A stretch of DNA of 64,000 nt from an uncultured Pelagibacteraceae bacterium. Its GTDB lineage: Bacteria > Pseudomonadota > Alphaproteobacteria > Pelagibacterales > Pelagibacteraceae. The notes under the pieces were generated by a model, which was given only the letters and a program-made list of their open reading frames with translations, was not told the origin of the DNA and searched no databases. Position 1 is the stretch's first letter. Every line of letters begins with the position of its first letter. The stretch covers positions 85,856 to 149,855 of the forward strand of contig CACOWO010000001.1 in the NCBI GenBank assembly GCA_902630925.1. Direction: 5' to 3'. This document shows, one piece after another, positions 1-64,000 of this stretch. The position numbers and the translations under genes are program-made.

Positions 1-687
1 TTTAGCCATTCTATCAAATTCAAAAGCTGCCTTACGAATCTCTTGTGAACCAGAGGCCCGAAAATCGTTTACGTAATCTCCTTTTCCAAATCTTTCAGCT
101 GCTTTTGCTAATTTTACTAAAGGTTTAGTTTGATTTTTTAAAAATATTAAAGCTATGATAATTAAAATTATAGAGGGTAACGTAGTCCATAATACAAATA
201 ATCTTACAGATGAAGTGGAGACCATCTCTTTTGGTACTAAAAATTCTATTACATCTTTTCCTGATCGTATTTTAATCTCGACAGCATTTTTAAATTTAGA
301 GGTATTAAACCAATAATTATTATTTCCAAAAACAGATTTTAATTCTCTTCTTAAGGATCTATCCATTGGACTGAATTTTCTCTCCCCACTATTTGTTGGA
401 AATATCTCTTGATTTATTCCAATTTCAAAATTAAAATTATTTTTATAACTATCTGTAAAAAAATCTAAGTTTTTTTTATCATTTTGATAAACTTCCTCGA
501 TTGTTTTTAACTGGTTTACTAATGATCTAGTAATATTTTTATTTGCCTTTATCCAAACACTATCATAGAAAACAATGGTAATTATTATCTGTAATATAAT
601 TGTTGGAGCAGCAACTATTATTAGCGCTCTATAAAAAAGTCTTTTAGGTAAGATATACTTAATAAAATTATTCAATCCAGAGAACAT
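1..687 (-). CDS. Sensor histidine kinase, EnvZ-like, N-terminal part (runs off window start)
   Basis: Minus-strand reading from ATG at 687 gives MFSGLNNFIKYILPKRLFYRALIIVAAPTIILQ..., two TM segments and a HAMP-like region; overlaps the downstream end of the response regulator gene by 20 bp. Confidence 0.75.
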   Translation of the reverse strand, partial: MFSGLNNFIKYILPKRLFYRALIIVAAPTIILQIIITIVFYDSVWIKANKNITRSLVNQLKTIEEVYQNDKKNLDFFTDSYKNNFNFEIGINQEIFPTNSGERKFSPMDRSLRRELKSVFGNNNYWFNTSKFKNAVEIKIRSGKDVIEFLVPKEMVSTSSVRLFVLWTTLPSIILIIIALIFLKNQTKPLVKLAKAAERFGKGDYVNDFRASGSQEIRKAAFEFDRMAK

Positions 688-1345
688 AGCCTGTGCCCCT
701 TATTGTTTGAAGGTATTTTGGATTTTTTGGATTTAATTCAATTTTTTGCCTTAGTCTAGTAATCATAACATCAATAGACCTCTCTTGACTTATACCGGAA
801 ATTTTCCCTATTTCTTCTCTAGAGTAAGTTGTACCTGGATTAGCAAGCATCTCGATTAAAACTTTTTTCTCTGAATTATTTATCTTTTTTAAATTATTAT
901 TCAAACTGACTGTCATTTTGTTAAGATCTACTTCAGCAGATCCCACATAATGTATTGATTTTAAATTAATTTTAATATTTTTATTTATTATATTTTTTAT
1001 CCTTAATAACAGTTCCTTCGGCTCAAACGGTTTGCCAATATAATCGTCAGCTCCTAATTCTAAACCTTTAATTCTATTTTCAACTTCACCTTTAGCGGTA
1101 AGCAAAATAATAGGAATTTTTGATTGTTTTTTAATTTCTTTAGTAAGTTCATACCCGTTTTGTCCGGGCATCATCACATCTAAAATCATTATTTCAAATT
1201 TTAAGTATTGCAATCTTTCTTTTGCTTGGTCAGCGTTTTCTGCTGTTGAAACAATGTAATTATTTTCAGTAAGGTAATCTTTTAAAAGATTTCTTATTCT
1301 GTCGTCGTCGTCAACAATAAGAATATGTTTTTTGCTATTTTCCAT
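668..1345 (-). CDS. ompR: OmpR-family response regulator (receiver + winged-helix DNA-binding domain)
   Basis: ILIVDDDDRIRNLL...MILDVMMPGQNGYEL...LLTAKGE...GADDYIGKPFEPKELLLRI and C-terminal VMITRLRQKIE...IRGTGYVL. Confidence 0.9.
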   Translation of the reverse strand: MENSKKHILIVDDDDRIRNLLKDYLTENNYIVSTAENADQAKERLQYLKFEIMILDVMMPGQNGYELTKEIKKQSKIPIILLTAKGEVENRIKGLELGADDYIGKPFEPKELLLRIKNIINKNIKINLKSIHYVGSAEVDLNKMTVSLNNNLKKINNSEKKVLIEMLANPGTTYSREEIGKISGISQERSIDVMITRLRQKIELNPKNPKYLQTIRGTGYVLWIE

Positions 1346-1775
1346 CTATTATTTTTTTTAAAACATCCTTGAATTTAATTACTGAGTCAGAACTTGAATT
1401 TTTTAACGCATTAAATATTCTTTTTTTTTGAGTGTTGTACACGGCTTCAAAAAAAGTTTTACCTTCTTTATCTAAAAACAAATTTTTTTTTCTCGTGTCT
1501 GTTTCATCTTGAACTTGCTTAATCATTTTTGTGTTTATTAAATCTCTTAAAACTCTATTCAAACTTTGCTTGGTAACTTTTAATCTAAAAATTAACTCTC
1601 CTAAGTTAATACCCGGATTCCTTTCTATAAGATTTAAAGCTCTTAAGTGTGCAGGCCCAAAATATTTTTTTGACAAAATGTCTTTTGGATCTGCAAATGT
1701 CTCCCTATAAGCATAATATAAAAGCTGAATAAACTCTTTGATTTGTTCATCTTTAAGGTAAAGTAAATCTTTCAT
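1335..1775 (-). CDS. MarR-family transcriptional regulator
   Basis: LRALNLIERNPGINLGELIFRLKVTKQSLNRVLRDLINTKMIKQVQDETDTRKKNLFLDKEG, a winged HTH of MarR type. Confidence 0.85.
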   Translation of the reverse strand: MKDLLYLKDEQIKEFIQLLYYAYRETFADPKDILSKKYFGPAHLRALNLIERNPGINLGELIFRLKVTKQSLNRVLRDLINTKMIKQVQDETDTRKKNLFLDKEGKTFFEAVYNTQKKRIFNALKNSSSDSVIKFKDVLKKIIDGK

Positions 1776-1778
1776 AAT

Positions 1779-1800
1779 GGTAAGTTATATTGACTTATCC
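1779..1800. promoter_or_regulatory. Imperfect inverted repeat in the marR-ilvE divergent intergenic region (possible operator)
   Basis: GGTAAGTtatattgACTTATCC; arms complementary apart from a 1-nt indel; contains TTGACT. Confidence 0.35.
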
Positions 1801-1850
1801 TAATGATATATATACTTTTTTATAATAAAAAAATCTATATATTTACAAAA

Positions 1851-2738
1851 ATGGAAAGCATACCTTACGATAAACGATCAGGGAAAATTTGGTTTAACGG
1901 TAAAACAGTTGAGTGGGCTGATGCAAATATTCATATTCTAAATCATGGATTGCATTATGCAAGTTGTGTATTTGAAGGAGAAAGAGTTTATGAAGGAGAG
2001 ATTTTTAAACTAGAAGAGCACACTCAAAGACTTTTTTACTCCGCCAAGAGGATGGGTATAGAAGTTCCTTACTCCGAGGATGAAATAAATAAAGCTTGTA
2101 AAGCTATAGTAAATATTCAAAAAGTACAAAACGGTTATGTTAGACCATTGATTTGGCGTGGGAGCGAAATGATGGCTATATCAGCTCAAAAAAATAAAAT
2201 TCATGTTGCTATAGCAACTTGGGAATGGGGCTCATATTTTGATCCAAAACTTAAATTAAACGGGATTAAACTAAACATATCCAGTTGGAGAAGACCAGCT
2301 CCTAATACGATTCCATGGGATACCAAAGCATCTGGACTTTATATGATTTGTACTTTATCTAAGCATGAAGCAGAAGCAAAAGGTTTTACCGATTCATTAA
2401 TGTTAGATCATGAAGGCAATATAGCTGAGGCAACAGGCGCCAATGTATTTTTTAAAGATAAAAAAGGTGAAATTCACACTCCTGTACCCGATTCATTTTT
2501 AGATGGAATTACAAGAAGAGAGGTAATTAAGATTGCAAAGACGAAGAATATAAAAGTGATTGAGAGAAAAATAAAACCTGAAGAATTGAAAGATTTTGTT
2601 GGTTGTTTTCTTACAGGAACAGCCGCAGAGGTAACACCAGTTTCCCAGATATCGGAATATAAATTTGAAGTATGCGATGTCATTAAAGACTTAAATGTGA
2701 CTTATCAAAATTTAGTAAGAAAAAAATCTGCAGCTTAA
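1851..2738 (+). CDS. ilvE: Branched-chain amino acid aminotransferase
   Basis: MESIPYDKRSGKIWFNGKTVEWADANIHILNHGLHYASCVFEGERVYEG..., class IV aminotransferase; start placed at ATG 1851 rather than 1803. Confidence 0.92.
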   Translation: MESIPYDKRSGKIWFNGKTVEWADANIHILNHGLHYASCVFEGERVYEGEIFKLEEHTQRLFYSAKRMGIEVPYSEDEINKACKAIVNIQKVQNGYVRPLIWRGSEMMAISAQKNKIHVAIATWEWGSYFDPKLKLNGIKLNISSWRRPAPNTIPWDTKASGLYMICTLSKHEAEAKGFTDSLMLDHEGNIAEATGANVFFKDKKGEIHTPVPDSFLDGITRREVIKIAKTKNIKVIERKIKPEELKDFVGCFLTGTAAEVTPVSQISEYKFEVCDVIKDLNVTYQNLVRKKSAA

Positions 2739-3475
2739 TTTTTTTTAGCAGTAATCAAAACTGACCAAGCAAAGTATCTAAAAATCTTAGTTTTAAAAAG
2801 TAACTGGTCTAACTTAACAAGAAATTTAAAAATATTAGAGTCATTTGATCTATAAAAAGGAAAAAAAACTAAAGTTAAAAAACCGTAATACTTTATATTA
2901 ACATTTTTAAAACTTGATTTAATCGTTTCAAAATCCTTAAACACAAGAGGATGCTCATCCTTTGATCTTGATTTAGGTGTTAGCATCCGATAAAAATTTA
3001 TTAAAGGGTTCGTCCCTAACGGTTCAATAAATAATAATTTTCCTTCAGGTTTTAAAATTCTTGAAATCTCATTTATACACTTAGAAAATTGTAGATGATG
3101 TAGTATACCAAGGCCATAAACTATATCAAATTTATGATCGCTAAAGGTTGTATTTTCACAATTATCAACCAACAACTCAACGTTTGAGGTAGAGTTAGCA
3201 AATTTTTCTTTTGCCTTAGATATCGAGACGTCAGAAATATCGATACCAGTTATTTTTTTTGGATTGAATTTAATAACTTTTTCTATAACAGGACCTACGC
3301 CACATCCATAGTCCAAAATTTCAGAATTCTTAGAATTCAGATTTAAAAAATTGTAAAAATCCTCCCAAGCATTTGTAATTGATTTATAAAAAATATTTTC
3401 AAATCTTCCTTTAGATTTAGATTGTAATTCATCGTGAAACTTCTTTTCCCTTAAATTTTGTTCTGTTAAAGTCAT
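2735..3475 (-). CDS. Class I SAM-dependent methyltransferase
   Basis: ILDYGCGVGPVIEKVIKFNPKKITGIDISDVSI...FDIVYGLGILHHL...EGKLLFIEPLG. Confidence 0.85.
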   Translation of the reverse strand: MTLTEQNLREKKFHDELQSKSKGRFENIFYKSITNAWEDFYNFLNLNSKNSEILDYGCGVGPVIEKVIKFNPKKITGIDISDVSISKAKEKFANSTSNVELLVDNCENTTFSDHKFDIVYGLGILHHLQFSKCINEISRILKPEGKLLFIEPLGTNPLINFYRMLTPKSRSKDEHPLVFKDFETIKSSFKNVNIKYYGFLTLVFFPFYRSNDSNIFKFLVKLDQLLFKTKIFRYFAWSVLITAKKN

Positions 3476-3477
3476 TC

Positions 3478-4062
3478 CTAGTCTTTCTTATCTTGATCAA
3501 TTGCGTGGTCTATTCCTTTTCTTAAATAGTCATAACCAGTATAAAGTGTTAAAAACGCAGAAAACCACAAAAGAATTATTCCTATAGTTTGAGCATTATA
3601 GTCTTGGAAATTAACTATTTTATTTCCACTTTCTCCAGTCAATAATATGGCGATTGATAGCATTTGTATAAATGTTTTTAGTTTTGATAGGCTTGTTACC
3701 TGCATTGATATTTGACCTTTTGCTAAAAACTCTCTTAAACCAGAAATTAAAATTTCCCTTGTCAAAATTATTATAGCAGCAATTACCTCGTAATTTTTTA
3801 TTGTGCCATTCATCACAAGAAGAATCAGGGCAGCCGCTACTAAAATTTTATCAGCTATTGGATCTAAAAGTTCACCTAATTTCGACTCTTCTTTAAAAAT
3901 TCTTGCTAAAAGACCATCCAAATAATCTGTAAAACTAGCTAAAACGAATAGAAAAAAAGGTATTAGGTCTCCAAAAAAACCAGGAATGAAAAATGCCATT
4001 ACAAAAATTGGAACAATAATTATTCTTCCTATTGTAAGTATGTTTGGTATCTTTAGCTTCAT
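3478..4062 (-). CDS. pgsA: CDP-diacylglycerol--glycerol-3-phosphate 3-phosphatidyltransferase
   Basis: NILTIGRIIIVPIF...DYLDGLLARIFKEESKLGELLDPIADKILV, CDP-alcohol phosphotransferase motif. Confidence 0.92.
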   Translation of the reverse strand: MKLKIPNILTIGRIIIVPIFVMAFFIPGFFGDLIPFFLFVLASFTDYLDGLLARIFKEESKLGELLDPIADKILVAAALILLVMNGTIKNYEVIAAIIILTREILISGLREFLAKGQISMQVTSLSKLKTFIQMLSIAILLTGESGNKIVNFQDYNAQTIGIILLWFSAFLTLYTGYDYLRKGIDHAIDQDKKD

Positions 4063-5901
4063 TTATTCGTGAAAATAATCATATATTTTCTTTGCGATAT
4101 TGTCTTCAATTCCTTCAACTGACTTTAAATCATCATAACTTGCAGACTCTACAGCTCGCGCAGACCCAAAATGATTTAATAGAGCTCGCTTTCTTTGTTT
4201 TCCTATTCCTTGAATTTGATCAAGCAAAGACTTACTAAGGTTTTTCTTTCTTTTAGCTCTATGAGTGCTAATAGCAAATCTATGCGCCTCATCTCTTAGT
4301 CTTTGAATAAAAAATAGAAGGGGGTCATTTTTGTTTAAGATAAACTCTTTATTATTGTGATAAATTTTTTCTTCTCCTGCATTTCTTCTTTTACCTTTTG
4401 CCACAGCCAAAATTGGTAGATCGTGTAAACCAAGTTCATTCAAAACCTCTCTACTTACTGAATATTGTCCTTTACCTCCGTCAATTAAAATCAAATCTGG
4501 AAGAGATAACGAACCTGATTTTTCTTTTATAGCTTTTGAAAATCTTCTAAATAAAACTTCTTTCATCATTCCATAATCATCATTTTTTACTTTCTCATCC
4601 TTAATATTAAATTTTCTATATCTTTTTTTAACAAAACCCTCATTACTAAAGCATATTAGTGCTCCAATAGAGTCTGTACCTTGAATATGACTGTTATCAT
4701 AAACTTCTATAAGATCTATATTGCTATTAAGTTTAAATTTAGCAGCAAGAGATTCAATTAAATTATTATTCGTATCAGATTGAATTAGTTTTTGTTTTAA
4801 AGCTTGTTTTGCATTTTTTTCAGCTAGTTTTGAAATAGATACTTCATTTTTTGCTTTAGCTTTTTTAATTATTATCTGTTTACTCTCTTTTGAGGAGAAT
4901 GTTTTCTCAAGAAGTTTTTTCTCGTTAGTTTCAATATTTGTAAGAATTAAAGCAGGTATAGTTTTGTTTTCATAAAATTGAGATAAAAAAGATGATAAAA
5001 TTTCCTCAATTTTATCATCCGTATCATGTTTTGGATAAAATGCTTGGTTACCCCAGTTTTGTTTGGATCTAAAAAAGAAAACCTGAATACAAGTTTTTCC
5101 AGTTTCTTTATAGATACTTATTACATCAGCTTCATTTAAATTGGTTTGATTAATCTTTTGAGATGTTTGTATTTGGGTTAAAGCTTTTATTCTATCTCTT
5201 GCGATAGCTGCTTTTTCGTAATCAAGTTCTTTACTGGCTTCTTCCATCTCTTTAGATAAGTTTTTTTGAATTCTTCTTGATTTACCTGAAATAAAATCTA
5301 TCGCATCATTTACGGTAGATAAATAATCTTTTTCTTGAATATGTCCAACACAAGGTCCAGAGCATCTTTTAATTTGATACAGAATACACGGACGGTCTCT
5401 ATTTTTAAAAACTGTATCATCACAAACCCTTAATTGAAAAATCTTTTGTAGAATTTTAATTGTCCAGTTGGCTGAACCTATTGATGCAAATGGACCAAAA
5501 TAATAACCTGTTTTTGATTTTTTTCCTCTCAACTTAGTTAGTTGAGGCCATTTATCTTTATTACCAATGTATATGTATGGAAAAGATTTATCGTCTCTCA
5601 ATAAAATGTTGTACCGAGGTTTATGTTTTTTAATTAAGTTTGCTTCAAGCAATAAAGCCTCACTTTCATTACTTGTAGTAGTTGTCTCTAAGTTATGAGT
5701 TAGAGATAACATTCTCTCAGTCCTAATAGGTAGATTTGAGTCTGTTACGTAACTCTTAAGCCTGTTTGGGATATTTTTTGCTTTACCAATATAAAGAATT
5801 TCTCCTGTTGAGCTCAACATTTTATATACGCCAGGATTTTTAGGAATTAATGGTATCTGATCTTTAATTACTTTTTTACCTAACTCTAAACTGTTTATCA
5901 T
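4063..5901 (-). CDS. uvrC: Excinuclease ABC subunit C
   Basis: GIY-YIG domain [29 protein letters not shown], UvrC RNase H-like domain [19 protein letters not shown]-terminal HhH. Confidence 0.95.
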
Positions 5902-6293
5902 AATTTAGTCTTTGAAACTTCAATACCAACTGATTTAGTTTTTTTAAGGATATCTAGTTTTTCTAATTTTAAATTTATTTTTTTAACAAGTTTATTTTTA
6001 AAAATAATATTAAAAATATTCTCTGCCAAATCCTCAAGTAATTCATGATGTTTAAAGTTTGTAAGTTTTTCAATTTTCATTACAACTTCTTCATAATTTA
6101 AAATTGAATTTAAGTCTCTTCTATTTGGAGACACATAAGGATCTGTCAAAATTTCAATATTAAATTTTACCCTTTGCTTATTTTTTTTTTCAAAGTCATG
6201 TATTCCAACTAAAATCTTCAAAGTAAGATCTTTAATGATTACTTTTCTTTTGTATTTAAATTTTTCTCTTTTTTTAAATTTTATTATTTTCAT
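5898..6293 (-). CDS. folB: Dihydroneopterin aldolase-like protein
   Basis: [30 protein letters not shown]...[29 protein letters not shown]. Confidence 0.75.
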
Positions 6294-7045
6294 TCTTTTG
6301 TATTAATTATATCAGGCGTTTGCCATGCCAGTCTTTGCCCACCATCAATATTAATTATTTCTCCAGTTATACTTTTGTTTTCAATAAGAAATTTTACCCC
6401 ATTACAGATATTTTCTAAATCTACTTTTTTTCTTAATATTATTGACTTCCACTGTTTCTTAAAATGTCTCTCAGATTGTCTTTTATTTTTTAAAGTAGGA
6501 CCAGGTGAGATACCATTCACTCTAATATTAGGAGCCAATTTCATTGCTGAGGTTTTTGTTAAAACCGCTAAAGAAGATTTACTTAAAGTATATGAGAAAA
6601 AAAAGGGAGTTAATTTTTCAACTCTTTGGTCAATAATATTCACAATACATCCCTCTTTATTTTTCAATAATTTATAAAAGTTTTGAGTCAGAATAGCAGG
6701 CGCTTTTAAGTTTACATTAATATGTTTTGAAAATGATTTTTCAGAGAAATTCTCAAGATTATCATTTTCAAAAATAGAAGCATTATTAATTAGACAATCT
6801 AAGCCTTTCATCTTTTTATGTGCAGTCCTAATTAAATTATTGGATTGCTTAAAATTATTTAAATCTGCTTTTAATAGAAAAGTCTCAGCGCCAAGCTCCT
6901 CTAGTTCTTTTTTTAATTTTAAAGCACTACTTTTAGATTTATTAAAATGAATAACCATTTTAGTATCATAATTTACTAAGCTTTTTGCAATTGCAGCACC
7001 GATCCTTGTAGCTCCACCAGTAATAATTATTTTTTTGGCTTCCAT
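6290..7045 (-). CDS. SDR-family oxidoreductase, possibly FolM/PTR1-like pteridine reductase
   Basis: [18 protein letters not shown] (TGxxxRIG), [44 protein letters not shown]; adjacent to folB. Confidence 0.75.
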
Positions 7046-9198
7046 TTTTTTATTACCTTTTTAGGTTTTGTACCTGGCATTCCCATCGTTGATCTCCCTT
7101 TTGGGTAAACCTTACTTTTTAAATTATATTGAGAAATTTTTGGATTTAAAGTTATTTCAAGTTCACTTGCTTCCAACTTTCTCATTTCATCTCTTAATTT
7201 TGCAGCCTCCTCAAACTCTAAGTTAGACGCAGCTTCTTTCATCTTTCTATTTAATGCTTTTAGATGCTTTTTTAAGTTTCCGCCTACATTTGAGCCTTCA
7301 CTAATTTTTACGTAATCTTTTTCATAAACTGACTCTAATATATCGCTGATCTCTTTTTTTACAGACTCTGCAGTTATCCCATTTTTTTTATTATATTCTA
7401 ACTGCTTATTTCTTCTTCTTTCAGTTTCCTTTATAGCTTTATCGATACTTTTTGTGACTTTATCAGCATACAAAATTACTTTACCATCTATGTTACGAGC
7501 AGCTCTTCCAATAGTTTGTATTAAAGAAGTTTCAGATCTTAAAAAACCTTCTTTATCTGCATCTAATATTGCCACCAAAGCGCACTCAGGTATATCTAGT
7601 CCCTCTCTCAATAAATTTATGCCAACAAGAATATCAAATACTCCCATTCTTAAATCTCTAATAATTTCAATTCTTTCTAAAGTATCTATGTCGGAATGCA
7701 TGTATCTTACTTTAAGACCATTTTCGTGAAGGTACTCAGTAAGATCTTCTGCCATCTTTTTAGTAAGTGTTGTGGCAAGAACTCTATAACCTTTTTTCAC
7801 TATTTCTTTTGCTTCATGCATAAGATCGTCCACCTGAGTTTTAGCTGGCCTTATTTCTACCGGCGGATCTATTAAACCTGTTGGTCTAATGATTTGATCA
7901 ATATGTTTATTGCTAGTTTGTTTGAGTTCCCATGGCCCTGGGGTAGCAGACACGAATACAGTTTGTGTTCTCATTAAATCCCACTCCTCAAATTTTAAAG
8001 GTCTATTATCCATACAGGACGGTAGTCTAAATCCATACTCAGCCAAGGTGCTCTTTCTTGTACGGTCTCCTTTATACATTCCATTTAATTGAGGAACAGT
8101 TACATGACTTTCATCTACAAATATAATTGCGTTATCTGGAAAATATTCAAATAGAGTAGGTGGAGGTTCTCCGGCTTTTCGTCCAGATAAAAACCTCGAA
8201 TAATTTTCGATGCCTGCACAAGTTCCAGTCGCTTCAATCATTTCTAAATCAAATTTAGTTCTTTCTCTTAGTCGCTGCTCTTCTAAAAGTTTATTATTCT
8301 TTCTGTGTTTTTTTAAAGTTTCAGTTAATTCAGATTTTATTTGTCTAATAGCTTGATCGATAGTTGGTTTTGGAGTTATGTAGTGGCTATTAGCGTAAAT
8401 TTTTATAATGGAGTAATCATTTGTTTTATCACCAGTAAGTGGATCAAATTCTTCAATCTTTTCTAATTTATTTAAATTAAAACTTATTCTCCAAGCTCTA
8501 TCTTCCAAATGTGACGGAAAAATTTCTAAATTTTCTCCTCTTACTCTAAAAGTACCTCTAAAAAAATTTTGATCATTTCTTTTGTACTGTAAGTTTATAA
8601 AAGCTCTGATTAAATCATCCCGCTCATACTCATAATTCTTTTTTAAAGTAATTGTCATTTTTGAGTACGCCTCTACAGAACCTAAACCATAAATACATGA
8701 TACACTCGCAACAATAATTACATCATCTCTTTCCAACAAAGATCTTGTTGCCGAGTGTCTCATACGATCAATTTGCTCATTAATTGAAGCTTCTTTTTCT
8801 ATATAAGTATCAGATCTAGGAACGTATGCTTCTGGAGTGTAGTAATCGTAATATGACACAAAATATTCTACAGCATTATCTGGGAAAAAACTTTTAAACT
8901 CTCCGTACAATTGAGCAGCTAAAGTTTTATTTGGTGCTAGAATTAGAGCTGGTCTATTAGCCTTTTCGATAACTTTTGCCATTGTAAAAGTTTTACCCGA
9001 TCCAGTAACCCCCAAAAGCACTTGTTCTTGTTTGTTATCTTTTAAGTTTTTTAATATTTGCTTAATAGCCTCTGGTTGGTCACCGCTAGGTTGAAAATCA
9101 CTTTTGATTTTAAAGTTAATACCTCCCTCTAACTTCTTAATTTTTTTTGAGTTATTAACTTCTAGATCAGCTAATTTTTCTTGATAAGTATTTTGCAT
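7027..9198 (-). CDS. uvrB: Excinuclease ABC subunit B
   Basis: [14 protein letters not shown]...[17 protein letters not shown]...[12 protein letters not shown]...C-terminal UVR motif. Confidence 0.97.
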
Positions 9199-9236
9199 TT
9201 TGTGTTAATAATAAATTAATTATATTATAAATTTCA

Positions 9237-10424
9237 ATGAGCATAGTTTCCAATAGTTTAAAACGTATAAAACCGTCGCCTACAATAGCAGTTACATCAA
9301 AAGCTAGAGAAATGAGAGCTGCTGGAAAGGATGTTATAGGTTTAGGAGCTGGTGAGCCTGATTTTGATACTCCAGATAATATTAAAGAGGCAGCAATAGA
9401 AGCGATTAGAAAAGGCGATACAAAATATACTGCAGTGGATGGAACCCCAGCGTTAAAAAAAGCTATCCAAGCAAAATTTTCTAGAGAAAACGATTTATCA
9501 TATGAGCTTGATCAAATTTCAGTTGGAACTGGTGGAAAGCAAGTTTTATATAACGCTTTTATGGCAACTATAAATAAAGGTGACGAGGTAATTATTCCAG
9601 CTCCTTATTGGGTTTCTTATCCTGACATTGTTTTGTTAGCTGGGGGAAAACCCATAATAATTAAATGTGATGAAAAAAATAATTTTAAATTAACACCAGA
9701 AAAATTAAAAAAGGCAGTTTCAAAGAAAACAAAGTGGATAATTATAAACTCTCCATCTAACCCTACAGGCTCTGGCTATACCAAAGATGAGATAATAGCT
9801 TTATCAAAGATTTTAATAAAATATAAAAATTTATATATTTTAAGCGATGATATTTATGAGCATATTACTTATGACGGATTTAAATTTTTTACAATTGCCC
9901 AAATTGAAAAATTAAAAAGCAGAACTTTAACTATGAATGGAGTAAGTAAATCTTACTCAATGACTGGCTGGAGGATAGGTTATGCCGCAGGCCCAAAAGA
10001 AATTATTAAAGCGATGGCTAAAATTCAATCCCAATCAACTAGTAATCCCACATCTATAAGTCAAGCAGCTGCAGTAGAAGCTTTGAACGGAACACAAGAC
10101 TTTATTTTAGAGAGATCAAATTCTTTTAAAGAAAGAAGAAATTTTGTTGTTGATAGTTTAAATAACATAAAAGGTATCAGTTGTTTAAGTCCTGAAGGAG
10201 CTTTTTACGTTTTTCCTAATTGCAAAAAATTACTGAACAACAAAACTAAACTAAAAACTGACAAAGACTTTGTAGAAAAGTTGTTGGAAAAAGCCGAGGT
10301 AGCTGTAGTTCAAGGCTCTGCTTTTGGTTTAGAAGGTTACTTTAGAATATCTTACGCCACATCAATGGATAATTTAAAAAAAGCAATGGAAAGAATTAAA
10401 TCTTTTTGTAATAGCCTTAATTAG
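9237..10424 (+). CDS. aspC: Aspartate aminotransferase (class I)
   Basis: SLKRIKPSPTIAVTSKAREMRAAGKDVIGLGAGEPDFDTP...NGVSKSYSMTGWRIGY. Confidence 0.93.
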   Translation: MSIVSNSLKRIKPSPTIAVTSKAREMRAAGKDVIGLGAGEPDFDTPDNIKEAAIEAIRKGDTKYTAVDGTPALKKAIQAKFSRENDLSYELDQISVGTGGKQVLYNAFMATINKGDEVIIPAPYWVSYPDIVLLAGGKPIIIKCDEKNNFKLTPEKLKKAVSKKTKWIIINSPSNPTGSGYTKDEIIALSKILIKYKNLYILSDDIYEHITYDGFKFFTIAQIEKLKSRTLTMNGVSKSYSMTGWRIGYAAGPKEIIKAMAKIQSQSTSNPTSISQAAAVEALNGTQDFILERSNSFKERRNFVVDSLNNIKGISCLSPEGAFYVFPNCKKLLNNKTKLKTDKDFVEKLLEKAEVAVVQGSAFGLEGYFRISYATSMDNLKKAMERIKSFCNSLN

Positions 10425-11367
10425 ACTCAGATAAATATTTTTCAGCCTCAAGCGCAGACATACAGCCCATACCAGCAGCTGTAACAGCTTGTCTGAAAAT
10501 TTTGTCTTTTACATCTCCCGCTGCAAATACTCCCGGAATATTTGTAGCCGTCGAGTCCGGTTTAGTTATAAGGTATCCTTCTTTATCCATTTTTAATTGA
10601 TCTTTGAACAAAGATGTAGCTGGATCATGACCTATAGCAATAAATAAACCGTCAACTTTAAGATCTTTAACTTTATTATCTTTTACATTTTTAATTTTTA
10701 ATGCATTCACAGTTTTAGGCTCTTTTGTACCTAATACGTCTTCAACAACACTGTCCCAAATAATTTCTATTTTTTTGTTTGCTTTTAATTTTGCTTGAAG
10801 CATTTTTTCTGCTCTTAATTCATTTCTTCTATGAATTAGATAAACTTTTGAAGCAAACTTAGTTAGAAACATTGCTTCCTCAACAGCTGCGTTTCCTCCA
10901 CCAACTACAGCTACCTCTTTTTCTTTGAAGAAAAATCCGTCGCACGTAGCGCAAGCTGAAACTCCGAAACCCCTGAATTCTTGCTCAGACTTCAAATTTA
11001 ACCATCTAGCTTGTGCGCCTGTTGAAATTATGAAACTATCTGCAGTGTAAATTTGTCCGCTATCACCAGTTGCTGTGAAAGGTTTTTTCGTTAAATCAAC
11101 TTTACTTATGTGATCTTGTATCATTTCTGTCCCAACAGCTTCCGCTTGACCTTTCATTTCATCCATAAGCCAAGGACCTTGAATCACTTTTGCGTATCCA
11201 GGGTAATTCTCAACATCAGTTGTAGTGGTCAATTGTCCCCCAGGTTGAGAACCATGAACAAGTATTGGTTTAAGCATCGCTCTGGCCGCATAAATAGCTG
11301 CTGTATAGCCAGCAGGACCAGATCCAAGAATTAACACTTTTGTATGTTTTGTTGATTTATTATTCAT
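10417..11367 (-). CDS. trxB: Thioredoxin-disulfide reductase
   Basis: KVLILGSGPAGYTAAIYAARAML...CATCDGFFF; start taken at MNNKSTKHTK (ATG at 11367). Confidence 0.95.
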   Translation of the reverse strand: MNNKSTKHTKVLILGSGPAGYTAAIYAARAMLKPILVHGSQPGGQLTTTTDVENYPGYAKVIQGPWLMDEMKGQAEAVGTEMIQDHISKVDLTKKPFTATGDSGQIYTADSFIISTGAQARWLNLKSEQEFRGFGVSACATCDGFFFKEKEVAVVGGGNAAVEEAMFLTKFASKVYLIHRRNELRAEKMLQAKLKANKKIEIIWDSVVEDVLGTKEPKTVNALKIKNVKDNKVKDLKVDGLFIAIGHDPATSLFKDQLKMDKEGYLITKPDSTATNIPGVFAAGDVKDKIFRQAVTAAGMGCMSALEAEKYLSESN

Positions 11368-11390
11368 TATGTAGAGGTATATAGTAACTA

Positions 11391-12344
11391 ATGTTAGAAT
11401 TAAAAGCACTTCTTTTAACGCAAGGTATGCACGGTATGGTAAGCCAAGTAGAAGGATTGGCTAAAGCTTTGGGCCTAGATTACAAACACCAAAAAATTGA
11501 ATTAAAATCTTTTTGGAGTCTTATTCCACCACGAATCAGTCCGATTTCAGAAAACTTGGTAAAAAATAAATTTGTGTGTGATTGTAAAGTAATTATATCA
11601 TGTGGAAGAAAAAGTGTAATACCATCAATTGCATTAAAGAAAAGACTAGGAAACGAAATTTTCAACATTCATATACAAGATCCAAAAATATCATTCAAAC
11701 ATTTTGATCTTATAGTAAGCCCAGAGCACGATAATTTAAAAGGTGAAAATATAATTAATACTACTGGTGCAATTCATTATTTAACCAAAAAAGAAATTTT
11801 GGATAACGCTCAATATTTAGAATTAGAGAAAGACAAAAGAAGAGAATTTGTTGCTTTTATTATTGGAGGACCAAATAAATATTACAAATATTCTGAAAAA
11901 GAAATTCATCAACTTTTCAACAAAGTAAAAACTTTGTTCACTCCTGATAGATATAAGATAATTGTCATTCCCTCTTATCGAACACCTGAAAATATTTTAA
12001 AAATAGCCTTTAATACCTTCAATGAAGATCATCACGTTGTAAAAACTATTGACAAAAAAGCTTATCTTTCTGCATTAGCCATTTCCAATTATATTGTTGT
12101 TACGTGCGACTCTACGTCAATGATTTCAGAGGCAGCGATTACAGGGAAACCAGTTTACATTGCAATGATGAGGTCCTTAAAACCTGCTTGGAGGTTCAAA
12201 AAATTTTATTCACAATTAAGGGATTTAGGTATATCAAGAGAATTAGGCAATAGCGTTGAAAGTTGGAGTTACAATAAATTAAATGAAGTGACTAGAATAG
12301 CTCCAATTGTAAAAGCAAAAATGAAAAAAAATGGAATTATTTAA
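11391..12344 (+). CDS. ELM1/GtrOC1-family (DUF1022) putative nucleoside-diphosphate-sugar epimerase / mitochondrial fission ELM1-like protein
   Basis: LLTQGMHGMVSQVEGLAKALGLDY...DLIVSPEHDNLKGENIINTTGAIHY...VTCDSTSMISEAAITGKPVYI. Confidence 0.75.
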   Translation: MLELKALLLTQGMHGMVSQVEGLAKALGLDYKHQKIELKSFWSLIPPRISPISENLVKNKFVCDCKVIISCGRKSVIPSIALKKRLGNEIFNIHIQDPKISFKHFDLIVSPEHDNLKGENIINTTGAIHYLTKKEILDNAQYLELEKDKRREFVAFIIGGPNKYYKYSEKEIHQLFNKVKTLFTPDRYKIIVIPSYRTPENILKIAFNTFNEDHHVVKTIDKKAYLSALAISNYIVVTCDSTSMISEAAITGKPVYIAMMRSLKPAWRFKKFYSQLRDLGISRELGNSVESWSYNKLNEVTRIAPIVKAKMKKNGII

Positions 12345-12996
12345 ATCTTTAGAAAATAAAATAAAATTATTTAACGATCCCTTCAAACATTTTGAAATTA
12401 ACGAACCTTTAACGCAAAGTGCAATTGATGAAATTAGCAATGCTGAAATAGCTGATCCAAGAAAACAAAATTTAAACTACGATGGAACAAGAGCTCTTGA
12501 CGGTGGTGAAGGAGCGTTTAGAGCTGGAATTAAAGATGGTGGAAAAGCAAAAAAAATTAGGTGTTACGTAACTAAAGAAAACTCTAGTCAGTTTCCAAAC
12601 TTAACAAAATTTATTGAAGAATTAAGATCTCCTAAAGTTTATAAAAAAATTGGATTATTAATTGGAAAAGATTTGAATAATTCTTATGTAAGACTAGAGG
12701 TGATTTGTGACCGAGAGGGATTTTGGCTTAAACCTCATTGTGATATTGAGGAGAAATTAATGTCTTCAATTGTATTTGTTAATTTACATAATGAGTCGGA
12801 AAATTTAGGAACAGATTTTTACGATGCAAATTTAAATAAAGTTAAAACAGTACCTTATAAACATAATTATGGATACTTCTTTACTAGTGGACCAAACACT
12901 TGGCATGGAATGGAAAAAAAAGAGATTAAAAAAGAGAGAAGATGTATTCAAATAAATTACGTTACCTTCGAAACTGATTGGAAAGTTAAAAGTTAG
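12331..12996 (+). CDS. 2-oxoglutarate/Fe(II)-dependent oxygenase-like protein
   Basis: HxD in [16 protein letters not shown], distal H and R in [23 protein letters not shown]; overlaps end of the ELM1-like gene. Confidence 0.6.
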
Positions 12997-15900
12997 AGAT
13001 CTTGTAAAGAAGTAACGCTGATATCTTTTAATTTAAGAGATTTAATACCTTCCAAACAAACCTTGGCTGTTGACATATTAGTGCAATATGGAACTTTGTT
13101 AGCTAACGTTGCTCTTCTTAAAGCTACCGCATCGCTTAACTGAGCTTCACTATTTCCGCCACCTGTATTAATAACTAATGCTATTTTTTTAGTATTTAGA
13201 ATGTCAACAATATGAGGAGACCCTTGATTTACTTTATTAATTTTTTTACACCTAATACCATGTTTGTTAATATAATCAGCAGTACCTCCAGTTCCACAAA
13301 GTTTAAAATTTAATTTAATTAATTGTTTTGCTAGTTGAACACCTTCCTCTTTATGACTATTTTTCAAAGAAATAAAAGCTAAGCCTTTTTTAGGAAGAGA
13401 GTTTGACGCTGCAATTTGGCTCTTCGCAAAAGCCATCCCAAAATTTTTATCAAAACCCATTACCTCACCTGTAGACTTCATTTCTGGACCAAGTAAAAGA
13501 TCGCTATTTGGGAATTTATTGAATGGAAATACTGCCTCTTTAACTGCAAACATATTTTTTGTTTTACTTTTTAAATTAAATTTAGTTAAATTTTCTCCGG
13601 CCATCACTCTTGAAGCAATCTTAGCAAGCGGTAGATTTTTTGCTTTTGAAACAAATGGAACGGTTCTACTTGCTCTTGGATTAACTTCAATTACATAAAT
13701 TTTGTCTTTTTTAATTGCATACTGAACATTCATAAAACCTTTGACTTTTAGAGCTAAAGCTAATTTTTTTGTTTGATTTTCAATTTCTTTAATCAAAAAA
13801 GGTTTTATTGATACCGGAGGCAGACTACATGCTGAATCACCAGAGTGTATTCCAGCTTCTTCAATATGCTGCATAATACCAGCTACAAAAACATTTTTAC
13901 CATCTGCTATCGCATCAACATCAACTTCCATTGCATTATCAATAAACTTATCAATTAAGATTGGATTTTTTTCGGCGACTTTAAATGCTTCTTTTACAAA
14001 GTTTTTGAGTTGGCTTTTTTCATGAACAATCTCCATTGCTCTTCCACCTAACACGTAAGACGGTCTTACCATTAAAGGCAAACCAATCTTGTCTGCAATT
14101 TTTACTGCTTGAGGAAAAGTTCTAGCTATACCGCTTTCAGCTTGATTTAAATTAAGTTTATTTAAAAGATCTCTAAATCTATCTCTATCCTCTGCTAGGT
14201 CAATTGAAGCATACTGTGTTCCTAGAATTGGAAGTTTATTTTCATTTAGAAATTTTGCGAGTCTAATAGGAGTTTGGCCGCCAAATTGAGTAATGACACC
14301 TTTTACATTACCTTTTGACTTCTCTCTATTTATAATATTGAAAACATATTCATCTATTAAAGGTTCAAAATATAATCTGTCGCTAGTATCATAATCTGTT
14401 GACACAGTTTCTGGATTACAATTCACCATGATAGTTTCATATTTAGCTTCCTTAAGAGCAAAACTAGCTTGGCAACAACAATAATCAAACTCTATTCCCT
14501 GACCAATTCTATTGGGCCCTCCGCCCAGAATTATAATTTTATCTCTGTTAGAGGGGTTAGCCTCACATTCTGAATTAAAGGAGAAATTTCTTTGATAAGT
14601 AGAATACATATATGGAGTGAATGATTTAAATTCTGCAGCACAAGTGTCAACTTTTTTATAAACTGGTAAAACTTTTAAAGCAGTTCTTTTTTTTCTAATT
14701 AAAGACTCTGAAGTATTCGTAAGTTCAGATAATTTTTTGTCAGAAAACCCTATCGACTTAATATAATTGAATTCATTGAAATTTTTTGGAATACCTTTTT
14801 TCTTTATTTTAATTTCATTCTCTATGATTTCTTTTATTTGATTTAAAAACCAAGGGTCAATTTTCGAAAGTTTATTTATCTCATTTAAATTTATTTTTTT
14901 TCTTATGGCCTCTCCAACAAGTAAAATCTTATTTGGTATATTTTCCTTAAGTTTTTTTCTAATTTTATTTTTATTCAAGTTAAATATTTGGTCTAATCCT
15001 GAGAAACCTGTTTCTAAAGAGACCAAGGCTTTTTGAAGAGACTCTTTAAAATTTCTTCCGATTGCCATTGCTTCTCCAACCGATTTCATTGATGTTCCTA
15101 AAATTGCAGCGGAAGAGGAGAATTTTTCAAAAGTAAATCTTGGAATTTTCGTTACTACATAGTCGATCGTAGGCTCAAAAGATGCGGGTGTTACCTTTGT
15201 AATTTCATTTTTTAATTCGTCTAGAGTGTATCCTACAGCTAACTTTGCTGCTACTTTTGCTATCGGAAACCCTGTGGCTTTAGAAGCTAGCGCTGATGAT
15301 CTTGAAACCCTAGGGTTCATCTCAATAATCACCATCCTTCCATTTTTTGGATTTATGGCAAATTGAACATTTGATCCCCCAGTTTCTACACCGATCTTTC
15401 TTAAGCAAGCTATAGAGGCGTTCCTCATAACTTGATACTCTTTATCTGTTAAAGTAAGTGCCGGTGCGATAGTAACTGAGTCCCCAGTATGAATACCCAT
15501 TGGATCTAAATTTTCTATTGAGCAAATGATTATGCAATTGTCATTTTTATCTCTGACAACTTCCATTTCAAATTCTTTCCAGCCTTCTAAACACTCTTCA
15601 ACTAATACTTGATCAACAGGAGACTCGTGAAGTCCGTTCTTTATTATTTTATAAAAATCTTTTTTATTTTTTGCTATACCGCCTCCTAAACCACCTAGAG
15701 TAAAAGCCGGTCTTATAATTGCTGGTAATCCAATTTGTTTTAATACCTTTGAAGATTGATTAAAATTATTTACTATTTTTGATTTAGGAAGATCTAGACC
15801 AATCTCAATCATATTTTTTCTGAACTTTTTTCTGTCTTCTGCATTGGATATAGCTTTAGAGTTAGCGCCTATGAGTTCAATTTTATATTTTTTTAGAATT

Positions 15901-16217
15901 CCTTTTTTTTCTGCTTCCATTGCTAAATTTAATGCAGTTTGACCACCCATAGTTGGCAAAATCGCATCAGGCTTTTCTTTGATAAGAATTTTTTCAAGAA
16001 CTTCTATTGTTATAGGCTCAATATAAGTTTTATCGGCGATATTTGGATCTGTCATAATCGTTGCAGGGTTCGAATTTACGAGAATTACTTTGAACCCTTC
16101 ATCTTTCAAAGCTTTACAAGCTTGAGTACCTGAGTAATCAAACTCACAAGCTTGCCCAATAATAATTGGACCCGCACCTACAACTAAAATTTTTTTAATA
16201 TCTTTTCTTTTTGGCAT
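12993..16217 (-). CDS. carB: Carbamoyl-phosphate synthase large subunit
   Basis: [36 protein letters not shown]...; duplicated ATP-grasp architecture, 1074 aa. Confidence 0.98.
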
Positions 16218-17403
16218 TTTTTTTCATACTCTTTACAAATTTATCAAATAAATAAACACTATCTTGAGGACCAGGATTAGACTCTGGATGGTATTGGACT
16301 GAGAAGACAGGTTTATTTTTTAATTCAATACCCTCAATACTATTGTCAAATAAAGACTGGTGAGTAATTCTTATGTTTTTAGGTAAACCTTTTTTTATTA
16401 CTTCAAATCCATGATTCTGACTTGTAATTTCAACATTTCCCTCAATTAAATTTTTAACAGGATGATTAGCTCCTCTATGGCCTAATTTCATTTTTTCTGT
16501 TTTAGCACCAAGCGCTAGCGCTAGCATTTGGTGCCCTAAACAGATTCCAAATAAAGGTAATCTTTTTTTAATTAAGTCCTGAATTATTGGTATGGCATAT
16601 TTTCCAGTAGCGGCTGGATCCCCAGGCCCGTTTGATAAAAATATCCCATTAGGTTTAAGTTCAAGGATGTCTTTTGCGGCCGTCTTACATGACACGATTG
16701 TAACTTTACAATTAAAATCTGAAAAATACCTTAAAATATTTTTTTTAATTCCATAATCTATTGCTACTACGTGTAATAACTTTTTTTTATTTTTTAAATA
16801 TCCACTTTCTTTTTTCCAAGTTTTATAATCTTGCCACAAATAATTCTTCTTAGTAGTAACCTGTTTTGCTAAATCTAAGTTTTTAAGACCACCCCATTTA
16901 TTAGTAATTCTAATTAGTTTTTTTATATTAAATATTTTTTTGTTGTAAAAAGATATGGTTCCCTTAGGTGCACCTTTATCTCTAATAAAGTTAGTTAAAT
17001 TTCTAGTATCAATACCAGTTATTCCTACTATTTTATTTTTTTGTAACCATTGATCCAAATGTTTTAAAGATCTGTAATTTGACGGGTTGGTTATTTCAGT
17101 GTTTATTATTACTCCTTTAGCCCATATTTTGTCAGACTCGTGATCCTCTTTATTTGTTCCTACGTTACCTACATGAGGAAAAGTAAAGTTAATAATTTGA
17201 TCTGCATATGAAGGATCCGAAATTATTTCTTGGTAACCAGTAATTGAGGTATTAAAGCATACTTCACCAGTTGCAGTGCCTTTGTATCCCAAACCTACAC
17301 CCTTAAAAAATTTTCCGTTTTGGAGGACTAAAATAGCATTGGAGTCGATCTTTTTAAGATTTTTTTTTGAGTTTATATTTTGAGCAATCTTCTTCAAATA
17401 CAA
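16195..17403 (-). CDS. carA: Carbamoyl-phosphate synthase small subunit
   Basis: [39 protein letters not shown]...[33 protein letters not shown]. Confidence 0.97.
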
Positions 17404-17526
17404 CTCATGAGTTAAAGTAAAAAACTTATAAACATGATTTTGCGCAACATATGAAATAGTAAGAAAATCGTCAAGAAAGTTCTTTTTATTTTAGATAAGA
17501 ATTGTGATTAAAATAATTTTTAAATC

Positions 17527-17982
17527 ATGTCTTTAAAAAAGCAGATCGAGGAAAAACTTAATGAGGCACTCAAGACAAAGGATAAAAATACTTATCCGAC
17601 CCTTAGGCTAGTGGTTTCAGCCATAAAAGATGCAGAGATTGCCTCACGGACAAAAGGTCAAAAAGCAATGTCCGACAGTGATATAACGGCTATTTTGAAA
17701 AAAATGATTAAACAGAGAAATGAGTCCTGTGAGGTTTACAAAAAAGCAGCACGTAATGAGCTTCTAGAAAATGAGGAAAAGGAAATTAGAGTAATAAGTG
17801 CTTTTTTACCTAAACAACTGAGCGATGAAGAAACAAAAAAATTATGTCAGGATGCTATTAAATCTTCAGGAGCATCCTCTATGAAAGACATGGGAAAAGT
17901 CATGGGAGTACTAAAATCAAAACATGCAGACAATCTTGACTTTTCTAAAGTAAGCTCAATTATCAAAGAGCTCTTAAATTAA
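17527..17982 (+). CDS. GatB/YqeY domain protein
   Basis: LKKQIEEKLNEALKTKDKNTYPTLRLVVSAIKDAEI...MIKQRNESCEVYKKAARNELLENEEKEIRVISAFLPKQLS. Confidence 0.9.
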   Translation: MSLKKQIEEKLNEALKTKDKNTYPTLRLVVSAIKDAEIASRTKGQKAMSDSDITAILKKMIKQRNESCEVYKKAARNELLENEEKEIRVISAFLPKQLSDEETKKLCQDAIKSSGASSMKDMGKVMGVLKSKHADNLDFSKVSSIIKELLN

Positions 17983-19770
17983 ATGAAGTATCCAAGAGAA
18001 TACCTAGATGAAATAAAATTAAGATTAAAAGTGTCCCAAGTGGTTGGAAAAACAGTTCAATTAAAAAAAAGGGGAAAAGAGTTTATTGGACTTTCACCTT
18101 TTAAGAACGAAAAAAGTCCCTCATTTACTGTTAACGACGAAAAAGAGTTTTATCATTGCTTTAGCAGTGGAGAGCACGGAAATATTTTTGATTTTTTAAT
18201 GAAAACGAAATCTATTGGTTTCGGCGAAGCTGTTAGAGCATTAGCATCCGAGGCAGGAATGCAACCTTATAGATTTTCTAATTTTGATCAAAAGAAAGAT
18301 CAAAGATTTCAAACTTATAAGAATATTTTTAAAGATTATTCAAATTATTTTCATCAACAGTTATTTAATTCAAACAATAAAGAGGCAAAGGAATATCTTT
18401 TTCAAAGAGGTTTGGAAAAAAATATAATCGAGGAGTTTAAATTAGGTTACGTGCCTTGGCAAAATAATTTTTATGAAGAATTATTAAATAAATATTCAGA
18501 GGACGAAATAAACCTAACAGGTTTATATTATAAAAATGACAAAACTGGTAAATTTATAGATAGATTTAATTCAAGGATAATATTTCCGGTTAACAATATT
18601 ACTGGTGATACGATTGCTTACGGGGGAAGGATTATTCGTGAAAGCAAGCTAGCAAAATATATAAACTCTCCAGAAACAGAATTTTATAAAAAAGGTAATA
18701 TGATTTTTAACTTAGATAAAGCAAAAGACTCCAGATCAAAGACTAATGAAGTGTTAATTGTTGAAGGATATATGGATGTAGTTACTGTTTACTCAACAGG
18801 AATTAAAAATGTGATTGCAAATTCTGGGACTGCTTTAACGGAAAGACAAATAAGTTTAATATGGAAATTTTTTTCAGATCCTATTATTTGTTTAGATGGT
18901 GATGAAAGTGGGCAAAAAGCTGCTCTAAGAATCGCAGAAAAATTATTTTCATTGATAAATGAAACAAATAAAATTTTTTTTTCTATTATGCCTGACGGAA
19001 CAGATCCGGATGATTATATTAAAAAGAATGGTAAAATTGGATTAATAAACTTATTAAAACGAAAAGAAATAATACAATCTTTTATATGGAATTATCATCT
19101 TAGTAAAATAGATCAATCAAATCCTTATGAAATTTCAAAATTTGAAAAAGAAATTAAGAATTTAACATATTCTATTAAAGACGAAACACTTAAAAAATAT
19201 GTCTTAGAGGATTTTCTAGAAAAAATAAAAAAACTTACTCCAATTCAATCAACGAAAAAAAATTATAAATATACACCTTATAAAAAAGAAAAAGATTATA
19301 GAGTTTTGAAAGAAACAAAAATCCTACATCAAAAAAAAGAGAACTTGTCTAAAATTCAAATTATTGAATTTTCTATTCTTTTTATAATTTTAAATTATAT
19401 TGAGTTAGCTTCAAAAAAGATAGAGGAATTGTCAAAAATAGAATTTCTTGCTGAAAATAATGAAGGATTGAAAAAAGAAATCATAAATTCTTTGGCAGAT
19501 GGAAATAGCATAGAAACTATTAGTTCAAAAATTCTTAATGTATACGAAAAAATTATTGATGAAATTAATGAAAATTCTAATATTCAAATAATTACAAAAA
19601 ATAAAACTGATCAGGATATTCTTGAATTACTAGATGAATTAATTTTGGATCACAGAGAACAAAGCAATTTAAGAAAAATAGAATCTTTAGAGCAAAAGTT
19701 AATAAACAATTTAGATGAAAACTCTTATTCAGAATTAATTAAGCTTAAAAGTCAATTAAATAGGGAATAA
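17983..19770 (+). CDS. dnaG: DNA primase
   Basis: FIGLSPFKNEKSPSFTVNDEKEFYHCFSSGEHGNIFDFLM zinc-binding domain, TOPRIM VLIVEGYMDVVTVYSTGIKNVIANSGTALT. Confidence 0.97.
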   Translation: MKYPREYLDEIKLRLKVSQVVGKTVQLKKRGKEFIGLSPFKNEKSPSFTVNDEKEFYHCFSSGEHGNIFDFLMKTKSIGFGEAVRALASEAGMQPYRFSNFDQKKDQRFQTYKNIFKDYSNYFHQQLFNSNNKEAKEYLFQRGLEKNIIEEFKLGYVPWQNNFYEELLNKYSEDEINLTGLYYKNDKTGKFIDRFNSRIIFPVNNITGDTIAYGGRIIRESKLAKYINSPETEFYKKGNMIFNLDKAKDSRSKTNEVLIVEGYMDVVTVYSTGIKNVIANSGTALTERQISLIWKFFSDPIICLDGDESGQKAALRIAEKLFSLINETNKIFFSIMPDGTDPDDYIKKNGKIGLINLLKRKEIIQSFIWNYHLSKIDQSNPYEISKFEKEIKNLTYSIKDETLKKYVLEDFLEKIKKLTPIQSTKKNYKYTPYKKEKDYRVLKETKILHQKKENLSKIQIIEFSILFIILNYIELASKKIEELSKIEFLAENNEGLKKEIINSLADGNSIETISSKILNVYEKIIDEINENSNIQIITKNKTDQDILELLDELILDHREQSNLRKIESLEQKLINNLDENSYSELIKLKSQLNRE

Positions 19771-19823
19771 ATAAAGTATAGATTTTTTAAACTTAGTCAT
19801 TATATATAGTTCACAATTCAATT

Positions 19824-21686
19824 ATGGCTGAAAAACTAATAACCAAATCATTTGAAAGGCTTCTAGATAAAGGGAAACATAGAGGCTTTATAACTTATGA
19901 AGAACTTGGCAAATCATTAGGAAAAAGAAATAGCACCAATGAAAGTGTTGAACGCGCATTTATAATTTTAGTAGATGAAAAAATAACACTAGTAGAGAAA
20001 AAATCTCAGTTTCAGTCACATAAAAAGAAAGAAAACACATCTCAGACAGAGGAAAAAACTTCTGATAAAAGTGACGACCCAATTAGAATGTATCTTAGAG
20101 AGATGGGTGGAGTCGAACTCTTATCAAGAGAGGGCGAGATTGCAATTGCCAAGAGAATTGAAGCAGGAAAAGATGTGATGATTAATGCTCTTACTCAAAG
20201 TCCTATTGTAGGAAAAAAAATATTTGAATGGAAAGATCAAATAGAAAATCAACAAATGTTGGTTAGAGATATCATTGATATCGACTCTACTTACGAAGAT
20301 TTTGAAGCTTTAGAAAATGATGAAAATTTAAAAGCAGATAAAAAAATAAAGCAAAAGAAAGATAAAGATAAAAATGAAGAAACTGATAAAGAAGATAGTC
20401 CAAATAGTGATGATGATGAATTTAACGTTTCTCTTGCAAAAATGGAAGAGGAGATAAAACCAAAAATTATTAATATACTTGACTCCCTAAATAAAAATTA
20501 TTCAAAGCTTCAAAAATACCAAATTGAAAAATTAGAATGTTTATTGGCTTCAAAAGAACTTTCAATATCTAAAAACAAAAACTTCAAAAAAATTCAAGAA
20601 ATTTTAGTTGATAATTTTAAAAATTTACAATTAGCCCCTCATGTAGTTGAAGATTTAGTTCAATCACATTATAGAGAAAATAAAAAAATAGTATCTCTTG
20701 AAGGCGTTCTTTTAAGACTCGCCATGGACAACAAGATATCTCGAGAGGAATTTTTAAAATATTATGTTGGAAATGAAATTAATCCTAAGTTTGAGTCTTT
20801 CTTAAAAGAAAACCCGACTTGGAAAGCTTTTTTTAGGAAATACAAAAAAGATTTTTCTGAAATTAAAGATAGGTTGGTAGAATTTAGTAAAAAAATTGGA
20901 TTGTCAGTCGGTGAATTTAAAAAATTAGTAAGCAGAATACAAAAAGGTGAGAGAGAATCGAGAATAGCTAAAAAAGAAATGGTTGAGGCTAATTTAAGAT
21001 TAGTAATATCAATAGCAAAAAAATATACTAATCGCGGTCTTCAATTTTTAGATTTAATTCAAGAGGGAAATATAGGACTAATGAAAGCGGTAGATAAATT
21101 TGAATATAGAAGAGGATATAAATTTTCAACTTACGCAACCTGGTGGATCAGACAAGCAATAACAAGATCAATCGCAGATCAAGCTCGTACAATTAGAATT
21201 CCAGTTCATATGATAGAGACGATAAATAAAATTGTAAGAACTCAAAGACAGATTATGAGTGAATTTGGCAGAGAACCAACACCAGAGGAATTAGCTAAAA
21301 AATTAGCTATGCCTTTAGAAAAAGTGAGAAAAGTTTTAAAAATAGCTAAAGAACCAGTTTCGCTTGAGACACCAGTTGGTGATGAGGAAGACAGTAGTCT
21401 TGGTGATTTTATTGAAGATAAGAATGCATTACAACCTTTAGATACTGCTATCCAATCCAATCTTAGTGAGTCCACTACAAAAATACTGGCCTCATTAACT
21501 CCTCGAGAAGAAAGAGTATTAAGAATGCGTTTTGGAATAGGCATGAACACAGATCATACTTTAGAGGAAGTTGGGTTGCAATTTTCAGTTACGAGAGAGA
21601 GAATTAGACAAATTGAGGCAAAAGCTTTAAGAAAGCTAAAACACCCAAGTAGATCTAAACAGTTAAAAAGTTTCTTAGAAAAATAA
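19824..21686 (+). CDS. rpoD: RNA polymerase sigma-70 factor
   Basis: [22 protein letters not shown]...[36 protein letters not shown]...[20 protein letters not shown]. Confidence 0.98.
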
Positions 21687-21713
21687 TTAATTGTGATATA
21701 ACAAAAGAGTATT

Positions 21714-21790
21714 GGGCCTGTAGCTCAGTTGGTTAGAGCAGTACACTCATAATGTATTGGTCCCAGGTTCGAGTCCTGGCGGGCCCACCA
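21714..21790 (+). tRNA. tRNA with CAT anticodon, likely tRNA-Ile2 (lysidine-modified CAU)
   Basis: GGGCCTGTAGCTCAGTTGGTTAGAGCAGTACACTCATAATGTATTGGTCCCAGGTTCGAGTCCTGGCGGGCCCACCA; cloverleaf folds by eye, CCA encoded; resembles Ile2-type rather than initiator Met. Confidence 0.93.
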
Positions 21791-21792
21791 AT

Positions 21793-22389
21793 TTATTTTT
21801 TTACAAATTCATCTAATTTAGCAATAAGAACTTTAATATCGTTATTATTAGAACTTAATATTGATGCAAATTCCTCTTTTTGAGTTCTAGCTAAACTTAA
21901 ACCTTCAACTATTAAATCTCTAATCAAAGGTTTTTCTGGATTTTTTGTGTAAATTCTCCAATCAATTTTAATTTCAGGTCCACCGTCAAAAGGTGATATT
22001 TTTGAACTCACGATAGTATAGTTAGCACTTTTTTTGTCGTCACCAATTACCTCAAACTTACTTGACGAGTAGTCAGTTAATCTTTGTGTTAGAGTTTTCA
22101 AAAAGTATTTTTCAAATGATTTTTGATAATTTGATATGTCATCTTTATTAGATGATTTTCTTAATTCGCCAAGAGTGTACAAACCGAGCGCATTAATATC
22201 AACATTGTCACTAGCAATTTCCTCAATAAAGTTCGCTTTTTGATCTTTATTTAAATTTTTATCTGACAATTTCTCTATTGCTTCGTTAACTAATTCACTA
22301 ACAAAGTCTTTTGGATTTGAACTGTAGGCCAAAAGTGCGCTATGAAAAAAGAAAAATAACGAAAATAAATAAATTCCAATACTTTTCAT
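21793..22389 (-). CDS. mlaC: MlaC/Ttg2D-family phospholipid-transport periplasmic protein
   Basis: Signal peptide; KKSANYTIVSSKISPFDGGPEIKIDWRIYTKNPEKPLIRDLIVEGLSLARTQKEEFASIL. Confidence 0.85.
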   Translation of the reverse strand: MKSIGIYLFSLFFFFHSALLAYSSNPKDFVSELVNEAIEKLSDKNLNKDQKANFIEEIASDNVDINALGLYTLGELRKSSNKDDISNYQKSFEKYFLKTLTQRLTDYSSSKFEVIGDDKKSANYTIVSSKISPFDGGPEIKIDWRIYTKNPEKPLIRDLIVEGLSLARTQKEEFASILSSNNNDIKVLIAKLDEFVKK

Positions 22390-22397
22390 TTAATATT

Positions 22398-23141
22398 TTA
22401 ATTATCTAAATTTCCCCAATCGTCTTCCTCATCGATTGAGTTATTAATTTTATTTTCTCTATCTTGTAAGTAAATGCTTTTAAATGAGGAGTATAAATCA
22501 ATCGAATTTTTTTCTAAACTTTCGAAATTTTTTTCATTTTTAGCTCTAAAATCAATTGAAGTAGTTGCTTTAACTGAGTAATAATCTAGCGTATTGCCTG
22601 AAGTACTTAGCAGTTCATTTTCTCTCAAAGTTACATGAGCGAAAGGATCTACGAAAGTGTCAGCTATCAAGCCTATAGAGTCCCTTGCGGTTGTGGGACC
22701 CAAAATTGGAAGAACGAAATAACATCCTGGTCCTATGCCATAAGAACCTAGAGTTTGTCCTACATCCTCTTTATTTGGTTTTAAACCAATTTTTTCAGCA
22801 GGATTTAAAACTCCAAGCACACCGATAGTTGAGTTTATTGCAAAACTTCCAACTGAGTGACCAAGTTGCTTAAAATTTCCTTGTAGAATATTATTTGGAA
22901 TTGTCAAAAGAGTTCCAATATTTGATGTAAAGTTATTTGTACCTTTCCTCAACGGATCTGGTAATTTATTATATCCCTTAGCTATAGGCTCCAAAATCAC
23001 ATCGTCTACTACCATATTAAATTTAAAGATTGCTCTGCTAGTTTTTTCGAAACATTCTTCTGCAGATTTTACAGCCGTAGTCACAAAAAGTAGTATAGAT
23101 ACCGAAATTGTTAGAATTTTAATTTTTTTTGTAATTTGCAT
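22398..23141 (-). CDS. mlaA: MlaA/VacJ-family protein
   Basis: FNMVVDDVILEPIAKGYNKLPDPLRKGTNNFTSNIGTLLTIPNNILQGNFKQLG...GPGCYFVLPILGPTTARDSIGLIADTFVDPF. Confidence 0.9.
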   Translation of the reverse strand: MQITKKIKILTISVSILLFVTTAVKSAEECFEKTSRAIFKFNMVVDDVILEPIAKGYNKLPDPLRKGTNNFTSNIGTLLTIPNNILQGNFKQLGHSVGSFAINSTIGVLGVLNPAEKIGLKPNKEDVGQTLGSYGIGPGCYFVLPILGPTTARDSIGLIADTFVDPFAHVTLRENELLSTSGNTLDYYSVKATTSIDFRAKNEKNFESLEKNSIDLYSSFKSIYLQDRENKINNSIDEEDDWGNLDN

Positions 23142-23236
23142 AATGGCTATATATATATATTTACCTTATAATCTATATAAAATTTAGCTTAAAATTTGTC
23201 AAAATATGCAAGCATTAAGCCTGGTAATAGAAAATT

Positions 23237-23941
23237 ATGAAAATATTAAGGGATTTTTCTCCAAATTATACAAAAGTTATTAGGTCTAAAGCAGAGATAA
23301 AATTTATAATTATTCATTATACCGGAATGCAATCAGAAATTGAATCTCTCAAAAGACTTAAAAACCCCAAACACAAAGTAAGTTGTCATTATTTAATAAA
23401 TAGAAAAGGCAAAATAATTCAATTAGTTAGAGAGAAAAATGTAGCTTGGCATGCAGGAAAGTCTAGATGGAAAAAATTTGTAAATTTAAACAATAATTCG
23501 ATTGGCATTGAGCTTGTAAATAAAGGTCATAAATACGGTTATCAAAAATTTACCAATATCCAGATTAGAAACCTAATTAAATTATGTAAAAATTTAAAAA
23601 AAAAATATGCTATAAAAACTGAGAATTTTTTAGGCCACTCAGATATTTCGCCTTTAAGAAAAATTGATCCTGGTGAAAAATTTCCTTGGAAAAAGTTAAG
23701 TCATCTCAAAATTGGTCAATGGTTTAAAGACAGAACAAACTTTAACAGAAACAGTAAAAATTTAAGATTGGTGTTTTTCAAAAATTTACGTAAATTAGGT
23801 TACAGATATTTTAGTATTAATAAAAAAAACTATAGTGATAAGAAAGTAATTAAATCTTTCCAACAGCACTATTTGCCAAAAAATGTGACAGGTAAGATAG
23901 ATCGAAAAACCTACGAAATTAGCCATTTTTTAACTAATTAA
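23237..23941 (+). CDS. ampD: N-acetylmuramoyl-L-alanine amidase (AmpD-like)
   Basis: FIIIHYTGMQSEIESL...VSCHYLINRKGKIIQLVREKNVAWHAGKSRW...NNNSIGIELVN...LGHSDISPLRKIDPGEKFPW. Confidence 0.9.
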   Translation: MKILRDFSPNYTKVIRSKAEIKFIIIHYTGMQSEIESLKRLKNPKHKVSCHYLINRKGKIIQLVREKNVAWHAGKSRWKKFVNLNNNSIGIELVNKGHKYGYQKFTNIQIRNLIKLCKNLKKKYAIKTENFLGHSDISPLRKIDPGEKFPWKKLSHLKIGQWFKDRTNFNRNSKNLRLVFFKNLRKLGYRYFSINKKNYSDKKVIKSFQQHYLPKNVTGKIDRKTYEISHFLTN

Positions 23942-23987
23942 TTTTTAACTTCTTGAAAAAAGTTTTATTATTTTATAAAAAGCTAAT

Positions 23988-24342
23988 GCCAGATAATTGG
24001 ATTATCGCTATTAGTTATCTAATAGAGGAAAGTCCGGGCTCCATAAAGACACAGTGCCAGTTAATGGCTGGCGAAGGTGACTTCAGGGATAGTGCCACAG
24101 AAAATAAACCGCCTTATCAAGGCAAGGGTGAAAAGGTGAGGTAAGAGCTCACCGGTTTTTTGGTAACAAAAAACGCACGGTAAACCCCACTGGGAGCAAG
24201 GTTAAATAGAGGAGACAGTGTGTTTTACACAAAAAACAGTCTTTAGTTAGTCTTCTGGGTTAACCGCTTGAGCTTAAGTGTGAATTTAAGCCTAGATAAA
24301 TGAGATCTTAAATGACAGAACCCGGCTTATAGATTATCTGGC
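23988..24342 (+). ncRNA. rnpB: RNase P RNA
   Basis: GAGGAAAGTCCGGGCTCC, GGGATAGTGCCACAGAAA, AAGGGTGAAAAGGTGAGGTAAGAGCTCACCG, GAACCCGGCTTATAGATTATCTGGC; termini GCCAGATAAT...GATTATCTGGC pair. Confidence 0.95.
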
Positions 24343-24398
24343 GATAATCATACTTAATTTATGTTCTACTTTTGTGCTTTTTGCATAATATAAACATA

Positions 24399-24426
24399 TT
24401 GACTAATTCTACAAAACCCATACTAT
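24399..24426 (+). promoter_or_regulatory. Sigma70-like promoter upstream of mraZ
   Basis: TTGACT (24399-24404), 16-nt spacer, TACTAT (24421-24426). Confidence 0.5.
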
Positions 24427-24440
24427 CCCAAATAATCCCA
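24416..24440 (-). promoter_or_regulatory. MraZ operator: three TGGGN direct repeats with 5-nt spacers
   Basis: Minus strand reads TGGGA-TTATT-TGGGA-TAGTA-TGGGT, 73-49 nt upstream of the mraZ ATG, overlapping the -10 box. Confidence 0.75.
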
Positions 24441-24488
24441 TAATGGAGGATTTATTGAAATATTTTAAAAATAGGGTTTTACACAAGA

Positions 24489-24953
24489 ATGTTTTTATCA
24501 AGTTACGAAAACAAAATAGACAAGAAAGGACGAGTTTCTGTGCCTGCAACATTTAGATCTTATTTGGGAGGAATGGGATATAACGGTTTTATTACCTATC
24601 CATCTTTTAATCATTCAGCTTTAGAGGCCTGTTCTCAAGATAGAATTGAGAAACTTTCTAATGCAATTGACTCTCTCAATCCATTTGAGGAAAAAAGAGA
24701 TTTTTTTGCAACCTCAATATTGTCAGAAAGTGAAAACTTACAATTTGATACGGAGGGTAGAGTTTCATTATCTGAAAAATTACTTTTACATGCAAAAATC
24801 AAGAATACTGTTTTATTTGTAGGACTTGGGAAAACATTTCAAATTTGGGAGCCGTATAACTTTGAAAAATTTAAATTAGTAGCAAGAAAAAAAGCTTATC
24901 AAAATAGATCTAATCTTAAATGGGAAAATAAACAGAAGGGAGAATTGTCATGA
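24489..24953 (+). CDS. mraZ: Transcriptional regulator / division-cluster protein MraZ
   Basis: MFLSSYENKIDKKGRVSVPATFRSYLG...FDTEGRVSLSEKLLLHAKIKNTVLFVGLGKTFQIWEP. Confidence 0.95.
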   Translation: MFLSSYENKIDKKGRVSVPATFRSYLGGMGYNGFITYPSFNHSALEACSQDRIEKLSNAIDSLNPFEEKRDFFATSILSESENLQFDTEGRVSLSEKLLLHAKIKNTVLFVGLGKTFQIWEPYNFEKFKLVARKKAYQNRSNLKWENKQKGELS

Positions 24954-26452
24954 GTATAAATATTGGAGGCGGAGAACTAAGGGAATTAAAACCAAGAATA
25001 TTAGTTTTAGGAGTAGGCGGTGCAGGAGGAAATGCAATAAATGCAATGATCGAGTCAGGTATGGAAGGAGTTGAATTTGTTGCAGTTAACACTGATGCAC
25101 AAGATTTAAAAATGAGCAAAGCCGAGGCGAAAATACAAATTGGAATGAATTTAACAAAAGGCTTAGGAGCAGGAGCTAAACATGATATTGGTCAAGCAGC
25201 AGCGGATGAGTCTTTAAACGAAATTTCAAATTATATTCAGGGAGCTAACATGGTTTTCATTACGTCAGGTATGGGTGGAGGAACCGGTACAGGTGCATCC
25301 CATGTTATCGCTAAGGCAGCTAGGGAACTAAATATTTTAACTGTTGGTGTAACTACTTTACCTTTTTCTTATGAAGGCCCAAAGAGAATGAGAAGAGCAG
25401 TTGAAGGTTTAGAAGAATTTAAAAAACATCTTGATACTGTAATTGTTGTACCTAATCAAAATCTATTTAAAATTGCAAGCGAAACAACAACGTTTGAAGA
25501 GTCATTCAACTTATCTAACAATGTTCTAAAACACGGAGTACAAAGTGTGACTGATCTTATGGTTAGACCAGGAATGATTAATTTGGATTTTGCAGATGTA
25601 GAAACTGTAATGAGCTCTATGGGTAAAGCGATGATGGGTACCGGTGAAGCTGAAGGAGAAAATAGAGCAATGGTTGCTACAGAGATGGCATTAAACAATC
25701 CTTTGATAGATGAATATTCACTGCAAGGTGCAAAAGGATTATTAATTAATATTACAGGAGGAAATGATCTTACTTTATTTGAAGTAGATCAATCTGTTAA
25801 TAAAATCAGAGCTGAAGTAGATCCAGAGGCCGAATTGATATTTGGGGCAATAAAAGATGAAAGCATGACAGGAAAAATAAGAGTATCTATAGTTGCTACT
25901 GCTCTCGATGGTTTTAACAAAGAGGGAAAAACTGTTCTAAATATGGTTTCTCGTATACAGAGCCGAAACACTGGTAACTCAGAAAATTTATTTTCCCACA
26001 ATCCTAGGATGGAAAATAATACCCTGAACTCTATAGACGGAGCAACAGCCTTTAAATTAGATGATACTTATTTATTAAAACAGGAGGAAGAGCAAAATTC
26101 CTCGTTCGGAGGTGTTGAAGATAACTTGGAGAGTCAAGAATTTGATATATCCCCTGCAAGTGTCGAACAAAAAGCTTCTGAAAAAATACCTAATGGGGTT
26201 TCAATTGAAAGCGCATCTTATATTGAAAATAATAATTTAGATGCACACGAAAGTGATGAAAGTTTAAATATTGATAAATATGAATATACTCCAAAATTGT
26301 TTTCTGAAAATCTAAATTCTCAATCATCAGAAGAAATAAATAATGACATCAACGAAAAAGATAAGGTCGACTCCGAACATTTATTTGATCAGGAATTAAA
26401 AGATGAAGAGGATTTTGAAATTCCTGCATTTTTGAGAAAACAAAAATTCTAA
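24950..26452 (+). CDS. ftsZ: Cell division protein FtsZ
   Basis: [18 protein letters not shown]...[19 protein letters not shown]...; C-terminal peptide [14 protein letters not shown]. Confidence 0.98.
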
Positions 26453-26470
26453 TGTCATCAGCACGGACAA

Positions 26471-27481
26471 ATGATCAACCAAACCTCATCACTGGAATTC
26501 TCCCATTTTCCAGTGATGTTGAATGAAATCTTAAAGATTTCTTCCCCATCTAATGGAGGAAGCTTTCTAGATTGTACATTTGGGGGCGGCGGTTATTCAA
26601 AAGAAATTCTTAAATTTGATAACACAAATGTACTAGCGATTGATAGGGATGAAAAAATATTATCAATAGCTAAAGAAATAAAGAAAAAATTCCCAGAAAG
26701 ATTTAAATTTTACCAAAAAAAATTCAGCGAGTTAAATGATTTATCCCATGACAAAGTTGATGTGGTAATATTTGATTTAGGTATATCCTCAATTCAGCTA
26801 GATGACTTGAACAGAGGCTTCTCGTTTAATTCAGAAAAAGAACTAAATATGGCTATGGGTTTAAATAAAATTACAGCAATGGATGCTGTCAACAATTTAG
26901 GTGAATTAGATTTAAAATCAATTATTAAAGTTTTAGGTGATGAAAAAGAAGCATCTAGAATAGCAAAAAATATTATAAAATTTCGGAATGAAAAAAAAAT
27001 TATTAAAACAAGTGACTTAGTTAAGATAATTAAAAAAAGTAAGAAAAAAAATTTTTTAAATAAAATAGATCCGTGTACAAAAACATTCCAAGCATTGAGA
27101 ATATTTGTAAATAAAGAGATTACGGAATTAGTAAATGGATTAATTAATGCAACAAAAAAGCTTAAACCTGGTGGAAAAATATTAGCAATAAGTTTCCATT
27201 CAATTGAAGACAGGATAATTAAATATTTCTTTTCCAATTTTTCAAAAAATAGATCAAGACCATCAAGGTATTTTCCTGAAGATACAAAAAATAAATTGAT
27301 ATTATTTGAGGAATACAAAAATAAAGTGTTTGTTCCTTCAAAAAATGAATTAAGTAAAAACAGTAGATCAAGATCAGCAAAACTAAGATTTGCCATAAGA
27401 AGTAAAAATAAATTTGAATATCCAAAAGAAATTTTTAAAAAGTTTAAAAAATATTTAGAATTAGAAGAAATAAATGTTTAA
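26471..27481 (+). CDS. rsmH: 16S rRNA (cytosine(1402)-N4)-methyltransferase RsmH
   Basis: HFPVMLNEILKISSPSNGGSFLDCTFGGGGYSKEIL...KPGGKILAISFHSIEDRIIKYFF. Confidence 0.96.
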   Translation: MINQTSSLEFSHFPVMLNEILKISSPSNGGSFLDCTFGGGGYSKEILKFDNTNVLAIDRDEKILSIAKEIKKKFPERFKFYQKKFSELNDLSHDKVDVVIFDLGISSIQLDDLNRGFSFNSEKELNMAMGLNKITAMDAVNNLGELDLKSIIKVLGDEKEASRIAKNIIKFRNEKKIIKTSDLVKIIKKSKKKNFLNKIDPCTKTFQALRIFVNKEITELVNGLINATKKLKPGGKILAISFHSIEDRIIKYFFSNFSKNRSRPSRYFPEDTKNKLILFEEYKNKVFVPSKNELSKNSRSRSAKLRFAIRSKNKFEYPKEIFKKFKKYLELEEINV

Positions 27482-27803
27482 ATTAAAATTTATAGTTTCC
27501 GCAATCGTATTAGTTTCCTTTTTAATATTTACCTCTACTATTAAAAATAAAACAAGAGTAATAGAAAAAAATATAACAAATTTGAATAAAAAGATTTTAT
27601 TAACCAAGAAAAATCTTAATGAAGCTCAATTAGAATTCTACTATTTATCTTCTCCAGCTCAAGTAGAAAAAAAATTAAATATCATAGGTTTTGATAATTA
27701 CTATCCAATTTCATATTCAAGAATATTTTTTGATTTTTCAGAATTTACTAATTTAGATAAAAGAATTTCACATATCAAAAATAACAATGAAAAAAAGAAA
27801 TAA
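27474..27803 (+). CDS. ftsL: Putative FtsL-like cell division protein
   Basis: Short bitopic protein with N-terminal TM and coiled coil located between rsmH and ftsI. Confidence 0.6.
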   Translation: MFKLKFIVSAIVLVSFLIFTSTIKNKTRVIEKNITNLNKKILLTKKNLNEAQLEFYYLSSPAQVEKKLNIIGFDNYYPISYSRIFFDFSEFTNLDKRISHIKNNNEKKK

Positions 27804-29508
27804 AAAAAAAATTAATATAAATCAAACAAGTTTTTATTTTGAGGATTATGTAGAGACAAATAAAAAAAATAAAGTATTAAAAAAATCAAATAATCTTCAT
27901 GATAGAATTTACTTATTATTCTTTTTCTTTTTATCTTTAATATTAATCTTCTCTATCAAAATTACACACATATCATTAAACAAAAAAAATATGTTTAGTT
28001 TAGAAGAACAAAATTCAAAATTTTCACTATTACGTAGAGATATAGTAGATAGAAATGGTGAAATAATCTCAAGAAATATAAATACTTTCCACGCCGCCAT
28101 AGACCCAAAACAAGTTACAGATAAAAAAAAACTATTAATTAAACTAAGATTAAATTTTCCAAATCTTCCAATTAATGAAATAAGAGAGAAGCTAAATGAT
28201 AATAAATATTTTCGAATAAAAAAGAGAATTGATCAAACAGAAAAAGATAAGTTTTGGGCTTTAGGAGAAAAGGCAATAAAATTTGAACCTTTTCAAGCAA
28301 GAATGTACACGCATGGTAATTTATTTAGTCATGTTATCGGTCAAGTCGATTATGACAATTATGGTATTTCAGGTATCGAAAAATATTTTGATAAAGAATT
28401 AAAAAATAAAAATTTACTAGGTAGTCCACTACAACTTACTTTAGACAGCAATATTCAGTATATTATAAACAAGGAACTTAATGATGCCATCGAAACTTTC
28501 AGAGCAACCGGTGGTGGAGCATTATTAATGGATGTGAATAATGGTGAAATTATATCTCTAGTTTCCTTACCAAATTTTGATATTAACCAAAGGTCAACTA
28601 TCAAAGACAAAAAATACATTAATAAAATCACAAAGGGAGTTTATGAGCTAGGTTCAATCTTTAAAACTTTTACAGTAGCCTTGGTTCTTGAAAAAAAATT
28701 AGCAAATACAAATACTATCATTAAAAATATACCCAAAAAAATCAAATGCTCCATTCATGAGATTACCGACATGAATGAACATCCAAAAGATTTAACAGTT
28801 GAAGAAATTTTAGTCAGATCTTCAAATGTTGGTTCCGTAATACTCGCAAAAAAAGTCGGTGAAAAAAATTTTAAAGAATTTATTAGCGATACCAAATTAA
28901 CACAAAACCCAAAAATTGAATTAGAGGAAGTTGGAGTTCCACACAAATTAAAATGGAATAGATGTAAATTGGAAACAATTTCATTCGGTCATGGTATAAC
29001 CACTACTCCTTTACAGGCCACAACGACATATGCTGCATTAATCAATGGTGGAAAATTAGTCACTCCAAGCTTAATAAAAAAAAGAGAAATAAAAAATCAT
29101 AATTCAATAGTTTCGAGAGAAACGAGTAAAAAATTAAGATATATTTTAAGAAAAGTTGTTAACAGCAAAGATGGAACAGCAAGTCTAGCTGATAAAGATG
29201 GTTACTATGTTGGAGGAAAAACAGGTACCGCTGAAAGTTATGGAGACAAAAAAGATAGAATAAATACTTTTATCTCTGTATTTCCAGCTCATAATCCAAA
29301 TTATTCTTTGTTTATAATGTTGGAAAATCCAAAAATTAATAAAGAATTAATTTATGATTATAGAGGCATAAAGACAAAAGCGCCTTATAACACTTCTGGA
29401 TGGAATTCAGTTTATGTTGCTGGCAAAATAATAGAAAAAATTGGACCAATTTTAGCCATAAATAATTATGAATTTACAAAACAGAATGTTGTTAAAAAAT
29501 TTAATTAA
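27787..29508 (+). CDS. ftsI: Penicillin-binding protein 3 / FtsI transpeptidase
   Basis: RRDIVDRNGEIISRN...ELGSIFKTFTVALVLEKK...RSSNVGSVILAKKVG...GGKTGTAESYG. Confidence 0.95.
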   Translation: MKKRNKKKININQTSFYFEDYVETNKKNKVLKKSNNLHDRIYLLFFFFLSLILIFSIKITHISLNKKNMFSLEEQNSKFSLLRRDIVDRNGEIISRNINTFHAAIDPKQVTDKKKLLIKLRLNFPNLPINEIREKLNDNKYFRIKKRIDQTEKDKFWALGEKAIKFEPFQARMYTHGNLFSHVIGQVDYDNYGISGIEKYFDKELKNKNLLGSPLQLTLDSNIQYIINKELNDAIETFRATGGGALLMDVNNGEIISLVSLPNFDINQRSTIKDKKYINKITKGVYELGSIFKTFTVALVLEKKLANTNTIIKNIPKKIKCSIHEITDMNEHPKDLTVEEILVRSSNVGSVILAKKVGEKNFKEFISDTKLTQNPKIELEEVGVPHKLKWNRCKLETISFGHGITTTPLQATTTYAALINGGKLVTPSLIKKREIKNHNSIVSRETSKKLRYILRKVVNSKDGTASLADKDGYYVGGKTGTAESYGDKKDRINTFISVFPAHNPNYSLFIMLENPKINKELIYDYRGIKTKAPYNTSGWNSVYVAGKIIEKIGPILAINNYEFTKQNVVKKFN

Positions 29509-32254
29509 AAATATTCCTAGGAATAAAAAAAATATATCCATTTCTGGCATTTCCGCTAGTAGCAAGCAAATTAAAAAAGGTTATATATTTTTTGCTATTA
29601 AGGGAAATAAATTTAATGGCGAGAAATATATTGAAGAAGCAATAAGTAAGGGTGCTGTAGTAATAATTTGTTCCAAAAAATTTAAAAAAAATATAAAAAA
29701 AAAGAGTATTTATATAATTAAAACAAATAATGTAAGAGAGTCTTTAAGCAAAATAGCCTCAAAATATTATAGGCTTAAACCCAAGAATATTTTTGCTGTG
29801 ACAGGAACCAATGGGAAAACATCAGTCGCAGATTTGTTTTTTCAAATATTAAGAATTAATAAAATACCTGTCGCAACTATCGGCACTTTAGGGGTCAAAT
29901 ACAATAAAAAAATTTTAAAAACAAATCTTACGTCTCCTGACACGATAACTCTACATAAGACTTTAGAAAAATTAAAAAAAAAGAGAATAGATAACGTGAT
30001 TATAGAAGCTTCAAGTCACGGGTTAGAGCAAAGAAGGTTACATCATCTTAATTTAAAAGCTGGAATTTTTACAAATTTCAGCCAAGATCATTTAGATTTT
30101 CACAAAACAATGGATAGGTACTTAAATGCTAAATTATTATTGTTTAAAGAAATTTTAAGAAATCGATCTTTTGTAATAACTGATAAAGAAATCTATCCAT
30201 TTGCAAAAATAAAAAAAATATCAATAAGAAGAAATTTTAAAGTCAAAGATATCACTGAAGATATTAGTCACATTAAAAATTTTTACTCATCATCAATGAA
30301 AGATTTTCAAGTTAAAAATTTAGCTATGGCGATTAAAGTAGCTGAGTTATGTGGATTAAAAAAAAATAGTATATACAGCTCAATCAAAAAGTTGAAAGGC
30401 GTTAATGGCAGGCTTGAATTAGTAAAAATATTTCCAAATAATATCCGTGTTTTTATTGATTATGCCCACACACCTGATGCACTATCCAAAGCATTAAATG
30501 CTCTTAAAAAAGATTACGGTAATAATATTTCTTGTGTTTTCGGATGTGGAGGCGAAAGAGATTTTAAAAAAAGACCACTAATGGCTCTAATAGCTAATAA
30601 AAATTGTAAAAAAGTTTATATTACGGATGATAATCCAAGAAATGAGAGTCCAAATAAAATCAGAAATGAACTTTTAAAATATATTTCACAAAATAAAAAA
30701 TTTAATTTTGGAGAAAGAGCTTTAGCAATTAAAAAAGCAATTCAAAATGCTGACCCCCAAGAAGTAATATTAATTGCAGGTAAAGGACATGAAGAACAAC
30801 AAATATATAAAAATAAAACATTAAAAATTTCCGATAAACAAATAATACAAAAAATTAAAATTAAAAGAAAAACTTTAGATTTAAGGTCACAAAACTATTT
30901 GCTAAATAGACAAATATTTAAGAAGGTTTTAGGAAATTCACTAAATATATCTTTTAATGGCATTTCCATAGATACAAGAAGTATAAAAAAAAATAACTTA
31001 TTTTTAGCAATTAAGGGACAAAAAAGAGATGGAAATAATTATATTAAAGAAGCAATCCAAAAAGGAGCTGGATGTGTCTTAACTTCTTTAAAAAAAATTT
31101 CTAAAAACAAAAAAATTATTAAAATTCAAAATCCTATGATATTTTTAAATGAATTTGCAAAATATAAAAGATACTACTCATCTACTAAAATAATCGCAGT
31201 AACGGGGAGCGCTGGCAAAACATCGTTAAAAAATTTGATCAGTGATTTATTACAAAATTTTGGTAATACCTATTCCTCTCCAAAATCTTTTAATAACCAT
31301 CTTGGAGTTCCAATAAGTTTATCTAATTTAAGTGTAAATAATAAATTTGGCGTTTTTGAAGTTGGAATGAGCAAAAAGGGAGAGATAAGAAGACTTTCAA
31401 AATTAATTAAACCATTTATTGGAGTTATAACAAATATTGGTGAGGCTCACTTAGAAAACTTTAAAAGTATTAAAGGGATAGCTGAAGCTAAGTCAGAAAT
31501 TATAGAAAATATTGAAGCAGATGGTACAATCATTTTAAATAGGGACGATAAATTTTTTAATTTTCTTTTAAAAAAAGCCAAGTTATTTAAACTGAAAATT
31601 GTTACATTTGGCAAACATAAAAGTTCAGATATTTGTTTGAAAAGTATTTCAAAGAAAAGAGATAATTTAAAGATATTTTTAAAAACAAATAATCAAACTT
31701 TAAATTTAAAGATAGGAGATTTAAATATTTACAATGTACTTGCCTCTATAGCAGTTTTAAAAGAACTAAATATTATAATTTCTAATATTAATCAAAAATA
31801 CAAAAATCTTGAGTCATCTGATGGTAGAGGGAAAAAGTACTCGATTTCGAGATACAAGAAAAGATTTAAACTTATTGATGAAAGTTATAATGCTAATCCG
31901 TCATCAGTCAAATATGCCATAAGCAAACTTAGCTCCATTCATAAAAAAAATTTTAAAAAATATTTAATTCTTGGCGATATGCTTGAATTGGGTTCAAAAT
32001 CTCAAAAATATCACGAAGAACTTTCTGAAGTTATTAACAATTCAGACATTGATAAAGTATTCATTAAAGGAAAAAAAACTATTTTCACTTATAAATATCT
32101 CAATAAAGAAAAAAGAGGAAATATTTTGCAAAATGAAGAAGATATAGATTTGAGTTTGAGTAAAATAATTTCTAACAATGATTATTTAATGATCAAGGGT
32201 TCAAATGCTACTGGATTGCATAATTTTAGCAAGAAAATGATAAGAGGGCTATAA
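29468..32254 (+). CDS. murE-murF: Fused MurE-MurF ligase (UDP-MurNAc-tripeptide synthetase + tripeptide:D-Ala-D-Ala ligase)
   Basis: Two tandem Mur ligase modules in one uninterrupted 928-aa ORF: AVTGTNGKTSVADLFFQ...DNPRNES (MurE) then ISIDTRSIKKNNLFLAIKG...AVTGSAGKTSLKNLI...SFNNHLGVPISL (MurF). Confidence 0.93.
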   Translation: MNLQNRMLLKNLIKNIPRNKKNISISGISASSKQIKKGYIFFAIKGNKFNGEKYIEEAISKGAVVIICSKKFKKNIKKKSIYIIKTNNVRESLSKIASKYYRLKPKNIFAVTGTNGKTSVADLFFQILRINKIPVATIGTLGVKYNKKILKTNLTSPDTITLHKTLEKLKKKRIDNVIIEASSHGLEQRRLHHLNLKAGIFTNFSQDHLDFHKTMDRYLNAKLLLFKEILRNRSFVITDKEIYPFAKIKKISIRRNFKVKDITEDISHIKNFYSSSMKDFQVKNLAMAIKVAELCGLKKNSIYSSIKKLKGVNGRLELVKIFPNNIRVFIDYAHTPDALSKALNALKKDYGNNISCVFGCGGERDFKKRPLMALIANKNCKKVYITDDNPRNESPNKIRNELLKYISQNKKFNFGERALAIKKAIQNADPQEVILIAGKGHEEQQIYKNKTLKISDKQIIQKIKIKRKTLDLRSQNYLLNRQIFKKVLGNSLNISFNGISIDTRSIKKNNLFLAIKGQKRDGNNYIKEAIQKGAGCVLTSLKKISKNKKIIKIQNPMIFLNEFAKYKRYYSSTKIIAVTGSAGKTSLKNLISDLLQNFGNTYSSPKSFNNHLGVPISLSNLSVNNKFGVFEVGMSKKGEIRRLSKLIKPFIGVITNIGEAHLENFKSIKGIAEAKSEIIENIEADGTIILNRDDKFFNFLLKKAKLFKLKIVTFGKHKSSDICLKSISKKRDNLKIFLKTNNQTLNLKIGDLNIYNVLASIAVLKELNIIISNINQKYKNLESSDGRGKKYSISRYKKRFKLIDESYNANPSSVKYAISKLSSIHKKNFKKYLILGDMLELGSKSQKYHEELSEVINNSDIDKVFIKGKKTIFTYKYLNKEKRGNILQNEEDIDLSLSKIISNNDYLMIKGSNATGLHNFSKKMIRGL

Positions 32255-33340
32255 GTGCTATTTAATTTATTAACTTCATTAATAGATCAATATTCGTTTT
32301 TAAATGTATTTAAATATTTAACATTTAGAACAGGTTTATCAGTTGTAACCTCTTTAATAGTAGTTTTTATCATTGGCGGCCCGCTTATTAAATTGTTTTC
32401 AGAAAAAATGATTACGGGACCTATAAGACAAGATGGTCCAATAGATCATATAATTAAAAAATCCGGTACTCCTACTATGGGAGGGGTAATTATAATTATT
32501 GGGATTATATCGAGTACAATTCTGTGGGCTGATTTAAAAAATATTTATGTTTGGACATTAATTTTTGTTTCTATTTCACTTGGAGCATTAGGCTTACTCG
32601 ATGATATTTTGAAAATTAAATTTAAAAATTCTAGAGGTTTAAAGTCAAAATATAAATTTCTTGGGCAAATTATAATAAGTACGATCGCTTTGTTAATTTT
32701 GATGAAATTTTCTGACCACAATTATCTGTTCAATCTTTACTTTCCCTTTTTTAAAAATTTAATTTTAGATATGGGTTTATTTTTTTTACCGTTCGGTTTA
32801 TTTGTAATTATCGGAGCCTCAAATGCTGTGAACCTTACAGATGGTTTAGATGGTTTGGCAACAGTTCCTGTAATGCTTGTAGCGTTTTCCTTTACCTTAA
32901 TCGCATATGTTGTTGGAAACACAATTTTTTCAGAGTATCTTCAAATACAATATATCCCAGATGTAGGGGAATTATCAATTTTTTGTGGATCCATTGTCGG
33001 AGCATGTCTAGGTTTTCTTTGGTATAATGCTCCACCAGCAAAAATTTTTATGGGAGACACTGGATCACTTTCACTGGGAGGATCTTTAGCCGCTATAGCA
33101 ATTATAGTAAAACATGAAATTGTCTTAGCAATTATTGGAGGTCTATTTGTTTTAGAAACAGTCTCGGTTATTATTCAAGTGGCCTCATATAAACTCACTG
33201 GTAAAAGAATTTTCAAAATGGCGCCAATACATCATCATTTTGAAAAGAAGGGTTGGGCGGAGTCAACAATAGTAATTCGTTTTTGGATAATTGCCATTAT
33301 TTTAGCTCTTATTGGATTAGCAACATTAAAATTAAGGTAA
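32255..33340 (+). CDS. mraY: Phospho-N-acetylmuramoyl-pentapeptide-transferase
   Basis: KSGTPTMGGVIIIIGI...NLTDGLDGLATVPVMLVAF...MAPIHHHFEKKGWAESTIVIRFWI. Confidence 0.97.
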   Translation: MLFNLLTSLIDQYSFLNVFKYLTFRTGLSVVTSLIVVFIIGGPLIKLFSEKMITGPIRQDGPIDHIIKKSGTPTMGGVIIIIGIISSTILWADLKNIYVWTLIFVSISLGALGLLDDILKIKFKNSRGLKSKYKFLGQIIISTIALLILMKFSDHNYLFNLYFPFFKNLILDMGLFFLPFGLFVIIGASNAVNLTDGLDGLATVPVMLVAFSFTLIAYVVGNTIFSEYLQIQYIPDVGELSIFCGSIVGACLGFLWYNAPPAKIFMGDTGSLSLGGSLAAIAIIVKHEIVLAIIGGLFVLETVSVIIQVASYKLTGKRIFKMAPIHHHFEKKGWAESTIVIRFWIIAIILALIGLATLKLR

Positions 33341-33343
33341 AAG

Positions 33344-34621
33344 ATGACACAAGTTCTAAAATTTAAAGAACTATCATTCCTTATTTATGGATTAGGGCTG
33401 TCTGGCCAGTCAGTGATTAAATTTTTTAAAAAAAAAAAAATTAAAAATTTTAAAGTTTGGGACGATAAAAAAAGAAATTTATATAAAAATTTAAGAGCTA
33501 AGAATTTAAAACAAGCTTTAAAAGAGGCTAATTATATCGTTTTAGCACCTGGAATAACATTAAAAAAAAATAAATATCTTAAAGGTTACCAAAGAAAAAT
33601 TATTACAGATATTGATTTATATTATTTATTCTACCCAAAAACAAAAAGTATAGTTGTTACCGGTACGAATGGTAAATCAACAACGTGCAAATTGATAGAA
33701 CATCTGCTGAAAAAAAATAATTTTAACTCTGTTGTGGGTGGAAATATCGGTGCGCCAGTTTTAGGTTTGAAAACACAGAAGAAAAAATTTATAATTATTG
33801 AGGCCTCTTCGTTTCAACTTTCTCATTCAAAATTTATTAGTCCCGATTTTGCGTTTTTTTTAAATTTTTCTAATGACCATTTAGATTGGCACGGAAATTT
33901 AAAAAACTATTTTAATTCTAAATTTAAAATTTTTAGATTACAAAACAAAAGTCAATTCGCATTAGTGAATAAAAAATTTAAAAAACATTACCGTATTAAA
34001 AAATTTTTTGGAAAACTGATTATCCCTAAAATAAATAATTATAAAGAGATCAAGTCTGAAATAAAAAATGACTATGTCATCTCAGATATAAACGATGAAA
34101 ATATGAGCTTTGTTTATGCTTTTTCAAAATTATTAAAAATCAGAAAAAAATCATTTATTCGTGCTATGAAGTCATTTAAAGGCTTACCTCATCGTTTTGA
34201 AATTTTTTTGAAAAGAAAAAATATTACATTTATCAATGATTCAAAAGCAACCTCATTTAGAGCTACTCAAGTAGCTTTGAACAGTCTCAAAAATATTTAT
34301 TTGATATTGGGAGGACTTCCTAAAAAAAATGATAAAATACATTTAAATAAGTATAAAAGGAATATAAAAAAATGTTATTTAATAGGAAAAAATATTAGTT
34401 TTTTTAAAAATCAAATAAAAAAAAATATAACTTTAATAATATCAAGAAACCTTAAAAATTCAGTAATACAAATTCTAAAAGATCTTCGAGCAGAAAAAGA
34501 CAAAAATAAATATATTTTATTTAGCCCTGCTGCCGCGTCATTTGATCAGTTCAAAAATTTTGAAAATAGAGGAGAAGAATTTAAGAGATTGAGTAGAATT
34601 TATGCCAAAAAGTACATTTAG
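33344..34621 (+). CDS. murD: UDP-N-acetylmuramoylalanine--D-glutamate ligase
   Basis: IYGLGLSGQSVIKFF...VVTGTNGKSTTCKLIEHLL...INDSKATSFRATQVAL. Confidence 0.95.
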   Translation: MTQVLKFKELSFLIYGLGLSGQSVIKFFKKKKIKNFKVWDDKKRNLYKNLRAKNLKQALKEANYIVLAPGITLKKNKYLKGYQRKIITDIDLYYLFYPKTKSIVVTGTNGKSTTCKLIEHLLKKNNFNSVVGGNIGAPVLGLKTQKKKFIIIEASSFQLSHSKFISPDFAFFLNFSNDHLDWHGNLKNYFNSKFKIFRLQNKSQFALVNKKFKKHYRIKKFFGKLIIPKINNYKEIKSEIKNDYVISDINDENMSFVYAFSKLLKIRKKSFIRAMKSFKGLPHRFEIFLKRKNITFINDSKATSFRATQVALNSLKNIYLILGGLPKKNDKIHLNKYKRNIKKCYLIGKNISFFKNQIKKNITLIISRNLKNSVIQILKDLRAEKDKNKYILFSPAAASFDQFKNFENRGEEFKRLSRIYAKKYI

Positions 34622-35729
34622 TTTTTTATTTATTAATTATTGGAGAAAAATAGATAAAAAAATTTTATTGAGTTTTTTTATATTATTTTTTTTGGGTTTA
34701 TTCTTTTCTTATTCTTCAACATCTTCTTTAGCTGGAGAAAGGCTAAATAAAGTTTATTATTTTTTTTTTATAAAACATCTTATTTACACCCTTTTGGCAA
34801 TCATTATCATGTTAATAATTTCATTTTTGAAAACTGATCTTCTTGTAAAGCTTGTTATTCCACTATTTGTAATTTCATTTATTTTTTTAGCTTTAGTGCC
34901 AATCATAGGAGTAGAAGTTAAAGGAGCAAAAAGATGGATTGATCTTTACTTTTTTCGTTTACAACCCATAGAGATTTTAAAACCATTTTTCATATTGATG
35001 ACAGTAAAAATCCTTACTTTAGAAAAACTTAAAAATTCTCAGATTAAATATATTTTTAGTTTTATTCTATTGGGTTCTGTACTAATTCTTTTAATTGACC
35101 AACCAGACTTGGGGCAATCAATCTTATTAACCGGCAGTTGGGTGGCAACAGTTTTTATTTCTGGTGTAAGTCTAATGTATATTTTCGTCTTTTTTTTAAT
35201 TTTTTTGATATCATTAAGTTCTTTGTTGTACATATTCCCAGAAAAATTTGGATATATTACAAATCGTCTAATTGCATTTTTCGACTCAAGTTATGGAGAT
35301 AAGTTTCAATCATCGTCAGCTTTAGATGCGATTAAATTAGGAGGGCTAACCGGCCAAGGCATGGGCGAAGGTATATTGAAAGAGAGTGTTCCCGAAGCTC
35401 ACACTGATTACGTTATAGCAGTTATATCAGAAGAATATGGATCTATAGCTTCAATATTAATACTTTCTATTTTTTTATATATTTCATTCAGAATTATTAA
35501 AAATTGTTTTAATCAAGACAATCAATATTTGAAAATATCTTTAAGTGGATTAGCAACACTATTATTATTTCAAGCATTTATTCATGCTGGCGTTAATACT
35601 AGTTTATTGCCCACAACTGGTATGACATTACCCTTCCTAAGCTATGGAGGCTCATCCTTAATAGGAAGCGCAATTTTAGCTGGGTTAGTTTTAAATTACA
35701 CTAAAAATAAAGTTTATTTGTATGACTAA
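34602..35729 (+). CDS. ftsW: FtsW lipid II polymerase (SEDS)
   Basis: ALVPIIGVEVKGAKRWIDLYFFRLQPIEILKPF...LSYGGSSLIGSAI. Confidence 0.94.
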   Translation: MPKSTFSFLFINYWRKIDKKILLSFFILFFLGLFFSYSSTSSLAGERLNKVYYFFFIKHLIYTLLAIIIMLIISFLKTDLLVKLVIPLFVISFIFLALVPIIGVEVKGAKRWIDLYFFRLQPIEILKPFFILMTVKILTLEKLKNSQIKYIFSFILLGSVLILLIDQPDLGQSILLTGSWVATVFISGVSLMYIFVFFLIFLISLSSLLYIFPEKFGYITNRLIAFFDSSYGDKFQSSSALDAIKLGGLTGQGMGEGILKESVPEAHTDYVIAVISEEYGSIASILILSIFLYISFRIIKNCFNQDNQYLKISLSGLATLLLFQAFIHAGVNTSLLPTTGMTLPFLSYGGSSLIGSAILAGLVLNYTKNKVYLYD

Positions 35730-36813
35730 AAAAATATTAATTGCTACAGGTGGAACCGGAGGGCACGTTATTCCAGCATATAGTCTTGCAAATTATTTGA
35801 TGAGAAATAAATATGATATTAATGTAACGATTGATAAAAGAGGTATCAAATATTTAAAAGGGCATAAACGTATTAATTTTACTACTATCGAGTCATCTCC
35901 TTTTATAAAAAAAAGTTTCTTAAGGGGTGCCATATCTCTTTTTATAATTTTATATTCCATATTAAAATCTCTTTTATTTTTATTATTTAATCGGCCATCT
36001 ATAGTAATTGGAATGGGGGGTTATTCATCTTTTCCTATATGTATCGCGGCTGCTATATTAAATATTGAACTGGTGATTTATGAAAGTAATCTGATTATAG
36101 GAAAAGCAAACAAATACTTATTACCCTTTGTTAAAAAAATTTTTGTTTCTTTTAAAGAACTCGAGGGTATCCCAAAAAAATATAGTAATAAAGTTTATGT
36201 TATAGGCAACATTGTTAGAGAGGAGGTTTTAAATTTTAATAACATTAAAGATAATTTCATAAATTTTGATAACATTAGAATTTTAGTCTTAGGAGGAAGT
36301 CAGGCTGCAAAAATTTTTGCCACAGAATTGCCCAAGGTTTTCGATAAATTTAAATACTCAAAAAATTCAATAAAAATTTTTCAACAATGTCAAATAGACC
36401 AAAATGATCAACTTTCAGGTTTATATAAAAAATCTCAGCTAGACCATGAAATATTCAATTTTACTGACAAAATTATTAATTATTACTTAAAATCAAATCT
36501 TGTGATTACACGCTCGGGAGCATCAGTATTAGGAGAACTAGTAAACATTAAAATTCCTTTTATCACGATACCATTACCCACTTCAGCTGATAATCATCAA
36601 TATAAAAATGCTGAGTTTTATCAGAAAAAAGGTTATGGATATTTGTTAGAGGAAAAAGATATAAAAGATAAATTGTTTGATCTTATTAATTCAATTTTTA
36701 AAGATAAAAAAAATATTGAAAAAATTTTTTCTAATCAAACTCAATATACGGACAAAGATGTTTTTAAAAACATTAAAATACATATAGAAAATATTATTAA
36801 TGAAAAAAATTAA
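35722..36813 (+). CDS. murG: UDP-GlcNAc:undecaprenyl-PP-MurNAc-pentapeptide GlcNAc transferase
   Basis: ILIATGGTGGHVIPAYSLANYL...VIGMGGYSSFPICIAA...TRSGASVLGELVNIKIPFITIPLPTSADNHQ. Confidence 0.95.
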   Translation: MTKKILIATGGTGGHVIPAYSLANYLMRNKYDINVTIDKRGIKYLKGHKRINFTTIESSPFIKKSFLRGAISLFIILYSILKSLLFLLFNRPSIVIGMGGYSSFPICIAAAILNIELVIYESNLIIGKANKYLLPFVKKIFVSFKELEGIPKKYSNKVYVIGNIVREEVLNFNNIKDNFINFDNIRILVLGGSQAAKIFATELPKVFDKFKYSKNSIKIFQQCQIDQNDQLSGLYKKSQLDHEIFNFTDKIINYYLKSNLVITRSGASVLGELVNIKIPFITIPLPTSADNHQYKNAEFYQKKGYGYLLEEKDIKDKLFDLINSIFKDKKNIEKIFSNQTQYTDKDVFKNIKIHIENIINEKN

Positions 36814-38197
36814 TTTAGGTCAAAAAGATGTTATCCACTTCGTTGGAATTGGCGGAATTGGGATGAGCGGTCTAGCTCAAATTATGAAAAATATGGGGTT
36901 TAATATTCAAGGAAGTGATCAAACAAAAAACAAAAACTCATCTAGTTGTTTGAAGCTAGGAATAAAAGTTTTCATTGGCCATTCTTCAAGCAATGTAAAA
37001 AAAGCATCAATCTTGGTCAAGTCCACGGCTATAAAAAATAATAATGTTGAATTGCGGTATGCAAGAAAAAATAGAATACCAATTTACTCAAGAGCAGAGG
37101 TTTTAGCAGATGTGGTCTCATTAAAAAAAAATATTATAATAACTGGCTCACATGGAAAAACAACTACTACATCTTTAGTTGCAAAAATTTTATCAGATCA
37201 AAAACTTGATCCTACAATAATTAATGGCGGTGTAATAAATTCTTTTAAAAGTAATGCAAAACTTGGCAAGGGCGAGTGGGCAATATTAGAAGCAGATGAG
37301 TCGGATGGAAGTTTTTTAAAATTGCCAATAAATTATTCAATAATAACAAATATTGATTTTGAGCATCTAGATTATTATAAAAATTATAAAAATCTAGAAC
37401 AGTCTTTTATAGAATTTATAAACAAAACACCTCCAACTGGAAAATCTATAGTCTGTATTGATAGCAGCAATGTAATAAAAGTTTTAAAAAAAATTAAGAA
37501 TAAAAATATTATTACCTATGGAGTAAGCAAAAAGTCCGATTATCAGATAAAAAAAATTAAATATTATTATGATAGCACAACATTTGATTTGATTTTTAAA
37601 GATAAAGAAAAAAAGTTGAAAAAAATTAAAAGTATAAATGTTAAATTATTAGGGAAACACAATGTGCTTAATGCAGCAGCTTCTTTAATTGTGTGCTTAA
37701 ACCTAGGTGCAAATTTAAATCGTGTCAAAAGATCTCTTAAAAATTTTTCAGGGGTACAAAGAAGAATGACTAAAGTTTTTTCAAAAAATAGAAACGATTT
37801 TTATGATGACTACGCACATCATCCTACAGAGATAAGCTCAGTATTAGAAGGCGTACGCAACGTCAATTCTGAACGGAAAATTATAAGTGTTTTTGAACCA
37901 CATAGATACTCTAGAATCATGTCATTGAAAAATGAATTTTCAAAATGTTTCTCAAAATCAACAATGGTAATTATTTGCCCTATTTATGCTGCTGGCGAAA
38001 GAAAGAATTTGAAATTTGATCTTATAAAATTCGCATCATTAATTGCAAAAAATTCAAACACACAGGTTTTAATTGTCAGAAACCAAATAGAGTTAGTAAG
38101 GTATTTTAGAAAAAATTTAATTAGTAATGAGATAATAATTGGAATGGGCGCAGGGTTAATTTCAAAATGGATGATAGAATTAAAAAAAATACTATGA
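36800..38197 (+). CDS. murC: UDP-N-acetylmuramate--L-alanine ligase
   Basis: VIHFVGIGGIGMSGLAQIMKNMGFNIQGSD...ITGSHGKTTTTSLVAKIL...FYDDYAHHPTEISSVL. Confidence 0.96.
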   Translation: MKKINLGQKDVIHFVGIGGIGMSGLAQIMKNMGFNIQGSDQTKNKNSSSCLKLGIKVFIGHSSSNVKKASILVKSTAIKNNNVELRYARKNRIPIYSRAEVLADVVSLKKNIIITGSHGKTTTTSLVAKILSDQKLDPTIINGGVINSFKSNAKLGKGEWAILEADESDGSFLKLPINYSIITNIDFEHLDYYKNYKNLEQSFIEFINKTPPTGKSIVCIDSSNVIKVLKKIKNKNIITYGVSKKSDYQIKKIKYYYDSTTFDLIFKDKEKKLKKIKSINVKLLGKHNVLNAAASLIVCLNLGANLNRVKRSLKNFSGVQRRMTKVFSKNRNDFYDDYAHHPTEISSVLEGVRNVNSERKIISVFEPHRYSRIMSLKNEFSKCFSKSTMVIICPIYAAGERKNLKFDLIKFASLIAKNSNTQVLIVRNQIELVRYFRKNLISNEIIIGMGAGLISKWMIELKKIL

Positions 38198-39105
38198 ATT
38201 TAGATAATAATTTAATGAAGCAATTTGGAGATAATCTGAATAAAAATGTTAATCTTTCAAATTATAGCTGGTTCAATTTAGGTGGAAACGCTGAATATTT
38301 TTTTAAAGCAAAAGACAAAAATCAATTAAAGTTTTTTTTAGAAGAGATAAAAAAAAAGGATGTAGAAACATTAACTTTAGGCGCTGGTTCTAATACATTA
38401 TTTAGAGATAAAGGCGTTAAGGGAGCTGTCATAAAATTAGGTAAAGATTTTAATTTTATTAAAGTTATAGAAAAAAATATTTTAGAGGTTGGAGCAGCAA
38501 CGCTTGATAGAAAAGTAGCTGATTATGCAAAAAATAATAATTTGAAAGGCTTAGAGTTTTTATCTTGTATACCTGGATCAATTGGTGGAGCGATCATAAT
38601 GAATAGTGGATGTTATGGCCGTGATATTTCAAATATTTTATTATCTATAAAGGTTTTAAATAAAACCAACTTAGAAGAAATTGAGATAAAAAAAGAAGAG
38701 ATAGATTTTTATTACAGGGGAACTAATATACCTAATAATTTCATTATCCTGTCTGCAAAATTCGAGGGCACTAAAGGTTTAAAAGACGAGATCGAAAAAA
38801 CACAAATAGATTTTATTGAAAGAAAAAAATTATCCCAACCTAGTCAAATTAAAACTTGTGGAAGTACTTTTAAAAATATCAGTAAGGATAAGAAGGCCTG
38901 GAAACTTATAAAGGACTCTGGTTGTGAAGGTTTTAAAGAGGGTGATGCAACTATTTCTCAAAAACACTGCAATTTTTTTGTAAACAATGGGAATGCAAAA
39001 TCATCTGATATAGAAAATTTAATAAACAGAGTTCAAAAAAGAGTTTTCGAAAAAACTGGAGTGAATCTTGAATTAGAGATCAAAATTATTGGTGAGAAAA
39101 AATAA
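38167..39105 (+). CDS. murB: UDP-N-acetylenolpyruvoylglucosamine reductase
   Basis: SWFNLGGNAEYFFKAKD...LGAGSNTLFRDKGVKGAVIKLG...IPGSIGGAIIMNSGCYG. Confidence 0.95.
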   Translation: MDDRIKKNTMNLDNNLMKQFGDNLNKNVNLSNYSWFNLGGNAEYFFKAKDKNQLKFFLEEIKKKDVETLTLGAGSNTLFRDKGVKGAVIKLGKDFNFIKVIEKNILEVGAATLDRKVADYAKNNNLKGLEFLSCIPGSIGGAIIMNSGCYGRDISNILLSIKVLNKTNLEEIEIKKEEIDFYYRGTNIPNNFIILSAKFEGTKGLKDEIEKTQIDFIERKKLSQPSQIKTCGSTFKNISKDKKAWKLIKDSGCEGFKEGDATISQKHCNFFVNNGNAKSSDIENLINRVQKRVFEKTGVNLELEIKIIGEKK

Positions 39106-40030
39106 ATTTAAAAATGTTTTAGTTGTTCTTGGCGGAACGTCAGGAGAAAGAGCTATTAGTTTACAAAGTGGCAAAGCATGTATTAAAGCTTTAAAAAGAA
39201 AAGGTTACAAAGTATCTATATTTGATCCTAAATTGAAAAATTTTAATTTAATTAATAGAAGAACTACTGATGTAATTTTTAATGCATTGCACGGTAGAGA
39301 TGGAGAGGACGGAATAGCCCAAAGTTATTTCGAGTATTTAAAAATTCCGTATACACACTCTGGTGTAACCAGCTCCTATAATGCTATGAATAAAATAATT
39401 TCAAAGGAAATTTTTATTAAAAATAAGATATTAACACCAAAATATTTTTCTATTAAAAAATCTTATTTTAATAAAAAAAATTTATTAAAATTAATTAAGA
39501 ATAAAAAAATAAAATATCCTGTTGTAATTAAACCTGTAAATGAAGGTTCAAGTTTGGGAGTGATGATATGCAACAATATTAAAAAATTAGAAAAATCAAT
39601 TATTTCTTTGTTAAGAATATATGATGAACTGATTTTAGAGGAATACATTGGAGGGCAAGAAATTCAAGTAGCGGTAATTAATAACAACCCACTGGGAGCT
39701 ATTGAATTAATTCCAAAAAGATCCTTTTATGACTATAAAGCTAAGTATACTAAGAAAGCAAAAACTAAACATGTAATGCCAGCAAGATTATCTAAAAGTA
39801 ACTACCAAAAAGTTTTAAAAATTGCAAAAAAGACTCATCAAGCATTAAACTGTAGAGGAGTTACTAGATCTGATTTTAAATTTTTTAATAATAATTTTTT
39901 TCTACTAGAGATTAATACACAACCAGGAATGACTAGCTTATCTCTAGTGCCTGAAATCGCAAAGTATAAAGGTTTAAATTTTGAAAAATTAGTTGAGCGT
40001 ATTCTTTTAGATGCAAGCATAAATAAATGA
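39089..40030 (+). CDS. ddl: D-alanine--D-alanine ligase
   Basis: VLGGTSGERAISLQSGKACIKAL...VIKPVNEGSSLGVMIC...LLEINTQPGMTSLSLVPEIAK. Confidence 0.95.
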   Translation: MVRKNKFKNVLVVLGGTSGERAISLQSGKACIKALKRKGYKVSIFDPKLKNFNLINRRTTDVIFNALHGRDGEDGIAQSYFEYLKIPYTHSGVTSSYNAMNKIISKEIFIKNKILTPKYFSIKKSYFNKKNLLKLIKNKKIKYPVVIKPVNEGSSLGVMICNNIKKLEKSIISLLRIYDELILEEYIGGQEIQVAVINNNPLGAIELIPKRSFYDYKAKYTKKAKTKHVMPARLSKSNYQKVLKIAKKTHQALNCRGVTRSDFKFFNNNFFLLEINTQPGMTSLSLVPEIAKYKGLNFEKLVERILLDASINK

Positions 40031-40683
40031 AAAAACGCACGATAATTGCTATCAGTTTATTATTATTACTCACAACAATTACATCACAGCAAACAATAAT
40101 AATAACAAAATTAAAATTAAAACAAATTAATATTGAAAATAACATCTTAGTCGCAGAGCATGAACTTAAAAAACTTCTAGCTCCGCTTTATGAAAAAAAT
40201 TTAATTTTTTTAAGTTATGTAGAAATCGAGAGAATATTAATGCAAAACAGCTTTATAGAAAGCTTTGAAATTAAAAAAAAATATCCTGATACATTACAAA
40301 TAAGAATATTTGAAAAAAAACCAATTGCGATCTTGGTAGAAAGAAAAAAAAAATACCTTTTAAGTGATAAAATTGATTTAATTGATTTTCAAATTTTAAA
40401 AATTAATGAAAATCTTCCAATAGTCTTCGGAAAGCAAAAAGAATTTAAGATTTTATATTCCAATTTAAAAAATATCGAATTCCCTTTTGATATGATTTCA
40501 AAATATATATTATTTGACTCCGGAAGGTGGGATTTAGTAACCAAAAACAAAAAAATAATCAAACTTCCAAACAAAAGATATAATAAAAGTTTAAAAAATT
40601 ATTTAAATAATAATAATAAAAGAAGTTTTAAAAATTATAAAGTCTTCGATTATAGAATAAAAGATCAACTTATTTTAAAATAA
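40027..40683 (+). CDS. ftsQ: Putative FtsQ-like (POTRA) division protein
   Basis: N-terminal TM, POTRA-like LIFLSYVEIERILMQNSFIESFEIKKKYPDTLQIRIFEKKPIAILVE; located after ddl. Confidence 0.75.
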   Translation: MKKRTIIAISLLLLLTTITSQQTIIITKLKLKQINIENNILVAEHELKKLLAPLYEKNLIFLSYVEIERILMQNSFIESFEIKKKYPDTLQIRIFEKKPIAILVERKKKYLLSDKIDLIDFQILKINENLPIVFGKQKEFKILYSNLKNIEFPFDMISKYILFDSGRWDLVTKNKKIIKLPNKRYNKSLKNYLNNNNKRSFKNYKVFDYRIKDQLILK

Positions 40684-40684
40684 T

Positions 40685-41881
40685 ATGCAAAATTTACACC
40701 CCGTCCTTTTTATTGAAATTAATAATCTCAACTACATTTTTTTAGTTGGTACTAATGATGAAAATAATAATTTCAAAATAAATTACAAACTAGCTGTTCC
40801 ATTACAAGGAATCGAAAAAAATAGAATTTTTGATTTAGAAAAAGTTTATAACTGTTTAAAAGATAATATTTATAAGATAGAACAAAATTTTAACCTTACA
40901 TTTAAAGAAGTAACATTAATATTAGAAAATTTTAATCCGATGTTTGTCAATTTATCTGGTTTTAAAAATCTTAATGGTTCACAAATTTTAAGAGAAAATA
41001 TTACTTACATATTAAATATTTTGAAATCTAGTTTGATGGAAGAGGAAAAAAATAAAGCTGTTTTACATATGTTTAATTCACAATTTGCTCTTGATAAAAA
41101 AAAAATAGATAATTTGCCAATAGGATTATTTGGTGATTTTTATTCCCATGAATTATCCTTTACTTTAATAAATTCTAATGATCTTAAAAATTTAAAGAAT
41201 ATTTTTGATAAATGTAATCTTAAAATTAAAAAAATTTTATTAAAAAGTTTTGTGAAAGGCGCTTACTTAAGCAATAATAATCTTGATTGCGAAACTTTCT
41301 TTCAAGTTGAAATAAATCCGAATACATCAAAAATTTTTTATTTTGAGAATAATTCACTTAAATTTGAGCAGAATTTTAATTTTGGATTTGATATCATAAT
41401 TAAAGATATATCAAAAATTACTTCTCTTAAAAATGACACTGTAAATAATATTTTATGCAATACTCAATTTGAAGACGAAATCTTAGATTCCAGCTTAATT
41501 GAAAAGGAATTATTTAAAAATGAAATTTACAGAAAAATTAAAAAAAAATTAATTTATGAAATAGCCAAAGCTAGAGTTGAAGAGGTTGTTAGCATTATAT
41601 TATTTAATAATATTAATTTTAATTACTTTAAAAAAACATCTAAAGTTCTATTTTTTGAATTTAATAGTAAGTTAAAAATTGACTGCATAAAAAATCTCTA
41701 TAAAACTGCCTTCTCCCAAAAAAATTCTCTTGAAATAAAGTTTCAAGAAATTTTTTCTATTGAAAATAATTTAAAAACAGCCATTAAACTCGCAAATTTT
41801 GGCTGGAAAAAAGAGGCTATACCAGTCGCAGAGTCAAAAAAATCTTTAATTGTTAGATTTTTTGATGCTATTTTTGGATAA
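40685..41881 (+). CDS. Highly divergent FtsA-like protein
   Basis: Position after ftsQ; segments resembling FtsA (KEVTLILENFNPMFVNLSG; IFYFENNSLKFEQNFNFGFDIIIKDISKI; amphipathic C-term KSLIVRFFDAIFG) but ATPase motifs not recognisable. Confidence 0.6.
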   Translation: MQNLHPVLFIEINNLNYIFLVGTNDENNNFKINYKLAVPLQGIEKNRIFDLEKVYNCLKDNIYKIEQNFNLTFKEVTLILENFNPMFVNLSGFKNLNGSQILRENITYILNILKSSLMEEEKNKAVLHMFNSQFALDKKKIDNLPIGLFGDFYSHELSFTLINSNDLKNLKNIFDKCNLKIKKILLKSFVKGAYLSNNNLDCETFFQVEINPNTSKIFYFENNSLKFEQNFNFGFDIIIKDISKITSLKNDTVNNILCNTQFEDEILDSSLIEKELFKNEIYRKIKKKLIYEIAKARVEEVVSIILFNNINFNYFKKTSKVLFFEFNSKLKIDCIKNLYKTAFSQKNSLEIKFQEIFSIENNLKTAIKLANFGWKKEAIPVAESKKSLIVRFFDAIFG

Positions 41882-41947
41882 TTTTGTTTTTTTTAGAAAC
41901 ATTTGTTGTTTTAAACTTTCTAACCCTCTCAAGTATAAGTTCTCTCA

Positions 41948-42874
41948 ATGCAAGAAATACAACAAAAAACATTATCTAAACCAGTAAGTTTTGAGGGAAT
42001 AGGCTTACACACAGGTAAAAAATCCTTTGTTAAAGTCTTACCTGCAGAAGAAAATAACGGAATTACATTTAAAAGAACTGATTTGGAAAACAATAATTTA
42101 ATTAAAGCTGATTTCTCAAACGTTTCTTCAGCAAGATTATGTACAACTCTAGAAAATAACTATGGAGTAAAAGTTTCTACCGTTGAACACTTACTTGCAG
42201 CTCTTTATATATCTGAAATTGATAATGCAATTGTTGAGATAGATAGCGAAGAGGTTCCTATAATGGATGGTTCTTCAAAAGATTTTCTAGATGTAATTAA
42301 AAATATAGAGAAAATTAATCAGTCGAAAAAAAGAAATTATCTTAAAATTACGAATAAAATCGAACTAGTAGACGGAACGAGAAAAATTTCAATTGAGCCT
42401 CATAACTCATCTTTAGAAGTAAGTTTCCAATTAAATTATGAAAACAAAATAATTGGAACACAGAATAATACTGTTGATTTTCAATCAGATAATTTAGATG
42501 AAGTTTCAAGCTCGAGAACGTTCTGTTTATTCGAAGACATTGAAAAAATCAAGAAATTTGGATTAGCAAAAGGTGGATCTTTAGAAAACGCAGTTGTGGT
42601 TGATAACGATAAAGTTCTTAACGAGGATGGATTAAGAAACAACAAAGAGTTTGTTAATCATAAAATTTTAGATTTAGCAGGTGATTTTTTATTATCAGGT
42701 TACAGAGTAATTGGAAAAGTAATCTGCCATCAGGGTGGTCATGAATTGACCAATCTATTCTTAAGAAAAATTTTTGCATCGAAAAATGCTTTTCAAATTA
42801 TTAGTCAAAAAGATTTCAAAGTTTCAAAAAAATTTCACTCAAAAGATCTCGAAAAATTAGCTGTAAACGCCTAA
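41948..42874 (+). CDS. lpxC: UDP-3-O-acyl-N-acetylglucosamine deacetylase
   Basis: QKTLSKPVSFEGIGLHTGKKSFVKVLPAEENNGITFKR...TVEHLLAALYISEIDNAIVEID...EVPIMDGSSKDF. Confidence 0.97.
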   Translation: MQEIQQKTLSKPVSFEGIGLHTGKKSFVKVLPAEENNGITFKRTDLENNNLIKADFSNVSSARLCTTLENNYGVKVSTVEHLLAALYISEIDNAIVEIDSEEVPIMDGSSKDFLDVIKNIEKINQSKKRNYLKITNKIELVDGTRKISIEPHNSSLEVSFQLNYENKIIGTQNNTVDFQSDNLDEVSSSRTFCLFEDIEKIKKFGLAKGGSLENAVVVDNDKVLNEDGLRNNKEFVNHKILDLAGDFLLSGYRVIGKVICHQGGHELTNLFLRKIFASKNAFQIISQKDFKVSKKFHSKDLEKLAVNA

Positions 42875-42938
42875 TTTAGTTCTCGAAATATAAATATATC
42901 TTATAAAACAAATATTAATCTGTTATTAATTTACTTTA

Positions 42939-47499
<4,561 letters not shown>

Positions 47500-47512
<13 letters not shown>

Positions 47513-49548
47513 TTAAGTATTTTATTTTTTTTGTATCTATCCCATCCTGGACTTCTATATTCATTCTCAAATTCTATTGTATTATCTTGATTAAATTCAA
47601 AATCCTCATCTTCGTTAGTGCTTACCTCATTTTTTTCAACACTTTCATCTGGAATTTCATTAATAAATCTTGATGGAAGAGCATCCATCCAATCTCCATG
47701 ATAAGCACGTTTCATTGCAAATGACAAATAAGCCTCTTTTTTTGCCCTAGTGATTCCTACGTAAGCTAACCTTCTCTCTTCCTCTAGAGCAAAATCTCCT
47801 TTTTCTTCCAGCGATTTTTGATGTGGAAATAAACCTTCCTCCCAACCTGGGAGAAAAACTACATCAAATTCTAATCCTTTTGCAGCATGCATGGTCATTA
47901 AATTTATTTTTGCACCTTCCCATTCCTGATCTACTGATGTTGCTAAAGCAACATGTTCTAAAAAATTTTGTAAATTATCATAGTCTTGCATAGCTCTCAG
48001 TAATTCTTTTAAATTTTCTAATCTATTCTCATTTTCCAAATCTTTTTTATTTTTCAACATTGCAGAATAGCCAGACTCATCTAAAACTAATTTTAATAGA
48101 TCAAAATGTTTCATATTTAATGAGTCTTTACGCCATTTATGAATCATATTGATCAGTTGACTTAATGCAGATTTTATTTTCGGTTTAAATTCACCTTTTT
48201 CAATGATTTTAATTATTGAGTCTTCTAGACATAATTTGTTTAATTTACCAAAAGAATAAATTTGATTAAGCGAGCTTTCACCTACACCTCTTTTAGGAGT
48301 TCCGATTACCCTTTCTAAAGCTAAATCATCAAATTTTTGATTTATAATTCTTAAATATGATACTGCATCTTTAATTTCAGCTCTTTCATAAAATTTTATT
48401 CCCCCGAGCACTCGATATCCAATACCTACCTGAAGAAACCGCTCCTCAAATTCTCTAGTTTGATAAATTGCTCTTACTAATATTGAGACATCATTTAAAG
48501 AATACTTACTTTTGATTTTTTTTTCAATAATATCACTTATTCCCTGTGCTTCCTCTTTTCCAGTTCTGTAACAATTAAGTTTTACTAATTCTCCTTGAGT
48601 TGCAGATGACCATAATTTTTTACCAACCCTACTTAAATTATTTGAAATTAAGCTTGAAGCAGTATCTAATATATTTTTTGTTGATCTATAATTTTGTTCT
48701 AATTTAAAGACTTTACAATTTTTATAGATTTGATCAAAGGTAAGAAAATTTTTTATCTCGGCACCTCTCCAACTATAGATTGATTGATCATCGTCACCAA
48801 CACAACAAATATTTTCACCTTCATTTACCAACAAATTTAACCATTTGTTTTGTATGAAATTAGTATCTTGGAATTCATCAACTAAAATATATTTAAAATT
48901 TTTTTGATAAATTTCTCTGATGTCTTTGTGATCCTCAAATAATTTTACACAAAATAAAATTAAATCTCCAAAATCAAATGCATTCAGATCTTTAGTTTTA
49001 TTTTGATAAATTTCATATACTTTTAAAATAGATTTTATGATTGAACCTAATTTTTTTTCAAGTTTTACATCTTTAGGCAACAAACCCTTATTTTTCCACT
49101 GATCAATATGATACATAATTAATTGTGGAGAAAATTTTTTAGCATCTAAATCTTCACCTTTAACAATATTTCGGATTAATTTTTTTTGATCATCAGTATC
49201 TAAAATTGTAAAATTACTTTTATATCCCAAAGCTTCCGCGTGTCTTCTTAAAAATTTAACGCTAATTGAATGAAATGTTCCCAGCCACGAAACAGCATTA
49301 GAATTACCTTTAACATACTGCATCACTCTATTTTGCATCTCTTTGGCTGCTTTATTTGTAAAAGTTACGCAAAGTATTTGATTTGGCCAAGCTTTTTTTT
49401 TATTTATAATATGAATTAACCTAGTTGTTAAAACTCTAGTTTTGCCTGACCCAGCACCAGCAACAATTAGATTTGGCCCTTCAGTGCTCAAAACAGCTTC
49501 TTTTTGTTCTTTGTTAAGGTTCTTAATTAAATTATCTATGTTATCCAT
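47500..49548 (-). CDS. uvrD: UvrD/PcrA-family DNA helicase
   Basis: LNKEQKEAVLSTEGPNLIVAGAGSGKTRVLTTRLIH...VDEFQDTNFIQ...VGDDDQSIYSWRGA...MTMHAAKGLEFDVVFLPGWEEGLFPHQ. Confidence 0.96.
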
Positions 49549-49589
49549 TAGAAAAATTCATTTATATACTAGTTATAAAAATAAAAAAA

Positions 49590-50996
49590 ATGTTAAATAA
49601 AATTTTTAAAACAATTCACAATAAGTATTACAAAATCTTCAAATTTATTTTTTTTCTAAGATATTTATTTGCAATATTCTTGATATCTAGTGTAATTTTT
49701 TTATCTATTCCATTTTTATTTGACTATAATAATAAAGCTGGAATTATAAATGGCCACTTATCACAAAAATATAATTTTGAATTAAAAAAATTTGAAGAAA
49801 TATCATATGAGGTTTTTCCCACTCCTTCTTTAAATATTAAAGGTGCAGAAATTTATTTTAAACTTTCCTCAGCAAACTTAAAAGTCGAAAATTTAAAAAT
49901 ATACCCAAAGTTACTTAGTATTTATAATTATAATAACTTTCAAATAAAAAAATTACTTTTAAAAAATAACCAAATAAATTTAAGTTATTTAAATTTAAAT
50001 TATTTTATAAAAAGTATATTAAATCAAAAAAATAAAATTGTAATTGATAATTTAAATTTAAAAATTATTGATGACAATAAAATTGTGGCACAAATAGAAA
50101 ATATTAAGCTAAACAATTTCAGCTACAACAAAAATTCAATAAGTGGAAAAATTTTTAATAAAGATTTTAAGATTGAAACAGATAGTGATCTTAAGAATAT
50201 AAATTTTAGATTAATAAAATCAGGAATAAATGCAACCATAGATTTTGAAAATAATTATAATTCGAATATTAATAAAGGTCTTTTCAAAACTAAAATATTA
50301 AATTCAAATTTTAAATCAAAATTTAATTTTGACGGTAAAACTTTAAATATTTATGACTCTTATTTTAGAAGTAAAAATCTTTCTTTTAAAAAAAATACAT
50401 CAATAAATATACACCCTTTCTTTAATATAAATTCAAAATATGAAATAGAGGAAATAAATAAAAAAATTTTAAAAAAAATAAATTTTGATAAAATACTAAA
50501 ATCAAAAAATTTCTTAAAAAAGATTAACAGTACCAATGAGTTAAATTATAAATCTAAAAATTTTTCAAATAATCTAATTGATGATTTGAATTTAAAAATT
50601 GATTTAGCGTATGGTAGAGTAAATTATTTAAAAAAAATTACAATTTCTGAAAACTTTTTTAATTGTTATGGAGATATTAATCTTTTAGCAGAATTTCCAG
50701 TTTTATCTTTTGATTGCTCTTTTATCATTAATAATAAAAAAAAATTGCTTAAAAAATTTTCTATAAATCAAAAAAAGAATAATAATGATATATTTAAAAT
50801 TGAATTTGATGGTAATTTAAATATTCTCAATAAAAAAATCAATTTTAAAGAAATTTTAATTAATAATAAAAAAAAAGTAACAAATAACGATCTACAATAT
50901 TATAATCAATCATTTGAAAATATATTCTTAGATAAAAGTCTTTTAGAAGTTTTTAATCGAAAAAAAGTTAGAGATTTTTTATTGGAGATTTCTTAA
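49590..50996 (+). CDS. AsmA-like envelope protein (putative)
   Basis: N-terminal TM then GIINGHLSQKYNFELKKFEEISYEVFPTPSLNIKGAEIYFK...LKIYPKLLSIYNYNNFQIKKLLLKN, an AsmA-type N-terminus; very Asn/Lys-rich. Confidence 0.55.
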   Translation: MLNKIFKTIHNKYYKIFKFIFFLRYLFAIFLISSVIFLSIPFLFDYNNKAGIINGHLSQKYNFELKKFEEISYEVFPTPSLNIKGAEIYFKLSSANLKVENLKIYPKLLSIYNYNNFQIKKLLLKNNQINLSYLNLNYFIKSILNQKNKIVIDNLNLKIIDDNKIVAQIENIKLNNFSYNKNSISGKIFNKDFKIETDSDLKNINFRLIKSGINATIDFENNYNSNINKGLFKTKILNSNFKSKFNFDGKTLNIYDSYFRSKNLSFKKNTSINIHPFFNINSKYEIEEINKKILKKINFDKILKSKNFLKKINSTNELNYKSKNFSNNLIDDLNLKIDLAYGRVNYLKKITISENFFNCYGDINLLAEFPVLSFDCSFIINNKKKLLKKFSINQKKNNNDIFKIEFDGNLNILNKKINFKEILINNKKKVTNNDLQYYNQSFENIFLDKSLLEVFNRKKVRDFLLEIS

Positions 50997-52385
50997 TTAT
51001 TTAGGTTTAGTCATTTTAATAGGACTCATAATTTTATCGTATTCTTTTTCTTTTATTAATCCTGCTTTAACAACTTCATGTTTTAAAGTTGTTCCATTTT
51101 TATGAGCCATTTTGGCTATCTGAGCTGCTTTATCATAACCAATTTTTGGAGCTAAAGCAGTTACAAGCATAAGAGAATTTTCTAGCAAATATTTAATTCT
51201 TTTTTTGTCAGCTTTAATTCCTTTGACACAATACATTGCAAAAGTTTTCGAGGAGTCGCTCATAATTTCAATTGATTGTAAAATATTATGAATTATTAAA
51301 GGTTTAAAAACATTTAATTCAAAATGTCCGTGTGATCCGGCCATTGTAATACCATTGTGATTACCTATAACTTTAACACAAACCATAGTGACCGCTTCTG
51401 ATTGAGTGGGATTTATTTTGCCAGGCATAATTGATGATCCAGGTTCGTTAGATGGCAGGATTAATTCACCGTATCCTGCTCTCGGACCTGAGCCTAAAAA
51501 TCTAATATCATTTGCAATTTTCATTAAGCAAACAGCGGTAGTATTTAATGTACCAGAAAAATTTACAATTTCATCATGTGCAGCTAAAGCTGCAAATTTA
51601 TTTTTAGCAGGCTTAAATGGAATTTTTGTAATTTTACTTATTTCCTTAATAATTTTTTTATCAAAATTCTTCCTTGTATTTAGGCCAGTCCCGACTGCAG
51701 TCCCGCCTTGAGCTAAGTAATGTATTTCTTTAAGAGCGCTTTCTATTCTTGTTATACATTTGTTTAATTGAGCGTGGTAACCTGAAAATTCTTGACCTAA
51801 GGTTAAAGGTGTAGCATCTTGTAAATGAGTTCTTCCAACTTTAACTATACTTTTAAACTCTTTAGATTTTTTAGCTAATTCTTTTTCTAATAATTTTAAT
51901 GAAGGTAGAAGTTTTTCTTTAGCCTTTAAGGCTATGGCTATGTGCATGGCTGTTGGGAAAACATCATTAGTAGATTGAGACTTATTAACATGATCATTAG
52001 GGTGAACCGGCTGTTTAGAGCCTAACTTTCCTCCCATCATTTGAATTGCTCTGTTAGCTATAACTTCGTTAACATTCATATTAGTTTGAGTTCCTGATCC
52101 TGTTTGCCATACTTTTAAGGGAAAGTGCTTATCGTGTTTACCCCTTATAACTTCATCTGATGCCTTTATAATGTATTTACTCAATCTTGGTTCCAAATCT
52201 TTATTTTTTCTATTAACAATAGCTGCTGCTTTTTTGATTATTGCTATTGAATGTATTACTAGTGGTCTGACCAAGAAGTCACCAATATTGAAATATTTAT
52301 TTGACCTTTCAGTGGATGCGCCCCAGTACTTATCACCAGGCACCTTTATTTTACCAATACTATCAAATTCTGTTCTGTATTTCAT
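50997..52385 (-). CDS. fumC: Fumarate hydratase class II
   Basis: [35 protein letters not shown]...[19 protein letters not shown]...[16 protein letters not shown]; start set at 52385 rather than 52493. Confidence 0.96.
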
Positions 52386-52445
52386 GTTTGATTCTTTGAT
52401 ATAATACACCCTATTCAGGTAATTATAAAATATAAAGGAAGAAAA

Positions 52446-52820
52446 ATGAGCAATTTTGAAAGTGTAAAAAAATTTATGAAAACTTTTGGCCAAGAAGTTA
52501 AAGAAAAAGCTGAATTTCCAAGCGGTAAAATCACTTCATTAAGGTATGAACTAATTTACGAAGAACTTGCAGAGTTCAAAGAAGCTATAGAAAAAAAAGA
52601 TATTAAGGAAGTGGCCGATGCTTTAACGGACATTTTATATGTAACATATGGTGCCGGACATGCATTTGGAATTAATTTAGATAAATGTTTTGAAGAGGTT
52701 CAAAATTCCAATATGAGTAAATTGGGTGATGACGGAAAACCAATTTATAACAAAAATGGCAAAGTTATGAAAGGACCAAAATATTTTAAACCAAATTTAG
52801 AAAAGATCGTATTGAGATGA
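52446..52820 (+). CDS. MazG-like / phosphoribosyl-ATP pyrophosphohydrolase-like protein
   Basis: [62 protein letters not shown], all-alpha NTP-PPase motif EELxE...DxLxD. Confidence 0.85.
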
Positions 52821-52897
52821 AAGGAAACTATTATTGGATACTTTTAGGTATTGCTATAGGTATAGTATTATATCTTACAGATAAATATATTTTTTAA
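52817..52897 (+). CDS. Possible 26-aa membrane microprotein
   Basis: [30 protein letters not shown] stop/start overlap with the upstream gene. Confidence 0.5.
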   Translation: MKGNYYWILLGIAIGIVLYLTDKYIF

Positions 52898-52905
52898 ATT
52901 TGAAA

Positions 52906-52936
52906 GGGGCGTTCTGTTGCTAGGTGCCCCAGACCT
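52906..52936. repeat. ssrA-3'-end repeat, copy 1 (distal boundary of the array)
   Basis: GGGGCGTTCTGTTGCTAGGTGCCCCAGACC matches the functional ssrA 3' end at 56766 over ~30 bp with 2 mismatches by eye. Confidence 0.85.
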
Positions 52937-52946
52937 CTTAAATTTT

Positions 52947-52997
52947 CTAGTTTGTAATCATAGCTAGTGCCATAACTAATATTAATACTTCTATCAT
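52947..52997 (-). CDS. Possible 16-aa hydrophobic peptide
   Basis: MIEVLILVMALAMITN with GGAG 8 nt upstream of ATG; very short, so speculative. Confidence 0.2.
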   Translation of the reverse strand: MIEVLILVMALAMITN

Positions 52998-53084
52998 TTT
53001 TCACTCCATTAATTTAATTATTAGATTACTATAAATTAATTCTATTCTAATAAAACTAAATTTATTCACTTATAAGTCCGTAAA

Positions 53085-53110
53085 GGGGCGTTCTGTTACT
53101 AAGTGCTATT
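53085..53110. repeat. ssrA-3'-end repeat, copy 2 (degenerate)
   Basis: GGGGCGTTCTGTTACTAAGTGCTATT; first 13 bp identical to ssrA copy, then diverged. Confidence 0.75.
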
Positions 53111-53190
53111 AAATCATTAACATTATTTATTGTTAAATTACAATTCTAATACAACCTGAAGCCCTTATTTCTTTGCTAGGAGAGCCCGTA

Positions 53191-53219
53191 TTGTGTCCGG
53201 CGGTGAGTCCGGATATGAT
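53191..53219 (+). promoter_or_regulatory. Cassette promoter, copy A (diverged)
   Basis: TTGTGT (53191-53196), 17-nt spacer, TATGAT (53214-53219), 7 nt before ATG 53227. Confidence 0.6.
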
Positions 53220-53226
53220 AAGTCTA

Positions 53227-53538
53227 ATGAAAAAACTTTTAGCGATCGTAGTTCTAGTTATGTTGTGGTGCAATATTTCTTACTCAGACATTAAAAGTGA
53301 TGCAAGTGAAACTATACTAAAAGCAAGTGCATGTTATTCATCTTTACCAAGCTATGCGCAGAAAGGTGCTGTCGATAGTTATTTAGATGCAATGACTTAT
53401 TGGAATGATGCTGTTAAAGAGGACAATATGGGCGATCCTCGTAGATTAGCATCTGCATTTTATCGTAATGCAATTGCATACGGTGGAGTTGTCTTACGAA
53501 TTGGTAGTGCATACGGTAGTCAAGCTTGCAGACAATAA
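53227..53538 (+). CDS. Small secreted protein of unknown function
   Basis: MKKLLAIVVLVMLWCNISYSDIKSDASETILKASACYSS...; signal peptide; start moved from 53173 to 53227. Confidence 0.7.
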   Translation: MKKLLAIVVLVMLWCNISYSDIKSDASETILKASACYSSLPSYAQKGAVDSYLDAMTYWNDAVKEDNMGDPRRLASAFYRNAIAYGGVVLRIGSAYGSQACRQ

Positions 53539-53602
53539 TGCACACATAGAGCGGATAGAATTAAATTAACCTAAATAACTATTAATAAATATAAGTTGCT
53601 AA

Positions 53603-53632
53603 GGGGCGTTCTGTTGCCAGGTGCCGTTAACC
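53603..53632. repeat. ssrA-3'-end repeat, copy 3
   Basis: GGGGCGTTCTGTTGCCAGGTGCC, 23 bp identical to the ssrA 3' end. Confidence 0.9.
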
Positions 53633-53696
53633 TTTAACGTTATATAACAATTCTAGATCATAAAAAATGGCTATTTCTTTGGTGGGTGAGTCCGTA

Positions 53697-53725
53697 TTGT
53701 GCCCGCCAGTGTGTTCGATTATGAT
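53697..53725 (+). promoter_or_regulatory. Cassette promoter, copy B
   Basis: TTGTGC (53697-53702), 17-nt spacer, TATGAT (53720-53725), 5 nt before ATG 53731. Confidence 0.65.
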
Positions 53726-53730
53726 GTGTT

Positions 53731-54102
53731 ATGGAAGATTTTCCTTCAAACGAACTAATTATAACTTTTAGTTTATATTCTTTTCTTGTCTTTTATTTGC
53801 AAAAATGGAGCAAAGAATTCATGGGAGCAAGCCAAGGATTTAGAATATTTTTAAATTTCTTTATGGGTATCTCGACAATTTTTGGTTTATTTTTCTTGAT
53901 TTATTATGGTTATAAAGTCGAATGGACTTCGCCACTAATTTTGTTTGCTATTTCTCTTTTCATTAAAGGTATTTTAATAGCTATTGAAGTTAAACTGTTT
54001 TTTAGAATTCAATATATAGTTCAATATATTGGCTTCATAAGTTTTATTGCTTGTCCAATATTAGCGTATAGATTGTTAGTTATATCAGGATTAATTCCAT
54101 GA
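53731..54102 (+). CDS. Multi-pass membrane protein of unknown function (cassette cargo)
   Basis: 123 aa with ~4 hydrophobic segments. Confidence 0.7.
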   Translation: MEDFPSNELIITFSLYSFLVFYLQKWSKEFMGASQGFRIFLNFFMGISTIFGLFFLIYYGYKVEWTSPLILFAISLFIKGILIAIEVKLFFRIQYIVQYIGFISFIACPILAYRLLVISGLIP

Positions 54103-54383
54103 AAAAAAGAAAGAGCCAATATTCAACGCGGGATTATACTAAAAAAGTTTATTGGTCTGGAGATAAAAAAGATTTAAGAAAATCATTCCCCAAGTGGACG
54201 ATGATTGCTTGGGCGTTAATTGATCTTACGCTTGGAGTAGGTTTAATTTGGCTTGCAATCAGTTGGGCTGAAAGCACTTGGGCTTATTATCTATTATTTA
54301 TTGGCGGACTTTTATCTTTTAGAATGTGTTACGTTCATTTAAGTTATTTATGGGGTGGAAAGATCTGGGGACCAAGCAAATGA
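54099..54383 (+). CDS. Small membrane protein of unknown function (cassette cargo)
   Basis: 94 aa, basic N-terminus then two TM segments; overlaps neighbours (ATGA-type couplings). Confidence 0.7.
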   Translation: MKKRKSQYSTRDYTKKVYWSGDKKDLRKSFPKWTMIAWALIDLTLGVGLIWLAISWAESTWAYYLLFIGGLLSFRMCYVHLSYLWGGKIWGPSK

Positions 54384-55090
54384 AAAAACTTTTAGCGATC
54401 GTGGTTCTGGGTTTGTTGTTATCAAATTGCGGACCTGTTAGACATTCATGGAAAGAAATTAATTATATTGTCGATCATAGAGATACAAGAAAAAATATTT
54501 TCAACACAAAAAAAGACTCATTAAAAACAATTTATGTTGGGGTTGGTACTGATTCTGATGAGAAATGGAAAAATATGTACTATACCAAAAGCATAGTTCA
54601 GCCCAAGGCACAACATTTTGCTCCAAAAGAAGTTATTGCAGAACAACAGTGTGTTAAAAACTTTGGACTCGAAAAAGCTGTTTTCAAAGAAATACTAGAA
54701 TTTTCAAAAGATGAAATAATAGAATATCGTTTAGGTTTTAAGAAATATGCAAAGTATTCTTGTGAAATATCAGAGAGACAATTAAAAGAGGCAAAAATTT
54801 TTCAAGAAAACACCTCATCATTAAATAATAATCAAGTTTCAAATAATACTTTAAATAGAACATTTAATTGCTCTTATCCTAGTGGAAGTTCAAAAATTAG
54901 AATTAGAGGTGGAACTGCAACAGAATTAACTTCAGCAGGTGTTGAGATTAAATATAATTATGTTGAGCTAACGAAAAAAGGAGCTTTCAGTTTAGAACAG
55001 TCTACAAAACCAGGACGTACGTTTTTTATAGGTGCTAAATCTTTTTTAAGTTTAGGTGGAGCTGAATTTTATAATGCAGTTTGTCGTTAG
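54380..55090 (+). CDS. Putative lipoprotein of unknown function (cassette cargo)
   Basis: MKKLLAIVVLGLLLSNCGPVRHSWKE, lipobox LSNC; start at 54380 rather than 54326. Confidence 0.75.
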   Translation: MKKLLAIVVLGLLLSNCGPVRHSWKEINYIVDHRDTRKNIFNTKKDSLKTIYVGVGTDSDEKWKNMYYTKSIVQPKAQHFAPKEVIAEQQCVKNFGLEKAVFKEILEFSKDEIIEYRLGFKKYAKYSCEISERQLKEAKIFQENTSSLNNNQVSNNTLNRTFNCSYPSGSSKIRIRGGTATELTSAGVEIKYNYVELTKKGAFSLEQSTKPGRTFFIGAKSFLSLGGAEFYNAVCR

Positions 55091-55094
55091 CGAG

Positions 55095-55182
55095 TGTGCC
55101 CTATGTGTGCCCAAAATAAAAAAAGTTGTGAATTAATAAGTGTTAACGCCAATACGCAGGGGCGTTCTGTTGCCAGGTGCCC
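55095..55182. repeat. 88-bp cassette right end, copy 1 (includes ssrA repeat copy 4 at 55159)
   Basis: TGTGCCCTATGTGTGCCCAAA...GTTGTGAATTAATAAGTGTTAACGC.AATACGCA-GGGGCGTTCTGTTGCCAGGTGCCC; ~85/88 identical to 56702-56789, no indels by eye. Confidence 0.95.
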
Positions 55183-55386
55183 TTAACCCACTTCTTCATA
55201 AGTACAATTTTCTGGATTGTACTTCTCATATTTACCGGTTTTTTCGTTTAAAGTCGTACCAGATAATCCCATTATACTTAACGCTTTATTTTTTTCTTTT
55301 TCTTCCAATTTTTCTTTAGTGTCGCACGCCGAATAGGCATTTTGCGAAAAAATTATTACTAGAAATATTACGATTATTTTTCTCAT
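55183..55386 (-). CDS. Small secreted protein of unknown function (reverse-oriented cargo)
   Basis: MRKIIVIFLVIIFSQNAYSACDTKEKLEEKEKNKALSIMGLSGTTLNEKTGKYEKYNPENCTYEEVG; signal peptide with AYSA cleavage site. Confidence 0.65.
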   Translation of the reverse strand: MRKIIVIFLVIIFSQNAYSACDTKEKLEEKEKNKALSIMGLSGTTLNEKTGKYEKYNPENCTYEEVG

Positions 55387-55403
55387 AATTTTTATTATCA
55401 TAA

Positions 55404-55433
55404 GGGGCGTTCTGTTGCCAGGTGCCCTTAACT
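55404..55433. repeat. ssrA-3'-end repeat, copy 5
   Basis: GGGGCGTTCTGTTGCCAGGTGCCC. Confidence 0.92.
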
Positions 55434-55498
55434 TCTTAACGTTATACAACAATTCTAGATCATAAAAAACGGCTATTTCTTTGCTGGGTGAGTCCGTA

Positions 55499-55527
55499 TT
55501 GTGCCCGCCAGTGAGTCCGGATATGAT
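55499..55527 (+). promoter_or_regulatory. Cassette promoter, copy C
   Basis: TTGTGC (55499-55504), 17-nt spacer, TATGAT (55522-55527), 6 nt before ATG 55534. Confidence 0.65.
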
Positions 55528-55533
55528 GAGTTC

Positions 55534-56103
55534 ATGAAATCTCTTCAGACAAGATATAATGATTTTAAAAAAAAAAATCTTTCTAAGCCCGGAATTGGAG
55601 AACTCTATGAACGCCAAATACGATATATCTATGAAAAAAATGGATGGTTCGTTAAACCCTACGGTATCTTAAAAGGTAGATCTGATTTAGGTAGAGATCT
55701 TCTTTGTTATAAAAAAAAGCAAATTCATATCGTTCAAGCTAAGTGCTGGTCTAGAAAAAGAACTATATTCGAAAAGCATATAATGCAGTTAGCTGGAACT
55801 ATTCTTCATTATATTAATAAACATAAAAAGAAGCCACAGGGGGTATTTATAACGACCGCAAAACTTTCACCAACAGCAAAAGACTTTGTTAAAAGTCTTA
55901 ATATAAAACATAGCTACATAAAATTAGATAAAAACTTTCCTATGATAAAATGCAACATTAATAGAAGGGGAAAGAGGCAATTTTTTCTACCTTTCGATAA
56001 ATTTTATGATCGTGTTCATATTGAAAAAAAGAAAGGTGAGTTTTATACTGATAGTATAAACGAGTGTATCAAAAAGGGATTTAAACATGTCGGAAAAAAC
56101 TAA
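55534..56103 (+). CDS. Mrr-like/PD-(D/E)XK restriction-endonuclease-fold protein (cassette cargo)
   Basis: GELYERQIRYIYEKNGWFVKPYGILKGRSDLGRDLLCYKKKQIHIVQAKCWS: E...GRD...QxK pattern; start at 55534 rather than 55501. Confidence 0.7.
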   Translation: MKSLQTRYNDFKKKNLSKPGIGELYERQIRYIYEKNGWFVKPYGILKGRSDLGRDLLCYKKKQIHIVQAKCWSRKRTIFEKHIMQLAGTILHYINKHKKKPQGVFITTAKLSPTAKDFVKSLNIKHSYIKLDKNFPMIKCNINRRGKRQFFLPFDKFYDRVHIEKKKGEFYTDSINECIKKGFKHVGKN

Positions 56104-56425
56104 TATTCTTTATCTTTGTGTGTTGATCGCAATAAGCGATTATGAGCTTCAGAACGAGGAGACCCATAAGATAATCAAAATCTCTAAAGAACTAAAAATT
56201 GATTTTAATGTTCATAATGCTTTTGAAGAGATACAAAATAAATTTCGTGAGGATTTTGATGCTGCTTGCAACTTTTATCTCAACAATATCACTACACCAA
56301 AATATCGACAACTAGCAAAAAAATATCTCAAAGATGTCGCGTTAGTTGATAATGATTTAAAGGACAGAGAAGTTAGATTTCTTGTTCTTTGCAAACAAGC
56401 TTGGGGTAGAGAGGCATTTGATTAG
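56087..56425 (+). CDS. TerB-like helical protein (cassette cargo)
   Basis: LIAISDYELQNEETHKIIKISKEL...LKDVALVDNDLKDREVRFLVLCKQAWG, TerB/DUF533-like pattern; overlaps nuclease gene by 17 nt. Confidence 0.5.
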   Translation: MSEKTNILYLCVLIAISDYELQNEETHKIIKISKELKIDFNVHNAFEEIQNKFREDFDAACNFYLNNITTPKYRQLAKKYLKDVALVDNDLKDREVRFLVLCKQAWGREAFD

Positions 56426-56517
56426 TGAAAATATTTAAAAATTTGATATAATAAATTAGTCCTGATTTAGAAATAAACTCTACTTGCTTGGACTTTAAAC
56501 AAACGCTAAAGGAGAAA

Positions 56518-56691
56518 ATGAAACTAAAAATACAATCAATAAAAGACTATTTTAAATCTAAAAAAGACAAAGGATTAAAACCAGTTTTTTTTAAAAAAAT
56601 TGGAGATCAAAATACATCTAGGGATGAGATGAAGAAAAATTTGATTGAAGTATTAGAGTCTCAAGGTTTTAAGATTAAAAACAAAAAATAA
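56518..56691 (+). CDS. Small basic protein of unknown function (cassette cargo)
   Basis: MKLKIQSIKDYFKSKKDKGLKPVFFKKIGDQNTSRDEMKKNLIEVLESQGFKIKNKK; AAGGAG ribosome-binding site upstream. Confidence 0.55.
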   Translation: MKLKIQSIKDYFKSKKDKGLKPVFFKKIGDQNTSRDEMKKNLIEVLESQGFKIKNKK

Positions 56692-56701
56692 ACTTTTTCA
56701 C

Positions 56702-56789
56702 TGTGCCCTATGTGTGCCCAAAGTTAAAAAAGTTGTGAATTAATAAGTGTTAACGCTAATACGCAGGGGCGTTCTGTTGCCAGGTGCCC
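56702..56789. repeat. 88-bp cassette right end, copy 2 (includes the functional ssrA 3' end at 56766)
   Basis: Direct repeat of 55095-55182. Confidence 0.95.
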
Positions 56790-57030
56790 CGGACCCCGTT
56801 ACTTAATTAACAAAGTTAATTAAGCTGCAAGTGCGTAACTTTCGTTAGCATTTGTAAATTGGCCCGTTACGTCGGAACCATCTCGTACGAAAGAATAGCC
56901 TTTAGACATCCGTCGATCCTAATTCACCCCCGTAAGTTGTAAATGGTGGAGGTGGTGGGTACTGCCCCCACGTCCGTAATGTTTATTACGAAATTCGTTT
57001 ATCGTCATAGTTGGAAAACCAACACTATTA
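56766..57030 (-). ncRNA. ssrA: tmRNA, circularly permuted two-piece alphaproteobacterial type (5' limit approximate)
   Basis: Minus strand: acceptor piece ...GTGGGGGCAGTACCCACCACCTCCACCA, short linker TTTACAACTTAC, then GGGGGTGAATTAGGATCGACGG...; GGGGGTG pairs with CACCTCC; tag frame GCT AAC GAA AGT TAC GCA CTT GCA GCT TAA = ANESYALAA; 3' GGGGCACCTGGCAACAGAACGCCCC hairpin/pseudoknot. Confidence 0.93.
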
Positions 57031-57071
57031 ATATAAAACTCTTATTAATAGATTCAATAAATTATTTCAAA

Positions 57072-58019
57072 ATGAAACTAACACCAGAACAAAAGCAAGA
57101 AATTGCAGATCAACAAGCTCAAAAAAACTCAACAAAAAGAGTTACTTCTCCAGAATTAGAAAAAATACTTTATGAGGTACTTCCAGTTTTAGATCACGGT
57201 TTTGTTCGCGTCGTAGATTATATGGGAGACGATAGTTCAATTGTTCAATCTGCCAGAGTTTCTTATGGAAAAGGAACTAAAAAGGTCTCAACAGATGAGG
57301 GATTAATTAAATATTTAATGAGACATTGGCACTCTACACCATTTGAAATGTGTGAAATCAAATATCACGTAAAACTTCCTATTTTCATTGCACGCCAATG
57401 GATTAGACATAGAACTGCAAATGTAAATGAGTATTCTGCGCGATACTCAATATTAGATAAAGAGTTTTATATTCCAGCCAAGGACCAGCTTTCGGCTCAA
57501 TCAACCTCTAACAGACAAGGTAGAGGTGATTTAATTACAGGTGAACAAGCTGATGAAGTTTTAAAAATTCTTAAAGATGATGCTACAAGAACTTATGACA
57601 ACTATGAAAAAATGCTTAATGAAAGATTTGATGGGAGTACGATAGACGAAAGCAAAGCAGGTCTAGCAAGAGAACTTGCTAGAATGAACTTAACTTTGAA
57701 TTCTTACACACAATGGTATTGGAAAACAGATCTACTAAACTTATTAAACTTTTTATTTTTAAGAGCAGACAGTCATGCCCAATATGAAATTAGAGTCTAC
57801 GCTGAAACAATGTTAGATACAGTTAAAAAATGGGTGCCAATTACTCATGCAGCATTTTTAGACTATAGAGTAGGCGCTGTTCATGTCTCTGCTAAAGGAA
57901 AAAAAGTTATTCAACAAATGGTAAAAGGTGAAAAAGTGAGCTTCGAAAGTTCTGGTCTCTCAAAGAGAGAATGGAATGAATTAATGGTATCTTTTGACTT
58001 TAAAGAAAAGATTGTTTAA
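57072..58019 (+). CDS. thyX: Flavin-dependent thymidylate synthase ThyX
   Basis: [19 protein letters not shown] (RHRxxxxxxxS motif); start at 57072, since the track start at 56943 lies within antisense ssrA. Confidence 0.95.
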
Positions 58020-58794
58020 TTTTTTTAGCTATTTCATTAAATAATTTTGAAACTTCATGATCGGGATTGGAATGTGTTAATGGATCACCAATATCAGCTG
58101 AATTTCTCAAATCTTGATGAATTGGCAAATGGCCTAAAAATTGTTTATTAAATTCTTTTGCAGTTTTTTCTACCCCGCTTTGACCAAATATTTTATATTC
58201 TTTATTATCATCACCTTTAAAATAACTCATATTATCAATTAAACCTAAAATTTTAACACCTGTTTTATCAAACATTTGAATTCCTCTTTTGACATCCAAC
58301 AAAGCTAGATCCTGCGGAGTTGAAACAATTATAGCTCCATCAACTTTTACCTCTTGAGCAAATGTTAACTGAGTATCACCAGTTCCTGGAGGCATATCAA
58401 CAATAATGACATCTCGATCTTTCCATAAAACTTTTTGCGTCATTGTTTTGATAGCGCTGATCACCATTGGGCCCCTCCAAATCATTGGTGTTTGTTCATC
58501 AACTAAAAATCCCATGGAAATACATTGTGCATTATATTTTTCTAACGGTATCATAGCTTTACCATCCTCACTTTTTGGTTTTTCATTAAGATTTAATAAT
58601 TTAGGCAGGGAAGGTCCGTAAACATCAGCATCTAAGATACCAATTTTTAATCCAATATTCTGTAATGCGAAAGCAAGGTTAACTGCAACAGTAGACTTTC
58701 CTACACCGCCTTTAGCGCTTGAAACTAATAAAACAAACTTAGTTCCATTAATTGGAGTTTTAATAAATTGTTTCGGTGGCGGTTTTTGGCTCAT
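58000..58794 (-). CDS. mrp: Mrp/ApbC-family Fe-S cluster carrier ATPase
   Basis: [24 protein letters not shown]...[16 protein letters not shown]...[18 protein letters not shown]. Confidence 0.94.
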
Positions 58795-58877
58795 CTTTCA
58801 ATTATATTAAACAATTTAGACATAATATCGCTCTTACATAACTTGTTTTTAGAGCAAAAGTCACTATATAAAGTGTC

Positions 58878-59993
58878 ATGAGTTTCAAAGACAAGATTTT
58901 TAATAATCAATCTCCTTGGGGTTCACCCCCTCCAGGAGGCGGTGGTCGTGCGCCTGGCGGAAATGGATCAGGTTCTAGACAAGATCCACCCAATCTTGAT
59001 GATATAATTAAAAATTTTCAAAAAACGATTAATAAATTTTCAGGGGGAAAATCAGGCGGCTCACGTCCAATAGTTATCGGATTATTAATTTTAGCTTTGC
59101 TTTATGTTGCAAGCGGCCTTTACAGAGTTTTACCTGATGAACAAGGTGTTGTTTTAAGATTTGGAAAATATGTGAACACTACTCAACCAGGATTACATTA
59201 TCACTTTCCAACACCATTCGAGAGAGTATTAACTCCTAAAGTTACAAAAGTTAATAGAGTTGATGTAGGTTTTAGACCTGCAAGTGATACTGGAAGATCT
59301 TCTGGAGTAGGAAATGTTCCTGAAGAAAGTTTAATGCTAACCGGTGATGAAAATATTGTAGATATAAACTATTCTGTATTCTGGGTAATAAAGGACGCTC
59401 AGAAATTTTTGTTTAATATTCAAAGTCCAATCGAAACAGTTAAAGCAGCATCAGAAACAGCTATGAGAGAAGTAATAGCAAAAAATAGAATTCAAAATAT
59501 TTTAACAGAGGGTAGATCGAAAATTGAAGTAGAAGTTCAAGAAATTACGCAGATAATTTTAGATGAATATGGCTCAGGTATACAAATCACGCAGGTTCAA
59601 ACTCAACAAGCCGACCCGCCAGAGCAAGTTATTGATGCTTTTAGAGATGTACAGGCAGCACGAGCTGATAGAGAGAGATCCAAAAATGAAGCTGAGGCTT
59701 ATGCTAATGATGTCATTCCAAGAGCACGAGGTGAAGCAGAGCAAGTTCTTCAACAAGCTGAAGCTTATAAAAAAGAAGTTGTAGCAAAGGCTGAAGGTGA
59801 AGCTAGCAGATTTTTAGCAATTTATAATGAATATAAAGATGCAAAACAAGTTACCCAAGAGAGAATGTACTTAGAGACAATGGAAAAAGTTTTAGCTGAT
59901 ATAGATAAAGTTATTATTGATAAAGAATCAGGTTCAGGTGTTGTTCCCTATTTACCTTTGCCAGAACTAAAAAAGTCAGGGAGCAATAATTAA
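58878..59993 (+). CDS. hflK: FtsH protease regulator HflK
   Basis: Gly-rich N-terminus NQSPWGSPPPGGGGR, SPFH domain; followed by hflC. Confidence 0.95.
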   Translation: MSFKDKIFNNQSPWGSPPPGGGGRAPGGNGSGSRQDPPNLDDIIKNFQKTINKFSGGKSGGSRPIVIGLLILALLYVASGLYRVLPDEQGVVLRFGKYVNTTQPGLHYHFPTPFERVLTPKVTKVNRVDVGFRPASDTGRSSGVGNVPEESLMLTGDENIVDINYSVFWVIKDAQKFLFNIQSPIETVKAASETAMREVIAKNRIQNILTEGRSKIEVEVQEITQIILDEYGSGIQITQVQTQQADPPEQVIDAFRDVQAARADRERSKNEAEAYANDVIPRARGEAEQVLQQAEAYKKEVVAKAEGEASRFLAIYNEYKDAKQVTQERMYLETMEKVLADIDKVIIDKESGSGVVPYLPLPELKKSGSNN

Positions 59994-60868
59994 TGAGAGG
60001 CATTAAACTTATAATTCCTGCAATAGTTTTAGTAGCAGTAGTAGTGTTTCAATCTTTATTTATAGTTCAAGAGATTAGCCAAGCAATAGTTCTTCAATTT
60101 GGTGACCCGAAAAAAATTGTAACTAAAGCGGGATTAAACTTTAAAATACCATTTATTCAAAACGTTGTTTATCTAGATAAAAGAATTTTAAACTTAGACA
60201 ATGATCCAGAAGAAGTAATTGCTGCAGACCAGAAAAGATTAATCGTTGATGCTTTTGCAAGGTTTAAGATTGTTGATCCTTTAAAATTTTATATCTCTGT
60301 TGGAAATGAAAGAGTTGCAAGATCAAGATTATCTACAATCATTAACTCTAGAATAAGAGGTGTATTGGGTACTCAAGAATTAGCAACTTTGTTATCTACT
60401 GATAGAGCTAGACAAATGCAAATTATTCAGTCCCAGGTAAATGAAGAAGCGCAAAATTTTGGAATTGAAATTGTAGATGTAAGAATTAAAAGAGCTGATT
60501 TACCTCCAGCGAACAGTGAAGCTATTTACAAACGAATGCAAACTGAAAGGGAGAGAGAAGCTAAAGAATTTAGAGCACAAGGAGCTGAGATTGCTCAAAA
60601 AATTAGATCAACAGCAGATAAAGACGTGACTGTAATTTTAGCTCAAGCTAATAAAAAGTCCGAGATAATGAAAGGAGAGGGAGATGGAGAAAGAAATAAA
60701 ATCTTCGCTAACGCCTTTGGACGAGATCCTCAGTTTTTTGCATTTTATCGAGCAATGCAAGCTTATGAAAAAGCTTTGATAGGTGGAGAAACTTCACTTG
60801 TATTATCTCCAGACAGCGAATTCTTTAAATTTTTTGGTAAATCTGTAAAACCAAATATAAAAAGATAA
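59993..60868 (+). CDS. hflC: FtsH protease regulator HflC
   Basis: SLFIVQEISQAIVLQFGDPKKIVTKAGLNFKIPFIQNVVYLDKRIL...SPFH domain. Confidence 0.95.
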   Translation: MRGIKLIIPAIVLVAVVVFQSLFIVQEISQAIVLQFGDPKKIVTKAGLNFKIPFIQNVVYLDKRILNLDNDPEEVIAADQKRLIVDAFARFKIVDPLKFYISVGNERVARSRLSTIINSRIRGVLGTQELATLLSTDRARQMQIIQSQVNEEAQNFGIEIVDVRIKRADLPPANSEAIYKRMQTEREREAKEFRAQGAEIAQKIRSTADKDVTVILAQANKKSEIMKGEGDGERNKIFANAFGRDPQFFAFYRAMQAYEKALIGGETSLVLSPDSEFFKFFGKSVKPNIKR

Positions 60869-60882
60869 ATAACTACATTCTT

Positions 60883-61068
60883 GTGAAAGAGCTTATTATT
60901 GCAATTGGTTTGCTTTTCTTTTTAGAAGGGCTCTTCCTTGCCATTTTCCCGTCAAGAATTAAAAATATGTTGGAATTGATCAAGAATACATCAGAAAGAA
61001 AACTAAGATCATTCGGATTGTTTTTTTTGATTATCGGCTTCTTAATAATTTGGTATATAAAAAGTTAG
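60883..61068 (+). CDS. DUF2065-type small membrane protein
   Basis: 61 aa, two TM segments, located between hflC and degP as in many proteobacteria. Confidence 0.75.
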   Translation: MKELIIAIGLLFFLEGLFLAIFPSRIKNMLELIKNTSERKLRSFGLFFLIIGFLIIWYIKS

Positions 61069-61069
61069 T

Positions 61070-62473
61070 ATGAATACTTTAAAAAAAATATTTTTCTCAT
61101 TAGTAATTTTAAACTTTTCATTAGTTCAAGCCAAAGCTGTTCCAAGCTCTTTTGCTGATTTAGCAGACAAATTAATGCCATCAGTGGTTAATATTTCAAC
61201 CACTCAAACTGTAAGAACAACAACAAATCAATTTCCTTTCCAGTTTCCTCCAGGATCTCCTTTTGGTGAAATGTTCAAAGATTTTGAGAGACCAACAGAG
61301 AGAAAAGCTTCATCTTTAGGATCTGGTTTCATAATTAAAGAAGATGGCATCGTAATAACGAATAATCATGTGATTGCTGATGCTGAAGACATTTTAATAC
61401 GAGCAGGCGATAAAGAATATAATGCAGAAGTAATAGGAGCAGACCCTTATATGGATCTTGCAGTTTTAAAAATTAAAACAAAAGATAAATTTAAACCTGT
61501 AAGCTTTGGTGACTCAAACAAAGCAAGAGTTGGTGACTGGGTGGTAGCAATTGGCAATCCTTTTGGCTTAGGTGGAACAGTAACTTCTGGAATTATTTCA
61601 GCTAGAAATAGACAAATTGGACTCACAAGGTACGAGGATTTCATACAAACCGATGCATCAATCAATCAAGGTAATTCTGGTGGACCATTATTCAATCTTA
61701 AAGGAGAAGTAATTGGAGTTAACACTGCAATTATAGCTCCAGGTCAATCAGGATCAATTGGAATTGGTTTTGCAATTCCGGCCAATGCTGCGTCCAATGT
61801 TATTGATCAATTAATAAAATTTGGTGAAACTAAAAGAGGATGGTTAGGAGTGAGGATCCAAGAAGTAACCAAAGAGATAGCGGATGTAGAAAAACTAAAA
61901 AAACCTGAGGGAGCTTTAGTTGCAAGTGTAGGACAAAATAGTCCAGCTGAAAAGGCTGGAATAAAAGCTGGCGATATTATTTTAGAGTTTGATGGAAAAA
62001 AAATAAATACAATGAAAAAACTTCCAAACGTTGTTGCTGGGACTGAAGTAGGAAAAAGCGTAGAACTAAAAATTTGGAGAAATAAAAAATTAATCTCAAA
62101 AAGATTAACTTTAGGAAGACTCGAAACATCCGAAGAATTTGAAGAGACAAAACCAAAAATTGTTAAAAAAGATATAGATATCCAAAGTTTAAAAATTGCA
62201 GTTAGAGATTTAAATGATGAAGATATTAAAAAAAGAAATTTAAACAAAAAAACTAAAGGAGTTGTAATTACTGAAATCTCTAATCGAAGCCCTTTAGCTA
62301 ATCTCTTAAGTGTAAATGATATAATAATTGAAGTACAAAAAACTTCAGTAAAAAATTCTAATGATTTAAATAAAATAGTTGATGGAATTTTTAAAAAAGG
62401 TGAAAAGACTTTATTGTTAACAATAATTAATAACAATAATAGAAGAAGATACCTTGGTGTAAAAATAAATTAA
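61070..62473 (+). CDS. degP: Do-like periplasmic serine protease (DegP/DegQ) with two PDZ domains
   Basis: GSGFIIKEDGIVITNNHVIADAEDI...YMDLAVLKI...DASINQGNSGGPLFNLKGEVIGVNTAI. Confidence 0.94.
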   Translation: MNTLKKIFFSLVILNFSLVQAKAVPSSFADLADKLMPSVVNISTTQTVRTTTNQFPFQFPPGSPFGEMFKDFERPTERKASSLGSGFIIKEDGIVITNNHVIADAEDILIRAGDKEYNAEVIGADPYMDLAVLKIKTKDKFKPVSFGDSNKARVGDWVVAIGNPFGLGGTVTSGIISARNRQIGLTRYEDFIQTDASINQGNSGGPLFNLKGEVIGVNTAIIAPGQSGSIGIGFAIPANAASNVIDQLIKFGETKRGWLGVRIQEVTKEIADVEKLKKPEGALVASVGQNSPAEKAGIKAGDIILEFDGKKINTMKKLPNVVAGTEVGKSVELKIWRNKKLISKRLTLGRLETSEEFEETKPKIVKKDIDIQSLKIAVRDLNDEDIKKRNLNKKTKGVVITEISNRSPLANLLSVNDIIIEVQKTSVKNSNDLNKIVDGIFKKGEKTLLLTIINNNNRRRYLGVKIN

Positions 62474-62475
62474 TT

Positions 62476-63393
62476 TTGTCAAAAAAAATTATTCTCTTAG
62501 CAGGACCCACAGCTTCAGGAAAATCAAAATTAGCAATTCATTTAGCAAAAAAAATAAATGGAGAAATCATAAATGCTGACAGTATGCAAATCTATAAAGA
62601 GTTTTCTATTTTATCCTCAAGACCAAGAAGGTCTGAAATAAAAAAAATCAAACATCATTTGTACGGCATAGTTTCCGTTAAAAAATATTTTTCCGCAGGC
62701 GACTGGCTCAAGGAAGTAAAAAAGACAATTCACTTATGTTTAAAGAAGAAAAAAATTCCAATTATTGTTGGAGGCACTGGCCTATATTTTAATACTATTA
62801 CGAAAGGAATAAGTAAAATTCCAGATATAGACACCAAAACGAGAAATAATGTGAGAGCTTTATTTAAAAAACTTGGATCTAAAAAGTTTTATGAGAAACT
62901 TTTAGAGCTAGATCCTAAGGTTAAAAATAGAATTAATCCAAAAGACTCCCAAAGGATACAAAGAGCCTATGAAGTAAAACTTAAAACGAAAAAGTCTTTA
63001 TTTGACTGGTTCACTAAAACGAAATCAGATTTTTTAGATTTCGATTTAAGAAAGGTTTTTATTGACACCCCAAGAATGGATCTACTTCCAAATATTTCAA
63101 AAAGAACAGAACTTATGTTTAAAGAAAATTGCTTAAAAGAGGTTATAAAATTTAACACAATGAGGTTAAATAAAAGCCTATCAGCCAATAAATTGATAGG
63201 AGTTCAAGAAATTAATCAATTTATTAAAAAAAAAATCTCATTAGATGAATGTAAGGAGCTTATCAATATCAAGACAAGACAGTACGCAAAAAGACAAAAT
63301 ACATGGGCTCGGGGACATATGAAGAATTGGAATAAGCTATATTCTAAAAATTTCTCTATTCTTTTGAAAAAAACATTAAAAGTCGTCAGCTAA
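62476..63393 (+). CDS. miaA: tRNA dimethylallyltransferase
   Basis: IILLAGPTASGKSKLAIHLAKKINGEIINADSMQIYKEFSILSSRP; likely TTG start. Confidence 0.95.
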   Translation: MSKKIILLAGPTASGKSKLAIHLAKKINGEIINADSMQIYKEFSILSSRPRRSEIKKIKHHLYGIVSVKKYFSAGDWLKEVKKTIHLCLKKKKIPIIVGGTGLYFNTITKGISKIPDIDTKTRNNVRALFKKLGSKKFYEKLLELDPKVKNRINPKDSQRIQRAYEVKLKTKKSLFDWFTKTKSDFLDFDLRKVFIDTPRMDLLPNISKRTELMFKENCLKEVIKFNTMRLNKSLSANKLIGVQEINQFIKKKISLDECKELINIKTRQYAKRQNTWARGHMKNWNKLYSKNFSILLKKTLKVVS

Positions 63394-63396
63394 AAC

Positions 63397-63424
63397 TTGA
63401 CGGTTGGTATTTCTAGGCTAGATT
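63397..63424 (+). promoter_or_regulatory. Possible promoter of ilvB
   Basis: TTGACG, 16-nt spacer, TAGATT; ATG at 63431. Confidence 0.35.
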
Positions 63425-63430
63425 GTATGA

Positions 63431-64000
63431 ATGCCAAAATTATTCAGTGGAGCAGAAATAGTATTTAAAGCATTGGAAGACCAAAAAGTTGAATATATTT
63501 TTGGTTATCCTGGGGGAGCCGTGCTTCCAATTTATGATGAATTAAAAAATCATAAATCAATCAAACATATTTTAGCGAGACATGAACAAGGCGCAGGTCA
63601 CGCTGCAGAAGGTTACGCAAGATCAAGCGGCAAGCCAGGAGTTTTATTAGTTACATCAGGTCCAGGAGCAACGAATGCAGTTACAGCTTTGACGGATGCT
63701 TATATGGACTCTATTCCTGTAGTTTGTATTTCTGGACAGGTTCCGACTCACTTGATTGGAACAGATGCATTTCAAGAATGTGACACAACAGGAATCACTA
63801 GACCATGTACAAAACATAATTGGTTAGTGAAAGATGTTAATGATCTAGCAGATATCATGAGTCAAGCTTTTAAAATTGCAACAACAGGTCGACCCGGACC
63901 AGTTTTGGTTGATATTCCTAAAGATATTCAATTTAACAAAGGTATTTATAAAGTAAGTAAAAATAAATTAGAAAAAAAATTGAATGGAGCTTTGTCTAAT
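63431..64000 (+). CDS. ilvB: Acetolactate synthase large subunit, N-terminal part (runs off window end)
   Basis: [104 protein letters not shown]. Confidence 0.95.

Follow-up and report, generated by a model that had tools for sequence, protein, structure and literature searches.

The 3' end of the essential tmRNA gene ssrA is the attB of an array of small gene cassettes in an uncultured Pelagibacteraceae bacterium, and the array is probably an additive island of integrase-less mini-elements that were moved in trans and accumulated at this end. SAR11 bacteria are among the commonest bacteria of the sea and have tiny, streamlined genomes, and how they acquire new genes is poorly understood. The window analysed here is a stretch of 64,000 nt of contig CACOWO010000001.1, in which the array and ssrA occupy about 52906-57061.

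The ssrA gene was located on the minus strand at 56762-57061 by Rfam (RF01849, alpha_tmRNA, 220.9 bits, E=9e-64) and ARAGORN, as a permuted (two-piece) tmRNA with the tag ANESYALAA. Its genuine 3' end, GGGGCGTTCTGTTGCCAGGTGCCCC, is core copy 6 (56766-56790), as a preliminary description of this DNA had proposed. The core GGGGCGTTCTGTTGCCAGGTGCC is exact in this copy and in copies 3 (53603-53627), 4 (55159-55183) and 5 (55404-55428), and the distal-most copy 1 (52906-52930) carries 1 mismatch. Six direct copies had been claimed previously, but copy 2 (53085-53107) reads GGGGCGTTCTGTTACTAAGTGCT with 4 mismatches to GGGGCGTTCTGTTGCCAGGTGCC, and is therefore a decayed core and not a true copy of that string. 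The single orientation and the spacings of 179, 518, 1556, 245 and 1362 bp given before proved correct, all six copies being on the plus strand (0 expected, 100 shuffles). The rest of the assembly (818 kb, 72% complete) contained no further core. By reading, the core contains only a 5-bp inverted repeat (GGGGC/GCCCC). According to synteny with other SAR11 loci, the island has conserved borders, a PRA-PH/MazG-like gene at the distal side (52446-52820, plus strand) and thyX on the opposite side of ssrA (57072-58019, plus strand).

Two long repeats missed by the preliminary description were found at unit ends, one of 97 nt (53634-53730 and 55436-55532, 92% identical) and one of 95 nt (55095-55189 and 56702-56796, 94% identical); judged from their sequence, these are attP-like arms. 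Unit 5 (55404-56765, plus strand, 1362 bp) is a complete two-armed cassette. Its P' arm (55427-55532, plus strand), assigned from the repeats and the arm families, holds the words TGAGTCC (55489-55495 and 55512-55518) and TGTGCCC (55500-55506), and its P arm (56702-56765, plus strand), assigned from the repeat, holds TGTGCCC at 56702-56708 and 56713-56719. In 27 SAR11 stretches, a 26-mer of this P arm is found 36 nt to the left of a core. The cargo, all on the plus strand, comprises an Mrr-like restriction endonuclease (55534-56103; PF04471, 1.4e-10), a TerB-like protein under the Pfam cut-off (56087-56425; PF05099, 6e-4) and a 57-aa protein whose gene (56518-56691) adjoins the P arm. In 8 of 9 occurrences, homologues of the last end about 78-106 nt ahead of the following core, and this position makes the protein a candidate excisionase or arm factor. 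Unit 4 (55159-55403, 245 bp) is an unarmed single-gene cassette encoding a 70-aa secreted protein (55183-55395, minus strand). The two-armed unit 3 (53603-55158, plus strand, 1556 bp; P' arm 53626-53730, P arm 55095-55158) carries genes at 53731-54102, 54099-54383 and 54380-55090. Further out, unit 2 (53085-53602, plus strand, 518 bp) is decayed, with only a P' arm (53108-53223) and the gene of a secreted 103-aa protein (53227-53538), and the distal-most, unarmed unit 1 (52906-53084, 179 bp) has a hydrophobic 16-aa micro-ORF (52947-52997, minus strand).

The core was present in 121 of 151 congeneric SAR11 genomes, with at least 2 copies in 83. At about 100 loci, the extra copies sit between the ssrA 3' end and MazG, the rare exceptions being a tRNA-Thr array and two stray sites, and in every ssrA array examined the cores are one-sided and in one orientation. 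The median unit is about 1.05 kb; most units measure 0.2-3 kb, nearly all lack an integrase, and at most about 8 such very small units stand behind one target gene. The preliminary description had predicted copies clustered downstream of ssrA with variable cargo, and individual cassettes cleanly missing in some strains with one core left behind. Cassette content varies in nearly every genome, with 129 of 160 units unique and no near-clonal pair among the genomes compared, and empty sites were found in which the MazG-ssrA gap is 298 bp (L074) or 527 bp (L068). Neither of the patterns named beforehand as contradicting this prediction, a region without cassette gain or loss among relatives or a core dispersed genome-wide independently of ssrA, was observed, since content differs and ectopic cores are rare. 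In 143 genomes of other Alphaproteobacteria, a core-like 18-mer gave at most 2 matches per genome, which is weak negative evidence because their tmRNA ends differ.

Comparison of units between genomes indicates that they are mobile between strains as core-to-core pieces. Unit 5 is 99.2% identical over 1330 bp to a mid-array unit of genome L058, compared with 84.1% for ThyX and 81.6% for FumC, and the identity ends at the cores on both sides. A second genome pair shares a unit at 99.6% against a background of 82.7%, and unarmed cassettes of 226-327 bp are 94-98% identical between genomes whose core genes are about 82-84% identical. Such near-identical units were found at different array positions and among unrelated neighbours. 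Homologous recombination across the 13-25-bp core was rejected as the cause, the core being too short and the breaks too sharp. Movement is apparently due to a site-specific recombinase, which hardly any of the cassettes encode. The suggestion of the preliminary description, insertion at the 3' end of ssrA again and again by site-specific recombination, is strongly supported by the one-sided copies, the empty sites, the units shared at 94-99.6% and the proximal gradient described below.

Arm families were set by our own regular expressions and arm counts are lower bounds; attP-like arms were recognised in about one third of units, and none in about half (102/221), some of which have moved recently. 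The short repeated word varies between units, and it was equal at both ends of the same unit in 46 of 121 units, compared with 13.6 (maximum 26) in 2000 shuffles. The repeats lie in both arms, matched, and flank the core, so a lambda-type attP layout is predicted from sequence. Core positions 1-13 are nearly invariant, and those from 14 to 25 covary with the unit on their right. Two-armed units made up 36 of 79 proximal units and 32 of 142 others (p=2e-4), and core mismatches climb from 0.87 to 2.7 toward the distal end. This polarity, in which complete arm pairs are commoner in proximal units and decay is greater in distal cores, indicates that the arrays grow at ssrA.

Candidate recombinases came from other genomes, whose sequences show integrase-bearing elements that share this design and occupy the ssrA site. 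One is a 7.5-kb element in L061 (unit 6392-13961); the other, of 9.4 kb in L223, stands directly behind ssrA, its integrase adjoins the distal core, and CTTCGTTG words occur in both arms. Both encode a divergent lambda-type tyrosine integrase and have the arm design of the integrase-less units; in L166, of another genus, an integrase-less unit has a P' arm nearly equal to that of L223. The L223 integrase matches PHROG_1 (1.8e-13), and R/K/R/Y is kept across the family. The L061 integrase alone had no match in Pfam, NCBIfam, PDB sequences, phage records or IMG/VR and was assigned only with the help of relatives from other genera; in a Foldseek comparison, its predicted structure resembled those of tyrosine recombinases (E about 1e-6). 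A gene of this family was found in 6 of 397 family genomes, 3 of them at ssrA, including a broken remnant in L224. When six integrase queries were run against the arrays by tblastn, only L061 was found, L223 and L224 being found separately, and an integrase within arrays as a general rule was rejected. No integrase-bearing element with the window's arm family A (TGTGCCC/TGAGTCC) or with family B was found. As for serine recombinases, only a small resolvase lies inside an integrase-bearing element.

In the mechanism we propose, the mobile form would be a circle with a lambda-like attP, composed of the core and two arms bearing element-specific word repeats. Rarer autonomous elements that target the same ssrA site (two cases, of 7.5 and 9.4 kb) would provide a lambda-type tyrosine integrase in trans, and this enzyme would bind arms and core and recombine attP with the ssrA end (attB GGGGCGTTCTGTTGCCAGGTGCCCC), the exchange falling inside its left half (GGGGCGTTCTGTT). 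Each insertion would rebuild ssrA and shift older units outward, and genome streamlining would strip distal units of arms and core sequence until bare single-gene cassettes are left. We infer excision as circles and action in trans from this design; the window's own arm type would likewise be served by an integrase, and the vehicle between cells would most likely be phage or transduction. A further idea, which is possible but rather doubtful, is that the arm word acts as a swappable address choosing the helper integrase, with the ssrA 3' end as the platform shared by all cassettes and phages with the 25-bp tmRNA end as landing pads or vehicles. Since specificity would then lie in the arms, many helpers and their dependent cassettes could occupy one array, unlike an integron.

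Unarmed cassettes also move, which would favour an integron-like chromosomal system in which a resident Xer/IntI-like tyrosine recombinase of 304-318 aa, unlinked to ssrA, moves all cassettes. A Pfam tyrosine recombinase, usually of this length, occurs in 50 of 61 congeners and 158 of 182 family genomes; those compared are 60-80% identical, with XerA, XerD and integron integrase as closest NCBIfam matches. However, almost nothing precedes the SAM-like core-binding domain in this protein and no arm-binding domain could be recognised, which leaves the paired element-specific arm words unexplained. It is also unlinked to ssrA, gave no match when queried against the arrays, and belongs to a family other than the integrases located there, so we consider this explanation unlikely. 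The decayed distal cores and arms, and the roughly half of units without arms, would also fit old islands that decayed in place (CIME-like) and are immobile, their sharing being ordinary homologous recombination. Regional recombination fits poorly with units more than 99% identical between genomes of about 82-84% identity, at other array positions, among unrelated neighbours and with breaks at cores; this reading, already contradicted for several units, is very improbable.

It is quite unlikely that the units are packaged phage satellites, with arm words serving mainly as replication or packaging signals and integration being secondary. Their small size, matched end repeats and defence-type cargo, the phage-type sliding clamp on an autonomous element, and phages whose tmRNA has the identical 25-bp end are consistent with such an origin, but the repeats flank the core on both sides like attP arm sites, the short units have no recognised replication gene, and neither IMG/VR nor phage records gave a match to the arms. 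Viral contigs yielded no cassette array. A phage source of attP was rejected, the 8 IMG/VR contigs with an exact core all having it as one copy in their own tmRNA genes.

The preliminary description knew of no such array in this type of genome, and none was found for SAR11 in the literature searched. A comparable layout is known in Dehalococcoides, where strain-variable tandem islands lie downstream of ssrA, within 100 kb of it, with a 20-bp ssrA repeat between them, and 15 islands are without integration modules (PMC3146451). With one-sided target-end repeats, empty sites and strain-variable units, the SAR11 arrays belong to this broad class of ssrA tandem islands and CIMEs. In Dehalococcoides a CcrB-like serine integrase module (DsiB/DsiA) lies by attL (PMC3146451), whereas SAR11 has a tyrosine recombinase at the distal core, and SAR11 differs further in its units of mostly 0.2-3 kb, nearly all integrase-less, its matched arm words and its many species. 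CIMEs are att-flanked, integrase-less elements arising from decay and tandem accretion of ICEs and IMEs (PMC5704250); SAR11 units likewise lack integrases, keep att sites and stand in tandem behind the target gene, but are very small, have attP-like arms and occur throughout a bacterial family. Among streamlined plankton, Actinomarinales (PMC7771536) and Methylopumilus (fGI-2; PMC10872708) have additive flexible genomic islands at tRNAs, in which small cassettes joined one after another to the 3' end of an RNA gene leave partial direct repeats. The target is ssrA in SAR11 and a tRNA in these, and the text consulted on these islands gave none of the features resolved in SAR11, namely attP arms, arm words, polarity and a candidate integrase. 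The label integron-like suits the behaviour, namely single-gene cassettes that move and are added at one end, one site orientation and an integrase elsewhere, as in integrons and CALINs (PMC11389934), but not membership: integron sites are folded attC (PMC11389934), the SAR11 site would instead be the 3' end of a tmRNA flanked by lambda-like arms, and no attI-intI platform was found at the array head (tblastn, six queries). Tycheposons, as summarised in PMC10872708, are 4-200 kb and carry their own recombinase; they share with SAR11 arrays an RNA-gene site, marine oligotrophic hosts and a tyrosine recombinase on the autonomous form, but SAR11 units are mostly below 3 kb and have none except the rare autonomous ones.

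A 2007 study sought integron signatures in SAR11 hypervariable regions and found none (PMC2217521). The ssrA locus is now mapped as a family-wide exchange point whose site, units and polarity are defined and for which there is a candidate recombinase; this makes SAR11 gene traffic directly testable. The cargo scans listed the 25 commonest families per library and may therefore have missed rare ones. Restriction systems, trypsin-like proteases and methyltransferases were among the cargo, together with many secreted proteins, so that the array probably has a part in defence against phages and in variation of the cell surface.

The preliminary description placed six copies of the 25-bp ssrA (tmRNA) 3' end, the core, in the window at 52906, 53085, 53603, 55159, 55404 and 56766. 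These positions were confirmed, all on the plus strand and with 0 copies expected by chance, except that the one at 53085 carries four mismatches and is a decayed site rather than a true copy. The copy at 56766 is indeed the genuine ssrA end: the tmRNA is of the permuted alphaproteobacterial type, and this copy forms the 3' end of its coding piece. No further core copies were found elsewhere in the source assembly. Repeat analysis showed that two of the five core-to-core units, 53603-55158 and 55404-56765, have in common long end repeats reaching past the core.

The core was present in 121 of 151 congeneric genomes, with at least two copies in 83 and at least four in 38. Most of the 40 loci fetched showed the order FumC, MazG, variable stretch, ssrA, ThyX, MRP, and extra cores in these loci were confined to the interval between the ssrA 3' end and MazG; none lay behind the opposite ssrA end or in reversed orientation, and none appeared in the shuffle control. 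The predicted clustering of extra copies on the ssrA 3' side with variable cargo between them was borne out across SAR11 genomes, as were empty sites, two loci (L074 and L068) being effectively empty. The same layout was seen in 60 additional loci, other genera of the family included. The few exceptions were one stray core each in L159 and L164, and a four-core array in L165 (G060, 4662-16474) adjoining the 3' end of a tRNA-Thr gene. This tRNA gene ends in GGTGCCC, in agreement with the right half of the core, and the cargo of the array includes a caspase-domain protein and a TPR-trypsin protein. Insertions of variable content without cores were also observed between ssrA and thyX (L051, L059, L065, L071, L073, L195). 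In several arrays a hydrophobic micro-ORF of 16-23 aa (MSGxEIxxVxAVLYxI-like) adjoins the distal-most core (window 52947-52997, minus strand; L051, L056, L063, L080, L191, L196).

Units were then compared between genomes. Among 160 units from 61 loci there were 14 shared families and 129 singletons. Over 1330 bp the ssrA-proximal unit of the window shared 99.2% identity with the second of six units in the L058 array, with slight differences immediately right of the core; between these two genomes, identity was 84.1% for ThyX and 81.6% for FumC. Another unit-sharing pair gave 99.6% for the unit versus 82.7%, and small unarmed cassettes gave 94-98% versus about 82-84%. In these alignments identity began and stopped at cores and the flanks were unrelated; judged from them, the units are mobile as whole core-to-core units. 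We regard it as close to certain that the array is real and was built by site-specific insertion.

Core positions 1-13 were nearly invariant and positions 14-25 varied with the right-hand unit, which places strand exchange probably in the left half. Of the complete units, most carry one of a few arm families right of the core and a partner arm left of the next core. In each arm a word of 7-9 bases occurs two or three times (TGTGCCC, TGAGTCC, TGTGATC, TACGACC, TTCGGCA, CTTCGTTG, GTACATAGT and others). The word varies from unit to unit, yet the two arms of a given unit share it in 46 of 121 units (shuffled mean 13.6, maximum 26, 2000 trials). Such a layout corresponds to a lambda-type attP, with the words as putative arm sites to which an integrase would bind. 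A 57-aa gene (window 56518-56691) ends about 78-106 nt ahead of the core in eight of nine occurrences, the window included, and by position its product is a candidate excision factor. A minimal, cargo-free unit of about 126 bp, its arms fused at their repeats, lies at L062 4402-4551.

With detection thresholds set by the analyst, 36 of 79 ssrA-proximal units were two-armed versus 32 of 142 others (permutation p=2e-4), and core mismatches rose distally from 0.87 to 2.7. Both trends fit a model in which units insert at ssrA and older ones would be displaced and decay.

The only Pfam-detected tyrosine recombinase of the source genome lies on a different contig and belongs to an Xer/IntI-like family present in most SAR11 genomes. 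This conserved gene adjoins a glycosyltransferase-like gene (L015 1132-2046, G000:C3), and may be the integrase gene noted in SAR11 HVR2 by a 2007 study (PMC2217521). In L061 a unit of 7.5 kb encodes, next to its distal core, a divergent protein of 409 aa, with relatives in five further family genomes. In L223 the gene lies at the distal core of an element of 9.4 kb that immediately adjoins the ssrA 3' end and has CTTCGTTG words in both arms; L224 has a broken copy between ssrA and MazG, and the remaining three are away from ssrA. The L223 protein matched the PHROG_1 integrase at 1.8e-13, the residues R, K, R and Y were invariant throughout the family, and the L061 protein, modelled with AlphaFold (mean pLDDT 62), matched tyrosine recombinases with low TM-scores and E about 1e-6. 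An integrase-less unit from another genus (L166) has a P' arm nearly identical to that of L223, and therefore helper elements, proposed to act in trans, and dependent units are linked for arm families C/D; families A and B, to which the units of the window belong, yielded no helper. Insertion is probably performed by a trans-acting lambda-type integrase; that the arm word is the helper's address is a tentative and rather doubtful idea.

Tandem ssrA islands with ssrA repeats and serine integrases are known in Dehalococcoides (PMC3146451), additive tRNA islands grown cassette by cassette are described in Actinomarinales and Methylopumilus (PMC7771536, PMC10872708), and CIME accretion is described in general terms (PMC5704250). 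The SAR11 units are unusually small and nearly all integrase-less, with matched-word arms. No account of such an array in SAR11 was found in the open literature searched, a search that left the original tycheposon and VEIME descriptions outside.

IMG/VR phage contigs (L007-L014) carry their own permuted tmRNA genes with a 3' end identical to the SAR11 core. These ends could serve as landing pads for cassettes; no cassettes inserted there were seen in the eight contigs.

The 151 units examined for cargo held 296 ORFs in 181 clusters. Scans showed methyltransferases, trypsin-like peptidases, restriction-modification genes, superoxide dismutase, SelO, carbamoyltransferase, DUF2784 and many unknowns; by reading, type I and type III restriction systems were located in larger units, and the ssrA-proximal unit of the window encodes an Mrr-like nuclease. 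Many secreted cargo proteins have in common the signal peptide MKKLLAIVVLGLL. Because different secreted proteins start nearly alike, at the protein and DNA levels, the pattern suggests that gene 3' parts may be shuffled behind a common signal-peptide start. Such starts lie in the window at 53226-53266 and 54379-54419, and in many related units.

Follow-up and report, generated by a model that had tools for sequence, protein, structure and literature searches.

Three open reading frames (ORFs) follow one another on the forward strand of the window (here, the whole stretch of 64,000 nucleotides that was analysed), next to a permuted tmRNA gene. The window belongs to a SAR11-type genome of 818 kb that is 72% complete, that is, an incomplete assembly. 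Among named genomes, single cells of Pelagibacteraceae are its closest relatives. The remaining copies of the gene pair described below come from single-cell genomes. All three ORFs lie where the sequence-only reading had placed them (189, 112 and 57 aa), and their coordinates reproduce the 17-nt overlap it had noted between the first, a predicted nuclease gene, and the second, which encodes a TerB-like protein. An alternative GTG start at 55501 would lengthen the nuclease ORF; the ATG at 55534 is kept in all relatives. The features of the locus are as follows, with the basis of each assignment in brackets:

52906..55403, no strand: four more inter-core units of the same array, with cores at 52906, 53085, 53603 and 55159 (core search)
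55404..56765, plus strand: the whole mobile cassette, core to core, 1362 bp (att-like cores; identity with L013)
55404..55425, plus strand: left att-like core GGGGCGTTCTGTTGCCAGGTGC, a duplicate of the tmRNA gene's distal end (core search)
55488..55520, plus strand: three tandem 11-nt repeats (GTGAGTCCGTA, TTGTGCCCGCC and AGTGAGTCCGG), predicted distal integrase arm sites (sequence; left-right matching test)
55522..55533, plus strand: TATGAT box resembling a -10 element, ending 6 nt 5′ of the ATG (read from the sequence)
55534..56103, plus strand: Mrr_cat PD-(D/E)XK nuclease, 189 aa, with predicted catalytic residues E26, D51, D55 and Q68-x-K70 (Pfam, invariant motif, dN/dS)
56087..56425, plus strand: TerB-like helical protein, 112 aa, overlapping the nuclease gene by 17 nt (Pfam TerB below cut-off; found only with the nuclease)
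56518..56691, plus strand: basic 57-aa ORF at the right end of the cassette (same ORF in cassettes without Mrr)
56702..56719, plus strand: two TGTGCCC repeats spaced by a period of 11 bp, predicted to be proximal arm sites of an integrase (sequence; left-right matching test)
56729..57039, minus strand: permuted tmRNA gene, the insertion target (ARAGORN)
56766..56787, plus strand: right att-like core, within the intact tmRNA gene (ARAGORN, core search)

A TATGAT-type box is present also at the gene starts at 53731 and 53227. A scan for the sigma-70 consensus gave no excess and lent the box no support, so that it may be read only conjecturally as a leaderless promoter.

The 189-aa protein matches the Pfam family Mrr_cat with an E value of 1.4e-10 and 41.7 bits, well above the curated cut-off of 21, which bears out its earlier assignment to a nuclease family. 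The residues that had been flagged as catalytic (E26, D51, D55, Q68 and K70) are invariant in 10 homologues ranging from SAR11 to a Helicobacter prophage, and PADLOC gives a weak match to mREase_IV (1.5e-4). The AlphaFold model of the nuclease is weak (mean pLDDT 62), with an order of secondary-structure elements that fits an alpha-beta core, and the best Foldseek match of this low-confidence model in the PDB, MspJI, is not significant (E 0.58). Searches by sequence retrieved no solved structure for the nuclease and no viral relatives in IMG/VR, and in a Pseudomonadota-wide search the window's own genome was the sole one of 349 with a match. Mrr_cat was the only domain matched, and no N-terminal recognition domain is therefore seen in the cassette nuclease. 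The conserved C-terminal segment of about 55 aa is common to prophage proteins and Hymenobacter plasmid proteins, and these prophage and plasmid homologues are without a TerB-like neighbour. The two prophage homologues (Duodenibacillus and Helicobacter) lie directly behind, and overlap, CI-type repressor genes with a Peptidase_S24 domain; genes for lysogenic immunity, lambda rexAB for one, are known from the position behind a prophage repressor.

Larger homologues of the nuclease are encoded at L019 7347-8558 (403 aa) and L053 3374-4570 (398 aa), in which a long N-terminal extension is followed by the same Mrr and C-terminal segments; in L019 the extension comprises, as judged by eye, a membrane segment and a coiled coil. 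In the single cell AG-430-C22 (L020 8001-8569) the nuclease gene has frameshifts at two homopolymers (A-runs) and the TerB-like gene is intact. This frameshift may reflect sequencing error, decay or phase variation.

The earlier likening of the 112-aa protein to TerB stands as a resemblance (PF05099, E 6e-4, 20.5 bits) and not as a family assignment, the score being under the Pfam cut-off of 24.4, and the protein is for this reason named TerB-like only. Two acidic motifs (D18...E25 and D88...E95) are kept in eight SAR11 TerB-like proteins. The AlphaFold model consists of six helices at low confidence (pLDDT 73) and has no significant match in the PDB (Foldseek), and comparison by sequence with solved structures gave chance-level matches only. 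Among the cassette proteins PADLOC 2.0.0 matched none besides the nuclease, although its models may not include Shango and Bunzi.

For the 57-aa ORF nothing convincing was matched. The same ORF terminates two cassettes that lack Mrr (L116 and L125) and does not accompany Mrr at the tRNA sites, and it is on these grounds assigned to the right end of the cassette. A module of three genes, as the first description had implied, is thereby rejected, and the module is reduced to the nuclease and its TerB-like partner.

The four genomes that carry the nuclease gene (of 297 relatives searched) are also the four that carry the TerB-like gene (of 197 searched), and eight SAR11 genomes in total carry the pair when the single-cell genomes of a separate collection are counted. 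Neither member was seen alone among the roughly 200-300 relatives searched, and the genes overlap in every copy, by 11-17 nt. Three RNA genes serve as sites for the pair, namely tmRNA, tRNA-Thr and tRNA-Met; at tRNA-Thr it occurs in four genomes, in three of which it is flanked by copies of the tRNA 3′ end. For the nuclease, dN/dS is 0.02-0.13 in every pair that has diverged enough and 0.35 in one pair that is almost identical; the TerB-like gene gives 0.05-0.36. On these low values both genes are maintained, under purifying selection that is stronger on the nuclease than on its partner.

The core GGGGCGTTCTGTTGCCAGGTGC occurs six times in the window (52906, 53085, 53603, 55159, 55404 and 56766) and nowhere else in the source genome. 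It is present in 254 of 297 family members, often in several copies, as is expected of a tmRNA segment. Parsing of 58 such loci yielded 165 inter-core units, 158 of which are at most 3.2 kb long, with about 156 different ORF clusters among them; of the 165, only those of the window and of two relatives carry the Mrr-TerB pair. On its coding strand the cassette has no more than three ORFs of 40 aa or longer, none of which is an integrase, replication or packaging gene.

Several further elements were noted. A 245-bp inter-core unit of the window bears, on the minus strand, an antisense ORF at 55183-55386 for a secreted-looking product of 67 aa. Away from the tmRNA gene, a locus in G018, G036, G084, G187, G243 and other genomes has two further core-like sites (GGAGCGTT.../GGTGCGTT...), the distance between which is exactly 272 bp. 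A 40-nt DNA element, ATGAAAAAACTTTTAGCGATCGTGGTTCTGGGTTTGTTG, opens 33 genes for secreted proteins whose mature parts are unrelated (53227-53266 and 54380-54419 in the window, and 31 other genes in further loci). Identity runs from 97 to 79% within the element and is about 30% just before the ATG and past nucleotide 40, with synonymous codons fixed; both copies in the source genome, and three of four in one relative, lie in the array. It is possible that the element is a module for recombination or RNA regulation.

That the tmRNA site harbours a portable cassette, as had been proposed, is borne out by comparison with the single cell AG-898-K13. Here the unit 55403-56789 is 98.8% identical to L013 7871-9256, which occupies a different position in its array, while the chromosome around the L013 unit has only 86% and 79% identity to the window. 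The difference between the inside of the unit and its flanks points to recent horizontal transfer of exactly this unit, from core to core. A finer exchange is indicated by L020, which resembles the window (92.4%) only over 55534-56431, that is, from the ATG of the nuclease gene to just past the stop codon of the TerB-like gene. Because this likeness ends at the module, and because the same pair is found at tRNA-Thr, the Mrr-TerB module is taken to change backbones.

Short repeats with a period of 11 bp are located at both ends of many units, and in the window two of them lie beside the RNA gene and three at the far end. The repeat motif varies from unit to unit (TGTGCCC, TGTGATC, TGCGTC, CCGTACA, TTACGTG and others), and within a unit the left end matches the right: 217 7-mers are shared, against 45.8 +/- 11.4 in randomly re-paired ends, and 59 of 132 units have a left-right match, a number that reached no more than 42 in 500 shuffles. 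Lambda-type tyrosine integrases bind arm sites of this kind.

No intact integrase was found at the tmRNA gene among 297 genomes. The single PF00589 protein of the source genome lies outside the array and is probably XerC/D, because almost all relatives have one such protein of this length. A second integrase family is present in 13 of the 297 relatives, beside tRNA genes where inspected. At L138 (tRNA-Ser) and L139 (tRNA-Met), the best cases, an integrase of this family, with an Int_N domain, is combined with an AAA_25 ATPase and a terminase small subunit, which is the layout of a phage satellite. At least five further integrase elements adjoin tRNA genes in SAR11.

One tRNA-Met locus holds the satellite in G056 (L139) and the Mrr-TerB cassette in AG-430-C22 (L020). 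In this one locus pair, from which the arm match to an integrase-bearing element derives, both occupants have a copy of the tRNA 3′ end as att site, TGACACA arms at distances of 48 and 59 nt from the end of the tRNA gene, and the same layout of two plus three arms, with three more TGACACA copies each at the far end (spacing 36+12 and 37+11). A remnant of this satellite-type integrase family (MATIRKRLGKWQAQIRRK...) was also recognized inside a tmRNA unit of another SAR11 genus (L072 2255-2467). Given the att and arm sites shared at tRNA-Met and the remnant in the tmRNA unit, the cassettes are best read as mobilised in trans by satellite integrases, which would also carry out their excision. In viral contigs the tmRNA core, sought as a route to the integrase, matched marine phages with their own tmRNA and without an integrase, and matches to the arm motif were chance-like. 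The exact 23-nt att core is contained in such tmRNA-bearing marine phages (L148-L155, IMG/VR contigs), and their genomes could be landing sites or vehicles for cassettes.

The observations are drawn together in a reading, to which a probability of roughly 0.58 is given, wherein an Mrr-type nuclease and a TerB-like protein form the two-gene cargo of an integrase-less tmRNA cassette that most likely acts as an anti-phage module and most likely moves in trans. We infer a nuclease that would cut foreign or modified DNA, a TerB-like protein, made from the overlapping gene, that would sense the trigger or hold the nuclease in check, and protection against phages by the two together; the tyrosine integrase of a satellite-like element would bind the two proximal and three distal arms and recombine the RNA-gene core. 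The defence role is likely and is supported by association, namely from the homologues in prophage repressor operons, from restriction-type cargo in sister cassettes (MrcB_N with NOV_C, MrcB_N with a weak HNH match, HNH_2, PDDEXK_4, DUF4268, T5orf172 and a DNA methylase) and from the TerB domains listed for the Shango and Bunzi defence systems (PMC10952713). In many of the sister cassettes the cargo is unrelated to defence, for instance superoxide dismutase, proteases and secreted proteins. Counts of PADLOC matches were dropped as a test of defence enrichment, since helicases and other such housekeeping genes of the window are matched too, so that matches among the cargo do not by themselves amount to an enrichment.

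Two small overlapping genes that always occur together on a mobile cassette would also suit a toxin-antitoxin or addiction pair, in which the nuclease is the toxin and the TerB-like protein its inhibitor, and in which the cassette is retained in the array with no part played against phages; the frameshifted nuclease gene beside an intact TerB-like gene in L020 fits such a pair. The prophage and plasmid homologues of the nuclease, however, do without a TerB-like neighbour and sit in repressor operons, the nuclease is under stronger purifying selection than its partner, and the TerB fold is not known from antitoxins, which together render this explanation unlikely. Similarly improbable is a module for stress or DNA repair by which the host's own DNA is processed following metal or oxidative stress, in the way suggested for ter-type systems, with phage defence as a secondary effect. 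TerB domains have links to metal and stress responses and some of the sister cargo is stress-related (superoxide dismutase), yet the cassettes showed no further ter genes, the context of the prophage homologues is a repressor operon, and the rarity of the pair (4 of 297 genomes) and its horizontal mobility suit defence better than repair. That the pair aids excision or integration of the cassette, as its place between att sites might suggest, is very improbable, since it occurs in the window and two relatives only among 165 inter-core units, its block passes from one att class to another without the cassette ends (L020), and an integrase family with matching arm sites is already known.

The anti-phage cassette, so read, has likenesses to several described systems. 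With Mrr-type (type IV) restriction endonucleases it shares an Mrr_cat domain above the cut-off and the conserved E, D and QxK, but its nuclease is just 189 aa long, has the C-terminal segment of about 55 aa and is encoded in overlap with a TerB-like partner. As in Shango and Bunzi, a TerB-type protein would be part of a defence operon, whereas the partner in the SAR11 cassette is an Mrr nuclease and the TerB-like protein has no PADLOC match. Insertion at tRNA or tmRNA genes recalls tycheposons, VEIMEs, PICI and PICMI, the last of which are satellites that carry defence genes (PMC10803314), and related autonomous SAR11 elements encode a tyrosine integrase, an AAA ATPase and a terminase small subunit; the Mrr-TerB cassette differs in its size of 1.4 kb and in having no integrase, replication or packaging gene. 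In the additive flexible genomic islands with tRNA-targeted cassettes of Actinomarinales (PMC7771536) and Methylophilaceae (PMC10872708), small tandem cassettes likewise lie between direct repeats of an RNA gene, but the SAR11 target is the tmRNA gene, and matched arm-type repeats tie the cassette ends to the satellite integrase family. Small, diverse cassettes with no local integrase are typical also of integron arrays and of CALINs, which are arrays of cassettes without a local integrase (PMC11389934), although the SAR11 core reads as a copy of tmRNA and not as attC, and the related integrases are of satellite type and not IntI. Like a CIME-type non-autonomous integrative element, the cassette is flanked by att copies and has no integrase inside.

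A broader reading is more tentative and falls somewhat short of even odds. On this reading SAR11 would possess an integron-like economy of integrase-less cassettes of 0.2-3 kb at tmRNA and tRNA genes, moved in trans by satellite integrases through class-specific arms in the two-plus-three layout, in which cargo blocks swap arm and att classes, the border of the exchange falling precisely on the start codon, and Mrr-TerB would be one of many defence cargoes and a previously undescribed two-gene system.

SAR11 bacteria are among the most abundant marine bacteria, with tiny genomes that come under heavy phage attack, and how they gain and share defences is poorly understood. If the anti-phage reading is true, the core, the arm repeats and the candidate integrase family would constitute a testable vehicle by which defence modules spread between SAR11 strains and insertion sites, and the cassettes would not each need to pay for an integrase of their own.
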